From Diphasiastrum complanatum (lineage: Eukaryota; Streptophyta; Lycopodiopsida; Lycopodiales; Lycopodiaceae): a stretch of DNA of 64,000 nucleotides. Numbering within the stretch: position 1 is the first letter of the stretch; each line of letters starts with the position of its first letter. The translations under genes were made by a program, and so were the position numbers. The stretch covers positions 51,743,836 to 51,807,835 of the forward strand of contig CM055095.1 of assembly GCA_029204225.1 (NCBI GenBank). Direction: 5' to 3'. Below, one piece after another: positions 1 to 64,000 of the stretch. The notes beneath the pieces are model-generated. The model was given only the letters and a program-made list of their open reading frames with translations, was not told where the DNA came from and made no database searches.

Positions 1-52
1 TAACCACGCCCCTACCTCCTCTCCCTGACCGACTAGCATGGACTAGGTAGCG

Positions 53-162
53 GGCATGAGCAGGCCCGCTACTGCGTATAGCAGGTAGTCAGTACCTACC
101 GAGCCGCGGAGGCGGCGAGGTAGGTACGATTACTTGGTACGTGGTAGCGGGCCTGCTCACGC
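53..162. repeat. Nested inverted repeat (foldback)
   Basis: The outer arms at 53-73 and 142-162 are reverse complements with one mismatch. Inner 9-bp arms at 92-100 and 119-127 pair inside them. The single strand would form a stem-loop of about 110 nt around a GC-rich core. It may be the terminus of a foldback or MITE-like element, but no target duplication is visible because the window starts just upstream. Confidence 0.7.
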
Positions 163-219
163 CCACTACCGGACGTAATTATCACCTAATTATCCTGCTC
201 ACACCCGCTGTCGGTGGAA

Positions 220-490
220 GAGGACAGATGGCAGGAGAGGAGGAGAGAGATCGGTGGAGGAGAAGAGATGGCAGGAGAGCAGGAGGAGAGATGGCAGCAG
301 AGGAGAGCGAGCGGAAGAGAGAGAAAGGAGGTGGGACGCGGAATAGGGAGGGAGGCGGAAGAGAGATAAGAGGGAGGGAGGCAGAATAGGAAGGAAGAAT
401 GGACTTGGAGGGCGGCAGCATGTAGTGATGGAAGGGAGGAAGAGGGGAGGGAGGCGCAAGAGAGAGAGAGGCGCAATAGAGAAAGAGGGT
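220..490. repeat. Purine-rich degenerate repeat tract
   Basis: About 270 bp of GAGG/AGAG-rich sequence in which a unit like 'gagatggcaggagag' recurs imperfectly. All apparent reading frames here are low-complexity Arg/Glu/Gly or Ser/Pro/Leu strings, so I do not call genes. Confidence 0.6.
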
Positions 491-494
491 GGCA

Positions 495-523
495 TGATGG
501 CAGGTACCTGGTACCTGCCATCA
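495..523. repeat. 29-bp perfect palindrome
   Basis: Two 14-bp arms (TGATGGCAGGTACC and its reverse complement) flank a single central T. Such a long perfect palindrome can be a transposon end or a hairpin. It sits immediately after the purine tract. Confidence 0.75.
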
Positions 524-646
524 ATAGCTTTTTTAAAAAAGAAGGCAATAAAATATGGCTCTGAACATGTGTGTTCAGAGTCAATCAAAATTTGACACAT
601 TATTAATATGTATGCCCATGATAATTACGAAGTAGAGAAATGTCAC

Positions 647-850
647 TGACTGTCCGGTGAGAAATCTCGACCGACTGCCCGGTGAGAAATCTCGACCGAA
701 TGTCTGGTGAGAAATCTCGACCGACTGCTTGCTTGGAAATCTCGACCAACTGCCTACTGGAAAATCTCGACCGACTGCCTACTGAGAAATCTCGACCGAC
801 TGCCTGGTGAGAAATCTCGCCAGAACGCCTGGTAACAAATCTGGACCGAG
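647..850. repeat. 25-bp minisatellite, about 8 units
   Basis: Direct tandem units of 25 bp built on 'gagaaatctcgac' plus 'cgactgcc(t/c)ggt'. Units differ by a few substitutions and decay towards 850. Related 'ctcgaccgagcc' pieces return at about 1555-1700, so the array or its parent element was once longer. The units have no CRISPR-like spacers. Confidence 0.85.
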
Positions 851-962
851 CCTTTCGCTCACGTGAAATTAGTTTTTAAATTTTTACAAAGGAAATGGTG
901 ATGCCTCGTAGAATGTAATCTGTGGGGCAAATTTTTTTTTGACAAATTTTCGTTTTTTACAT

Positions 963-1130
963 GCACCTTCTGCCCGGAAGGTGCGTGTAAAAAAAAGTTT
1001 ACGTCAAAAAAACAAAGAAAAAAAAAATGGAAAAACGGAATTCACGGAAGGGAAGGGCCGGCTCCTTGGTCCTTCCGCCTGCGGAAGACCGTGCGCCCTC
1101 GGGCGCACACTCTTCCGTGGCGGAAGGGCC
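963..1130. repeat. Cluster of perfect hairpins
   Basis: A hairpin with 8-bp arms (GCACCTTC/GAAGGTGC) sits near 963-982. Three more lie back to back at 1072-1087 (7-bp arms), 1091-1108 (8-bp arms GTGCGCCC/GGGCGCAC) and 1112-1126 (6-bp arms). The last three also sit inside a longer imperfect stem, about 1069-1080 with 1119-1130. Open frames across this DNA are probably by-products of the GC-rich palindromes. Confidence 0.65.
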
Positions 1131-2060
1131 TCGGAGCAGGACCTTCGCCCCCCCCCGCAATTTGAACAGAGTCGAGCAGTTCAATTTCATCGTCCACCCT
1201 GTCATTCAAGTTCGAACGACACATTACTTGTAGTTCCTCCCTTAACCTCCTGTAAAACACCTGCCAACAATCTGGAACCTACAAACGATTGGAAAACTGC
1301 CACCGATCTGCTACAAACGACCTGCACACAAAACAAAATCTCCATTTACGATCTCTAACAGAGCCCTACATGCCGCAAAGCCAACCACAAGCCATCACAA
1401 AGAAGAGACAAAATAAATCTAGGGCTCTTCTCCACGAGTTCAAACCCAGCCATAACACTAAATTTTAAAAAAAACCCTACACTCTCAACATCCCTTGACC
1501 CCCTATCTGATTCCACAAGCAAAAAAAAAAACAAAAAAGCGAGGCCCTGCAAACCCATCTCGACTGAGCCCCCGCCTCAGATTTCGACCGACTAGTTTAC
1601 ACTCCACCTCGCCCGAGCCCACGCCTCAAATCTCGACCGAATACTTTACATTCCATCTCGACTGAGCCCCAGCGGAGTCTAGTCTCGACCGAGCCAAACC
1701 CCTGACACCTCATCCGACCCTAACAAAACAAAGAACAAATCGTATTCAACTTTGTTTTTTTAACACCCCCATTACCCTAGCACACCCATTACCCAACAAC
1801 TAACTGACATATGACCAAGATCCTACCCTTACCAACTAACCAGAGTTCAAAAAAAAAAAACAAAAAAAAAAAAACCCAATACCCCAAAACCCAAAACTCA
1901 AAAGCAACAAAAAACCCATATAAAAAAAAAAAAAACCAAAAAAAACCAAAAAACACACCTTACCCAATGAAACACCATCATGATCCCCATTCAACAAACG
2001 ACTATCCACTTGAAATGGTGTCCCCTATGTTTGACGAAATCTGACGTCATAGGTCCTCTC
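1131..2060. other. No gene seen; A-rich spacer
   Basis: The segment 1131-1800 is unremarkable apart from scattered 'ctcgaccga' pieces related to the upstream minisatellite. 1800-1960 is very A-rich with long A runs. I find no homology-bearing reading frame. Confidence 0.5.
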
Positions 2061-2062
2061 GA

Positions 2063-2366
2063 ATGACATCACACGTCCACAAGCCATGCAGAAACCCATT
2101 CGAGAGCCGAGAACATGACAGAGCTAAGTCTTCACATGCACGAGCCCATTTTTATGGTGCGGAACCCTCACAGGCCAGAACACACCTTAATGGCACTTTT
2201 GCTACTCCCGAAGCTCATATTGAAAAGAGAACTCCGAAATTTGATCTACCCAAGGTCGGACCCTCAAAGATTCTTGCAAATCTTTGAGAATGCATGCGAC
2301 GTGTATGGCGAAACACCTAACGACGCTATGGTCCAATTGTGTAACTTTGGTTGTCGCAAGATATAG
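2063..2366 (+). pseudogene. Gag-like fragment of an LTR retrotransposon
   Basis: Around 2240-2350 the frame reads as a piece of gypsy-type gag: a 'DPQRFLQIFENAC' segment then 'MVQLCNFG', in the place where gag proteins have 'DPexFLxxFExaC' followed by a helical capsid stretch. It is only about 80 residues, has no start or zinc knuckle, and runs straight into a copia fragment on the other strand at about 2366. A tentative call from a short motif. Confidence 0.4.
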
Positions 2367-3080
2367 TAGTCGCATCCACCTGTGGTTGACCTAAATCAAC
2401 AAGCAATCTTTGTAACCATACCGCTTCTTGTGTAGCATTGCTGAGTGCATGATATTCAGCTTCTGTAAAAAATAAGACTATTGTAGATTGTTTTTTGTTG
2501 CTCCATGAAGCTACAGTTGTACCATCACTGATATATCTTCTGTCATCAATATTATTTGTCCAATTGGCATCTGTGTAACCTACCAACATTGGCACTTCAG
2601 GTTGATCATACTTCAAACCAAAATTCAATGTCCCTCAAATGTACCTGAGAATGCGTTCAGTAGACTTTCAGTGTGCTTGACTAGGTTCTTGCATAAATTG
2701 ACTTACAATACCAATAACATAAGAAATATCAGGTCGTGTGTGTGTGTGAAGTAAATCAAACTATCCACCAGCTACCTGTATAGATAAGCATCCACTTTTT
2801 CAGATTCATCATATGTAGTAAGCTTTGTATTGACATCCATCAGTGTGCTTAAAGGCTTACAATCCTACATATTGGACTTATAAAGCAAATCTTGTGCATA
2901 TTTGCTTTGTGTAAGAAAGACAACGTCTTTCTTTTGCCATACTTCAATGCCAAGACAATAGTGCATCAATCCTAGATCGCTCACGTCAAAAGCATTTGAA
3001 AGATCTAATTTGATTTCATCTAATAAGCTCTCATTACTTCTTGTAATAATCAAATCATCGACATACAAAAAAATGAGCAC
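2326..3080 (-). pseudogene. Ty1/copia RT-RNase H fragment
   Basis: The minus strand carries copia reverse transcriptase with the YVDDLII catalytic motif near 3060, then 'DLGLMHYCLGIEVW', and further on RNase H with 'GYTDANW', 'EAEYHALSNATQEAVWL' and 'CDNQS'. The frame between the two parts is broken (about 2640-2865), and the 5' two thirds of the polyprotein are missing. It ends abruptly at about 3085, where gypsy LTR-like sequence begins. A dead remnant. Confidence 0.9.
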
Positions 3081-3094
3081 TATATTTGAATCTT

Positions 3095-3290
3095 GCCTTA
3101 AACAACCGATGCAACGATGCTAAGGGCCTGGTGTTCATCTCTATAAGGGCGACACTCAGTGCCATTGTAACTACACAGAGATTCATCCATCAATAGAGAG
3201 AAGAGAGCCAGTTTCTATAAGCTTGTACATTCCTTTCCTCTATTATCTGTTACAGTTACGCTTCTTAACGAAGTAATTTTTAAGCTAAGG
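3095..3290 (+). mobile_element. Diverged gypsy LTR fragment (U3/R part)
   Basis: This piece matches the middle of the 3' LTR at about 24530-24670. Shared stretches are the TATA-like 'tctataagg(g/t)cgacact', 'gtgccattgta', 'atcaatagagag' and 'agtttctataagctt'. By eye it is clearly more diverged than the 5678-5793 piece, so it probably belongs to a related older element. Confidence 0.6.
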
Positions 3291-4009
3291 AAGTAAAAAA
3301 GGTAGCAACCTAGCATTTACTTGTGTCAAAGGAGTTTTTGGAGCCTTTGCTAATGGAATTTTTTGGGTGACCAGAGAAATCTAAGGGAGGAAGAAAATGA
3401 GACACTTGAGGGTAAATGTGATAGTGTTGTGTAATTTGGATTGGTAAATAATCCCTGTATAAAATTGCATAGCATGGGTTTATTGAATTCATTATTTTGA
3501 ATATCTATAGGACCATGAGTTTTGTTATGAGAAATTGTGACATGGAACGAGAATGACACTTGGTTCACATTTCTACTATAATGAGTCTTATTCCTAAGAG
3601 TTGGAACTCTCAGATGGTAGGAATTTGACAATGATAGTACCAACCAGATGGGTTGTTTATGTGACGGTAAAGCCATGTGCAGATTCTTGTTAAATCACAA
3701 TTTTGTAAATGGATTATTGCGATCCATTAGGAACAGATCTGGGGGTACTCTAGTACTTGGTGGAATAGATATGTGCATATCTGGTATTGGAAATCCATAT
3801 GGAGTTTTGAGATCTAGCAGGCTGTAAAGGTCGATCCAACCACATGGGTAATGAAACCTATTACACCAAAAGCTAATGATGGATCGTCCACCACTGATCA
3901 TACAATCGATTGCCCAAGGCAAGCCGGGGGAGGTCATTACGATTCTGCACAATGGCTAAAGTTTCCAAGATAGATCCACCCAAGGCACTTACCAACAAGA
4001 AGAACCAAG
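3291..4009. other. No gene recognised
   Basis: The sequence lies between an LTR fragment and gypsy pol. Open frames on the minus strand (about 3310-3950) show no domain or motif I recognise and are likely chance or decayed retroelement spacer. Confidence 0.4.
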
Positions 4010-5673
4010 TTGAGACAACGTTATAGCCAGGTGATCCGATGGAGCGATCTACCAGAGGAGGCCATAGCCATAGTGGATGTGGATATTCTCAATCATGAAG
4101 CGAATGTTGCACCAGTACCGAAGAAGGACAACAAGGATGAACCCAACTATGTGAGCAGAAAAGGAAAAAAGAAGGTGTTGGATTCCTTGAAGTCAGTTTG
4201 AATGGACCTAGACGCAGCGTCATCTTCTTCACATATGACTGATAACCCAAAGATTACGAGTTGGGCTAAGATCAATATGCTGAAGGAGGAATCCTACCGA
4301 ACACCAGTTCACGAGATGCTTAAGACCTTCAAGAATTACACCTTAGACGATGTATAAGTAATCATGATGCTGCAAGCCCAACGTGAACCTGATCAAAGTT
4401 AGGAACCAGCGGAACAAGTCTTTGAAGGACCTGTGCGAACGCAACCTATGAATCTAGCCAAACCAGGTGAAGAAGAAAAGATCGTACATGTGGGAGAACA
4501 GTTAACGCCCACTCAATTCAAAAGACTACGCTCGTTAATGGTGGAATACAAGGATTGTTTTGTTTGGAATTATAGTGATATGAAGGGTATTCCACCAACC
4601 GTAGTCTAGCATACCATACCCTTGGTGGATGGAGTAGTCCCCAAGGTAAGCCGTTACTATCGCTGCAACCCGAATTATACAGACTTGATCAAGCAAGAGT
4701 TGCAAAAATTACTAGATGCTGATTTCATCTATGAGATCGAGCACACAAAATGAGTGTCACCAATAGTCATAGTACCCAAGAAGAACGACAAAATGCGAAT
4801 CTGTGTGAACTTGAAAGCATTAAATACAGTCACCAAGAAGGATCATTTTCCTCTACCATTTACGGAAAGTGTTCTAGATAGAGTAGCAGGAGTGGAAGCC
4901 TACAGTTTCCTGGACGGCTTCAGTAGCTACAATTCACCTATCAGGTGAAAATAGTGCCGCAAGATCAGCACAAGACAACATTCACCACGGAATGGGGGAC
5001 CTATGCCTACAAGGTGATGCCGTTTGGACTTTGCAATGCCCCAAGTACCTTTCAGCGAGTTATGCAGACGACATTCAAAGAGTATTTGCAAATTTTTTTG
5101 GAGATTTTCTTGGATGATCTGTGTGTGCATGGACCTAACTCATAGCACTTATCCAACCTGGAGAAGGTGCTAAAGAAATGTCGTGAGTACCAGATATCCT
5201 TGAATGTAGAAAAGTGCCAGTTTTGGGTGACAAATGGGCTAATTCTCAGCCATATAGTATCCAGACACGAGATCGCCATGGACCTGTCAAAGATAAGGAT
5301 CATTGTCGATCTGCCACCACTAGGAATGATATGAGAATTCTACATTTTCATGGGTCATGCTAACTACTGCCGCATCTTCATTCTGGACTTTGCAGAGTTA
5401 GCACGACCAAACTACAAACTCATTGGACTGAGGAAGCCCTACAGGCTTTCCAGAAGCTTAAGGATGCATTGGTCTCAGTGCCAATATTATGCCCACCCAA
5501 TTGGTCCATAAAGTTTCATGTGCATACGGATGCATCGAAGTATGCAGTGGGAGCTGTCTTAACCCAACTAGGAGAACACAAAAGATTTTCCAATCCAATT
5601 TGCAAGCCGTCAGCTCAGTGATTCAGAGATAAATTATTTGACAACAGAGTGGGAGGCACTGACAATGATTTAT
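4010..5673 (+). pseudogene. Ty3/gypsy pol fragment (RT to RNase H)
   Basis: In order, with several stops and shifts: a linker ending in 'LMVEYKDCFVWNYSDMKGI' (4530-4600); RT start with 'SPIVIVPKKND' and 'RICVNLKALN' (4754-4830); 'KTTFTTEWGTYAYKVMPFGLCNAPSTFQRVM' landmarks (4970-5070); the catalytic 'FLDD' near 5110; a thumb region with 'HIVS' (about 5250); and RNase H ending in 'SDSEINYLTTEWEALTMIY' by 5673. It is cut off mid RNase H exactly where LTR sequence starts. Non-functional. Confidence 0.88.
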
Positions 5674-5677
5674 TTTT

Positions 5678-5793
5678 TACATACACTTATCAAACAAAAG
5701 AAGAGATTATTCTCTCTCTTGGGGAATGATCAAACCTTTTTTACTACTTAATTCATTGATTTTGTGAAAATCTATAACAACTAGGCCACCACA
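5678..5793 (+). mobile_element. 3' end of gypsy 5' LTR
   Basis: About 90% identical by eye to 25225-25336 (shared 'agaagagattattctctctc', 'cattgattttgtgaaaatct', terminal 'ggccaccaca'). The rest of the LTR is absent; gypsy RNase H from a different copy abuts it at about 5675. Confidence 0.85.
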
Positions 5794-5798
5794 TAGTT

Positions 5799-5816
5799 TG
5801 GCGCCGTCGCTGGGGA
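5799..5816 (+). other. Gypsy primer-binding site (tRNA-Asp type)
   Basis: The 18 bases starting TGGCGCCGTC and ending TGGGGA resemble the complement of a plant tRNA-Asp 3' end and lie 5 bp after the LTR terminus, as expected for Tat/Athila-like gypsy elements. The tRNA assignment is from memory. Confidence 0.75.
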
Positions 5817-5879
5817 GATGAATTTCATCTTTTGTAATATTTTAAAGTGTTAAGTCTAGGGATCTTCCTTATGTAACGC

Positions 5880-6806
5880 ATGCCAAGAACATACTCTCAA
5901 GCAACTATTGAACAGAAACGTTTAGAGCGTGCACAACGATTAGAAGCATATAGGAAATCTAGAGATTTCTATTTGCAGAATTTGCGAAATTCGCCAGTTA
6001 GAGCGAGATTAACACCTGAAGCGTTTAACGATCTTCTTAACGCTACTACAACGTTTGTAGATTCATTTGAGAAAAGGTCCTTAAAACACCAAGTTCTACA
6101 GACTCATCGGAATCAGATTCATCTGATTTCACTTTCGAACCAAGTTCAGACTCAAAATCTTCTTCATCAAAACCATCATTAGAGCGTAGTCTAGATCCTG
6201 ATCCTCCTAGTCCTCCTGATCTTCCTAGTCCTCCTAGTTCACCACCTGATAATATGGCGAATCCAGTGCCACCCACATCTACCAAAATCAGATACGATTT
6301 CTTTAAGAAATCATCGTCTGAAGATGCGGACAATTATTTGTCTCAGTTTGAATATATTACTATAGCAAATAAAGAACATAAAGATGAGGACAAAGTTAGA
6401 ATTTGGCCAGGTCTTCTGCGGAAGTAGGCTAGGATTTGGTACAGTCAATTAGTACCGAAAATGGTAGATACTTGGAACGCTTTAAAAGCAGCATTCCTTG
6501 AGCAGTTTAGGGAGATAGGATATTCCACTAGATTGTTAGCTCGGCTTAATTTTGTTGAGAAAAAGCCGAAGGAATCACTTAGAAAGTAGACTCATAGAGT
6601 TGAGAATTTAATAGGAAAATTAGGAGCCCAGTATCCGGTTCCTATGCAAAACGAATGGTTCTTGGGTGGCTTGCCTAAGAGAATGGATCGTTATTGTCGA
6701 CATGGATTGATGACCTCTTTGGAAGATGTCATTGCCTCTGCCGAAAATTACGAAACTTTTCTAATTTCTCGTAGACGGAAGAATGAGAGAAAAAGTAGTA
6801 AAAAGC
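5880..6806 (+). pseudogene. Gypsy gag, first part (interrupted)
   Basis: The start at 5880 follows the leader and opens a basic N-terminus 'MPRTYSQATIEQKRLERAQR'. After a shift near 6170 comes a Pro/Ser-rich stretch, then a capsid-like core: 'ADNYLSQFEYI', a 'W..L' helix, 'ALKAAFLEQFREIGYSTRLLARL' and 'LGGLPKRMDRYCRHGLMTSLEDVIASAENYE' (6340-6760). Internal stops at about 6426 and 6586 disable it. The frame is then cut by the DNA transposon whose terminal repeat starts at 6807; beyond its other end the frame continues open for about 30 codons and includes two closely spaced cysteine codons like a decayed zinc knuckle. Confidence 0.8.
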
Positions 6807-6841
6807 ACATTAGGAGAAATATGGGCTCAAAATGGGCCCTT
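6807..6841 (+). repeat. Left terminal inverted repeat
   Basis: Matches the reverse complement of 13650-13684 at 29 of 35 positions, including an uninterrupted 16-bp block ending GGGCCCTT and the outer 8 bp ACATTAGG. The base before it is C, giving CACATTAGG at this end, which recalls the CAC start of Transib and RSS ends; the other end has T there. Confidence 0.88.
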
Positions 6842-7222
6842 TAAGAAATTTCACTTTAGAGAGAGGTTACATAGAGAGAGAATGCAAACCGGTAACTTTT
6901 GGTCACGATTTTTTGAGTTTCCGGCCTTGCCCGACGTTTAACTAGTATAGTTAACTTCAGACAATAGCTAGTTTAGCATGAGATGTAATAACTTCTCTTC
7001 ATGCTCGTTCCAAAATTCGGGACTAGAGCTTTAAGACTGAAAATCTTGGTGTGCTCAATGCAAAAATTGAAGTGGGAGAGACAAAACTTTTGAAATCACT
7101 GTATGCTTATAGTGAAGGGACGATTTTTCAATGCGACATAAAGATTACAAAAGTAAGGAATGCTAGATCTATTCATATTGATTTACTGTAGGTAGATTCA
7201 TTTACATGATTGTAGCTTTAAC

Positions 7223-9843
7223 AATGGCAATGTTCCATTTGCATGTTGCTCTTCCGATGGAATGCACTCCAATTATTAAGAAAAATGCGAAAGTAGTAGA
7301 GAATGCTGCAACAATAGTTAGAGAATTGAGAATGAATAATCATATGAATATAGATTTGTGATGGATCAATTTATCCTAATGATCCAGCTACCAATTTGTG
7401 TCCAGATTTTAAGTCCGTAACTCATCTTCTCAGATATGTATGTGAAGGAAATAGCGGATTACTTGGATATTGTCAAAGGTTGCGTGATATTGGAATGCGT
7501 AGCATATCTTGTCTGAATCAACAATTACAATTTGCTAATCAACAATTACAACGTGCAAATAAACAATTGCTTCATTATGTGCAACACACTAGTGTTGAAA
7601 ACAATGCACTCAAGAATGCTATGTCAGAGTTGAATGCTACTATCACTACTCTTCGAGGATCAAACCAAGAAATGTTAGAATCCATGGAAAAGTTGCAATC
7701 CGAGAGTTTAAAATTTGTTGTTGATCTAAAAGTTATCAATAAGGCAATGATGAAAAGAAAAAGAAAGAGAGTACCGATGAAGAATATTGATGACCTATTT
7801 ACACATAGCGGCAATCAGAAAAAAAAAAATCCGAGCATTCAAGTATGTTGTCATCTACACTGTTTATTTGATTTGTATATGTCATTTAAGTTTGATTTGC
7901 AATTGATAACATGGATTATTTATTTATTAAACATAATTTGAGTTTCATATGTTTGTTACAGATCATGTTTGGTGGCAAAGAACTATTTAACAGATCATTC
8001 ATGCATTGGATCATCTTTAAGTCATGTTTTACCAAGAAAGTCAACAAAGGAAATGATAAAAAAATGCTCGGTTTGAAAAAATGAAAACTGTTTTGATTAA
8101 GGTTCAATCATACTTGGATGCGAATGTGATACAAGGTGCATGTGATGTATCTGGAATAAGCAGAAATGCTTATTCTACTTTTTTTAGAATAGTTAGAGAA
8201 GCTTTTTCCCAAGTGATGGTGAAGAAAATTAATCTTCTGCATCCATATCGGGTAAGATTAGCTAGAAACTTTTATAATGACGGAATGTTCAAATTAGTTG
8301 GCCAACCACTTCATATAACTGGATTATACAAATCAGAATATGGTGAGCTCAATTACAACGATTGCAATAATATTTTTCTTGATATTGAAAATGTTCTAAA
8401 ATACATTATTTGATTCTATAAACTAGACAAATATCAAGTAAATGGAAAGATCATTATTGTAATAAAATTGGATGAATCTGAAATCATCAAGGGTCAGAAG
8501 TTGGAACGTGTGAGTGTCACTTTGATGAACAAAATTTCAGATACAGATGATCGAACGTTTAGTGTTCAATCGGAAAATCACACATGGTGGTTGGCGACAT
8601 TCCAGGTATACATTTCAATTTTCATTTAGAATATCTATATTAACAATTCATACGTTACCAGTTTTTATTGACATGTCATACATTACTTGATTCTCTACAG
8701 GTCTTGAAAGAGGACCATAAAATACTATCATGGATATTTTTAAGAACAAATTATGACGAGATTATAAAGAGACATTTGGAGGGTGAGAAATTTACAATCG
8801 AAAACCATGGAAGTTTTCAAATTCAATGGCACCTTGCAGGAGATTTGAAAACATTAAAATGTATGTATAATGTCTCTCATGGGGCAACATCAAAACATCC
8901 ATGTCTTTATTGCATGAAGGATTGCTACAATATGAATTTGGGACGATCAACAAACACTGGCCCAACACGAGAAGCTGAAGATCCAAATATGAAAAGTATT
9001 CTGCCAATTCCATTAACATATGTTTATGCACATTGCATGCTGAGGTTCGTATTATTGAAAAACTAATTTACCTGCATATTCTACTAGATGGAATCATAAA
9101 CCAGAGTCAGTGGCTAAAGCAGCAATTAGGAGGTTGGAAATAGTTCTGTCAAATGCAAGACTACATAAAGGGAATGTCACGATTGAAAAAAGTGACAGAC
9201 TCTCCGGGAAAAAAGGAAACGTTCCTAATAAGCCATCAATTGGATGTGCTAAAGCAAGAAGATTCTTATCCAATCACACATGCAAAGAATCAAGTGTCAG
9301 ATACAAAATTTGGAGAGAAATTGTTCAAGCCACACGAACATTGTAAGGAAGTAATCGAGTGGAAAAGGGACAAGTGTGGACCAACTTAGACAAATTCATA
9401 GGTGTTATCAAAAAAGAAAATTTATCATCAGAAGATATGAGGACTTTGCAAAATCATTGCAGCACATTTGTAAAATCTGTACATGATTGTTGGGGAAAAG
9501 ACAGCGTTACTTATTACATGGTGCTAATCTATATCATTATCTAGTACTTTTCTCATTCAGGCTTATATTTTTTTCTACTGATGTAACTAATCAAAACTAT
9601 TGCTTGCAGCACATCCTTCTTCATCATGCAACTTATTTTGCAAAGGAATATGGGAGCTTAAGTATATGGTCATCACAAGGCATGGAAAAATCTCATTGGC
9701 AAGCAAGGGGAGCATTTCATAGAGCAACAAATCATGGATGACACAATTTAAGAAATAAATATTTAGTTCAACTTTTTCAGTGGTTTTACAGAAGAGCACA
9801 ATTTAGATATCAGGCTAAAAACTCACCAAGTATTACGATATTT
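7223..9843 (+). pseudogene. RAG1/Transib-like transposase, spliced and decayed
   Basis: Inferred exons are about 7223-7842, 7962-8605, 8701-9055, 9060-9520 and 9610-9843, mostly with good GT-AG borders. The first exon is a coiled-coil (repeated 'NQQLQ', heptads to residue ~120) with a Lys/Arg cluster. Later exons carry, in order: an Asp in 'VIKLDESE' (codon 8471-8473), an Asp in 'WHLAGDLKTLK' (8842-8844), the zinc-type 'CLYC' (8902-8913), 'AHCMLR' near 9030, and a Glu in 'SQGMEKSHWQ' (9685-9687). RAG1 shows the same order: D600, D708, C727/C730, a His-Cys and E962 in 'ASEGNES'. Stops (for example in 'ENVLKYII' and 'ATNHG') and shifts near 9055-9110 kill it. Similar large uncharacterised proteins occur in invertebrates, as I recall. 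The domain borders are my reading and no alignment was run. Confidence 0.55.
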
Positions 9844-9914
9844 TGAAAGGCATTCAAATTCATTACAAAAGAGAGATCTTTGTAATATATCAAAAATCTA
9901 TTACAAAAAATTAT

Positions 9915-10860
9915 TTAATTATCATCATCATCCTCTTCAAGATTCAGACGGATGGTATTGTCATGAAGGAATAATCTCCTTTCATATGGATCCAAAAATT
10001 CTAAATTTTTCCTCTTGCTCATATCAATGTAACTCGAATAAAGGGCCATTGTAGATGATCTTTTCGTAGTCTCATTGGGAGTATAACCCAATATCTTAAT
10101 AGCCAAGTCTCTCTTCACAAAAATTATTTTATATGTTTCTCTTGCGTATTTATGGCCTCCTAAACAAACTGATAATGATTTGATGGCCATAATGACAGTG
10201 GTTGCCTATGGATTATAAGATGAATGATATATACAAATCTCATTATTTTGAAAGTTTTTCAAATAATGAGATAAAGAAACATCTTTTCTCTCAGTTGATA
10301 CACCTCGGACGCCTCCATGTCTCATACCAAAGGCATCTATTTCAATAGCATCCTGTAGACGAGAAAAGAAAATAAATATTGAATGATATATAACACTGCA
10401 AAGTTTTTTCATAGGCTTTAGATTTTTCAATCATGGCCTCCAAGGCCTTGCCAGATTTCCAATTGCCATATTTATCATAATCTATCTAACTTTCAAGATC
10501 ATCATATGAGTAATCAACAATGTCAGAAAATTCTGATAAATTTTGAGCAAAAATTGAGAGGATTTCAAAAGACAAAAGCCATTCCTTTGATTAGAAGGCG
10601 ACATATTCTTTTGTGGAATGTACAAGGTCTTGAAAATGAATGAAACAAAAATTATCTATATCCAAAACATGAGTAATAATAATCTGAGAAAAATTATCAA
10701 GATAAGAAATTAAATTATAACGTTTCTCATAAACTAGCTTATCGATATCGAAGGGAGCAAACAAAATACTAGCAAAATACTCTAATTTGTCAGATGAAAT
10801 GTCACTGGCATTCAAAAAATCCATAAGTTTGTCATCTGAGGCCATGGAGGAACTAGCCAT
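9915..10860 (-). pseudogene. Minus-strand gene of the transposon, function unknown
   Basis: The start codon at 10858-10860 gives 'MASSSMASDDKLMDFLNASD', an acidic, helix-rich protein of about 90 codons to a stop near 10591. The same frame continues with tolerable composition to about 10400 ('SKAYEKTL'). After a splice-like AG near 10355 follows 'DAIEIDAFGMRHGGVRGVSTERKDVSLSHYL', one in-frame TAG (10206-10208), then a conserved-looking 'SLSVCLGGHKYARETYKIIFVKRDLAIKILGYTPNETTKRSS' and a Glu/Asp tail ending at 9915. A TATA-like box lies about 280 bp upstream. It converges tail-to-tail with the transposase, leaving about 70 bp between them. I recognise no family. It may be an accessory protein like those of other autonomous plant transposons, but that is a guess. 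Confidence 0.45.
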
Positions 10861-11140
10861 ATTGAATCCGATATCGGTTCAACGCGACAGATAAATATCG
10901 CTAGAGGAATAAAGCAAAGTGCGCGCGCTGATCCGATATGGTAAGGACGAGAAAGAAATTTCCGAAAAGCACTCGTCGGAAGTGGCTGATATCGATTCAG
11001 CGCGCCTGAATGAATACGAGCATGCACAACAAGGGATGGCGCGCGTCGATTCGATATCGCGAGAATGAAAAAAGAAAACAAGAAGGCTAGAGAGTTCAGA
11101 ATAAAAGATCACGGAATCGAAATATGGGAAGTCGGGCACA

Positions 11141-11150
11141 TATTTATAGC
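11141..11150 (-). promoter_or_regulatory. TATA box of transposon minus-strand gene
   Basis: On the minus strand this reads GCTATAAATA, about 280 bp before the start codon at 10860. The intervening leader holds four copies of the 18-bp motif. Position relative to a transcription start is inferred. Confidence 0.45.
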
Positions 11151-11159
11151 CAGTTCTTG

Positions 11160-12150
11160 TTGATCACAGCCATACATTTGTCAAATACGGAATTGAAATT
11201 TACAGCCTATATTATCCACCAATCAGAATGAGACAAATTTACACCTACATCGAAATACATTAAGTAGTCTATCACTAGATTCAACGAATCATCATTAGTC
11301 CTGACCCTAGAATCTGTACCTGCGCCGGAATACATTAAATAGACAATCACTAGCCTCCTAGAATAATCATTAAAAAAATTATAAACAAATGATTAATGGA
11401 TATCATTGAAAAATGTGTACGAGGAGAATTATTATTATCTCTCGTCCTATTTAAGTACCGTAAAGATGAAATTTTTTTTTTTGAGATACTGTTTATTCAG
11501 AACATTTTCATAAGTCTTTCATTATGCGTTCCAGTATCATTTTTCTATGTATGGGATATCGGATCAGCGTGCCTGACAGACGATGTATCTGCTGCATTTG
11601 GACTGGGCGCGTCGAATCGCTATTCCAAGACCAAAATATTATCGAAATTTTTGAAACTATTGGACCCTATGTGCATGATCAAAGCTTGATTCAGAAGACT
11701 CTTCATACTGGGGCCAAAGTTATGCAGAATCTATCGAATCAAGCTTTGATCATTCATATTTCGTCCAAAATCGGATGAGCGCGCGAAAATACATACTCTA
11801 GTTTTCAAATGCTTTAAATGCGCATTGATTAGCTATTGGGTGAAAATTTGGCCTTTGGAATTTTCCAAAATTATAATTATTGGATATAAAAAAGGTCTTA
11901 TATTTAAAGCTCAACATTGTCAATTTCAGCATTAAATGGTAGAAGTGTGATACCATACTTTTGTAGCACTAATTGTAGATTTGACCAGATTTTATTTGAA
12001 ATTAATTCTGGTTAATTCGATATGGACTAGTTATTTTGATGACTGATGGATATTTAGATTGATTTGATTGACAAGCCTATGAGTAATTTTCATCGTAATC
12101 CGAGATTTGGACATCCAAACCACCACGTTTGCAATCATTTCTGATTTTCT
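11160..12150. other. Transposon spacer between divergent genes
   Basis: AT-rich DNA between the two TATA boxes. It holds motif copies near 11554, 11605 and 11767 and another TATA-like 'cctatttaag' near 11449. A small frame at 11524-11778 (84 codons) has no recognisable similarity, so I do not call it a gene. Confidence 0.4.
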
Positions 12151-12160
12151 CTATATATAC
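12151..12160 (+). promoter_or_regulatory. TATA box of H3-like gene
   Basis: CTATATATAC lies 211 bp before the H3-like start codon, with three to four motif copies in the presumed leader between them. Confidence 0.45.
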
Positions 12161-12371
12161 TGGTCGATGACGCTGAAATTTTTTTTGCTTATAATTATTT
12201 GCTCCCATGCGATATCGATTTAGCACGCTCGAAAACAACTTCCTTCAATCCGTTACTACTCGCTTGCGCCCATCCGCTACTAGCTAACAGATTTGTTGAG
12301 CTCAGATATCGCTTTGACGGGTCTGATCCTGAAATCAACATTATCGCGCGCTGATCCGCTACTACACAATA

Positions 12372-12827
12372 ATGGCGCGGACCAAGCAGACAACACGAGG
12401 GCATTCAGGTGGAATACCAATTTCAGGTGCGGGTCAGGGAAATCCACAACCACCACCTCGTCCACCACCTCCTCCTCCTAGGCCAAGGGGTAGAAGAAGA
12501 GACCCACCCTGGCTCAAGGATACTCGGAAGCTTCAGAAGACAAATAATCTTCTGATTCCAAAATCTCACATACAGAGGTCCATTAGGCAGGTGACAAGAA
12601 GTCTATCTGCAGATGTGAGATGGACGGTAACGACAATTGAGGCGCTGCACACAGCATATGAGGATTTCCACGTGAAATTTTTTTCTGATACTATTGTTGC
12701 AGCTGTCCATGCCAAGAGGGTGACCATCATGCCCAAGGATTTCAACATTGTGTTCAGGCTTCGGGACACATATGACAAGTTTGCTGAATACTTTAGGTAC
12801 CAAATGCAAAAGCATATTCAAAGCTGA
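12372..12827 (+). CDS. Transposon-borne divergent histone H3
   Basis: An uninterrupted 151-codon ORF. It opens 'MARTKQTTRGHSGG' against canonical 'MARTKQTARKSTGG'. A Pro/Arg-rich tail follows ('PQPPPRPPPPPPRPRGRRR'), then a histone fold: alphaN 'RKLQKTNNLLIPKSHIQRSIRQV', alpha1-2 'LSADVRWTVTTIEALHTAYEDFHVKFFSDT', and the loop-2 signature 'HAKRVTIMPKD', identical to canonical H3. Numbering from Ala1, K4 is present but position 9 is Gly, 10 His and 14 Ile, and there is no Lys until residue 48. The equivalents of K56, K64, K115 and K122 remain; K79 is Ala and C110 is Ala. Tail length is within one residue of canonical H3, loop 1 has no CENH3-type insertion, and the C-terminus is about 16 residues longer. 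An intact frame next to broken neighbours suggests past selection or recent arrival. The nuclear role is inferred. Confidence 0.85.
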   Translation: MARTKQTTRGHSGGIPISGAGQGNPQPPPRPPPPPPRPRGRRRDPPWLKDTRKLQKTNNLLIPKSHIQRSIRQVTRSLSADVRWTVTTIEALHTAYEDFHVKFFSDTIVAAVHAKRVTIMPKDFNIVFRLRDTYDKFAEYFRYQMQKHIQS

Positions 12828-13020
12828 AAATGGTTGATGCAGAGGTATAAATTTTTCAATATCGATTCGATGCGCCCTTGTAGTTATTGTTTGGTTTATT
12901 TCCATAACATGCGCGCTGATCCAATATTCAATCAAATTTTTTTTGATATCGGTTCGACGTGCGCTTGTTTCCATTGTAGATTTTATTCTTACATCCTGCA
13001 CGTTGATCCGATATCTCATA

Positions 13021-13649
13021 ATGTTCAAATTTGGATTCTGCAGTTCTCCCAGCAGGTTGATTCTGTCAGCTGTGGTTGGTATACCGTATGCAATGCCAAA
13101 CACTTTTTTAATTGGCTTGCATTACATTGATATTTTTGATATATTCTTGGTATCCATTGATCTTCTGCATCTTTTCCATTGCAAATATTGATTGCATCAA
13201 TGGTTCCTCTTGGTCTCCGATTATGTGTAGCCAGTAGTCGAAAATACGAGTACGCAAGCTGAGATTGGAGAGAATGTAGAGATTGCGAGGTAGACCTAAG
13301 AATGACAAGAAAATGAGAGATAGAATGAAGAAAATGAGAGGTATACCTATGAATGACAAGAAGTTCCTTAACTACAAGGATTAGTTAACCACAATTTATG
13401 ACTAGTGACATCAAATCAACCTCGAGTGAACAATGACGGGCAACATAAGAGTATTTGGGCAGTAACTGTGGTCCAATCACAATTGTTTGTTCTGCCCGAC
13501 GGGATATTTGAAAATCACAAAAAATTGGCCGGGAAAGTTATATACAATTTTCGTCCATCAACCACTGTTACAATTCGTCACAGATGGACACCATTCATTG
13601 GGACACATAAGCGTTGAAAGCGCGCGAAGCCAAAAACAATATATTGACC
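13021..13649. other. Right subterminal region of the DNA transposon
   Basis: No convincing gene. Near 13381-13545 it contains stretches whose reverse complement resembles 6891-6960 (TAACTTT, ATTTTTTG, a CCCG(A/T)CG block, ACTAGT then GTTAAC), suggesting a longer, decayed subterminal inverted repeat. Confidence 0.4.
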
Positions 13650-13684
13650 AAGGGCCCATTTTGAGTTCTAATATCCCCTAATGT
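13650..13684 (-). repeat. Right terminal inverted repeat
   Basis: Partner of the repeat at 6807-6841. Immediately outside it the gypsy gag frame resumes, which supports this as the true boundary. Confidence 0.88.
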
Positions 13685-13689
13685 AAATC

Positions 13690-14550
13690 GAAACATACAG
13701 AAGATAAGAAATAACCTAAGAAAAATTTGCAAAAAATGCGACAAAAAAAGCGAAAGTTGCAGAATAGCCAATAGAAATTTCTAATAGTAAAGAATTAGAC
13801 CTTGATAGGCCTACTTAAAAATATTATGATGTTGGTATTAGTTCAGAAGCTAAAAAGCTTTTAGATGAAGAAATCAGAAAAGTTAAAAAAGTAATATTTT
13901 CAGATCCGGTTATAAGTAGCGAGATAAATAGAGATCTATCGCCACTTAGAACCCGTTCATATGATATAGTAGAAGACCTTGTCTCCGGAATGTCCAATAT
14001 AACTTTTAAACAGTTATTAGAGGATAATCAGTATTATAAGAAAGAAATTAATTTTTGCAAAGAAAAAAGAAAAGAAAAGCGAAGTTACCATTAGTCAATG
14101 TAGGACTAGTTAACTACGATGATGAAGGTCAACCCGAGATTTAGGTAGTAATCAATGGCTGCATTTTAGATAGTGTGCCCATAGATTTCGGATCTAGTGT
14201 AAATATAATGACTAAAGAAACACCATACAAGTTAGGCATTCACCATAGAATAGCACCCACATTAAGACATTTAAGGTTAGTTGATGCAACTAGAAGATCA
14301 TCGATAGGAGAATTGTCCCAAGTTACAGTCTATATTGGAGACCATAAGTTCCTAATGGATTTTATTATATTAAGGACTACAAGAGAATCGTCATATAAAG
14401 TATTATTAGGACGACCATGGCTCTCTACCAAGCCAATGTCATAACCCACTAGAAGAAGAAGGAGATTACCTTCAGAGATCAGATGGAGACACCGATGGGA
14501 AAAAGTCATAAAAGAATTACGGTATCTTGGGAAAAGGATAAGTATGAAGG
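13690..14550 (+). pseudogene. Gypsy gag end and first protease-like domain
   Basis: Downstream of the DNA transposon the gag frame resumes with paired cysteines in a Lys-rich stretch (a decayed zinc knuckle), then a linker 'EEIRKVKKVIFSDP' and 'LVSGMSNITFKQLLE'. From 14175 a pepsin-like retroviral protease domain follows: active-site loop 'IDFGSSVNIM' (family D-[ST]-G becomes D-F-G), flap region 'IGDHKFLMDFII', and 'YKVLLGRPWL' near 14400. The domain is cut at 14555 by the copia insertion. Stops between the pieces rule out function. Confidence 0.8.
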
Positions 14551-14555
14551 TGAGA
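14551..14555 (+). repeat. Left target duplication TGAGA of copia element
   Basis: TGAGA directly before the left LTR matches TGAGA at 20460-20464 directly after the right LTR: a perfect 5-bp duplication, as copia integrase leaves. Confidence 0.92.
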
Positions 14556-15205
14556 TGTGAAAGATTTCAGATCCTTAAGATCCAATCTACTTGAATGATC
14601 TTTGGTTAGAAAGAGAAATACACTACCAATTTCACCAATGTAGAAACATCAGCATCTACACACAATTTGAGATGCAAACACTAATACAACTTGATCAAAC
14701 TTGAATGAAGTGATTATGTACTGTTGCTGTCCATACAAAACCAGCAAGCTACTGTATTTCACACGTGTGGATCCAAAAATAGCAAATATAGATCATTCTA
14801 CACATAGAATTGCAAGCAATCACCAAGATAGTGCACCAATGGATAGTAGAACCCAAGAGAACCATGTATAAGCATGAAATGAGATAGAGAAGAGAGAAGA
14901 TGACTCTCTCCACGAGTTAAATCCTTTTATAGCAGGTCCAAACCCTATTTGGCCACTTGGCTTTCCCACCAAATTGCTAACCCTACCAATTTTGGGTCTA
15001 GATTCAATGTACCCAGCTTATTCAAATTGAATCTACTCAAACTTGCATTCTATCTTTCCCACACTTTCAAAAAGTGTTTATTCAAATAAAATTTAGACTA
15101 ATGAAATTTGAAAAGTCAACCTCTAAGTCTAAAACAAGTTTTGGCCTCAATATGTCAAATATGAAAATATTGCAAAATGTGATGAAACTAGTTGAATCTT
15201 TCACA
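14556..15205 (-). mobile_element. Copia 3' LTR (left)
   Basis: Bounded by TGTGAAAGAT and ATCTTTCACA, a perfect 10-bp inverted terminus. Next to it, at 15206-15216, the minus strand reads a purine tract (AAGAGGGAG) that would prime plus-strand synthesis. Confidence 0.92.
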
Positions 15206-15218
15206 CTCCCTCTTCAAC

Positions 15219-15822
15219 TAGTTTTAGCACAGACTTTGATAATACTCCAAGTGAAGTCCTATGCTTCATGAACAAGTCTTTTCCCAATGCTTTGGTGAAG
15301 ATATCAGCTACACATTCCTTTGAAGACACATGTTGAAGCTCCACCTCCTTTGCAATGACTCGCTCCCTCACAAAATGATATTGTATCTCAATATGCTTGC
15401 TCCTAGCATGAAAGATAGGATTGGATGCCATTCTTTGGGCTGATTGATTGTCACAAAAGATGATTGGGCTCTCTGAAAAATCCAGCAAGTGAAGATCCTT
15501 GATCATCCTTTTGATCCATACCATCTCCTTTGTGCAATGTGTAAGAGCTTTGTACTCGGCCTCACTAGATGACAATGAGATAGTGGCTTGTTTCTTTGAC
15601 ATCCATGATATAGCTCCATCGCCTATGAAAATACAATAAGAACTAATGGATTTTCTATCCATTATATCTCCAGAATAGTCCGAATCTGAAAATCCAACAA
15701 GGTTAGGTGATAATCCCTCATACAATATGCCAAAATCTCGAGTTCCAATGATGTACCTCAAAACTCGCTTCCTAGCTTCCAATGCTCCTAGCATAGTTTT
15801 TGCCAATATAACTTTGATCCAT
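15219..15822 (-). pseudogene. Copia RNase H domain
   Basis: The minus-strand frame carries 'ARKRVLRYIIGTRDFGI', 'GFSDSDYSGDIMDRKS', 'SSSEAEYKALTHCTKEMVWIKRMI', 'FCDNQSAQRMASNPIFHARSKHIEIQYHFVRE' and 'VADIFTKAL', the standard copia RNase H series, complete to its C-terminus next to the 3' LTR. The frame is intact; it is marked as pseudogene because the upstream RT that should be joined to it is replaced. Confidence 0.9.
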
Positions 15823-16823
15823 CATAAGAATGTAAAAATGTGACTAGAACATGAAGAATCAAATAGAATGTAAATGAAATGATTCCACCATGCTTCCAAC
15901 TCTGAACTCCCTGGAAAAATACAGCAAACAAACAATAAATGTGAGTGATCAACTTTTGCTTGCATGTCTCCATCTCCTTTGTCCTTTGTTGCCTTGTATC
16001 CACCATGATACTCCATGAATGAGCCTCCATCTTCATCTTGCCACAAGAAACCATCAAACCTTGGAAATCCATGAGTAGGTGAGAACATAAATGATGCAAA
16101 TCCAGCACCACATGACTCCATAAACCAAGTAGTTTGCACTAGTCCATCTTCAAGATCTACTTGACACAAGAAAATGACCATGAATTCACCAAAAATTGAC
16201 AATCTCCAAGTATTGGCACCAAGTAGCTCAACACTTGAGAACTTAGCCATGGATGAGTGACATAATGAACCTCCAATAGCTTCATTTCCATCAGCAAAAT
16301 CAGCCAAGAATGCTAGTACAAATCCAACATCAAAACAATGCTCACCAATGTAGCTAGTTTTGCCATATCTTGACAATTTGCACACATCCACATGAAATTG
16401 CTCAAACATGAGATAGAACAAGTAAAGTAAACTTGAACAACACTTCCTTGCTGCTCCTTTGACCTTACTTGAGTCTTCAATATGCTGCAAAAATAGATCC
16501 ATAACACCCTTGCCAATTACCTCTCCTTTGATGCTCTTGACTCGTTCCAAATTGCCAACTTCTCTTTTGACTAGTTGAAGCGCTTTGAGATCAACCTCTT
16601 GATCTTCAACTTGATCATCAAAGTAATTGAACAAAATTTGTTTTCCAGATCCATTACTTGATTTTACAGCAAGACAACATCCATCCACTTGCATAGCTCC
16701 ATGTACACAAGAAGATCTTCCAAAAGAAGTTCCACTCTTCATAAGAGATCGATACTCAAGATCCATTGCTTCGATCCACTCCTCTTCTTTCCTTGCTTGA
16801 TCTACACTTGTAGGCTCATCCAA
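15822..16823 (-). CDS. Foreign ORF replacing copia reverse transcriptase
   Basis: A 333-codon open frame. The first ~34 codons are the genuine start of copia RT ('EEEWIEAMDLEYRSLMKSGTSF'). The following ~300 codons show no RT landmarks at all: no YVDD, no 'MDVKTAFLNG', no 'QAPRAWY'. Instead they read as an unfamiliar, Phe/Cys/Gly-rich sequence (for example 'CFDVGFVLAFLADFADGNEA' and 'GFPRFDGFLWQDEDGGSF'). Copia sequence resumes downstream just before RNase H. I do not recognise the insert. It may be captured host or element spacer that stays open by chance or by selection. The alternative, a highly diverged RT, is unlikely given the loss of every motif. Confidence 0.6.
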   Translation of the reverse strand: MDEPTSVDQARKEEEWIEAMDLEYRSLMKSGTSFGRSSCVHGAMQVDGCCLAVKSSNGSGKQILFNYFDDQVEDQEVDLKALQLVKREVGNLERVKSIKGEVIGKGVMDLFLQHIEDSSKVKGAARKCCSSLLYLFYLMFEQFHVDVCKLSRYGKTSYIGEHCFDVGFVLAFLADFADGNEAIGGSLCHSSMAKFSSVELLGANTWRLSIFGEFMVIFLCQVDLEDGLVQTTWFMESCGAGFASFMFSPTHGFPRFDGFLWQDEDGGSFMEYHGGYKATKDKGDGDMQAKVDHSHLLFVCCIFPGSSELEAWWNHFIYILFDSSCSSHIFTFL

Positions 16824-16855
16824 AGAGGTTAGGAAAGCAACATAATTTCCAGAAA

Positions 16856-17665
16856 CTACTTGCTTACCCTTTTGATCATATGTGAGCCTTGAAGGTACTT
16901 GTCTTTCTCTGATGTTCTCCTTGGCTTTTGACTTGATGAAGGTCCATCATCACCACCATCCAAAGTAGGATCCTTCTCATCAACATCAAGAATGTTAGAA
17001 CCATCTACTTTACCATCAATCATGCTTGAAGACACCTTTGGAATGTTTCCCTCATAAAAAATGACATCTCTACCAACAATCACTTTGTTAGTAGAAGGAA
17101 TGTAAACCTTGTAGGCTTTACTCACCTCACTATATCCAACAAAAATACCTCTTCTTGAAGATGGATCCTCCTTGGTCCTATCATGAAGAGTAATGTTGAC
17201 ATAGCATGTGCATCCAAAGGTTCTTAGAAAGTTGACACTCGGCCTCCTCTTGAATAGCATCCCAAAAGGTGTCCTTCCATTCAAAATAGCACTCGGCCAC
17301 CTATTGCACAAGAAATTGGCACACAACAAAGCTTGATCCCAAAATGGTTTGTCAAGATTAGCACTTAACCTCATAGCTTTAGCACTTTCACATAAAGTTC
17401 TATTCTTCCTTTCAGCCACTCCATTTTGTTATGGGGTCCTTGATGTTGTATACTCCCTCTTGATCCCATGCTCATCACAAAAGGCCTTTAACTTGTTAGA
17501 TATGTACTCATCACCATTGTCACCTCTCAAGCACTTGATCTTTGTGGAAAATTGGTTCTCCCTTTCATTCTTGAACTTGACAAAGACATCATACACTTCA
17601 TCCTTGCTCTTTAGTAGATAGATCCAACAAAATCTACTAAAATCATCAATAAATGTTACATACAT
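16856..17665 (-). pseudogene. Copia integrase core and C-terminus
   Basis: The minus strand reads 'TFIDDFSRFCWIYLLKSKDEV', 'LRGDNGDEYIS', 'CDEHGIKREYTTSRTPQQNGVAERKNRTL' (one TAA where the first Gln stands, near 17430), then 'FLRTFGCTCYV', 'GIFVGYSEVSKAYKVYIPS' and 'VIFYEG'. The catalytic D, D, E pattern is largely present (FIDDFSR, GDNGDEY, AERKNR). It is probably one frame with the gag-protease ORF upstream, split by a stop near 17750 and the stop near 17430. Function: strand transfer of copia cDNA. Confidence 0.88.
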
Positions 17666-17749
17666 CTTAGCTCCACTATTGCTAATTGTAGTAAATCCAT
17701 GAATATCCGAATGTACAAGTTGAAAAGGCTTTGTAGATCTAGAAATAGA

Positions 17750-19210
17750 TCAAGTATAAGGTAGTCTATGTGACTTAGACAAAGCACAAGACTCACAAAC
17801 ATGCTTGTCATTACTTAAGGAACTTGGAAGACCAATCACAACCTTCTTCCTTGCCATTACCTCCAATGACTTGAAGTTGAGGTGTCCCATCCTTTTGTGC
17901 CAAACCTCTTGAATAGAAATTTGCTCCCTTGCAACACATCCAACTTGGTTAGCAATAACACAAGCATCAAGTTTGAACAACTTCCCTTGCCTTTTACCTT
18001 TTCCAATCAAGACATCCTTCCTTTTGAACAAACAAGCATCTCCATCAAACTCCACCTTGAGGCCCTTACTTAGCATTTGACTCACACTAAGCAAATTCTT
18101 GGTAATAGATGGAATAAACAAGACATCCTCCAAATGAACATTCCTATTTGTAGAGAGAGAAATAGGAATTGTGCCAATCCCTTTGATTGCACACTCACCA
18201 TCATTGGCCGTGTAGATCACCCTCTTGTCATCTCCATATGCCAACAAAGAAGTGAAGTACTCTTTGTGAAAGGTCATGTGTGAACTTGCTCCACTATCAA
18301 TCCACCAAGGATCTAGATCTCCATCATTAGCAAGCATACATGAAGACATCACAAAAGCATCATCATTTGCATCTTGCACATCCAAACCATCCTCATCAAG
18401 AGTAAGATTACCTTGCTTGTCTCCTTGATCTCTCTTCTTCTTGTACCACTCACTTGCAAAGTGTCCTTTGATGCCACAATAGAAGCACTTGAGCTTTAAT
18501 CTATCCTTCTTTTTGCCACTTGAAGAAGCATCCACTTGATCTTGCCCTTTAGACCACTTGCTTTTGGTTTTGCCCTTGAATTTGCCCTTTGTGAACATAG
18601 CATCCTCTTGAAGTGTCGATGTAGATCCACCTCTTGCTTGAAGCCTATATTCCTCATTGATCAAGATCTCTTGAAGATCCATCAAACTTGGCAAAGTCTT
18701 TTGAATAGCAATACTTTGAACAATGTTAGCATGAGCATCCAACAAGCCATTAAGAATCACTTGAATAAGCTCTCCTTCCTTAATGCTTTCATCTATGCAA
18801 GCTAACTCATCATTGAATGCTTTCATTCTCAAAACAAAAGTACTTGGACTTTCTTCATTCTTTTGCAAACAAGAAAAGATTTGCCTTCTTAGAGTCAATA
18901 CTCTAGAAGTAGACTTGGATTCATAAATCTTCTTCAATGAATTCCAAGCTTCCAAAGATGATGTGCACTTACCAACTTCCTTGAGAAGTTCATTGGTAAC
19001 ATTCATCTTTATCATGTGTAGAGCCTTCTTGGCCCTCTTGTCATACCTCGATTGATCTTGTTGTGTTGCTGGTCTCTCCTCCAAACCTACAACAATATCC
19101 AAAACATCATTCATTTCAAGAAGTGACTCCATCCTCACTTTCCATAATGAATAGTTACTTGAGGTAAGTCTATCATTGGCTTCCAACATTACTCCAATTG
19201 AGGTTGCCAT
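17750..19210 (-). CDS. Copia gag-protease-pre-integrase polyprotein
   Basis: An intact 486-codon frame starting 'MATSIGVMLEANDRLTSSNYSLWKVRMESLL'. Residues 1-210 are the copia gag (UBN2-type) with 'YDKRAKKALHMIKMNV' and 'AWNSLKKIYESKS'. A zinc knuckle follows at about 245 ('CFYCGIKGHFASEW'), where the last Cys is replaced by Trp. The protease active site 'WWIDSGASSHMT' is near 305, then 'NLLSVSQML' and the pre-integrase 'WHKRMGHLNFKSLEVMARKKVV.GLP' with 'CESCALSKSHRLPY' at the end. The start follows the primer site by about 590 bp. The loss of the fourth zinc ligand may weaken RNA packaging. Confidence 0.92.
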   Translation of the reverse strand: MATSIGVMLEANDRLTSSNYSLWKVRMESLLEMNDVLDIVVGLEERPATQQDQSRYDKRAKKALHMIKMNVTNELLKEVGKCTSSLEAWNSLKKIYESKSTSRVLTLRRQIFSCLQKNEESPSTFVLRMKAFNDELACIDESIKEGELIQVILNGLLDAHANIVQSIAIQKTLPSLMDLQEILINEEYRLQARGGSTSTLQEDAMFTKGKFKGKTKSKWSKGQDQVDASSSGKKKDRLKLKCFYCGIKGHFASEWYKKKRDQGDKQGNLTLDEDGLDVQDANDDAFVMSSCMLANDGDLDPWWIDSGASSHMTFHKEYFTSLLAYGDDKRVIYTANDGECAIKGIGTIPISLSTNRNVHLEDVLFIPSITKNLLSVSQMLSKGLKVEFDGDACLFKRKDVLIGKGKRQGKLFKLDACVIANQVGCVAREQISIQEVWHKRMGHLNFKSLEVMARKKVVIGLPSSLSNDKHVCESCALSKSHRLPYT

Positions 19211-19798
19211 GTAGCAATGACCTGATCTTCTCTTTCAACCTGTTTCAATGCACAAAGCACTTTTTTGAACAACAACAAATGCTTTCAAAAGAAATCACCA
19301 AGATTTGAAACTATCTCACAAATTCTCTTCTAGCACTTATCCAAGCAAATCAACACATAGAATCATGGAATTTTGATCAACCTATGATCTATCCTCAATC
19401 TAATGACTTTTGCCACTTCCTAAGATTGAAACACACTCAAATAAAGTCAAGCAACCTCACTATCTAGAGATCCAATCAAAATTAGGGTTTTGACAAAATC
19501 ACAAAAAAATGACTATTCCAAATCTACATGCAAATGCTGAAAATTTGATATGCAATCTATAAGCCACCACTTAGGCTGAACCAATGATCCAAAAATCGGC
19601 CAAATCCAGCATGTGAATTCAAAAAACGGAATTGAACAAGTATATTGACCTATTTAGTGTTTTGATCTACAAAAGATCCAATCTACAAAAGCAAAAAATC
19701 CGATTTTGGTGTAGAATCCTCTCTAGCATGCTCTAGACTTGATATCTTCACCAAATCATTGATAGATCTGATTTCCTCCTTCATAACCTGAAACACAA
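19211..19798 (-). other. Copia 5' untranslated leader
   Basis: Non-coding DNA between primer site and gag start on the minus strand. AT-rich, with no other feature recognised. Confidence 0.6.
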
Positions 19799-19810
19799 GC
19801 TCTGATACCA
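19799..19810 (-). other. Copia primer-binding site (initiator tRNA-Met)
   Basis: On the minus strand this is TGGTATCAGAGC, the standard plant copia primer site complementary to the initiator tRNA-Met 3' end, directly adjoining the 5' LTR. Confidence 0.95.
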
Positions 19811-20459
19811 TGTGAAAGATTTCAGATCCTTAAGATCCAATCTACTTGAATGATCTTTGGTTAGAAAGAGAAATACACTACCAATTTCACCAATGTAGAA
19901 AAATCAGCATCTACACACAATTTGAGATGCAAACACTAATAAAACTTGATCAAACTTGAATGAAATGATTATGTACTGTTGCTGTCCGTACAAAACCAGC
20001 AAGCTACTGTATTTCACACGTGTGGATCCAAAATAGCAAATATAGATCATTCTACACATAGAACTGCAAGCAATCACCAAGATAGTGCACCAATGGATAG
20101 TAGAACCCAAGAGAACCATGTATAAGCATGAAATGAGATAGAGAAGAGAGAAGATGGCTCTCTCCACGAGTTACATCCTTTTATAGCAGGTCCAAACCCT
20201 ATTTGGCCACTTGGCTTTCCCACCAAAATGCTAACCCTACCATTTTTGGGTCTAGATTCAATGTACCCAACTTATTCAAATTGAATCTACTCAAACTCGC
20301 ATTCTATCTTTCCCACACTTTCAAAAAGTGTTTATTCAAATGAAATTTAGACTAATGAACTTTGAAAAGTCAACCTCTAAGTCTGAAACAAGTTTTAGCC
20401 TCAATATGCCAAATATGAAAATATTGCAAAATGTGATGAAACTAGTTGAATCTTTCACA
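19811..20459 (-). mobile_element. Copia 5' LTR (right)
   Basis: 649 bp with the same 10-bp inverted ends as the partner LTR. The differences are scattered substitutions plus one 1-bp indel. Followed by the second TGAGA. Confidence 0.92.
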
Positions 20460-20464
20460 TGAGA

Positions 20465-21084
20465 CACCTACATCATCCTAGAGCTATACTTTGGAGGATG
20501 AAGGAGTTAAGTCCGTAAGGACTGAGGAAGGGGAGAGATTTGTCACACTAAGTATACTTGCATACAATAATAAAGTAGAATATGTAGATAGAGGAGATTG
20601 TGGAGTCCCAGAGATTAGTGCTATTATAGGAGATCATACTATAGATAGAATACTAATAGAATCAGGATTCAGTATCACCTTAATAACAATGGTTACGAAA
20701 TTAGGACTAGAAAAACAGATACAGCTTATTACGTACCATGAAATCCATTTAGCAGACGCATCCAAATGCATACCAGTATGAGAGCTAAAGGGTATTAGTT
20801 TAGTTATAGAGACATAGGCGTTCGTTATGAATTTTTTTGTCATAAACCCAGTAGATGTACCACCATATTCAATATTATTTGGAAAATTGTGGTTATATCA
20901 AGCAGATGCTATTATAAACTGGTCTAACAAACAAATATTTTTTTTCAGCATTCTCACAACCAGTCCAATAGGGGGTCACCTTTTGAGATGGGGTGAGGAG
21001 TTAGTCAGACCTACTGAATCCTGGATCAATTTCATAGAATGCTATGAGATTGACGAGGATGAGAAAATTCCAACAACATCCTAG
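20465..21084 (+). pseudogene. Gypsy second protease-like domain
   Basis: After the copia insertion the gypsy reads 'VTLSILAYNNKVEY', 'EISAIIGDHTIDRILIESGFSITLI', 'EIHLADASKCIPV', 'NFFVINPVDVPPYSILFGKLWLYQADAIINW' and 'KQIFFF'. This repeats the protease plan seen at 14175-14444: active-site loop, flap, then '(I/V)LFG(R/K)xWL'. Here the catalytic Asp is Glu ('LIESGFS'). Two protease-like domains in series within one gypsy element suggest an internal duplication, the second having become a binding or structural domain. Stops at about 20779 and 20816 break it. Confidence 0.7.
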
Positions 21085-21109
21085 TCAAGGGAAGTTCTGG
21101 GTGGAACCA

Positions 21110-22330
21110 GAGCAAGCCTGACCGAAGGGATGGTAGATAAGACAGATTATGTAGAAATAGAAATTAGTAAAGGTAAAATTTTGAATTTATATAAACGCCA
21201 GTCAGACCAGGAACGTGAAGAGTATATATTACTTTTTCAGAAATATTAAAACATATTTGCTTGGTCGATGGACAATTTAATAGGAATACCAGTTACATGA
21301 GGAAGATTCGGGAGGTCACTATGCTCTTAAAAATACTGCAAGAAAGATCCTTAATGCTAAATATTGGTGGCCTACCATCTATAGAGATGTTAAATTATTC
21401 ATTAAAAAATGTGATGCATGTCAGAGGATGGGGAAACCCAGCTTCGCGACACATTGGCCGCTTACTCCAATTATTCCCTTAGCACCTTTTGAGAAGTGGG
21501 GGATAGATTTTGTAGGGCCTATCAAACTGATCACGTGTAAAACTTGTTGATGTTACATTCTTGTTGCTATGGACTATGCTACCAAGATGGTAGAGGCCAA
21601 AGCCACATGTAAAAACGATGCTAAGAATGTAGCAAAGCTTTTATTCCAAAACATTATCACACGTTATGGATGTGCCTTAGAACTCATTAGCGATAGGGGA
21701 ACCCATTTCCTTAATCAGACCATCGAGGCTTTGTTGTCATACTTCTCCATTACGCATCGCCAAACCACTCCATATAATTCAAAAGCGAATGGGCTTACGG
21801 AACGGACAAACGGAATTTTGTGTAAAATTCTGAATAAAGTAACAGAAACAAATTTTTCTGATTGGGATCAGAAGTTACCATCTGTCTTATGGGCATATAG
21901 AACTGCCGAAAAGATCACAACTAGGCGGACTCCATACTATCTTGTGTATAAAATGCATCTCATATTACCAATAAAATTTGAAGTTCTGACATTTCGCATT
22001 AGTAATGAAGAGTGAATAAATGAACACGATAGTCTCCAGGAGCAGATGATAGCTTTGACGCAACTGGAGGAGGATCGTCATCTTTCATTAATCGAGACTG
22101 AACGAGTTTAGAATAAAAGAAAAGAAATTTTTGATCAATCTAAAAAATAAAAATAAAACGAGGGGACTACGTGCTTCTATATGATAACAGACACATGTTG
22201 TTTGCTGGGAAATTACATATCAGATGGATGGGACCTTACAAAGTCATATAAGTTTTTAACAATGGATCACTTCAGTTAGCCGATCTTGAAGACATTTACT
22301 TGATACTCGAGTAAATGGCTCAAGAGTGAA
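21110..22330 (+). pseudogene. Gypsy pol linker and integrase
   Basis: A linker resembling the region before RT ('EREEYILLFQKY' then 'NIFAWSMDNLIGIPVT', 21190-21300) is followed directly by the integrase zinc finger (decayed, 'KKCDACQRMGKPS' near 21400), so the RT and RNase H have been deleted at about 21300. The integrase core reads 'EKWGIDFVGPI', 'YILVAMDYATKMVEAKA', 'LISDRGTHFLNQTIEALLSYFSITHRQTTPYNSKANGLTERTNGIL' (21490-21830), with the D, D, E residues visible, then 'LPSVLWAYRTAEKITTRRTPYYLVY'. A C-terminal region decays by 22330. Several stops and frameshifts. Confidence 0.88.
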
Positions 22331-23338
22331 GCGCTACTATGACTAATTTCCGATGCATATGACGAAGTTCAGTTTTTGCGAAATTTGCGAACTTTCCGAT
22401 ACTATTCACATTTCATCTAGTTTGAAAAATCTGCCACCTTTGGTCCAATAATTTTCATTGTAAGTCTGCAAAATTTGCGACACTGTTCACATTTCATCCA
22501 ACTTGTTATTTCCCCTTGTTAGTCAATCCTGCACCTTTGCAAATTGTGTGAAAAAGGAGACACCTTCGCTACATGCGGACACCTTCGCTTCATCATTGTT
22601 GCTATATTCCTTGCGAAAAAGGTGATACCATATTGGAATATGGTATGTTAAGTAGATCCACCATGTTTGGGAACACGGAAAAAGTGCAACACTCCAACCT
22701 TCGCATTTTTCAAGATTTACCTTCGTTCCATCTTTGACCTTCAGGAAATTTGCGAAAATAATATTTCGCTAGTATGTTGCATATCATTTTGTTACATACC
22801 TTTGTTTTCATCATGTTTCCATGTTAACAACATATTGGAAATATGCAAAAAACCCGACACCTTTGCGTTTATAATTTCCATGATAATTTGCAAAAAATGC
22901 GACTTTATTGTTGGAATTTGTTATGTTGCTCAATTTACATTTTGGAATAGCGAAAAGTGCGACACACTGAACCTTCGCATTTTTTCGCCCATATATTTTT
23001 TCGCCTATATATTTTTTGCTCATACATTTTTTCGCTCATACATATTAACGAAAAAGCGACAATCTTCGCTACTGATATCATATACATTGTTTCATAGATT
23101 GTGTATATTATTTATTTTCTTCAATACTCATAAATACCGAGCTGAACTTTTGCGAATGCGAAGGACACGCTTTCATTAAATATTTGTGTAATCCGCCGAT
23201 ATATCATCAATATACCAAAAACCTCATATACTTTTGTTTTTTCGCCACCTCTTTTCCATCACTCTTGCTTTCTGATTTCACAAACTTTTACGATCAATCT
23301 CTCTTCTGCCATCGCTAGTTTACCATTACTATCGTCAT
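22331..23338 (+). other. Gypsy post-pol spacer rich in TTCGC/GCGAA
   Basis: Non-coding DNA in which short TTCGC/GCGAA/TTTGCGA words recur dozens of times in both orientations, together with a repeated 'tatattttttcgc' run at 22990-23045. One 170-codon frame (22667-23179) has Cys/Phe-rich, low-information composition and I do not call it. Confidence 0.5.
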
Positions 23339-24256
23339 GGTGATTGTATTCAAAACGCACCCAAAATTGGTTTTATCGGTTTTACAGCCATTAGCCACAC
23401 GAGCACGGATTGAAGGACTCCTTCAATTTGATCCATCAGTAATTCTTACAGATTTTCTTTGAAACATTGCTGTCAGACACACAGGCAACCATTCAACATT
23501 AAAGAGCTGGAAGAGGTCAAGCCTGAGCTAAAATTAAAAAGCAAAGAGCTTGAAGCAGCTCAAGTGGAGCTGATCAAGAAAGATACATCCCTTGAAGAAG
23601 CAAAAGGTAGACAGGACGCTACGTTGGAGGCACTTGAGGCAATTCAGGAGCAGTCTAATGCTTTTGAAAATGAAAATATATTGCTCAAGTAGCAAATCCA
23701 CACCCTGTAGGCTTCTTTGCAGGAGGAAAGACATGCATGAGCCACTTTGTGGAGTAGTAACAAGGAGATGAGCGACAAACTCAGCGACGCAATTGCCAAC
23801 AAGGAGAGTGCCGAAGCAAATCAAAAGCAGCTCCAGGACTCTATTGCCCAGTTGTAGAATTCTGTAGACATACTGAGGAAAGGCAATTAGATTTATATTG
23901 GTTCTCTCATTTCCTATGCACTTCTATCCATTCAACAATTGTACATTAAAGAGACATTTCTAGAATATACATATGCAGCTCTCTCACTAACTGTCCCTTC
24001 TGCTGAGATGTCTGAAATCTTGTCTGAGGATAGTTGGTACACTCATCTTGTAAATAATACATTGATCAACAACCCCCTGGCACCATTGGGCAATTGCAGA
24101 ATGGGAGATTACCCAAATCTATCTTTTCAGGAAGATTACAATCAGAATAACAACTACTTTCTTGCTACAAAAGGGATGACCCTAGAACAAGTTAATGAAG
24201 AAAGTGAAGCTCGAGCAAAAGCCATTTTCCATAGAAAGCCAGCCAATAGGAAGTGA
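23339..24256 (+). pseudogene. Late coiled-coil ORF of the gypsy element
   Basis: The ATG near 23339 opens 'MVIVFKTHPKLVLSVLQPLATRARIEGLL' for about 40 codons, then with shifts 'IKELEEVKPELKLKSKELEAAQVELIKKDTSLEEAKGRQDATLEALEAIQEQ' (a strong heptad coiled-coil, 23490-23690) and 'EMSDKLSDAIANKESAEANQKQLQDSIAQL'. It ends in 'ARAKAIFHRKPANRK' at 24256. It lies between integrase and polypurine tract, the place where Tat/Ogre-type gypsy elements can carry extra ORFs. No enzyme motif. Several stops. Function unknown; a structural or nucleic-acid-associated role is a guess. Confidence 0.6.
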
Positions 24257-24298
24257 CAAAGGAGAATGTAAGATTCGTTTGTGAGCCGCTACACAGCT

Positions 24299-24311
24299 GA
24301 GGAAGGGGATA
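24299..24311 (+). other. Gypsy polypurine tract
   Basis: GAGGAAGGGGATA immediately before the 3' LTR start TGTGGAGCC; the plus-strand primer of the element. Confidence 0.8.
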
Positions 24312-25336
24312 TGTGGAGCCTCATGATCCCACATTATCCAAAGTTATTGTTTTATATTGTAAAAATTTTCAATTTTTATACATGTAAATGTGCTATAGTG
24401 CCTAAATTCATGTAAAAGCCTATTTGCACCTTGTAAATACATTTTTAGGTTAGAACTCGCGACGTTTTGCAACGTTCTATAGAGACACAGTAGAGGATCT
24501 CAACCGACATCTTAACGGTTGGTAAATGACATTGACACTGGTGATCGTTCCTATAAGGTCGACACTTCGTGCCATTGTACAGATGCATAGATTTGAGTAT
24601 CAATAGAGAGAAAAGAGAGCTAGTTTCTATAAGCTTGAGTGTTCTTTCTCTCTGCCATCTCCTACAACATTACTTCTTATCAATTGAGCGAATACACTCT
24701 GTATGATCTGTAACTGTTTGTGATACTTCTATGTCTGCGTCACACATACTTTTCATTTCTTACTGAATTTCAATTACTCTAATGTGGATTTTCAAGCATA
24801 ACCAGAGAGCGACAATTATGACTAATGTGTGCAGGGAATTAGCCAAAGCTGTTAAGCATAACTATAAGCAGAACTTCTTTTAATTCTGAATGAGCTATGT
24901 GTTCAGATAATGAACCTGTTTGATGCTCTGTTCTGTTCGCTTCCTGTGATAAGAACTAATTCACTGTGTTCGATTAAGAGGAATCATTAGCCAATTCAAT
25001 TTTGTTTTATGAACCTATTTGCTAGTTGCTGTCCGGTTTGATTGCTTATGGTTATCCGAAGAGCTTGGAAGATAAAGTAACTTTTATAATCACAGACCTT
25101 GACCAAATCGTTTCACCATTAGTGTTTCTGGATGCCAATTTACCCAAATATCTTTGAATAACTAGATATGTCGCTGAAGTATTCATTGTGAATATTACAC
25201 ATCACATTCCATTCACCTTCTTACTTACACTTATCATACAAAAGAAGAGATTATTCTCTCTCTTGGGGAACGATCAAATCTTTATACTACTTAATTCATT
25301 GATTTTGTGAAAATCTATAATGACTAGGCCACCACA
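24312..25336 (+). mobile_element. Gypsy 3' LTR, 1,025 bp
   Basis: Starts TGTGGAGCC and ends GGCCACCACA. It includes a TATA-like 'cctataagg' near 24551 and a tail matching the 5' LTR remnant at 5678-5793. It is the only full LTR of the nested gypsy. Confidence 0.85.
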
Positions 25337-26060
25337 GCCTCCTACACCATGTGTATTACAGAAGGCTTATTGTAGAAGGTACTACCCTCCTTGGGTTCTT
25401 GCTCACATACGTATACTGACAGATTGTAATAGAGTTGTCTACACTGAGTAGGAGGTGGATCTCTCACTTCAGACAACATCACTTCCTAACCCATAACAGA
25501 AACAATTAGTAGTCTTGCAGAGACTCAAATTCCAGATGAAGATGCAGCATTCTGCCAAGGGATAGTAGACTTGAAAATCACAAGGAATCCATCCCCTCAA
25601 CTAAATCACCAGAGAACATCAAAACAGCAGCAGATTATGGCCATATTATCCAATCTCTGAACACACTCAGCAGTGTGAAGATCACAACAAGAACCTGCAG
25701 CATCCGTTGAAAAGGAAGGGAGCTTGAATCCATTGCACACAACTAGAACTTGAACCTCATAACAGAATTTAAAAAAAAAAAAATCCCTTTTCAACAGGAC
25801 GTTTGCCCCTTCTTATAAGCTTGGAGCCGATTTCTCTACTTCATTTTGCCATTCTGTTTTTCTCAGCCCTTCAACAGTCTCCTCTAAGGCATTGAATGCC
25901 GATTTAACCCTTCAGCATATGCCTATTTGAAATTACCCCTCATGCCTATTTGATTTTGCTTCATATGGTGTCTTTTAAATATTTGAACCCCCAAATCCAC
26001 AAGTAAGAGACTTTGATGATCCGTCAAAACTTCAAATCTGGCTCCATACAAATAATGTCA
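25337..26060. other. No gene recognised
   Basis: Spacer between the gypsy 3' LTR and the next gypsy. A 62-codon minus-strand frame (25606-25794) starts in a poly-A/T run and has no recognisable similarity. Confidence 0.4.
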
Positions 26061-28652
26061 TCAAATTTTCAAGGAATGAACAATTGCAAACAGTTCATTC
26101 TCATAGGTACAATACCTAGACCGAGCAGGATTGAGTTTCTTACTTTCATAAGCCACAAGATGTCCATCCTGCATCAAAACAGCTCCAATAGCATAATCAC
26201 TGTCATCGGTCCTAACCACAAAAGCTTTATTAGGATCGCCAATGATTAGTATTGGTGCCGAAGTGACACTTTTCTTAAGCAACTCAAAACAATTATTCAT
26301 ATCCTCCGTCCACACCACTAGTGGACTCTTAGCCCTCCGGCTTAGCTTCTTATAGTCTTTCAAGGCCTGGGTAAGGGGAAATGCCAATCGAACAAATTGG
26401 GAAATATGCTGACGGAAAAATCCTACAAACCCCAAGAAAGACTTGATTTTCCAAATTGTGGTGAGAATAGGCCAATCAATACCCTCTGGATACGATCGGC
26501 CTCAATCCCCACTCCACGTTCGGAAATATTATGTCCCAAGTAGGAAAATTCCTTAGCAAAAAAGTCACACTTAGACTCCTTGGCAAAGAGCTTTTCCCTT
26601 CTTAGGATGTCCAAGACAATCCTAAGATGCTCTTTATGTTCTGCCAAAGTCTTACTGAACACTAGGATATCATCTAAGAATACCACTACGAATCTTCCCA
26701 AAATATGGCCTGAACAAATCGTTCATCATCTATTGGAAAGTTGCCGGTGCATTGGTCAAACCAAAAGGCAACACCAAAAATCCGTAGTGACCAAAGCGAG
26801 TTTGAAACCCGATTTTTGGTATATCTTCTGCCTTAATGCATACCTGATGGTAGTCCGATCTTAGATCTATCTTGGTAAAGTACCCAGCACCACCAAGATA
26901 GTCTATTAGATCATCCATTCGTGACAGTGGATATCTATTCTTAACGGTTACCTTGTTCGATTTCTTATAGTCGATGCAAAACCTTATAGTCCCATCCTTC
27001 TTGGCAACCAGAACCACTAGTGATGCCCAAGGAGACTTACTAGGTTGTACCCACCCCTTTTTTAGGTAATCATGGAAATGCCTACTTACCTCAGCCTCTT
27101 CCGATGCACTCATCCTATAAGGACGCTGTGCGATTGGAATTGCTCCAGGTATTAGGTCAATTTTATGATCAACTGTCCTTTTTGGTGATAAACCTACAGG
27201 AAGGTCTTAAAAAACATCATTGAATTCCTGCCTAAGTTCATTATAGGCTTCAAATTCTGTAGTGTTCTCACTGGGTATATTCATGGCATTTATGTTAAGT
27301 TCTTCATCATTGCAACAAATGATATCATTATGAAAACATAAATAAACTTTAAAATCAGAATTCTTCATAATAGAATTAAGTTCCTGTTTAGAATAAGGGT
27401 TAACATTTTTAGTATCAACACTTAAACTAGCCATGATCTTAATAAAAGAATTCTCATGCATAAAAGATAAAGATTTCTCAACAAAATCAATTCTCAATGA
27501 CTTGTTCTTATCAAACTGCCATTGTTGCTCGAGAACAATATCTACATTAGCTGATGCAACAACATGGAATTCTAGTTTTTCATAATAATCCTGAATGTGC
27601 AATTCTACATCAGGAACAACAAAACCCATCAAATCGGAATCACTTTCTGATTGTCACACGATATTTTTTCTCACTTTTTCTGGTAAAAAGGTTTAGCGTC
27701 TGCACCAAATTTACATTAATAAAGTTATGAGTGGATCCCGTGTCAAAAAAGACATTAACAACTGGATCATTAACTTTACCTTTAATGCAAATAAGGTCAT
27801 TAGGTCCAAAAACTAAAGAACTAAGGAAACAAGCATTTATCTCATTACGATTACCTGAGGTTGAAGCTTGTTTTTTGATGCAATCACATGCAATGTGACC
27901 CTCGCCATTGCACTTGAAGCACAGATTCTTCTTACGAGCTTCAGCTTTATCATTGTCACCTTGATGGTTTTTACAGTTTTTCTTGGTTTTCTTAGGATTG
28001 TTGGAATTGGGATGTGTTTCACTAACAGCTTTCCTATCCTTCCTCTTAAATTGAAAACCTTTTTTCTGCTCATTAGGCTGTTGACCCCTAGGTGGCTTAG
28101 GTGTGTCATCAAAGTATTTTGCAGCCCTAATAGCATCTTCTAGGGTTTTTGGATGGTTCCTACAAACATCCACTTGATAATCTTTTGGTAACCCATCAAT
28201 GAATATTAACATTTGTACCTTAGGCGGAATGTCACTATAAAGTGGATTCAGGTACTCATGAAAATCTTGAATAAATGTTCTAAATCTTTATTCATGGTTA
28301 GATGACTCAACTTTTGAAAGTGTTCATAGTCATCAAGGAACATGGTGACAGTGGATAACTTTTCAGATTCAGGAAATTGGTTCATGGCAAAGTATTTGTT
28401 TCAAACATTTAGCCAAGAACTTACCGCTTGTAAGTTCATATCTTTCTTCTTCCCCTTAAACACTTTTAAGGGAGGTGGAACTACATGCTTCTCCTGATTG
28501 ACTAACCTAGACTCTAAGTCTTGGTTTCTTTGATTAGTTTTAAGAAGCTGCTTATTAGTGGCTTGAATTTGTTGGTATAAAAGTTCAAGAGCTTGTGTCA
28601 CATTGGATGGGTTTGATAGATCAAATGTTGGGTTTTCATTTGTTTGATCCAT
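26061..28652 (-). pseudogene. Second Ty3/gypsy, gag to RNase H
   Basis: Minus strand. Gag begins 'MDQTNENPTFDLSNPSNVTQALELLYQQIQATNKQLL' (28652) and breaks near 28400. It continues with 'LIFIDGLPKDYQ', a CCHC knuckle 'CFKCNGEGHIACDC' (about 27920), the protease site 'VFFDTGSTHNFI' (27760), and a linker to 27207. RT follows at 27113-26730: '[32 protein letters not shown]', '[13 protein letters not shown]'. Then 'VVVFLDDILVFSKT' (26690) and RNase H 'APILIIGDPNKAFVVRTDDSDYAIGAVLMQ' with 'ENELFAIVHSLK' at 26061. It ends abruptly inside RNase H; no integrase or LTR is seen on that side. The series fits a chromodomain or Reina-like class, but the diagnostic part is missing. Confidence 0.92.
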
Positions 28653-29200
28653 TGGGGTTGCTTGTGTGTTTTCCTATTATGCAAATACAACAACAAGTGC
28701 TCATATTAGAATGATAGAAATGCTTCAATTCTTACATCCAATGCAAATAAAAATCATTTACTTCTATTCATTCAATCTTATTGTTTGTAAGCTCAATCTA
28801 AGCCTACTATTTGCAAGCTCAATCCAAGCTTAAGAGAAAAACAACAACAAGCTACATTTGCCTTAATCCAAAGCAAAAATGAAAACCAAATCTTTATGTA
28901 AACTTCAATTAACTAATCCAAGCTAATTTTCAGATCTGATTTTCAGATTTACAGATTTGAAAATCAGAACTTCAAAATGACAAAAAACAGAACGGAACTT
29001 GTTTTATGCATAAAGTTACACTATCATTCCCTTCCTACATTGCCATTTCATGAAACTAGGAGATAGAAAGGTGTAACTAATGAAGTTTGGATGAAAACTT
29101 CACTTTTCAGATCTAATTTTTTCAGATTTACAGGTCTGAAAAATAGAACTTCAAAATGAAGAATAGAACTTCAAACACTTCATTTGTGCAAAAAAAAACA
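28653..29200. other. Gypsy leader or spacer, no gene
   Basis: AT-rich DNA upstream of the minus-strand gag. It contains a near-duplicate 'cagatct(g/a)attttcag' pattern at about 28932 and 29106. No primer site recognised. Confidence 0.4.
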
Positions 29201-30393
29201 CTAGTTTTCTATAAAACTATTGATGTACGTTGTGATGTTGCCATGTATGTCTGGGCATTCATCAATGTACATACGATTTGCCTTTGTAACTATCTTTACT
29301 TGCATGCGCCTTTCCTCCAATGAACATGCATTGGCATTCAAACCATGCATCCTCCATTGGTGACAACACAAAGCATGCCAATCACCCCAATTGTATTGGG
29401 GTATTGCGTACGACATCAATGTGATGGCACTATTCAAGAGAACTTCAATGCTCATCAATGAAAATATGCCCAATCCGGCATTTGGAAATCGCTCACTAGG
29501 TTTAATTATGTGCATATGACCCCAATATGAAAATGGTGTCCCATATAACAGTAATGGTACTATAGTGGGCCAACAAGAATTTCTATCAAAAGGTTTCACT
29601 AATGATTTTAATTCAGTTGGAAGTTCAGGCTCAGACAAAGAATCAAAGACAGTTTTCGACATATGTACAATACGCAACATTTTGTTTTCATTTTCAAATT
29701 GTGTCAAAATGCGTCCAAGTCTTGTTTTTTTTTTCAAAGGAATAGAGGACGTGGAAGGACCAATGGAAGGAGTAGAGGACGTGGAAAGAGTGTGGTGGAG
29801 TGAATAGAATCAACATGAGGTGTATAGTGACTAGTGACATCATGGATATCCTCATCATCAACTAGGGCATCATCTAATGCCAAAGAAGATCCAAAATCAA
29901 TGTCCTTGATTTTGTTTGTATGATCATCAATTGTGCAGTGTGACACCAAAGAAGATCGTGAAAATTTACACACATGTTAGATGTCTTTTTCATCAAAAAT
30001 GCAATTTGTCTAATAATTATCAATACTAAACCATTAAATTGCTACAAGAAAGAAAACTTTATATACCTTCGCAACTACAGACTCTTCCTCCACATGTTCT
30101 CCATACTCCCAAATATGTTTTGTTACTATTCATCTTGCTCGAATTTTTAATCCTTTACGTTGTTTGCATTTACAATATATCTTCTCATCGTACTCTCTTT
30201 GATACTATTGCAATGACACAATGATAACAAATGATTAAATTTATGTTACAATCTCATGTACATGAAAATCAATGAATTTACATTTCAATATGCGCAAACT
30301 ACAAATACATCGTACCTTCGCTGGATCCCTCGTAACTTGAGTGCCTGAACTTGACGATGAAGATTCTTTGAACAATTTATTAAATTGTGCCAT
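29201..30393 (-). pseudogene. Decayed spliced gene with a SET-like domain
   Basis: Minus strand. Exon 1 at 30316-30393 starts 'MAQFNKLFKESSSSSSGTQ'. Exon 2 at 30067-30204 holds 'YCKCKQRKGLKIRAR', one TGA, then 'KHIWEYGEH': a short CxC-type segment with a following His that resembles the zinc-binding start of some plant transposon proteins. Both exons are whole-codon and have GT-AG borders. An acidic linker (29973-29800) and, after a frame change, a 178-codon frame (29737-29201) follow. That frame contains 'RFPNAGLGIFSLMSI' and 'YIDECPDIHGNITTYINS', which match the spacing and words of SET methyltransferase cores (GxG entry, then GNxxRxINH), although the final His and zinc cysteines are absent. 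It stops without the post-SET part. Host or transposon origin is unclear. Confidence is limited by short motifs. Confidence 0.45.
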
Positions 30394-30964
30394 TTTACGT
30401 CGGTTCTTGATTTTGTGATAACTTAAGATCCTTTGTTCCTTTTCCCTATCTCGTGAGGTGTATCAATTCTTCGACTATAAATTAGAAATAAATAGGTAAA
30501 TCTTCCATCTAACAAGAAGGCAAGCATAAGGCATCACATGTATGATAAAAGCATGATGTTTAGGTTCATAAAGAGTCACGTAGGTCAATGATACCAGTTG
30601 GAAAAAGTCATTGGGAGAGAGATCACATTGGAGCATATTGGAACATCTTCATGTATTGCCGATCTTCTTGCCAAACCATTGATCAAGAATGCATTAATTG
30701 AATTACATTAAGAGGTATCATTGTGATCCATTGATTCTCTTGGAACTCGACCTATTGCATTATCAAGCCATTGAGCTCAATGTGAATCTAAGTCTTTTGA
30801 TGAGATTGTGTGTATTTTTAGTTTTGAGTTCATTTGGCGAATGTATATTGTGCTCTTGCCTTGAGATTGGCAATCTAGCATTCTTGATCTAATCAAGCAT
30901 TTTTTGGTGAAATCACACATCCTTTAGAGAGATCAATCACATGCTTTGTGGATCCTCCACACGT
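30394..30964. other. No gene seen
   Basis: AT-rich spacer with no frame of interest upstream of the SET-like gene; its promoter would lie here but no clear TATA is placed. Confidence 0.35.
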
Positions 30965-31745
30965 GTGAAATTGGCACCTAGCTACACTCACGATAGTTCA
31001 AATTGTATTTCTATCGCTCAAGATAACTTGAATTTGATACCTACATGTGAGAAGGCTCAATTTTGATCCTTATCACTCGACATGGCTCATTGAATGATCA
31101 AATCAACAAGTATTGAGTTTAATGCACTCAAATTGAATGATGAATAAGAATAGGAATATGATGCATAGAATTGATGGAATTGGCACCTACACTCGTGATA
31201 GCTCAAATTTTATTTCTATTACTCGAGATAACTTGAATTTGATACCTACATGCGAGAAGGCTCAATTTTGATCCTCATCACTTGACATGGCTCATTGAAT
31301 GATCAAATCAACAAGTATTGAGTTTAGTGCACTCAAATTACTGATTTTCATCCCTTATTGATGGATTGATCCATGTCACACAAGATAGCTTCAATTTGAT
31401 GTTTGTCATTTGAGATAGGCTATAAATCAAATTTGGCCCCTTGAGATTGCTCTTTGTGTGATCAAATTAGAAGAATTTTGAGTTTAGGATAGTTAGATAG
31501 CTCACATTTCATGCCTATGACTAAAGCTAGTTGAAATTTAATGCCTAACATGCAATTTTGGTCATTATCGTTCGACAAGGCTAATTGATTGCTAAAATTA
31601 AATCAATTTCAAGTATAGTACATTCCAATTTTTTTGAGTTCAACCTCTTATTGATGGAATTGACTCTTATCAAATGAAATAGCTCAAATTTGAAGTGTAT
31701 CACTCGAGGTGGCTCAATTTTGGACCTTATCACTTGAAATTGAAG
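30965..31745. repeat. Degenerate tandem repeat, ~210-bp period
   Basis: Two well-preserved units at about 30968-31133 and 31180-31342 share long runs such as 'acttgaatttgatacctaca', 'gaaggctcaattttgatcc' and 'atggctcattgaatgatc'. Weaker units continue through 31745 with 'tcaattttggacctt' and related words. Likely a retroelement spacer array or satellite fragment. Confidence 0.75.
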
Positions 31746-32026
31746 GTCAAGAACATCTTGTATGAAAATTACACAAGGCTCTATATGGACTAAAATAGCC
31801 CCCAATTGCAAAAGCCTGATTCCATAAGATTAATGTCTTCTTCATTCAAAATAGGTTCATTCCCAAATTTCCAGCTCGACAAATTCGAATGTTACGCGGG
31901 CGAGAGATAGCAGAGGGAGTACCGAGGGGAGTCACATCCGCGAGAGTCTAAGTGAGAGGAGTCTCGTGAATCGAAGATAAAATGAGAGGGGTCAAAACCA
32001 TTTCTATTCATTCATCCATTCATGTT

Positions 32027-32530
32027 CCTAAACTCTAAACACTAAACACTAAACCCTAAGTCCTACATCCTACATCCTAAACCCTAAACCCTACATCGTA
32101 TACCTCGTATCCAAAACTCTATACCCCAAATTCCAAATCCTATACTTTTAATCTTAAAATCCATACTCTAAATCCTACATCCTATACCCTAAAAGCCAAA
32201 TCCTGTAACTTGAATCCTAAAACATGTATCCTAAACCCTACATCCCAAACGCACAACCTTGAATCCATTCTACATTTCTCATTCTATTCAATTCTTATTC
32301 TTATTCATCATTCATTTTCGTATTTCTTCAACATTTAATCATTCATTCTTATTCTACCTGTATTCATATGCCTATCTCATTCATATTTTCACACAATTCA
32401 TCCCTATCCTATTATTGTTCCCATTCCTATTCCTACTCATTCATCCATTCATGTTCTTAAGCCCTAATCCCTAAACTCTAAATCCTAAACCCTAAACATC
32501 ATATACCAAATTCTATATCCCAAATCCCCA
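32027..32530. repeat. Degenerate interstitial telomere-like repeats
   Basis: Many CCCTAAA and near-copies ('cctaaactctaaacac', 'ccctaaaccctacatc') at 32027-32250 and again at 32460-32530, separated by a pyrimidine-rich 'ttcattcattc' stretch. This is the plant-type telomere heptamer in mutated form. Such tracts occur in old telomere remnants and also in promoters. Confidence 0.7.
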
Positions 32531-35500
32531 ATTGCCTACTTTGTGAAAACTCGTATTTTTGCAGAGTCAGTTTATTCTCTTGTCATTGAGTTGGTTCATT
32601 TCTTCAAGTCGCAAAATGAAGACACGTGAAGAATGCTAAATATCTAAATCTGAATCTGATATGTAGTATACATCCTAGCGATCTCTTGCTTACAAAGTGA
32701 TAGCTATGGCGGTCGTAAGCTTTGATAAAGACAAAGATTGTTTTTGTTGTCTGTGCTGGTATGCCCTAATATCCATTACCATAATTGTCATTTGGGCTCA
32801 CAGTAGACAGGTGGCAGTTTTTTATTGGATCAGACCACAAGTGTTTAAACACATATTGTTTGGGCTTAATACATTTTTTTGTAATAATTTGGATATTGAC
32901 TCGTAAAAAAACATGATTGGCTATACCAAAAAATGGTTACTCTTTTCAGGAAAAAGTCCCAAAATGATTGTCATTGTAGTGCCCTAAACCACCATATTGG
33001 TCCTTCTGGATCTTAAGCTAAGAATTAGAAATAGCCCTACTTAAACTTAAGTTCTCCTCTAAAATTATTACCTTTTATTTGATACTAACACTACCTCTAA
33101 AGGCCTACTAACTAGTCTTATATGCACAAAATGCCAATCTCGGACTACAAGCTAGAATGTTATGTCCTCTAATACTACTCATCACTCAAGTGATATTTTG
33201 GTGTGTAGCTCTTCAGATATGGTAAGACTGCCCTCAATGCTAAAAAAATTTGCTAGTCCCATGGCCCACATTAGGATTTCTTTGGGCTAACAATAAGTCT
33301 ATCCATTCACTATGATTGGAATACTTCGTTTTTTTTAAAAGGTTGGCAATCAAGCAACCAAACCAATCCAGGACAGTGATGTATTTGATTCTTTTTTTTT
33401 TTTCCGCTTATGTTCTAAATAAGGGGTTGTAGTTTTCAAACCACGTAAATTTTTGCTAGTATTTCGCTAAATCTACATATGGAGAAGAGGTCATGGCTAC
33501 TCGATAGTAGACACAAGTGTAGTGTAATTGGTCTTAGAGGGAGAATTCAAGACGAGGAGAGTTTCTTTGATGGTAACAACATTGGAACCAACCAATATTG
33601 CGAAGCAAATCATGATGTTAACGTCACAAATAACATAACATGGGAGACTATCCTTGGAGTCTGCAAAAAAAAATTCTCATTTCACAAGAACGCCGGCATG
33701 CTATCTTTAAAGGCAGCAAAAAAAAGAAAAATAGTTGTTTCACTTGGCACATCGGCTTATTATGTTTAAAGGTTGAAATAAATATTCTAAAATAATGTTT
33801 TACTCAAAATTTGGTTCTCAGATGTGTCAAAATAGCTTTTCTATTTTATTATTTACTCAGTTAGCACATCAGCATGCTAGCAGAATCAGCTCCAAAAAGA
33901 AATTTATTTTTTTAACAAGTTCTTTAAAAAAACTTCAGTATTTTGAAATAAAAGATTTGCAGGCTAGCATGTCGGCATGCTAACAAGTTTACAACTTAAA
34001 GAACAATTTTTTAAAAATAAAAGTAAACCTATATTTATAGAGTAACAAAATATTTTGTGATGGATCTATTTAGAATTTGATGGATAGTCAAATTTTTAAG
34101 TATGCATCAAACCACAATTCTTGTTCTTAAAAAAATCAGGTACTGGCATAAAAAGAGTAGCACACCATGTACTACCATTTTGTTGGATCATGGGTAGAAG
34201 AAACTCGCAAAAAATTTACTCGCAGAATGTCAAAACCCGCTTGCTTGGGCCCCACTAGAGTTCATAATTGCACTGCATCCATTATTCTCTGACATTTTGC
34301 AAATAGTTTAAAATGCGCACTCTTGCAACCAACCGTTAAGCTAAGTGACCTCCTAAGGTCTCACCATCTTGGCACTGCTATTGTACTACACCCATTATCA
34401 TTTAATGGTTGGCTAATTGACAATAGCTAAAGTTAAACGACTGGTGGAGCCTCGGTTATCTCAATTGCATTGAAAACAGGCCCTAATTCACTCAACTCTC
34501 AACTTCATTCACTCTCTCCCAATCATCACATTGATAACAACTTCTTCTCCAAAGGCGATTCCTACCCTTAAGACATTCAAGAAAATAGCATAAGAAGTAA
34601 AAAAGTGCATTAAGTAACAACTACCAACAATGAACTTCCTCACCACATTCTAACACTACCAGTCTCAAAACCACTTCCATTAGCACTCACGATCTAGCAT
34701 TACTACCTAACATCTCAGAGGTTTCACAATTAACATTAATCCCAACCAGAGTTGTAGGTTCCGTTCCGAACAAGTTTTTTTTTAGGTGCCAATATGGGTA
34801 TTAGATTAAAGGTGTTTTCAAGAGCAATTCACTTATATAATTTTCTCGGAGTTCCAAGAGGAGTGCGGTCCAATTTTAGGCCATTAAGTGATTCTTTATT
34901 GAACATCTCTATTTTTGTATTATGTGTAATGAAATCACATGGAACCGTATTAAATGACAACAAACCGACAACAATTATGAAGCATACGCACCCATCTCAG
35001 AAGCATAATCATAAGCATCCCTTCGAACGGTCGTGTGTGTGTGAGTTCTGTGTCGGGAGTCTCTAATCTTCTTTCATATCCCATTTGTAACAGAGTTTAT
35101 AGTTGTTTCAACTTCAATCTTGGATTGTAATCATTCCATCATGTCCACCATCCAGTATTAAACTATCAAAAAAAAAAATTGGCCATTAGTCTTTTTTCCA
35201 CAAAAAGAAAAAGAAAAATTCCGATCCGGGGGTCATGGATCGTTGACGTTCCGGGTGCGATCCGGAACGTTTTTGTAGCACTGTAAGTCTGAACGTTTTT
35301 GTACCAACCAAAAAGATGTACTCTGGAAGCTCCTTTTATTCTCTTCCCTCACAAGCATAAGCATTCATCACATTTCTCAAACAAGTAAAATAGTAAGCAT
35401 CACATCAATCGGCATCACAACTTTCAATGAAAAAAATGTACAATAAACACCAATTTTCAAGACAAGAGAGGATGTTTTTCATTGAAATTTTAGCATACTA
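32531..35500. other. Intergenic, no gene supported
   Basis: AT-rich sequence. A 96-codon frame at 33479-33769 has no recognisable similarity. The stretch near 35040-35160 (GTGTGTG run, then 'tttgtaacagagtttatag' and 'cttggattgtaatcattcc') resembles the R/U5 end of an LTR, but no partner was found. Confidence 0.4.
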
Positions 35501-36176
35501 ACATTAAGAATGCAAATCATATCAGTGCTGCCACTTACAGAAAAGGAGGAGTCTGCTTATTGGAACACGCTACTTTTTGGCCAATCATTTTTATGGACCA
35601 ACTAATTTTGTGCTATTTCACTTGACTTATAACTTTTTTAAGCTTACGCTATAAAAGACTTACGACCACCATCATATCTTGGCATTGTGCTGCATTTTGA
35701 TCAAAGATTCTAATTTTTTTGGAAACATTGGTAATTTCTAGCAGAGTCAAAGTTTGCTCATTTGTTACTTGCTTTTGGCCACAGAATTTTGACAACATTG
35801 GAATCAAAATGCTCGCAAAAAGATATGAGCCACATTGAGTGCATGGATGAGAGCTGCCTGCATTCTTGACCAGAACATCTTATTGTAACACATCACAGAA
35901 ATAATGTAAATTTCCAAATGCTACACCAAAAACACATCACCTTGTAAAGAGATATCTGAAAGAGGTCCAGCAAAAATAGCAATCTCAAGGCTCAATTCAA
36001 CTACTTATGAACTGTATTTACAATAATAGTGGAGATATACTTCTGAGAATGACTGTGAATGCGCTATACATCCAGAAAAATTACAAAAATCTATTCCACA
36101 GCAATTAGGTTGACTGGAAACTAACTAGATTCAAAATAATGTTGGAACTTTCAACTCTTGAGTATATCAGCTTGCC
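35501..36176 (-). other. Presumed 3' UTR/downstream of the WD40 gene
   Basis: AT-rich sequence beyond the stop codon. No clear poly(A) signal is assigned. Contains nothing else recognisable. Confidence 0.4.
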
Positions 36177-36389
36177 TTAGTCACTATCTAAATAATCTTC
36201 CATCAATGAAGAATGATGAAATCCACGATTGCAACTAGAAACTGGAGGTTTCTCCCCATGAAGGAACTCCCATTTGGCCAAACTTCCATCCCAGGAGGAG
36301 CTCACAAGAATAGGCTCCCACGGATGCCAGCTGCAATCCCTAACAGTTGTTCTGTGGAAGTCAAGCTTAGAAACTTTCCTGCCTGTCAC
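36177..36389 (-). CDS. LEC14B-like WD40 gene, last exon
   Basis: Codes for the C-terminus 'VTGRKVSKLDFHRTTVRDCSWHP' through 'SSSWDGSLAKWEF' to a TAA at 36177-36179; 70 residues. It is the final WD40 repeat of a LEC14B/DCAF11 (WDR23)-type protein, in plants a putative substrate receptor of CUL4-DDB1 ubiquitin ligases. The acceptor is ...cag at 36390-36392. The seven exons seen here (36177-50116) sum to 954 nt, all in phase: 317 residues plus stop. The ~175 N-terminal residues expected from the Arabidopsis homologue lie beyond the window or in unrecognised exons. Confidence 0.92.
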   Translation of the reverse strand: MTGRKVSKLDFHRTTVRDCSWHPWEPILVSSSWDGSLAKWEFLHGEKPPVSSCNRGFHHSSLMEDYLDSD

Positions 36390-36467
36390 CTGTTTGATGC
36401 GACCAATTCAAAGGAGAATCATAATGCTGCACATGCTATATAAAAAATCATGAGAATGATCTACAAA

Positions 36468-36492
36468 ACACACACACACACACACACACACA
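36468..36492. repeat. (CA)n microsatellite
   Basis: About 12 CA units in the last intron of the WD40 gene. Confidence 0.9.
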
Positions 36493-36977
36493 GAGTCACG
36501 GACACACACACATAATTGACAGGAATTTAATGTGTCTCAGAGAGTGCAATTTCACAGGCAGCGTGAAAATTATTGGCTCAAATGACCACATGACTGTATT
36601 TTCTTGCGCCAAGGAAAAGAGATGTTCTTCAATTGAATTCATCAATACCGCAATGAAATAACACATGCACAGTTACCAAGCTTTCCAGACCATTTTTGCA
36701 GCAGTAAACTGAGTTACTGACGTTATTATTAAGGTTTGAACTTGGAATTTTTTGATTAAAGTTTCATTGAGCATTATGGAATTTTATGAAACTAACAAGA
36801 AAGAAATGAATTTCTTGGTAGAAATACATACGAAATCCACAAATACTATGGTTAATACCTTCCCTCTTAAGGACATCCGCTAGATGCTTTCATGATAGTT
36901 CCTTTGCAACATATGGTACTCAAATCAATGAAGAATAGAGTGAAATATGGAGGATTTATGCTCGCCTCCAAGCTGGA

Positions 36978-36980
<3 letters not shown>

Positions 36981-37032
<52 letters not shown>
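36981..37032. repeat. (GA)n microsatellite, intronic
   Basis: About 26 uninterrupted GA units in the 1,056-bp intron; CT on the coding strand. Confidence 0.95.
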
Positions 37033-37034
<2 letters not shown>

Positions 37035-37445
37035 CAATGGGGAACAATGGCTAGTAGCATCATAGCACAAAGGCTTAGATTTTGACTCTATAGATGTGTT
37101 CAGCATTGGGGATAGCATTGCCTCTACAACGACGCAAAAACCGCAAGTGCTTCTTAGTAGGAACATTGTGGATGGACAGATCACGGTTGCAGCCCACTGG
37201 AACATCCACAGAGCAGCGTGGAGGCTGACATTTCTTTTTTCAAAGAGCTGCACTTTCAGTCTAGCTGAGGCAGATACACAGTCCGTATATCTGTGTCCTC
37301 TGCCCTTGTCACAGATGGTTGTATGCCATTGAACAGACATATGGCATTCGTTATATTCCATATGCGTATGGTTGCAACAATACATATGAAAACACTCTTT
37401 TTTTTTTCAAATTATTTTCTTCTTACAAGATGAAATCGAACGTAC

Positions 37446-37506
37446 CAGATCAAAGACGTAGACACAGCCATCATGCGATCCAGTGTAAATGTATTTTTGT
37501 CCCGTG
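37446..37506 (-). CDS. LEC14B-like exon (WD repeat 'YIYTGSHDG')
   Basis: 61-nt exon completing a split Ser codon and reading 'TGQKYIYTGSHDGCVYVFDL'. Borders: acceptor gcag at 37507-37510 and donor GTACG below 37446. Phase 2 to 0, consistent with both neighbours. One WD40 blade. Confidence 0.92.
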
Positions 37507-37951
37507 CTGCAGAGTGGCATGTACAGATAATTCAGTAGCAGCACAAACTTCTCTGAACATTTACTAGGGAGTTGAGCTCCAAAATGGACAAAATGTCTAG
37601 GTAAGGGTAATGTGAGTCTGAAGAAATACTATAGCACCTTGCCATCTTCATCTACAATAAACAGCTCTGTATAATTCACTGGAAATATTTGGATAAATCT
37701 CATACAAAACCTACAAGCATAATGCATGTTTTCCAATTAAACATAGCAATTAGCACGTGAACTGAAGAGAATACTTTCCTGTTTATAAGAAACCGAAATA
37801 TTTAAAAGTACTAAAAAATATTTGAAAAAAATGGATTTGACCAATGAAATCCATTTGAAAGTTCTAAAAGCAAGAAACCTGGAAGTCATTTGTCATCTGC
37901 AACATTATGCATTATATGGACTTATTCTAGAATATCAAATGTGTATATCAC

Positions 37952-38116
37952 CTGTGCACAGGAGAAAAATAGCAACGAATAAGGGTCTGAAGAACTAGAT
38001 GTCCCTTATATGTCATGAGTGACTGATCATAAGGATGTCTAATATCCTTGTTCATTCCTGGATACTCCATCCACCGATAATCCCAATTGAATGTCGGAAT
38101 TTTGGGCAGCTTAGAC
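37952..38116 (-). CDS. LEC14B-like exon (inter-blade segment)
   Basis: 165-nt exon with 'NWDYRWMEYPGMNKDIRHPYDQSLMTYKGH' landmarks, continuing to 'LQTLIRCYFSPVH'. The 'WDYRWMxYP' stretch is characteristic of plant LEC14B proteins as I recall them. GT-AG borders; phase 2 at both ends. The intron to the next upstream exon is only 96 bp. Confidence 0.92.
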
Positions 38117-38212
38117 CTGTTTCAGAGGCTCATGAGCATTTGTCTTGTATTACACACTCCAACAGATCAGCTATTAATAGAAATTCTAGATGCAAATGAA
38201 TGACAAGTTCAC

Positions 38213-38391
38213 CTATTAGGAGGTCCTGAAGACATCTTCCGTATGTCCCACAATTTCAATGTCTGGTCTTTCCCATTGGAAATGAAGTGCCGTCCATCTC
38301 GTTTACTATCAATGAACGTTATTCCTTCTAAATGTCCAAATAAAATTCCAGCGGGCTTGCTATTGATTGCAAAGCATCGTCTGTCCCACAC
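38213..38391 (-). CDS. LEC14B-like exon with two WDxR motifs
   Basis: 179-nt exon reading 'VWDRRCFAINSKPAGILFGHLEG' and 'FISNGKDQTLKLWDIRKMSSG'. Two WDxR boxes (WDRR, with its preceding C-K in the upstream exon, and WDIR) are the DDB1-binding DWD signature, supporting a role as CUL4-DDB1 adaptor. Acceptor cag at 38392-38394; donor GTGAAC below 38213. Confidence 0.93.
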
Positions 38392-40162
38392 CTGAAGACA
38401 ATCAACCCTAAATTAAGAACTATGCAGAAGGCTTCATGGACATTTTCAAGCAAGATTGAGGGGTACATACATACAACAGCCAAACAAAGATTCTTTGAAG
38501 ACGTACAATTTCCAGGAGTGAACATAATCAGCTCTGCATCTGGCTTTATGGAACATACAATAATCACATGGCATACTTCTAACTCTGGAACATTGAGGAG
38601 CAGTTTAGAATGTTTTAGAAAATCAGAACTTTACGTGCGTAACAATCCCTAGACCAAATATCTAGGGGCCTTATTTGATAAAATTACTTCTATGTGACCC
38701 TCAGAATCATATGATCTTTAAGATGGAAAAAGTGCCACTTTCATATTGGGTCACAGCCATAGTGTCATTAGATCAAGCATTTAACAGATGGTGCATAGCT
38801 TCCATAAAGAGGCACATGGATGTTTACTTTTTCACAATGACGACTAGAGGTTCAAGTGCTTAAGCGGCTCTCAATGTAAGATCCTTGACCATAGGGTACC
38901 GTTGAAGGATTGTGCTGCAATGCAACGGCGTTACAGCCTAGCATTGCTTCTTCAAGGTAGAACCATTTCAGAATTTATTGCCACTTTCATATTTTCTTCA
39001 GCATATATTTTGAATGTGCTCAATACTAGAAAGGTTCTCTGGCTAGCAGAGCTAGAGAGGCAACAACCCGTAGAAAGCTCAAGTTTGCTAGGGGCAGAAG
39101 CGAAGCAGTGCATATATCATTATCTCTACAGCTTGTTTTCCAGTACCAAAGAGCTTCCAAATTATCTTCAGAGGAGTCCTACCAGACTTAAATGGGATAA
39201 AGGGCAAACCCGGCAATGATAAAGTTTAGCACAAGGGTAGGGATGTACCCTTTTCTGACTACTACCACTTATTGAGATGCAAGATCAAAGGATATCATCT
39301 GCCTTTCTATTATGAGTTTGACAAAAATGATTCTGTAATTTTTTTCTTGCAGAATCACCTTTGTGTCAGTCTAGAATTTTTTCTGTAAATGGCAAACATG
39401 AGGATGAATTTGTTATGTATTATTTATTATTTTTTTGTGATTGTTTGTCGTTACACAAATGAAAAAATATTGTCATAAGTTTGCATGCCTAATCAAGAGG
39501 CATTCTGTAACATACATCGTATGACATTTTGACAGAAAAGCAATTCAATAAAAGATTATGGGAGATGTTTTAAATTTTAATAGTTCAATTTGAAGCTAGG
39601 TGAGTATAACTCTGTCGAGGATTCCCTGTCATACATAACGAACATTACTACCAATTGTTAACCAGAAATCTTCTTGGGGGATAATTCTCTACCCTACCTC
39701 CTCTACACCTTTAAAGCCCACAAAGATTCATTTAGATGGATTACCAATGCTCACGATTGCTGCTTTACCAAGCTTCCCAAATTTCTCACAGGAGCTCTTG
39801 GTATGTTGTCACCATTCCTCATGGAAAGTGCAGGCCTTAAGGCGAATACATACAAGAGTATCCTAAGAGCAGATAAAATTTTACAGGGCAAGAGAAAGAA
39901 AGCAAGAAAGCCTCATTGATGTTTGTGACCTACCAAAGGTACATAAGAACTAAAGGACTACATTCCAAATATGGTCTGATTTAGGGAGTGTAAAAGGCCT
40001 CCAAGGGGAAATGATAACATCTAACATTAAACTAAGAATGAAAGGTACAACGATGATCAAGTAACTAAAGAGCTATAAGAATATTCATTAACAAAAGTTG
40101 CAATGAAACAAATATCTCAAATAAATAACCAGTCTAACTGACGATGGCCATCATGCCATATC

Positions 40163-40164
<2 letters not shown>

Positions 40165-40204
<40 letters not shown>
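40165..40204. repeat. (GA)n microsatellite, intronic
   Basis: 20 GA units in the 2,260-bp intron of the WD40 gene. Confidence 0.95.
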
Positions 40205-40208
<4 letters not shown>

Positions 40209-40338
40209 TTTAAGGGACCAGTCTTAGATGCACCTCTTTCATGAGGGATGACCCTAATCGGTGGCCAAGCTAGTCATCTGTTAATGTTAATGTTCATAAA
40301 GAGAAAGAAAGATGACCATTAAGGTGTCTAAGATTGCG

Positions 40339-40340
<2 letters not shown>

Positions 40341-40394
<54 letters not shown>
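40341..40394. repeat. (GA)n microsatellite, intronic
   Basis: 27 GA units, second of three in the same intron. Confidence 0.95.
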
Positions 40395-40396
<2 letters not shown>

Positions 40397-40598
40397 CACA
40401 AACCTGACATTAGTTGCAGCTAACAAATTGAATCAAGGGCAGAAAAATGGAGCTATAATATACAAAACAATGCAGACTTGTCTCAGGTTCATTATCCAAA
40501 TGAATAAACTACCAAACATAACACCCAAACAACTAAATTAAAGAGTCTGAACGATCAGCTCAAATAACCAAACTACCAAAACAAAACTCTTAAGAAGA

Positions 40599-40601
<3 letters not shown>

Positions 40602-40649
<48 letters not shown>
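40602..40649. repeat. (GA)n microsatellite at a splice donor
   Basis: About 24 GA units ending 2 bp before exon 40652-40729; on the coding strand the donor GTAT is followed at once by (CT)n. Confidence 0.95.
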
Positions 40650-40650
<1 letters not shown>

Positions 40651-40651
40651 C

Positions 40652-40729
40652 TTTACAATTATGGTCGTCACTTCCCGAAAAAATAAGGTGGCTGGACTCA
40701 TCTGAAAACGCAACTGCGTTCACCTCATC
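40652..40729 (-). CDS. LEC14B-like exon 'DEVNAVAFSDESSHL'
   Basis: 78-nt exon encoding one blade strand set, 'DEVNAVAFSDESSHLIFSGSDDHNCK'. The donor GTAT runs straight into a ~47-bp (CT)n tract on the coding strand, so the microsatellite starts 4-5 bases into the intron. Phase 0 at both ends. Confidence 0.92.
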
Positions 40730-41255
40730 CTGTTACATTGAAAAGGACAACAGAATTAGGACTCAGCGTAAAGTGTGGATAGGTCCAGTCCTACCAAACT
40801 ATAATTATCAGAGAAATTCCAAAAAACTGTGTTAATTGTCTTTCTTACTTCAAGGATAGAAAAGTTTCAACGAAAGACAATGGCATATGGCCACATAGTC
40901 AGCCATACAATGTTCCTGTACCTTTACTTTTATGTCGAGAGATCTTCCTCTACTATGACAGTGAAACCAAACAGATGATTGTTCATTGAAAAGGGTACAT
41001 AAAAGTTGAAATCAGGCCACAATAAATATCTGCAACTTTAACTGGTCAACCTGTTCCTTACATCTTCGTAGATATGCAGAAACTTCCTGAAAGTCCAGTT
41101 ATCTCGCTTTTCCCCATATGAATCCTAATGCATAGTCTACTCAGGTTATAACTATTCTAAAAAAATTGTCACTGCATTTCTAAAATTGCCACCCATCTTG
41201 TACCTTTTTACCAAAGTTTCATGTTCCGTAATGCCCATTAACATTTCCTTGATGT

Positions 41256-41256
<1 letters not shown>

Positions 41257-41302
<46 letters not shown>
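41257..41302. repeat. (CT)n tract at LINE 5' side
   Basis: 23 CT units ending exactly where the 5'-truncated LINE begins. Confidence 0.95.
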
Positions 41303-41305
<3 letters not shown>

Positions 41306-42722
41306 GGAAGGGCCACTCTTCCCTAGTCCAGCTGGAGAGATTCTGCTTCCGTAAGTCTATTCGGGATGCTCCGAGTAAGTCAAGACTGTTTGACACCATC
41401 GTCACCCCTACAGCCTTGTATGCCGTAGAGATATGGTGTACAGGATTATCATCTTCACACTGGTCCAGCATTTCACACTTACAGACCACCATGTTGGCTC
41501 GCATGATCCGAGCGAAGCCCTCGGTTCCCCATGAGATCATCCTTGCGGAGTTTGCCACCCCCCCTATTCAGATTGAGGCAGCCTTCCAGCTTATCACGTA
41601 CATCCAGCGAGCTCAGGCACTTCCTGATACCGAGCAGAGATATACGCGGATTGCACTCATGTCCTCTCATCACCTTCAGACTCAGGGATACCGGCTATCA
41701 TGGTTCTCTCAGGCATCACACTTCCTCATGGAAGCATTTGGTATCACTATCATTGATCTCCCTTTGGGTACACACCAGTACATTAGACGTTTTTTATACA
41801 GAGCATATCTCGACCATACCTGGCGTCACCAGCTGGGGGTTAAGCCTGACTACTACCGGACTCACTTTCTAGTGCAGGATGCCACTGGTCTTCCAGTCTT
41901 ACCTCGCTATTTGTCTTCTGGACTATCACACGGTCTCCGTTTCACTTTGGGACAGTTCAGAGTCTCCTCACATCAGTTGGCTATTGAGACAGGCAGATTC
42001 CAGGGTACATCACGAGAGGAGAGACTATGCCTGTTGTGTCCCCTACATGAGATAGAGTCCGAGGAGCATTTCATCTTCAGATGCCCCATATATTATGAGA
42101 TTAGAGGGAGATATCATTGTTTATTCTGTGACATGCCTACTACACTCAGAGCACTGATGGGATATGAGGACTCTTGCTGTGTTGCACTTATGATACGAGA
42201 GATGGTCTTGCTGGGCCAGGATATGCACCAGACAGCTCACCAGCCACATCCTAGCTCTCAGGCTCAGATTACGTCTTTCTTCACCAGGAGACGGACATGG
42301 CCCGACGACGACGACGACGACGACATACCACCTCACCGATGTCAGAGACAATGTATCACTCATAGTCATGCAGCAGTTCACACTTCTCGCCTTGTTACGA
42401 GAGGACATAGTTTTCACCCTCCTAGACGACGTCAGTGACGGTCCATACCTCCTGATACAGCTCGTATTACGTCTTTTTTCAGCAACAGCACTATCTGACA
42501 CTATCTGATACTACTCTACTCTACTCTACTCCTGGCAGCTATTCTTGCTCCCACTTATGGACAGTTGGCAGTTTGTAGTTTACAGTTATATTACTCATTT
42601 CTCTTTTATGCATAATTTTTTTTCTTGGAGATGTTTATATACGCTTCCATGGCTTTCACATACTTGACATGTACTCCTTTTGGTCTTATATGCCTTTTGG
42701 CATGGAAAAGACATTAATAAAG
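41303..42722 (+). mobile_element. 5'-truncated LINE with (CT)n tail
   Basis: A 394-codon open frame (to 42438) covers the LINE C-terminal part: an RT thumb-like region beginning 'LFGKGHSSLVQLERFCFRKSIRDAPSKSRLFDTIVTPTALYAVEIW', a helical stretch, then a zinc-binding 'CLLCPLHEIESEEHFIFRCPIYYEIRGRYH' (CxxC, His, Cys). A ~280-bp 3' UTR ends AATAAAGCT followed by (CT)10 at 42723-42741 rather than poly(A). It sits in the 8.3-kb WD40 intron, antisense to the gene. The ORF is intact although the RT catalytic part is missing. A closely related minus copy lies at 51185-54600. Confidence 0.85.
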
Positions 42723-42741
42723 CTCTCTCTCTCTCTCTCTC
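42723..42741. repeat. (CT)n tail of LINE
   Basis: About 9-10 CT units directly after AATAAAG(CT), mirrored in the minus copy at 51124-51184. Confidence 0.9.
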
Positions 42742-45233
42742 ATATATATTCCTTGGATATTCCTTTGTGCTTGCATTTCCAGCTCTCCGTCATATGTTCA
42801 ATTAATGTCCTCTTTGTCTCACATTGTCTCTCCCCTTTACCAACTTTTTTCACAGGACCTCCAAACTCGGGGTTGGGTTCGTGCATACCTCCCCATGCTG
42901 CATGTGATAACCAGCATGCAATGACGCCTCGGGTTTCATACCCCTTTGTAAGCTATGGTAGCCAATTGTTATGTTTTGTTGGTTTTACAAGTTTTATGAA
43001 TTTGTGATGCCAGTTGGGACTTCTTACAACGTTTGCTCATTCATGCTGTTTTCTTAACATTGCTAGGCATGATCACCTTCTGGAATGTGCAACTCTTCTA
43101 CCAGACTTAGTCATTTGTGCAACTTTATATCAACTATTCACTTTTGTCCATTCATTTTGTTTTTATTGATTTTATTTCTCAAATGGATGTCCCAGGAACA
43201 AAGTCAATTTTCCAATACATTTGTTATTTTTTCCAGCTTACAAATTAATAGGATTATTTTGTTCTGTCTCCTAACGTCGAATGGACTTGTTAACATTCAT
43301 GTGGGTGCTCGTTTTATGCATATGTTGGCAACATGCCTTTTCTATTCATGTAAAAGCCTAAGGGCCCATATTTTTCACTTTGACTTTATGCTGGCCACAA
43401 GCCCACCCAACTATTACTAGTTAATTAGATGAGGAGGTGAGCTCTCCATTACCATTGTGGAACCTTACGATCTCTGATCTCCAGAAGCTTCCATTTTAGA
43501 GCAGTTGTTGGGTATGAATAGTGACTAGAGGTACTCAGTATTTAGCTTTTGGATATTAGTAGCTTGAGCTCTTTGTGAGAGAACTCATGAGAAGAGAGCT
43601 TGAGGATCCGATTTTGAGCTGGAGGAGGATCCATTTCGTCTGATCTCCCATTGCTTGTAAGGCTTTAGCGATTGATTACACTTGATGTCATTAACCATTT
43701 TACATGGGAAAACTCATTCCTATTGCTTGTAAGGCTTTAGCCATTGATTACATCTGGGAAATTGCTAATTGATTGTCACTTATTGTCTTTTATACTTCAC
43801 TGATCTCAAAATCTATGATTATGCTCACTTACCCTGTTTTAATGCTAGAAGTGATATTCCAAAGTTGAACTTTGGTCACAATAGAGTATGTTGTTTTCTA
43901 TTCTACAAGATTCTGTTTCAGATTTCCCATGGATCTTTACATTCCATACTTGAAGACAAGCTCATTGAACTTTCAAGCTTGTCAATCAAAGCTCTCTCTC
44001 AAAAGATCTTGAGGGCCACAAGTTTTGTCAAAATAGGGATTAATTTGTATTTTACAGTTTCCATGTTGAATGGACCTTTACATTTTTTGCTTACCAACAA
44101 GTGAAACAAACTTACGTCTCATTGATCGGATATTTCTTCTCAATATAATTTTAAAGATTTTGCATCAAGAGGATATGCATAATTTAACACAGCCATCTAT
44201 GGTCATTGGTGCCCAGTTTTGGAGGTGATTTTGAGGTTTTTACCACCTGAATTGCTTGGTGATTTTTATGGCAGCCTTGGACAGCCTCTATTGACATCAA
44301 GCACCTACAATTTGGAGGTATTCTCACACTTCGATTACTCTTTTGCCATGCTGACTTTTACAACATATGTGGTCCATCTCGCAATTACTTTTTGGGGAGT
44401 TTCTACATTGATTTTCAAATATGCTTGCTGATTTTTCAAGATATCTAAGATCTAATTCATCCATTCTTGCTATTGTTCCAAATACAGTGGATGGAGTTCA
44501 GATGGTGCAATTGTTGAAGAGTAATGCCTATTTTACCCCTTGGGCCCTTTGGCTAAGCACTAATGTTATTATAAGTTGTACATTACTCGTGGGGCATGTA
44601 ATTCATTAATTACACGGCCCCCCCATTTGTAACTTAACTAAGTTAGTGAAAGTGACCAACTTGGCCAAGTAGCTCACTCATATGGTTGACACCTATACAT
44701 TCCATGCATGTACATGAATTGTTTGCCTCATAAGGACTTGGAGGACCCACGGGCTCCTCTCTCTCTCTAGCAAAATCCTTCTCTCTTCTAAGTTTTGGTG
44801 TTGTGATGTGCTTAAGCAATTTCCCTTGTGTTTGATGTTTTCCGTAATTGGGTTCAAATCGGCAAACGGTTTGAACCATTTTTTTTTTTCGTTTGGGGCA
44901 AAAACGGTTCCAACCTATTCGAACCGATTCCGAACTATTCGATGGTTCGAACCGCGGTTCGATGCAACTATGCTAGGTTGTGCAACTTATCATGATATTG
45001 AAGCAGGTTGTGTAGCCTATGAGTTTGAGAGTGAGAGAAATAACAATGTTTAAATTCTTGAGAAGATGCTCATCTTCCACAAGCACATCAATCTTGTAGG
45101 AGGGCGCTCTTTTGATCTATAGGACTTAGATCAAGTTAACTCTTGCACTATCGGATAGTTGTTCGCAAGGGGAGTGTTATGATCCAAAAAGTTTCTAATC
45201 CTGGGCGGTTTTGGAAAAGCTTTTTGGAGGAGC
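42742..45233. other. Intronic DNA with LTR-like fragments
   Basis: No gene. A 31-bp phrase 'attgcttgtaaggctttagc' is duplicated at about 43650 and 43721. Near 44870-44965 'ttcgaaccg' words recur in both orientations. Around 45160-45180 a purine run 'aaggggag' precedes TGTTATGATCC, like a polypurine tract and LTR start. Nothing assembles into an element. Confidence 0.4.
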
Positions 45234-45830
45234 TTACTGACACATCTGGAAGCCTCCATCTTTCTTCGCTTTAAGAAGAACAGGAGCATCCCATGGCGAT
45301 TTACTGGGTTTAATATGTCTCATCTTAAGATAACTTTCAATTTGATTAGTAATTTCTACCTCTCCCTTTTGAGAAAACCGGTAAGGTTGTCTAGAAATAG
45401 GATGACTACCTAGAATTAACTCAATTATGTGATCTACTGACCTAAAAGGTGGTAAACCATGAGATAATTCAACTGGAAACACATCATGAAATCCATTTAT
45501 GATCTTATTTGCTCCTGATCTAAATCCACTAAGTTAAGACTTGAGGTGGTCTCCAATTTCTCAAAGACTGCCTGCGAGAATTTGCCAGTGAATTTTGAAT
45601 CTCAATCACTAACAATATCATTTTGCAAACCAAAAAACCTGAACTTCTCCACGAAAAGCTGAACATCTTCAGAAGCTTTGATAGACACCTTGGTTAGAAT
45701 GAACTGTGCCATCTTGGTTAGCCAGTCACCTACCACCCATATGGCATCATTTAGCTTCCCCATCCGTGGGAATACTTTCCCACTTTCTTTCGGGAATTTC
45801 CAATGGAAGCAACAAGCCAATTACCTTAAG
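45234..45830 (-). pseudogene. Scrambled gypsy fragments (RT start, integrase)
   Basis: At 45482-45234 the minus strand reads 'FPVELSHGLPPFRSVDHIIELILGSHPISRQPYR' and 'IKPSKSPWDAPVLL.AKKDGG', the start of gypsy RT. At 45820-45602 it reads an integrase piece: 'DAIWVVGDWLTKMAQFILTK' and 'GLQNDIVSD'. In the parent element integrase lies downstream of RT; here the integrase piece lies upstream, so the pieces are rearranged. Confidence 0.8.
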
Positions 45831-45949
45831 TCTTTCAGCTTTACCCACACTTGCAAACATATGCCTCCACTTGATCTGTAAGTTTTGGCCAGTAAAAGTT
45901 CCTCTTTACAAGATTGTTTGGATGCCTCAAGAAAGATGACGGTCTTTCA

Positions 45950-46860
45950 CAGTTGATCAAGAGCCCTGTAGGGGTGAAGCAAGGTTGTTCCCTCTCAATT
46001 ACACTTTTTGGACTGTATTTTGATGATTGTTATCACACATGAGGGTGGCTAGGGCTATTAACTTTGTGACTTTATGTAGACAGTATGTATGGATCTCCCA
46101 TACAAGTATGGGGCTATAGGGACATTTGGATGGGCTTCATTCATTCAATTCATGGTGGGGTTTAGTGGTTAACACCAAGAAGACCAAGCTTATGGACTTC
46201 AAAACTTGCAGGGCCTTTATGTAGCGACATATATTTCACTCTAGATGGGAAGCCACTAAAAGTGGTATCTTTTTATACATACTTGGGGGTACTCTTCATG
46301 CAATCGCTACCAGGCTGAAAAAAGTTCACACCGCTTTGGTCCACCTTGAGAGATTTTGCTCCAAGAGATATATTTGGGATGCCCAAGTAAGTGCAACCTA
46401 TTTGATACTCTTGTTACCCCTATAGCCATGTATGCGGCAGAGGCTTGGTGTACTGGGCTCTATTCTACTCAGTGGACCAATATTTCTCACCTATAGATTA
46501 CCATGCTCGCATGGATGCGCTTCTTGGAGATAGACATTGAAGGGATTCTTGTCCTCCTTAAGTATCTGAATGATGGACTTTCACATTGCCTCCGCTTCAC
46601 TTTGGGCCAATTACATGTCTCTTACACCAATTGTTTATTCGGACATTTTTAAGGTATTGCACGAGAGAGCGGGATCTGACAAATGCATGTACTCTTGGTA
46701 AGGTAGAGACAAGGACACTTCATATTCTACTGTCCCATTTATTACAAGATCAGGGGCCGATACCACTGCCTTTTTTGAGATCTTCCAATGACCTTACGAT
46801 CACATACGAGGATCCAAGTCGTATGGTGTTGATAATCCAAGAGATGTTTTAGTTATGGAG
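45950..46860 (+). pseudogene. LINE RT/C-terminal fragment
   Basis: Begins with an RT-type 'SPVGVKQGCSLSITLFGLYFD' (45957-46025). It later shows 'YLGVLF', 'CNLFDTLVTPIAMYAAEAWCTG' (46390-46460) and 'LSHCLRFTLGQLHVSYTN' (46570-46630), each matching the LINE copies at 41303 and 51185 on translation, but with many stops and a lost YxDD. A third, older relative. Confidence 0.8.
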
Positions 46861-48991
46861 AGACATGGCAGTGGGGCAAGACCAAGATTCTTAGCTTCAG
46901 ATTACTTCCTCCTCCTCTAGATGGAGGTCCTAAACCAAACAAAGATTCAGAGGATGAGACTAGAATCCCAATCACAAGGATCAACGATAATGTACATCCA
47001 CAAGACAACTTCAGACACCCAGACACAAAGTGACCCAACCTCGAAGGCTTTAGGCAAAACAACCATGTAGACAATTATCTACCACAACTGTGATGTCAGC
47101 TCCAGCTTCATCATCACCAATGTCTGCACCTTTCTCACAAAGCTAAGCCAACAAAACCCTAAAGAAAACAAATAACCACTTTATTGATTGCTTCTGATAG
47201 GACATAGCATGTTCCTGACATAAACACAAAAGAGCATTGCTGCAAAGTCTCCTCCAGCCATAGCTACATAGTAGCAAAGATGAGGCATGCTCAAAAGGTC
47301 CTCCTTCTTAAGCTCACATGCCCTCCCACCTCAAGCATCCACTTAACCCTAACCCTTCCTAATGTCGACACATGGCAAAGTCCATGCACAACTAACACTC
47401 ACCACTTGGCAGAACCCTAACACATAGGCAAGCAAGTAGGTGGACTATCTGAATGTGTCACTCATACATTGGACTAAGTGTCCTAGTGAGTATATGGCAC
47501 GTATCTTGTTGGCCGGTCAACTCTCCCACTTTTTAGGAGGTTAGTCTAGGAGCCTCTAATTTAAGACCCAATACGCCATACCAAATACAAGCCAAGTCAA
47601 CAAGTTCATTCTTGCTATTTACATTTTCTTACAAAAACGTGTAAGCCATGTAAATATATACATTTACAATTTGCAAGTCCAACGTGTTCACATTGGAGCA
47701 AAAATATAAGCACATGACAACCTGTGAATCTACCTTGAGATTTTTCAGCAAAGCTTGACGATATACATGATACTCTAGCATCGCCACATTATATATTGTA
47801 CCATGTTATACATTTTCTCATTTGGTAGTTAGTTGAGACTACTTTCTTTAGTTTTGCATAGTTCTAAATAGCAGCTTGTCACCTGCTTTGGAGACATATT
47901 TATGCTACCTTGGATGATATCATACTTGAGATTACTTACATTGGTCTTATGAACCTTTTGGTACCTAAAGAAGCTTTCTTTCTTTCTTTCTCAATGGTCA
48001 TAGAGAAGACAAAGCCTAGCAAAAGTAAAGATGAAAGGGATGACCTCTTCACTTTCTTCCTTGAGCGCTCAAAACTACAAATTGACACTAGATCCTTCAA
48101 CATCCTGATATTGGGAGTCCAAAAATGTGATCAAATCCAGAAAATAGTAATAGCACTCATCCGATTACAGGCAACAAAGATGAAAAGCTAAAGGATGAAT
48201 CTTTAGTATCTGGACTTTCAGGAACTTGAATCAAAATTTGAATAATGATTCCTCAACTTTCTAGTACAAAATAAACAATATACAAGAAGATTCAACGAAA
48301 TGTCAAATCTGGATAACCAAATATAGTAGATGAATCGTGAGTCTCTGATTTTCTTGAATCCTACTTTCTGGTTTCTAGAAAAGGTAATCCCTGCAAGTAG
48401 AAGTTGAAGAAATAAAAATTAGGATATTCTGTTTCTTTTTTATCCAAACGGCTGCAAGCCAGATCAAACAATTTCTCATGCCCATCTTAGATGGAGATCT
48501 GGCATTTGTTATTCACGGCCAATTTCTGCTTCCAAGAAAGACTTTTGATACCACACTATGATACACAACGCGAAAGAGAGATATAAGCTCATCTAGGACA
48601 GAATGCTGAAATGTAGGTTTTCCATAGAAACCTGACCTCTGACTGTGCTAAGCTATGCTAATATGAGCAGCTCTGACTATGCTAAACCCTTGAAAAATTG
48701 GGAATCTTCATATAAAGCTCACTTCTGAAGCTCCCATTTCCACCATTTTAGGCCAGAACTGATTTATAATGCACTCTAGGGGATTCAAATGATATATACT
48801 AGGTTGCAGGACCCCCAAGGGTCCAAGTACCATAGTGTTCCGAAAAATATTGAAAGTCTCAACAACATAAATATTCGGCTATGGCTCTAATAGCTTAATT
48901 AGAATTGCTTATATCAAGACAGTGTCATGAAGAAAAGCACATTTTCCAAATAGTTGATTCATAAAGTTAGCTCAGCCTTTTGTGTACATAC
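46861..48991. other. Intronic DNA, no gene recognised
   Basis: Part of the 8.3-kb WD40 intron. A 93-codon frame at 47910-48191 shows no similarity. Some A/T-rich and 'ctgactatgcta' doublets near 48650-48690. Confidence 0.4.
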
Positions 48992-49165
48992 CTTATGTGC
49001 AACATAGCCACAGACTCGTTTGTTAGCCTCCAGATCATATACATAGATCGATTTGTCACTGCCACCAGCAACAATTTCTCGACCATCTTGAGAAAACTGA
49101 AGAGACCAAATGCCAAAGGCAGAATCCCCATCGTCTGACCCAAAATTTAGTCCCTCATGTATATC
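48992..49165 (-). CDS. LEC14B-like exon 'DIHEGLNFGSDD'
   Basis: 174-nt exon, 58 codons, with 'FGIWSLQFSQDGREIVAGGSDKSIYVYDLEANKRVCGYVAHK': two WD40 strand sets. GT-AG borders (donor GTATGT). The following intron of 8,262 bp (40730-48991) holds two LINE pieces and gypsy debris. Phase 0. Confidence 0.93.
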
Positions 49166-50032
49166 CTGTATTGCTCTTTGTTAGCAGAATGCAATTGCAA
49201 TTTAAAAGCTCAGAAGACTCAATCTAAAATTTGGAGAAACAAATGCCAGATTAAGACAAAATAAAGCACAAAGTACAAAAACTTTAACCAATCATGCAAG
49301 GCCCCATTTAGAGAATAATCACAATTTATGAGAACTTGAAAAAACTAGGAAAAAGCAACACTAAAAGGTTCCAAGGTTGATCGACAATTATTTGCCAACT
49401 GCGCTATGTCCACTTAAGCAGATTCTTCTACCTCTGCATAGTTACAGAAAAAACTAAGAAGCTTTGAACTGCATCAACTCATGTATGCTTGTCACAGTTA
49501 TAGTCTGATGAATGATACAGTAAAACCATCTACATATCTCGCCCTTCTGATGATGCTGCGAAAATTGCGACTACAAAGAAATGTGTTTGGCATCAAATTA
49601 CCATGAGTGTGTGACAAATTCCTTGTCTGCAAGGTTAGAGCATAGTTCTGCCAATCCTGGAACTCTGAATTTTCAGACATTGTTGATTCTTGAAATAAGG
49701 ACATTCAAAATATGGTAGGATACTATGATGAGCAACTATGGACATCTTTTCATAGCCACCTTTGCTGTAGGCATGATTATCATATTCTACAAAACAGCTT
49801 AAAACTTCAAAGATACAGGTATGCCCTGCTAGAAAAACTCAGAATGTAGTTCAGTTTACTTCAGAAACAAGTTTATGAAAAAAAATTAACACTAAGTGTT
49901 TATCCCGTTAAAAACGACTGGCTGCTTCTGTTGTCACAGAATTTCATGCATAGTCAATGCAATACTCAATGGAAAAGAAGAAAGTAAAAAGAAGCTCATT
50001 ACATTGTATCTCTCAAGGTTAACAGACCATAC

Positions 50033-50116
50033 CGTTACATTAGCAAGTGATTGAATTCCACCACTCTCATTCCCAACGTTAACAAGATGTACAATAGGTG
50101 ATATAGACGCATAAAC
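50033..50116 (-). CDS. LEC14B-like exon 'VYASISPIVHLVNVG'
   Basis: 84-nt exon, 28 codons, most 5' exon recognised. Acceptor ttacag at 50117-50122, donor GTATGG. Upstream of it (to 64000) I find no earlier exon, so the preceding intron is either more than 13.8 kb or the gene's 5' part has been separated by insertions. Confidence 0.92.
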
Positions 50117-50499
50117 CTGTAAGAAAAACAGATAAACATCAGATATGCAAAAATGTGGCGTGTCGGTCAAGAAGCTCTTTCCTCTCTAAGGAGTTCAACT
50201 CCAACCAGACTCATAAAGGTGAACAAATACAAGAAAGAAAATCAGCATTTTCACAATAGATCACCTACTAGTTGGCAACGTATCACTCCACACAGCATGA
50301 AATCTTTCTTATTAAACAATATTCATAGCTGTGTAAAACTACTATAGTTTTTACTCATAGAAACAAGAGTGCACTCCCAAAGACTAAAAATTCGATGGGG
50401 AAGGATTCCAACTTTGACATGCTGATTAAAAAAATTCTTGGATAAGCCTGACTTCAATCTGACAGAATAGAAACAAAAAGCACATGCATTAACTCTGAG

Positions 50500-51060
50500 A
50501 ACAGACTGAGTTGGCCTAGCAAGTTTACTAGGGGACGTACATGTGCCAAAGGAGGAGAGAAATAAACTTGATGCAAAATCCATAAAATGTGTTTTTGTTG
50601 GATATCATGAGAAAACCAAGGGATACAAGTGTTTTGATCCTACAACAAGAAAGATTCATATTAGCAAGGATATGATGATAAGATAGATGAATATGGTGAT
50701 TCTGAAGTTTATGGTGAAGGTGGAAGGCTTCCCACAATCTTGCAAGAGGATGAAGATATCCTACCTCATGAGATCAAGCAAAATAATCATGATGGATTTG
50801 AGGATCATGATCGAACCTTTTCATTGAAGAGCTAACGGGAAAGTATTTGCTGATAGGAGCCAAGAGAGTAAAACTTATTGGTGGCAAGAGGAATCATCAA
50901 GACACTGCTTGGGATATCTCTTTGCCAAGAAGCAATGTTGTATTGGAACACGTTTCAAACAATGAAATGTGTTTAAAACGCCACATTCGTAATGGGGTTT
51001 TGAAGCATCAAACGACTGGAAAAAAAACCAAGTTTTTTGCATTTCTGCACACTCTCGAGA
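50500..51060 (+). pseudogene. Copia integrase C-terminal fragment
   Basis: Plus strand reads 'YVPKEERNKLDAKSIKCVFVGYHEKTKGYKCFDP' and 'KIHISKDMM', then an acidic linker with 'GGRLPTILQED', followed by a spacer like that of the minus copia at 56640. It resembles that element but is in opposite orientation and broken. It ends in the purine stretch before the LINE tail. Confidence 0.82.
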
Positions 51061-51119
51061 GGTGAGTGTGAGAGAGTTTTCGTGCAATAAAGAACCATTG
51101 TAAGAGGAGAAGAGCCTGG

Positions 51120-51123
<4 letters not shown>

Positions 51124-51184
<61 letters not shown>
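51124..51184. repeat. (GA)n tract: tail of minus-strand LINE
   Basis: About 30 GA units. On the LINE sense strand it is (CT)n directly after AATAAAGCTTT. Confidence 0.93.
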
Positions 51185-51188
<4 letters not shown>

Positions 51189-54100
51189 TTTATTAATGTC
51201 GTTTCCATGCCAAAAGGCATATAAGACTAATGAAGTACATGTCAAGTATGTGGTAACCATGGGAGCGCATAAAACGTCTCCAAAGCTGTAATAAAGAAAA
51301 CATCTAGAACAACCTAAAATAGACACGTAAGCGAGAGTGTGTGTGCATAATATTCATATGTATCTATGTCAAGATGTCAAGACTGTGTTGATGTTGTAGA
51401 AAGATGTAATGCGAGCCACAACATGAGAAAGCACTAGAGCCTGCTAGCGTCGTCTATGAGCATGAGCACGTGTAGTAGTACGTCTATATATAGGATGTCT
51501 GGTGATCCTGGCAGTAACATGATGGTGGGAAGTACATTGTCTCTGATCTCTATGAGCATGTAACCGGCTATCATCCTAATCGTCGTCATAATCATCATCC
51601 TCAGGCACTAAGTCACGCGATCTCCGCCTAGTAAAGAAGGAAGTAATCAATGGTTGAGAGGTAAAATGCTGGGATGTCCCGTATAGATCTCTCTGCAATA
51701 TGAACATCTCGTGTACCATCAGATCGACACACCGTGGGTCCTCATAGGCTATGAGAGAGCATAGGGTGGTAGGCAGTGATATCTCCCTCTGATCTCATAG
51801 TATACATGGCATCTAAAGATAAAATGCTCCTCACACTCCACCTCACCTAGAGAGCTCAACTGGCAAATCCGCTCCTCCCTAGGATTACCATGGAACCTCC
51901 CAATCTCAATAGCTAGCTCGTGAGAAGACACCCTGAGCTGTCCCAATGTAAATCTGAGGCAATGTGATAGTCTTGAATCCAAGTAGCGTGGCATGACTGG
52001 GGTCCCTAATGCATCCAGCTCCAAAAAATGGGTCCGGTAGCAAGCTGGCTTAACCCCTAACTGGCTACTCCAAGTCTGCTCTAGATATGCTGAGTGCCTG
52101 AAGAAAGCTCTGTGATGGAGATACCAAACGACTCAAGTAGGAGGTGAGATGCCTGAGAGAACCATGAAAATATAGGTAATGAGCTGAAGAGCTACCTCGA
52201 TCCGTATAGGTGGAACTGCAAACTCGGCCAGGAGAATCTCGTGTGGAACAGAAGGCTTTGCTCGAATCCACCGAGCTAGCATGGTGGTCTGTAATCATGA
52301 AACATTGGCCCAGTGTGAAGAGGGGAGACTTGTACACCATGCCTCTGCCGCATATAGAGCTGTAGGGGTGACAATGGTATCAAAGAGGCGACACTTACTG
52401 CGAGCATCCTGGATGGACTTCCAGAAACAAAATTGTTCTAGCTGAACAAGGGAGGCATGTCCCTTCCCCAATCGAGTGGTAGCGGTCTGTCATGCTAAAA
52501 GTAGGACCCGAGAAAAGGATTCCCAGGTAAGTATAGGAAGGGACCACCTCTAGAATCTGTCCATCAAAAGTAAGCTCATGTCGCTGCATGAATGCTCGAG
52601 AAGTGTTGAAGACCATAACTATAAAGTCCTCAATCCAAGGATCCTATTCTAAGCATGCCAAACACAAGCAATACAAGGGAACTTGATGGTGGACAAACCA
52701 ACCCAACCAAACCTAGATCGAATGGATCTAGCCCCCAAGCTATGGATCAATCACTCAGAGAGGAATGAGGCATCACACCAGCGGCATCCTGCCACCGGTC
52801 ATGCTATTGAGCATACACTAGCGAGAGCCCAATAGGTATACTTATACCCTACAAGGCCCATGCACCACTAGTAGTGCACTGTGACACCTCACCGGACACC
52901 TCTGCAGCCTATCTGGGCCACGTCATCCAGTTCCCCAATGACTCACTGCAACTACACCACCATGTGTTTAGGCCTACAACCATTAATTATGACCATGTAC
53001 ACATAAGGGCCCCAATTCCCTTATAGTCACAATTAACTTACGGGTTGTTGGTCTACTGCTCTCTAGCATGGACACGCTACCCGAGACCAGTCATGGGCAT
53101 GACAATAACCTTGGTCTTCCCAATGTTCACCCCTAGGCCCCATCTGGTGCAAAACTCTTGTAAGCAATCCAACTGTCGATGTAGACCTTCTCTAGTCGGT
53201 GAGACCAGTACCACATCATCGACATAAAGAAGGATAGCAATCAAGACTTAGGGTGGAGAACACGATGGTAGGAGCGTCGGGAAGATCGAAGTAGATGTGG
53301 AGCATGGAAACGTGAAAGGTTACTAACTGATGAAGAGAACACCACTCAATATCGTACCATGGAGGAAGTAATGGTCGGGGTGTGCATCGAGTTTTGTTGG
53401 GATGGGGTTTGGTGAGGAAGGTTAGTGATGCAGCAGTCGGGAGAGAGGTGGTTAGAAAAGCGGCCTGGATGTCGACTGGACTGTCATGAGGAAAGGAGTG
53501 TAAAAACAAAGCCAAGGACTACCTGTATAGTGGGATGTATATGGGATCAAATGTGTACTTGGGTGCTTGGGTAAGAGTAGGTAGTGAAGATGGATGAGTG
53601 AGTGGGGGTGGCTGGACAGTCAATGACACTATGTCCTCCACTGTGAGGGTGGCATGTATAGTTGTCTGAATGTGGCCAACAGAGTAAGCCATTATAAATG
53701 GCTAGCTCATGTGCCTCTCCAAACTGCAGTAAGTGCTCACCATATGGAGTAGTAGGTCCCAAACTGTCCGCGGAAGTGGTAACTCCAAGCATATCACTGT
53801 CAAGGGCACGAACACGCAGCTGATCCGTGGTGTCAAAGAACTGTCTGTCGCAAAGATGTCCGCGGGCACTAAAACCCCAGTGAGGAGAATATGCCCCCAC
53901 TCTGAGAATCTAATAATATCCGGTGAGAGGTCCTGATATGGAGATCCAATACCCTCAGCAAAAGATGAAGACTTTCTTGGAAAGTAACATGCTGAATAAA
54001 AAGATCTCTATCCAAACCAATATCCTGACCCACAATGTGAGTCCATATATAGCGGGCCTGCTCGTCATGTTTGATGAAGTCAAGGCTCGAGTGGAGAGAC

Positions 54101-54600
54101 TCTCTATATAAGCAGGCAACTCAATCGGAACCGCAGCCACTGGCAGATCTAGTCTCTCGTCGGAATACTCAGTCCCATCTATATCCAGGAAAAGAAGGAA
54201 GTCCTCGCTCCGGGCTCTCGTGTGTCTCCATAAAGAATAATATATCTCGGTCGGTAATAAAATCAACCAGGTCCCTTGTAGTAGAAGATGAATGTATGCC
54301 AGCACAGTTCCACACTCCAATCCGAAGGTGGTGTGGATGGGGCCCCGGGGTGCTCCCAACCCCGGGCACCCCAAATCCCTAACTATGGGAACCATCACGA
54401 GCGCTGTCCAAGCGGCGCACTCGTCCATCCCTGTATATAACTCATATGCCTGACTCCCTAGCTTCTTGAAAGGCCTTACGCCTCTCCTCCACCTGGATAT
54501 AGGTAAGATCATCATCCATAAAAATGGTTTAGGGTCCCGTCTAGTAAAGCTTACACAGTAAAGCGTCCCGTCTAGTAGCCAAGGAAACGGAAGATCAACG
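51185..54600 (-). mobile_element. Near-complete LINE (APE-RT) with (CT)n tail
   Basis: Minus strand, 5' to 3'. Apurinic-type endonuclease start: 'LRIGVWNCAGIHSSSTTRDLVDFITDRDILFFMETHES' (54330-54200), with the catalytic Asn and Glu seen. Endonuclease C-terminal part: 'TPYGEHLLQFGEAHELAIYNGLL' and 'SVIDC' (53750-53600). RT piece with 'WYDIEWCSLHQL' (53365); RT catalytic 'YVDDVVLVS' (53226-53200); 'LDCLQEFCTRWGLGVNIGKTKV' (to 53110). After a ~410-bp insertion: 'MVFNTSRAFMQRHELTFDGQ.LEVVPSYTYLGILF' (52616-52520). Then the zinc-binding region 'CQLSSLGEVECEEHFIFRCHVYYEIRGRYH' (51850). Many frame breaks. The 5' end is not sharply defined (54530-54680). Located upstream of the WD40 exons in same-strand orientation. 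Confidence 0.87.
52630..53045. mobile_element. ~410-bp insertion inside the LINE
   Basis: The LINE reading frame is left at about 53100 and regained at 52616 without missing motifs, so this stretch is extra. It contains a palindrome-like 'taagggccccaattccctta' and 'ctagtagtgcactgtg'. No terminal repeats or target duplication confirmed. Confidence 0.5.
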
Positions 54601-54659
54601 TGGATGTATCTCTAATGGTCCTCCATGCCATGTCCAAACCGTCTGTCCGATGTCCTAAT

Positions 54660-54925
54660 AGTTGAGAATACGATTTTAAACCCGACCGAATCAATCACCA
54701 CAGCACATCGTCAAGTACATCAAGACAAGACAAGACAAAATAGTTCTCCATAAATTGTATATTCACAATACTACTCAAGTACAAGGAGAAATTGCTTAAG
54801 AACTCAACAAGGGCTCGTAAAGAACCGACCCGATAAATCTAGAGCTAAGCACATGTAATACCGTCAAACTTAGAAAGCAACCGTGAAATAAAATTACGTG
54901 TTGATTATTGCTATTTTAACTCTCT
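54660..54925 (-). mobile_element. Copia 3' LTR part
   Basis: Minus strand: a purine tract TTGAGGGAGAGAG (54923-54936) is followed by TTAAAATAGC and AT-rich LTR-like DNA containing 'attttatttcacgg'. The far end of the LTR is not defined. Confidence 0.5.
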
Positions 54926-54936
54926 CCCTCAATAAT

Positions 54937-57900
54937 CAACATCTCAGTTGAGTTTAAAGTCTACGCTATACATGGAACATACCTCCATGATAGTATCAAC
55001 AAGTAAAAACTTTTTACATAACTTCATCCAAGCCAAGTTTAGCTCTAAAAGTTTCAAACTTTTCCTTACTTAGAGCTTTCGTAAATACATCAGCAAGTTG
55101 TAACATTGTAGAACAATGTGTAATACTTATATCTTCATATTGTAGCTTTTCACGCACAAAGTGATATTTCACTTCAATATGCTTTGTTCTCATGTGAAAA
55201 ACAGGATTCTTAGCCAACTATATTCCACTTTGGCTATCACAGAAAATAACAGTAGGATGTACCTACTTCATGGCAATCTCACTCAACACCTTACGCAGCC
55301 AAACAGCTTCCTGAGTAGCAGAACTTAACGCTTTATACTCAGCTTCTATAGAATTCTTGCTAGACCATGAAAAACAGCCACTACCAATATTAAAAGTATA
55401 CCCTGTAGTTGGCTTTCTATCATCTACACTTCCTGCCCAATCAACGTCAACATAGCCTTGCAACCTAGGTAAAGCACTTTGTTTCTTATAGACCAAGCCA
55501 AGGTTACGTGTGCCCTTCACGTACCTCAATATCGTCTTCGCTGCTTTCCAATGGTCCATAGTAGGTGATGACATAAATCGACTAATCAAGCTCACAACAT
55601 AGCAGATATCAGGACGAGTAGTCGTAAGATAAATCAAACTCCCGACTAGTTGAAGAAATAATGTAGCGTCAACTTGACCACTATCATCAACACGAGACAA
55701 CTTCTTACCAGCTTCACATGGAGTGATGAAGGTTTGCACTCTGTCATGTGGAATCTCTCTAATATCTCGCGTACGTACTTGCTTTAATATAGCCTGATGT
55801 CATTGCCATTCTGCCATACTTCGACTCCCAAGCAATAGTGCATAAGATCTAAATCTGTCATCTCAAATTGCTTGCACAAGTTGCCTTTCATAGAATGAAT
55901 GAGATTCTCATCATTGCCCATGATAATAATTGGTTGATTCGTCCATACCATGCACGCGGCGCTTGCTTGAGGCCATAGAGTGCTTTGCGTAGCTTGCATA
56001 CCTTTTGCTCTTGCTCCTTCGCAATGAAGCCTTGTGGTTGAACCATGTATACTTCCTCCTCCAAGTCACCATTCAGAAATGCGGATTTCACATCCATTTG
56101 ATGGATCTTCCACCCAAAATGAGATGCTAAGGTGATGATAAGGCGTAGCATAGTCCACTTAGCCACGGGAGCAAATGTTTCTTCGTAGTCAATTCCTTTG
56201 TTTTGCTCATAAACGTGCCTTATGCTTTGCTATTGTGCATCCGCACGAAACTTTGTTCTAGACACCCATTTGTTGTCAATGGGTTTCTTTCCAAGTGGTA
56301 AGTCAACTAGCTCCCACGTACCATGCCTGTGGATAGACTCCATCTCCTCTTCCATTGCCCTTTGCCACTCTTTGTGATCCTTTGCCTCATCAAAGGTTGA
56401 TGGCTCTCGACACTTCAAAACGTCACTCATTAGGTCATAGTTCACATGATAGCGATTGGGAGGCTTCCTTTCCCGCGTTGATCTTCTCACTTCTTCTTGC
56501 GTGCTAGATCCTGGTTGCTTTAGCTTTGCATCTTTCATGATCTTTTCATACCACTTAGGTACCTTAGACTCAGGTGATACACTTCTTGGAGAGTATGTGT
56601 CCCAAGGAGTGTCCGAGTAATGTCTCTTACTTCCAACAAGTTTCTCCTTCGTTGCTCCTATCGGCAAGTACCTTGCCCTAGGCTCCTCTCATACTCACCC
56701 TCTCGAACTTCGTCTTCGTGTGCATCAACCTGTGGAGCATCCTCTTCGTGTTCTTCTTCCAAGATTGTGGGAAGTCTTTTGATGCTTTCAAAACCTGGAT
56801 GGTCTTTATCCTCAAACCTATGCAACTCATCAAAGATAACATCTTTGCTAAGACACCTATACGCCTTTGTCCTCTCATCATAACCGACAAAGATACACTT
56901 GATCGCTTTGGCATCAAGCTTGATTCGCTCCTCCTTTGGCACATAAGCCCTACACCCAAAGATTTGAAACTTGTCAATCTTTGGCTTCATTCCTGTAAGT
57001 GCCTCTTCGGGAGTCACATTTGGAACCGCAACTGGAAACTCCTGTTTTGCAAGAACGTTGCCACATTGCACACTTCCGACCAAAGAGAATTTGGCAAGCC
57101 CATTTGCTTCATCATGGAGCGTGCCTTTTCCATAATGGTTCTATTCTTCCTTTCTGCTACACCATTACTATGCGGCATGTGAGATTGAGTGAATTGTCTT
57201 TTGATGTCATGTTCCTTGCAAAAGCCCTCAAAATCATCAGATTTGTATTCGCCCCCTCTATCTGATCTTAGCACTTTGATTCGTGCATCCAGTTGGTTCT
57301 CCACTAAAGCCTTAAACTCCTTGAAGTGAGCAAAAGTGTTAGATTTCTTCTTCAAGAAATAAATCCACGTCCTCCTGAGTAATCATCCATGAAAGTCATA
57401 AAATAATAGGCTCCTCCCATCGACATGGTCTTCATTGGGCCGCACAAGTCACTATGAATGAGTTCAAATGGTTTCTTGGCTCTCGCAGCTCCACCTTTCT
57501 CCCTATGATGCTTCCCCATAATGCATCCTTCACATATGGCGTGATGATCATCCTATAGTGCTGGTAATCCTGTTACCATCTTCAGCTTCGCCATCAATCT
57601 TAAGCTCCCATAGTTTAAGTGGCCTAATCTTCTATGCCACAATTTCAGATTGTGATGTTGTTGAAGTAGCCAAACCATATTCACCTGGTTTTGCAGCATC
57701 CAATTTGTGGAGGCCACAGTTTATATCCCGATATTCTTTTGCTACCACCTTGTAGTTGTGGTCCATATCTTTCATCAGGCATCCATCCTTGACAAACTCA
57801 ACCTTAAGATGTTGATTTGCCATCACACCAACCAAAAGCAAACTCTTTTGAGTCCAGGAACATAAAGCACATTGGGAATGTTCTTGATCTTACCATCAGG

Positions 57901-57960
57901 AAACTGCACATTACATTGCCAACGCCCTGAATTTGGTATTCCTCCCCATTAGCTAGTGAA
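54937..57960 (-). pseudogene. Copia polyprotein with deleted RT active site
   Basis: Minus strand from 57960: pre-integrase ('HLKVEFVKDGCLMKD', 'GLHKLDA'); integrase at 57355-57010 ('FKEFKALVENQLDARIKVLRSDRGGEY', 'HMPHSNGVAERKNRTIMEKARSM'); 'FGCRAYVPKEERIKLDAKAIKCIFVGYDERTKAYR' (56960); RT start (56400-56230, 'ATFDEAKDHKEWQRAMEEEMESIHRHGTWELV'); 'HQMDVKSAFLNGDLEEEVYMVQPQGF' and 'QAPRAWYGRINQ' (56110-55940). Then, after a ~60-residue gap lacking YVDD, 'IIIMGNDENLIHSMKGNL', followed by 'ALSAATQEAVWLRKVL' RNase H and 'ADVFTKALSKEKFETFRAKLGL' (55014). Gag and protease are absent, cut at about 57960. Confidence 0.92.
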
Positions 57961-57975
57961 TCTTAGCTTGTAACT

Positions 57976-57987
57976 TGGTATCAGAGC
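57976..57987 (+). other. Copia primer-binding site (initiator tRNA-Met)
   Basis: TGGTATCAGAGC on the plus strand, the standard copia primer site. No LTR precedes it; sequence before it belongs to, or borders, the minus-strand copia. Confidence 0.88.
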
Positions 57988-58000
57988 ACTTTCCTACAGA

Positions 58001-58745
58001 TTGGTGGAGGCTGTCCAGCGCCCTACCACTCAACCTTCCTGCAGATTGGTGGAGGCTGTCCAGCACCCTACCACCCATCACTTTCATCGATTTTTCTCCG
58101 TCATTTTTGCAGATTGGTGGTGGCTGTCCAGCGCCCTACTGCCCATCACTTTCGACGATTTCTTCGTCATTTTTTGCAGTTTTGGTGAAGGATGTCCAGC
58201 GCCCTGCTAACCCATCACTTTCGTCGATTTTATTGTTTGGTAACTATTGCCCAGCGCCCTACTACCTCATCATTTTCGACACTTTTCGTCACCGATTTGC
58301 TGTCCATTTTTTATATTGAGTAGAGGCTACCGTCTCATTTTCAGCGGTAACCCATCACTTTCGTCGATTTTTTCGGCAGATTTTCATTGTTTTTGTAGAT
58401 TTGGTAGCTATTGCCCAGCGCCCTACTACCTCATCATTTTCGACACTTTTCGTCACCGATTTGCTGTCCATTTTTTATATTGATTGGAGGCTGTCCAGCG
58501 CCCTACTACCGTCTCATTTTCAGCAGTTCTCTTCACCGACTTGCTGTCCGTTTCGGCTATTGATTGGAGGCTGATCGGCGACTTACTTCAACACCCTTTC
58601 CAGCCTATTTTTCAGCATACTGTGGATCTTGGTAGTTGCTGCCCAGCGCCCTATTATCTCACCATTCTCGACGGTTTTTCCGTGGACTTGGTGCTCATTT
58701 TGCTGATTATTTGTCGGCTGTCTAGCGGCCTCTTTCAACACTTTT
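58001..58745. repeat. Degenerate minisatellite in copia leader
   Basis: About nine imperfect units of 45-110 bp, each with 'ttggtggaggctgtccagcg' or 'gtagctattgcccagcgccc', then a 'cta(c/t)t(a/g)cc' run and often 'catcactttcgtcgatttt'. Units at about 58001, 58036, 58104, 58172, 58233, 58399, 58485, 58563 and 58632. It occupies the place of gag between primer site and pre-integrase. Confidence 0.85.
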
Positions 58746-58939
58746 TTCAGATTATTTGGCGCAAGTTGAGGATTCGGATTGGTGGCTAGTTGGCGCATCT
58801 ATTCTGTCATATCTTCAGCTTTTACCTCTCCTTGTTGGCGCTACTGATTGGACGACGGATCAGCACCCACCCAGGTATTGCTTGCGCCCATTTGTACTTC
58901 CTTTTTGCACCTACTTGCTCTCTTTTTGTTCACAGGGAA

Positions 58940-60054
58940 TATAGGAGAAATTAAGCATGTTCTCTATGTTCCAGGTTTAAAGAAGAATTTACTTCCAGTT
59001 TCTGCTATTGCTAAACAGAATATGAAAGTTGAGTTTGATGATCAGAAGTGTCTTCTCAAAGACAAAAACAAAGGTTACAAAGTTGTGGTCAAAGGATCTT
59101 TCGAAGGTCGACTTTACAAACTTGATGCGTCTACATCAAATCATTAGGTTTGTGCAGCTTCTGATAGCATGGAGAGCAGGATGTGGCATAAAAGGTTTGG
59201 ACATCTGAACAATAAAAGCTTATAGGTTCTAAAAGACAATAATATGGTAACAGCATTACCTAATATTGTATCTTCGGAAAAAATCTGTGAAGGATGTGTT
59301 ATGGGCAAGGGTCAAGCATCATCGTCTGTAGTTTCCTAAGGATGGAGCATATAGAGCCAAGGAGAGGTTGGAGCTTGTTCATACAGACTTATGTGGTCCC
59401 ATGCAGACTGAGTCTATAGGGGGAGCATCCTAGTTCATGGTATTTGTGGATGATATTTCCAGGAAAGTATGAATATACTTGCTTAAGTATAAAATTCAAG
59501 CTTTTAAGTTCTTTACTCAGTTCAAATCACTTGTTGAGAAGCAAACAAGAAAGCAAATAAATATTCTACGTTCAAATAAGGGAGGTGAGTCCATATCTAC
59601 AGAGTTCTAGGAATTCTGCAAAGAACATGGAATCAAGAGACAATTTGCTTCGACAAATACACCACATCATAATGGAGTAGTCGAGAGAAAGAACAGGTCC
59701 ATTGGGGAGAGTGCTGGAAGCATGCTATGAGCTAAGAATTTCAAGAATCATTTGTGGGGTGAAGCAGTTTGTACAGCAGTTTACTTACTCAACAGAAGTC
59801 CTACAAAAGCTGTTCTTAATCGAACTCCAAAAAAAGCTTTCACAGGTATAAAACCTAAAGTGGATTATCTACGAGTTTTTGGTAGTATTGCATATGCTCA
59901 TGTTCCTAAAGATCATCGTCAAAAACTTGATTCAAAGGCAATCAAGTGTTTATTCCTTGGTTATGAAGAGGAAGAGAAGGCATATCGCCTTTATAATCTT
60001 ACCAGTAGGAAGGTGATTATGAGCAGTTCGAAGAAAATGAGTCTTCTAACCTAG
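58940..60054 (+). pseudogene. Copia pre-integrase and integrase
   Basis: 'IKHVLYVPGLKKNLLPVSAIAKQNMKVEFD' and 'KGSFEGRLYKLDAST' (58940-59145); then, with stops, 'MWHKRFGHLNNKSL', 'ICEGCVMGKG', '[18 protein letters not shown]', 'FCKEHGIKRQFASTNTPHHNGVVERKNRSI' (59610-59700) and 'WGEAVCTAVYLLNRSPTKAVLNRTPKKAFTG.KPKVDYLRVFGSIAYAHVPKDHR' to 60000. At least four in-frame stops; the metal-binding D, D, E residues are mostly readable. Confidence 0.9.
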
Positions 60055-60060
60055 AAGATC

Positions 60061-61598
60061 ATGAGGAAGATGTATTTTCTCACAACAAAAACTCCGGTTA
60101 TAGATGATGTTCAGGAAGATATAGGTCCATGTGATACAGCTTCTACACCAAGGGTGAGCACACAGGTGGATCTTGGTAAACGTAAGGAAAGGTCAAGAGT
60201 ATTTGATACATATTCTCCTTCTACGTCACCTACAAAGAAATTACCAAGATGGTATTGTGAGACTATACAAGATAGTCAAATGTTGGATGAGGGAGAATCG
60301 AGTCAACAAGGAGCTAAGAGATTGACACGATCAAGTGGATACTATTGTGAAGCTAGTGGAGAAACACATTATGCATTTATGGCTTCAGTATTGGATTTTG
60401 AGGATCCTTTATTTTATGAAGATGCTGCTAAGGAAAAGTTTGGAAGACTGCTATGGATGAGGAGTATTGTTCTATTATGAGAAACGAGACATGGGATCTT
60501 GTTGAACTTCCAGCAGGTAAGAAACCAATTGGTTGCAAGTGGATTTATAGAACCAAGTTCAAGTCTGATGGTTCTATAGATAAGTATAAAGCCAGATTAG
60601 TAGCCAAAGGATATGCTCAGAGGGAAGGAATTGACTATGAAGATACTTTAGCACCTATTGCTAAAATGAGTACTTTGAGGAGTGTTTTGGCGATTGCATC
60701 TCATTTTGGATGGGATATTCAACAAATGGATGTCAAGAGTGCTTTCTTGAATGGTTACCTTGAAGAGGAGGTTTATCTAGAGCAACCTTAGGGTTATGAG
60801 GTTGAAGGCAAAGAGCACTTTGTTTGCAAGTTAAAGAAAGCATTATATAAGTTGAAACAAGCGCCTAGAGCATGGTATATACGCATCAACAATTATTTTT
60901 TGAAGCAGAATTTTCATAAAAGCATGTCAGAGTCAACACTATATATTATGAAAGATTCAGATGACATAGTCATTATTGTTCTCTATGTAGATGATCTTAT
61001 TATCACAGGGTCAAATAAGTCACTAATAGAGAAAATAAAGAACAATCTTTCACAGGAGTTTGATATGAAAGATTTGGAGAGACTTCAGTATTGTTTGGGT
61101 ATTGAGGTTTGGAGGTCAAAGAAAAATCTTTTCATACCACAAGCAAAGTATGCAAGAGAGTTACTCAAGAAGTTTAACATGCTTGATTGGAAGTCCATTT
61201 CTACACCTTATGATCCAGGTGTAAAGCTTACAAAAGAGGAAAATTTTGAAAGTGTGAATGAAACACTTTATAGGCAGCTTGTAGGTAGTCTTATCTATCT
61301 AATGACTACTCGACCAGACAATTCATATGCAGTGGGTATGGTGAGTCAATTCATGTCTTTACCAAAAGTTTGTCATTGGAAAGCAGCAAAGAGGATTTTG
61401 CGTTATGTCAAAGGGACACTCAGGTATGTCATTTATTATGGTAAAGGAACAGACATAAAACTTGAGGGTTTTGCTGATGTTGACTGGGCAGGAAATGCAG
61501 AAGATAGAAGATCGACTACAGGATATACATTTAATCTTGGAACTGGAGCTATATCTTGGAGTAGTAAAAGCAACCAACAATTGCTTTATCTTCTATAG
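60061..61598 (+). pseudogene. Copia linker and reverse transcriptase
   Basis: An acidic Ser-rich linker (60061-60450) leads to RT: 'ETWDLVELPAGKKPIGCKWIYRTKFKSDGSIDKYKARLVAKGYAQREGIDYEDTLAPIAK' motifs from 60480, 'QMDVKSAFLNGYLEEEVYLEQP' then TAG (60789), 'QAPRAWY' (60860), the catalytic 'LYVDDLIITGSN' (60985-61015), 'DLERLQYCLGIEVW', and 'LVGSLIYLMTTRPDNSYAVGMVSQFM' to the RNase H start. One stop and a shift at about 61590, so nearly intact: the best-preserved RT in the window. Confidence 0.92.
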
Positions 61599-61957
61599 AG
61601 GCAGAGTATAGGGCTACTACATCAGCGACTTGTGACGCAATCTAGTTACGAAAGATTCTAAAAGATCTTCATATAGAACAAGTTGAACCTACAATACTTT
61701 GGTGTGACAATCAGAGTTGCATTCAGCTTGCGAAGAATCCGGTGTTTCATAGCAGGTCAAAGCATATTAAAGTTCAACAACATTTCATACGAGAAAAGTT
61801 GCAGAGTGGTGAAGTAGAGTTGATCTACTGTGACACCAATGATCAAGTTGCAGATATCTTCACAAAAGGACTTGGTCGTGAAAAGTTTGAGAAGTTCAGG
61901 ACACTCCTAGGTGTAATTGATAATCAATTATCCATTAAGGGAGAGTGTTCGAATTAA
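61590..61957 (+). pseudogene. Copia RNase H end
   Basis: After a frame change at about 61590: 'SIEAEYRATTSATCDAI', a stop, 'LWCDNQSCIQLAKNPVFHSRSKHIKVQQHFIREKL' and 'DQVADIFTKGLGREKFEKFRTLLGV' to 61957, finishing just before the polypurine tract. Confidence 0.9.
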
Positions 61958-62320
61958 TGGTTAATTAATTAATGGTAGAGGCCAGCCTGCGAGCTAGTTC
62001 AAAGGCCTATTTCTATTTTTAGTATAAGTCAAAGTCTAAGATTGGCTAGGTACCTAAGTTAGTACCATTTCTGCTAGAATAGTATAGAATACCATTTTAT
62101 AATCATGCTAGCATAGATTGCTATTTTTGAGACTTCGTAATTAGCATAGTTGCTTTTACCAAATGGTATAGTAGGCGAATAGCTTTTGCCTTAAAGCAAG
62201 TCCAATCTCTATAAGAGCAGATGGGCACCCTCCTTCATTATCAATTCAGTTCATTGTTCATGAAGCATAGCTTCTTACAATCACTCTCCTTCCTCAATAA
62301 AGTTTCTTCTTCCACTTGAG
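61946..62320 (+). mobile_element. Copia 3' LTR (single)
   Basis: Begins TGTTCGAATTAATGG after the purine tract AAGGGAGAG. Contains a TATA-like 'tctctataagagc' near 62206 and a poly(A) signal 'aataaag' near 62296. The right end is not certain because no partner LTR is present. Confidence 0.7.
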
Positions 62321-62339
62321 TTTGGTGTTTTGTGTGAGG

Positions 62340-63915
62340 ACTAATAAGATTAGTCTAGTGCTACTAGTAGTAATGGAGGTGATAGGGGTCGAGGACATCT
62401 TAGAGGTAGGGACGTCTATGTGGCAGCCTTCCAGCAGTCGAACAGGGATGCGACTGTTGTTGTTGTTAGGAGGTGCTTTTACTTGTGCGACCTCCCATTT
62501 CATTTGGCTATGACCACTGCATGGAGGGATATGATGCAAGCAGTATCTCATATCGGTGTTGATTGGGAAGGCCCGAGCATGGTGAAGTTGAGGACGAGAG
62601 CTAAGTGGCAGTTTGTGGAAAATGACCTACAGCCCATCAGGAAGTCATGGGCGAGGTATGCCTTAGTTCCAACTTCCTTAAAACCTTTGTACTCTCAATT
62701 TCAAGTTTCAACTTTCAACTTTCAAATTTGTAAGTTAAAGTCTCAACTTTCGAAAATCAATTTTATTCTTGAGTCTTGAGTCTTTGACTCTTTGGTGCTC
62801 TAGCTAGTAGCCTGAGGCCTCCAAGTTACTTGAAAGTCGAAACTTTTGTCGAACGTTCTAGGTATGGATGCACCATCCTATTAGATGATTGGACTGATGT
62901 AAGGAGGCACCATATTGTGAATATACCGGTGTCTTCTTGCATAGGCACCATGTTTTTGAAGTCCATTGATATGTCGGAGGAAGGCTTGGCATTGGATGGT
63001 AGGAGATTGTTTTAGTACATCTCACAAGCCATTGAGGAAGTCGAAAAAGAAAATGTTGTCAAAGTATGCACTTTAGTGTATAATGCACATTCAACATTGA
63101 AATTACATTGAACATTGCAATTTGCATTTGCCATTTACAGTTTTTTATGAATTTTGACGTTTGTTGTGACTTGTTTGAACTTTGCGGAATGCTCAATGTT
63201 CATCCAATGTAGAGGTGGTCACGGGTTGCCATGGGGAAGCTTGTGAATGAGAAGTTCCCTTGGATTTTTTGGACTCCTTGTGCTGTACACTGCCTTGACC
63301 TCCTGGTTGAAGATATTGCAAGGTTAACCTGGGTCAAGGAGGTTGTAGACATGGCACGATTCTTGGTGAGATTTGTTACCAAGAGACGAAGGGTGTTGAG
63401 CATGTTCTAGCTTGGAGCTCCAAAGGCCTCCCCCCACTAGGTAACTACTAACTACTGACCAATTTTCAATTCTTAAAATGCTTTTATGTTCTTTTAACTT
63501 TAATTTTATAATATCGAGTGGCTAGCAAATGGCCACTATATGATATTTTGATTTGCAATTTTGTTGAAGCTTCATGTCTGATACAATTTGAATTTTGCTA
63601 TAGCTTGCTGCCTATGACCAATTACCATTCTTATTTCATTCCAGCTTTGCCTTTATGTTCCTTGTTTTGGAGCGGCTCATGAAAGTGCACGCAAGCCTGA
63701 GGCAAATGGTTGTTTCAAACCATTGGGCAAAGTGGGGCCCATCACGAGAGGCCAGTTCCAAGAGATTGAGACAACTGTGCTTTCATCTACATTTGGGGAT
63801 GATGCACAAGCCATTGTCACATCAATGCACCCTATCTATAAAATGTTGTGCCTTACTGATAGAGAAGGTTACACTTTACGCGAGTAGGATCAAGGTGCAC
63901 TCATGGATGACCTGA
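62340..63915 (+). pseudogene. hAT transposase (DUF659-type), spliced, 3' cut by window
   Basis: Exon A (to 62655): 'RRCFYLCDLPFHLAMTTAWRDMMQAVSHIGVDWEGPSMVKLRT', then 'KSWAR'. Exon B 62862-63063: 'YGCTILLDDWTDVRRHHIVNIPVSSCIGTMFLKSIDMSEE', one TAG. Exon C 63213-63440: 'WSRVAMGKLVNEKFPWIFWTPCAVHCLDLLVEDIARLTWVKEVVDMARFLVRFV'. Exon D 63645 on: 'FMFLVLERLMKVHASLRQMVVSNHW'. These are the DUF659/hAT catalytic block in order, with the DDWTD Asp and 'CAVHCLDL' visible. The A-B intron joins frames perfectly with GT-AG. Stops in B and C and a shift at the C-D border make it non-functional. The dimerisation domain would lie beyond 64000. Confidence 0.88.
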
Positions 63916-64000
63916 ATGTATTCAGGTCTGTAGTTAGTACTTACAAGCTAGTACTTAATAGCTACTACTTAGTACTATCGAGATTCAAATTTCATCTATG

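Follow-up and report, generated by a model that had tools for sequence, protein, structure and literature searches.

What is a histone H3-like gene doing inside a plant DNA transposon, and what protein does the transposon family encode with it? The window analyzed here (the whole stretch of DNA, 64,000 nucleotides long) contains an H3-like open reading frame (ORF) of 151 aa, running from an ATG at 12372 to a stop at 12827 (12372..12827). From sequence alone, the initial annotation took this ORF to be an intact, free H3 variant, without the lysines that carry silencing marks, that might protect the element from silencing.

Results

An H3-like ORF is a regular part of a transposon

The Pfam Histone family (PF00125) matches the ORF with an E value of 2.3e-20, and its best solved relatives in the PDB are H3.2 chains (E 3.8e-19). 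Both matches, together with the sequence itself, bear out how the ORF had been described: 151 codons with the H3 start ARTKQT, G9, H10, I14, and HAKRVTIMPKD, and a stretch free of lysine from K4 to the lysine of WLKD. Counted from the fold onward, it is shorter than H3 by one residue, and ~60% of its residues differ from H3. We found no close annotated relatives among the 120 matches listed, all of which are generic H3-type proteins with 31-45% identity. CENH3 is marked by a lengthened loop 1; no such lengthening is present in the window ORF, which aligns to H3.2 ungapped across loop 1.

The features of the element that surrounds the ORF are as follows.

6808..13683, plus strand: whole element, 6,876 bp, CATTAGG...CCTAATG (inverted repeat; the ends recur in other copies, where the flanks differ)
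6808..6841, plus strand: left terminal inverted repeat (inverted repeat, ends of other copies)
7354..7938, plus strand: open frame that has a coiled coil and matches transposase homolog P0122 in its N-terminal part
8060..9738, plus strand: transposase remnants in several frames, with KLDESE at 8465, AGDLKTLK at 8836, PCLYC at 8899, and GMEKSH at 9679 (conserved in homologs)
9855..10780, minus strand: approximate place of opposite-strand ORFs of other copies (seen in L010, L018, L023, and L027; no Pfam match)
12372..12797, plus strand: H3 domain, codons 1-142 (ORF, Pfam, PDB match)
13650..13683, minus strand: right terminal inverted repeat (inverted repeat, ends of other copies)

The terminal pattern, allowing three mismatches, occurs 627 times, versus 0 times in a reversed control. 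End-sequence queries stop at the element borders, so a match that reaches the query end is in itself no proof of a boundary; we regard the borders as real because the flanks differ beyond the ends. Beyond CCTAATG (13683), flanks differ in 11 of 12 right-end loci, L079 and L084 sharing one. At both of these loci a right end lies near an inverted left end within the same flanks, a nested insertion that was probably duplicated. Beyond CATTAGG (6808), left-end flanks differ except in two pairs (L010/L013 and L089/L090), whose common flanks look like duplicated segments.

A protein search of the genome with the H3 ORF gave at least 150 matches including the window, all with E <=1.5e-74; these are the scored part of 9098 first-look candidates, and some, on small contigs, are possibly duplicates. 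In the end-sequence searches, the best 40 of 1411 and the best 40 of 1696 first-look candidates were scored. Among the matches listed, 6 of 40 right ends, the window's included, lie in the correct order, on the same strand, and within 8-9 kb of an H3 copy, where 0.014 such pairings are expected by chance. The same holds for 7 of 40 left ends among the matches listed, a count that includes the window's own and one duplicated segment. Because ends and H3 copies share order and strand, the H3 gene is a regular part of the element. Its placement inside a DNA transposon, with inverted-repeat ends that recur between differing flanks, is therefore upheld, and other copies of the element, with the same ends, do carry the gene. 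We rejected a one-off retrocopy on the same grounds, namely the at least 150 genomic matches and the shared element ends. Transib/RAG-like transposons are expected to leave a 5-bp target-site duplication; the window copy shows none. Mobile elements are dense in the window, with further ORFs at 15201-19210, 26730-28212, 55263-56990, and 60061-61598 that look retrotransposon-like by eye from their motifs.

The H3-protease gene, as the family version is described below, lies on the same strand as the transposase. The window transposase carries stops and frame changes, and some of its interruptions are intron-like against P0122, a homolog with 34% identity across 99% of the query. In a fold search with a model of P0122, the best folds were RAG1/Transib, and the transposase homologs carry D-D-E motifs with CxxC. 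Judged by this homolog model, the transposase family is RAG1/Transib-like, although these best folds do not alone exclude other transposase types, including the MULE mudrA-type. A Pfam scan of the transposase pieces and eight homologs returned DUF7794 in one fern protein only and no MULE domain. In that protein (P0168, from Adiantum nelumboides), DUF7794 is joined to part of this transposase, by a gene-model chimera or by exon capture. The opposite-strand ORFs at ~9855-10780 are perhaps a third gene.

The window copy is an internal-deletion derivative

We compared 20 copies at length, each together with 6 kb of upstream and 2 kb of downstream sequence; the near-duplicates L010/L013 and L011/L012 are among them. 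In all 20, homology to the window breaks off at codon 142 (12795/12796); in 18, it resumes at 12797/12798 after 517-1190 extra bases. The comparison places three further features in the window.

12796..12798, no strand: deletion junction, 517-1190 bases missing versus 18 of 20 copies (copy comparison)
12800..12844, plus strand: predicted protease exon 2 remnant (PNAKAYSKLKMVDAE), in a frame other than that of the ORF (copy comparison)
13044..13124, plus strand: predicted exon 3 remnant with the Cys motif (FSQQVDSVSCGWYTVCNAKHFFNWLAL) (copy comparison)

On this comparison, the window copy is an internal-deletion derivative in which the H3 domain was left with an accidental tail. Owing to the deletion, the last residues are out of frame: the final YQMQKHIQS comes from an exon whose usual reading is PNAKAYSKLKMVDAE. 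Alignments to the 149 other scored matches never extend to residue 151, and those that go furthest stop at residue 148. An ending shortly after helix 3, as in H3, is thus true only of the deleted window copy, and the frame continues in other copies. As far as seen, the free-standing 151-aa form is a private deletion derivative. The ORF is consequently not the intact gene that it had been taken for, its codon 142 being the deletion junction.

Other copies predict an H3-protease fusion

In family copies, the H3 fold is followed by a basic proline/serine-rich linker and then by a region with GDNVGGGAIQYWMEFF (in most copies, where the frame is unbroken). Downstream of predicted introns come NDHWSLYVLSL, a helix, SSQQVDSVSCGWYTVCNAKHFF, and a last exon. 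The family gene product is predicted to be a four-exon protein of ~550 residues, with the H3 fold N-terminal and an Ulp1-like part C-terminal. The H3 fold of the family is hence the N-terminal part of a longer predicted protein, which speaks against the idea of a free variant that replaces nucleosomal H3.

Intron 1 has its GT in 16 of 20 copies and its AG in 14; its site holds other sequence in L015 and L025, is absent from L011 and L012, and has lost the AG in L027 and L028. The CA-repeat in exon 2 varies in length, and the frame is therefore changed in many copies. Exon 1 is open to its end in two of 60 copies, and in a third it is open as far as fetched; L028, one of the open copies, is without the intron 1 AG. 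No complete working copy was found among the 60 checked for an open exon 1.

Ulp1/SENP (C48) proteases carry HW and then Q-x5-C-G, with the catalytic order His, Asp, Gln, Cys. The C-terminal part has the His and the Q-x5-CG, and the expected catalytic Asp reads Asn (by eye). Of the copies having the relevant exons, 14 of 16 retain the His motif and 16 of 17 the Cys motif. Pfam gave no Peptidase_C48 match in the spliced reading or in the scanned pieces. Against the PDB, SENP8 was the best match to the C-terminal part (E 0.11-0.23), and the runner-up in one search was OTU1 (E 1.0-1.5). In an hhalign comparison with a C48 protein encoded in the same genome, the two motifs of the C-terminal part fell in register (E 0.002, probability 13.6%). 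The alignment score with this C48 protein was 51; of 5000 shuffles, 18 scored at least as high, and across 68 comparison proteins (48 transposase relatives and 20 H3-fold matches) the top score was 44. Sequence support for a C48 identity is moderate, and we consider a C48-type fold of the C-terminal part highly probable.

An AlphaFold model of exon 1 (from L028) was poor, with a pLDDT of 39, and we did not rely on it. A PF02902 search of the element's own genome, exon by exon, gave three matches, none near a listed H3 copy. With the full-length fusion as query, at least 20 matches were returned from the 8000 best candidates by shared words. One of them, P0172, a protein of 653 aa, matches both PF02902 and PF00125, with the Peptidase_C48 part first and the H3 fold last; because this domain order is the opposite one, we did not use P0172 as support. 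P0176, P0177, and P0182 are long proteins with the H3 fold at their C-terminal end.

The H3 part was constrained while the element spread

We aligned 58 sequences (57 copies and the window, three near-duplicates having been dropped from 61), which were drawn from the 150 best protein matches, a choice that favors conserved copies. K4 is kept in 58 of 58, Q5 in 57, H10 in 58, G9 in 54, and I14 in 56. There is no lysine at positions 5-47 in 49 sequences and one lysine in nine. The set of tail lysines that are modified in H3 beyond K4 (K9, K14, K18, K23, K27, and K36) is not found, and K4 alone is kept throughout. The H3 region is free of stops in 30 of 58 sequences and has a stop in 28, and HAKRVTIMPKD is kept in 41.

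Substitutions were assigned to branches with parsimony ancestors and an assumed transition weight of 4. In the H3 region, terminal branches carry 245 synonymous and 556 nonsynonymous changes (dN/dS 0.95) and internal branches 72 and 93 (dN/dS 0.54; Fisher p 0.0009 versus terminal). A ratio near 1, which had been set out as evidence against a functional gene, is hence found on the terminal branches and not on the internal ones. In a tree of exon 1 without the window, the H3 region gave 0.95 on terminal versus 0.62 on internal branches (p 0.011), and the two wrong frames gave p values of 0.42 and 0.98. The fold alone fell from 0.87 to 0.55 (p 0.02). For the tail alone, the difference between terminal and internal branches was not significant (p 0.19), and a wrong-frame comparison of the tail also fell, from 0.96 to 0.61 (p 0.11). 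The linker gives no sign of constraint (1.58 terminal versus 1.22 internal, p 0.11), and the N part of the protease dropped weakly (0.82 versus 0.64, p 0.08). Since dN/dS is lower on internal than on terminal branches, the H3 part was under purifying selection during the spread of the element, with single copies decaying afterwards.

Inverted pairs of an 18-bp motif surround the gene

A motif scan added one more feature to the element.

10870..13015, no strand: thirteen 18-bp motif sites (motif scan)

At up to five mismatches, the motif has 13 sites in the element and two in the other 57 kb of the window; both the motif and the five-mismatch threshold were derived from the window itself. Block shuffles of the element gave a mean of 0.19 sites and at most one. 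Several of the sites form inverted pairs 52-53 bp apart (10870/10923, 10988/11041, 11555/11607, 12858/12911, and 12945/12998), and a spacing of 53 bp is about five helical turns. The 20 copies have 1 to 16 sites each; taken together, they show 62 cases of a plus site with a minus site 53 bp further on and 10 cases with a spacing of 52 bp. Conservation in 24 modules, which were taken from the window, L018, and L010, is 0.80 and 0.69 in the arms versus 0.47 in the intervening 35 bp, although the arms served to place the modules. Sites are found ahead of the H3 gene and inside the intron that precedes the Cys exon, with similar positions in other copies. A short motif clustered in non-coding parts of the element, a VANC-like feature, is therefore present.

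Discussion

The anatomy of the gene points to an element-encoded protein acting on chromatin. We suggest that the H3-Ulp1-like fusion serves this transposon as an accessory factor, acting on chromatin and keeping the element active; we give this best explanation of the whole a probability of roughly 0.4. Its function is perhaps anti-silencing, the reading that we favor. The H3 domain might pair with host H4 or H3 chaperones and thereby bring the protease onto chromatin, where a part acting on SUMO or ubiquitin-like proteins could strip modifiers from silencing proteins. The fusion's own tail would refuse marks at K9 and K27 and might still be readable at K4. The paired motifs may be docking sites for the fusion protein or a partner, as VANC motifs are, a link between motif and protein that is drawn by analogy. 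A more specific version, in which the fusion enters or docks on nucleosomes at the 53-bp inverted-motif arrays, unmarkable at K9/K27 and with its K4 epitope kept, and strips SUMO from silencing factors, so that a RAG1/Transib-like transposon would own an anti-silencing device independent of VANC, we hold to be doubtful as a whole.

The H3 domain could instead serve transposition, its pairing with H4 tethering the transposase complex to nucleosomes and steering insertion while the protease acts on SUMO-modified partners. The H3-protease gene and the transposase do share one strand of one element, K4 is kept in all 58 sequences, and the transposase family is RAG1/Transib-like, a kinship of interest here as the PHD finger of RAG2 reads H3K4me3 (available text of PMC8355894). 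However, no PHD domain was found in the element pieces scanned with Pfam, and the motif cluster surrounds the H3-protease gene rather than the element ends; we judge this role unlikely. Less likely still is a decoy role, in which the H3 domain would sequester H4, H3 chaperones, or H3-tail enzymes to the detriment of silencing in general, with an incidental protease. The kept tail start and fold would suit it, as would the clearer sign of selection in the H3 region compared with the N part of the protease, but a decoy would require strong expression, and an incidental protease fits poorly with a His and a Cys motif retained in nearly all copies having those exons (14/16 and 16/17).

About as improbable as the decoy is a neutral passenger, in which fragments of host H3 and Ulp1 would be ancient captures that multiplied along with the element and have no function. 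Plant transposons commonly capture genes, according to the available text of PMC13317346, and the stops in 28 of 58 H3 regions and the terminal-branch dN/dS of ~0.95 are what such a passenger would show. Against it stand an internal dN/dS of the H3 region well below the terminal one, in the true frame only, and the retention of both K4 and H10 in 58 of 58. That a free-standing H3 variant builds unmarkable nucleosomes on the element is very improbable. The window copy indeed encodes an H3 fold of 151 aa and no protease, but its end is unaligned in all 149 other scored matches, the DNA that it lacks is present in 18 of 20 copies, and ~60% of its residues differ from H3. As the product of the family, a free H3 variant was rejected on the first two of these points and because the frame runs on.

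An H3 without silencing lysines, fused to an Ulp1-like region, would make chromatin the target, and the question is testable with one protein. If the family reading holds, it would offer a possible new route by which transposons act on host chromatin.

The fusion resembles canonical H3 and CENH3 in its ARTKQT start, histone domain, and HAKRVTIMPKD, and differs in the long C-terminal extension of the family and in having almost no tail lysine past K4; an insertion in loop 1 of the CENH3 kind is absent. With Transib/RAG-like transposons (39 Transib-like proteins have been reported from plants, available text of PMC9435367), the element shares the transposase fold of homolog P0122 and D-D-E motifs with CxxC, whereas its ends start with CATTAGG and an H3-protease gene has been added. 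The CACTA-ULP elements of grapevine and rice carry an Ulp1 region, comparable to the Ulp1-like one here, on a cut-and-paste transposon, but they have a Tnp2 transposase, and the word "histone" is absent from the available text of PMC2528002.

The proposed anti-silencing role has an indirect parallel in VANC/KIU elements (available texts of PMC13317346 and PMC5735166). KIU, or Ulp1-carrying VANC, genes occur in Arabidopsis VANDAL and Kaonashi MULEs (PMC13317346), and the short motifs that VANC proteins bind are grouped in non-coding sequence of their elements, including introns (PMC5735166). Both systems thus combine a plant DNA transposon with an Ulp1 or Ulp1-like accessory gene and short motifs clustered in non-coding parts. 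Theirs, however, are MULEs, and "histone" does not occur in the available text of PMC13317346, which states the role of the Ulp1 domain in plant transposons as unknown; here, H3 is fused and the carrier is RAG1/Transib-like. VANC21 motifs are arrayed in one orientation (available text of PMC5735166), in contrast to the inverted pairs found here. Among the open-licence papers listed in literature searches, none came up that describes a transposon with a histone-protease fusion or a mobile-element H3 domain in a multi-domain protein. Ulp1 in CACTA elements and MULEs is already known (available texts of PMC2528002 and PMC13317346); the new parts are the H3 fusion, its RAG1/Transib-like carrier, and the paired motifs.
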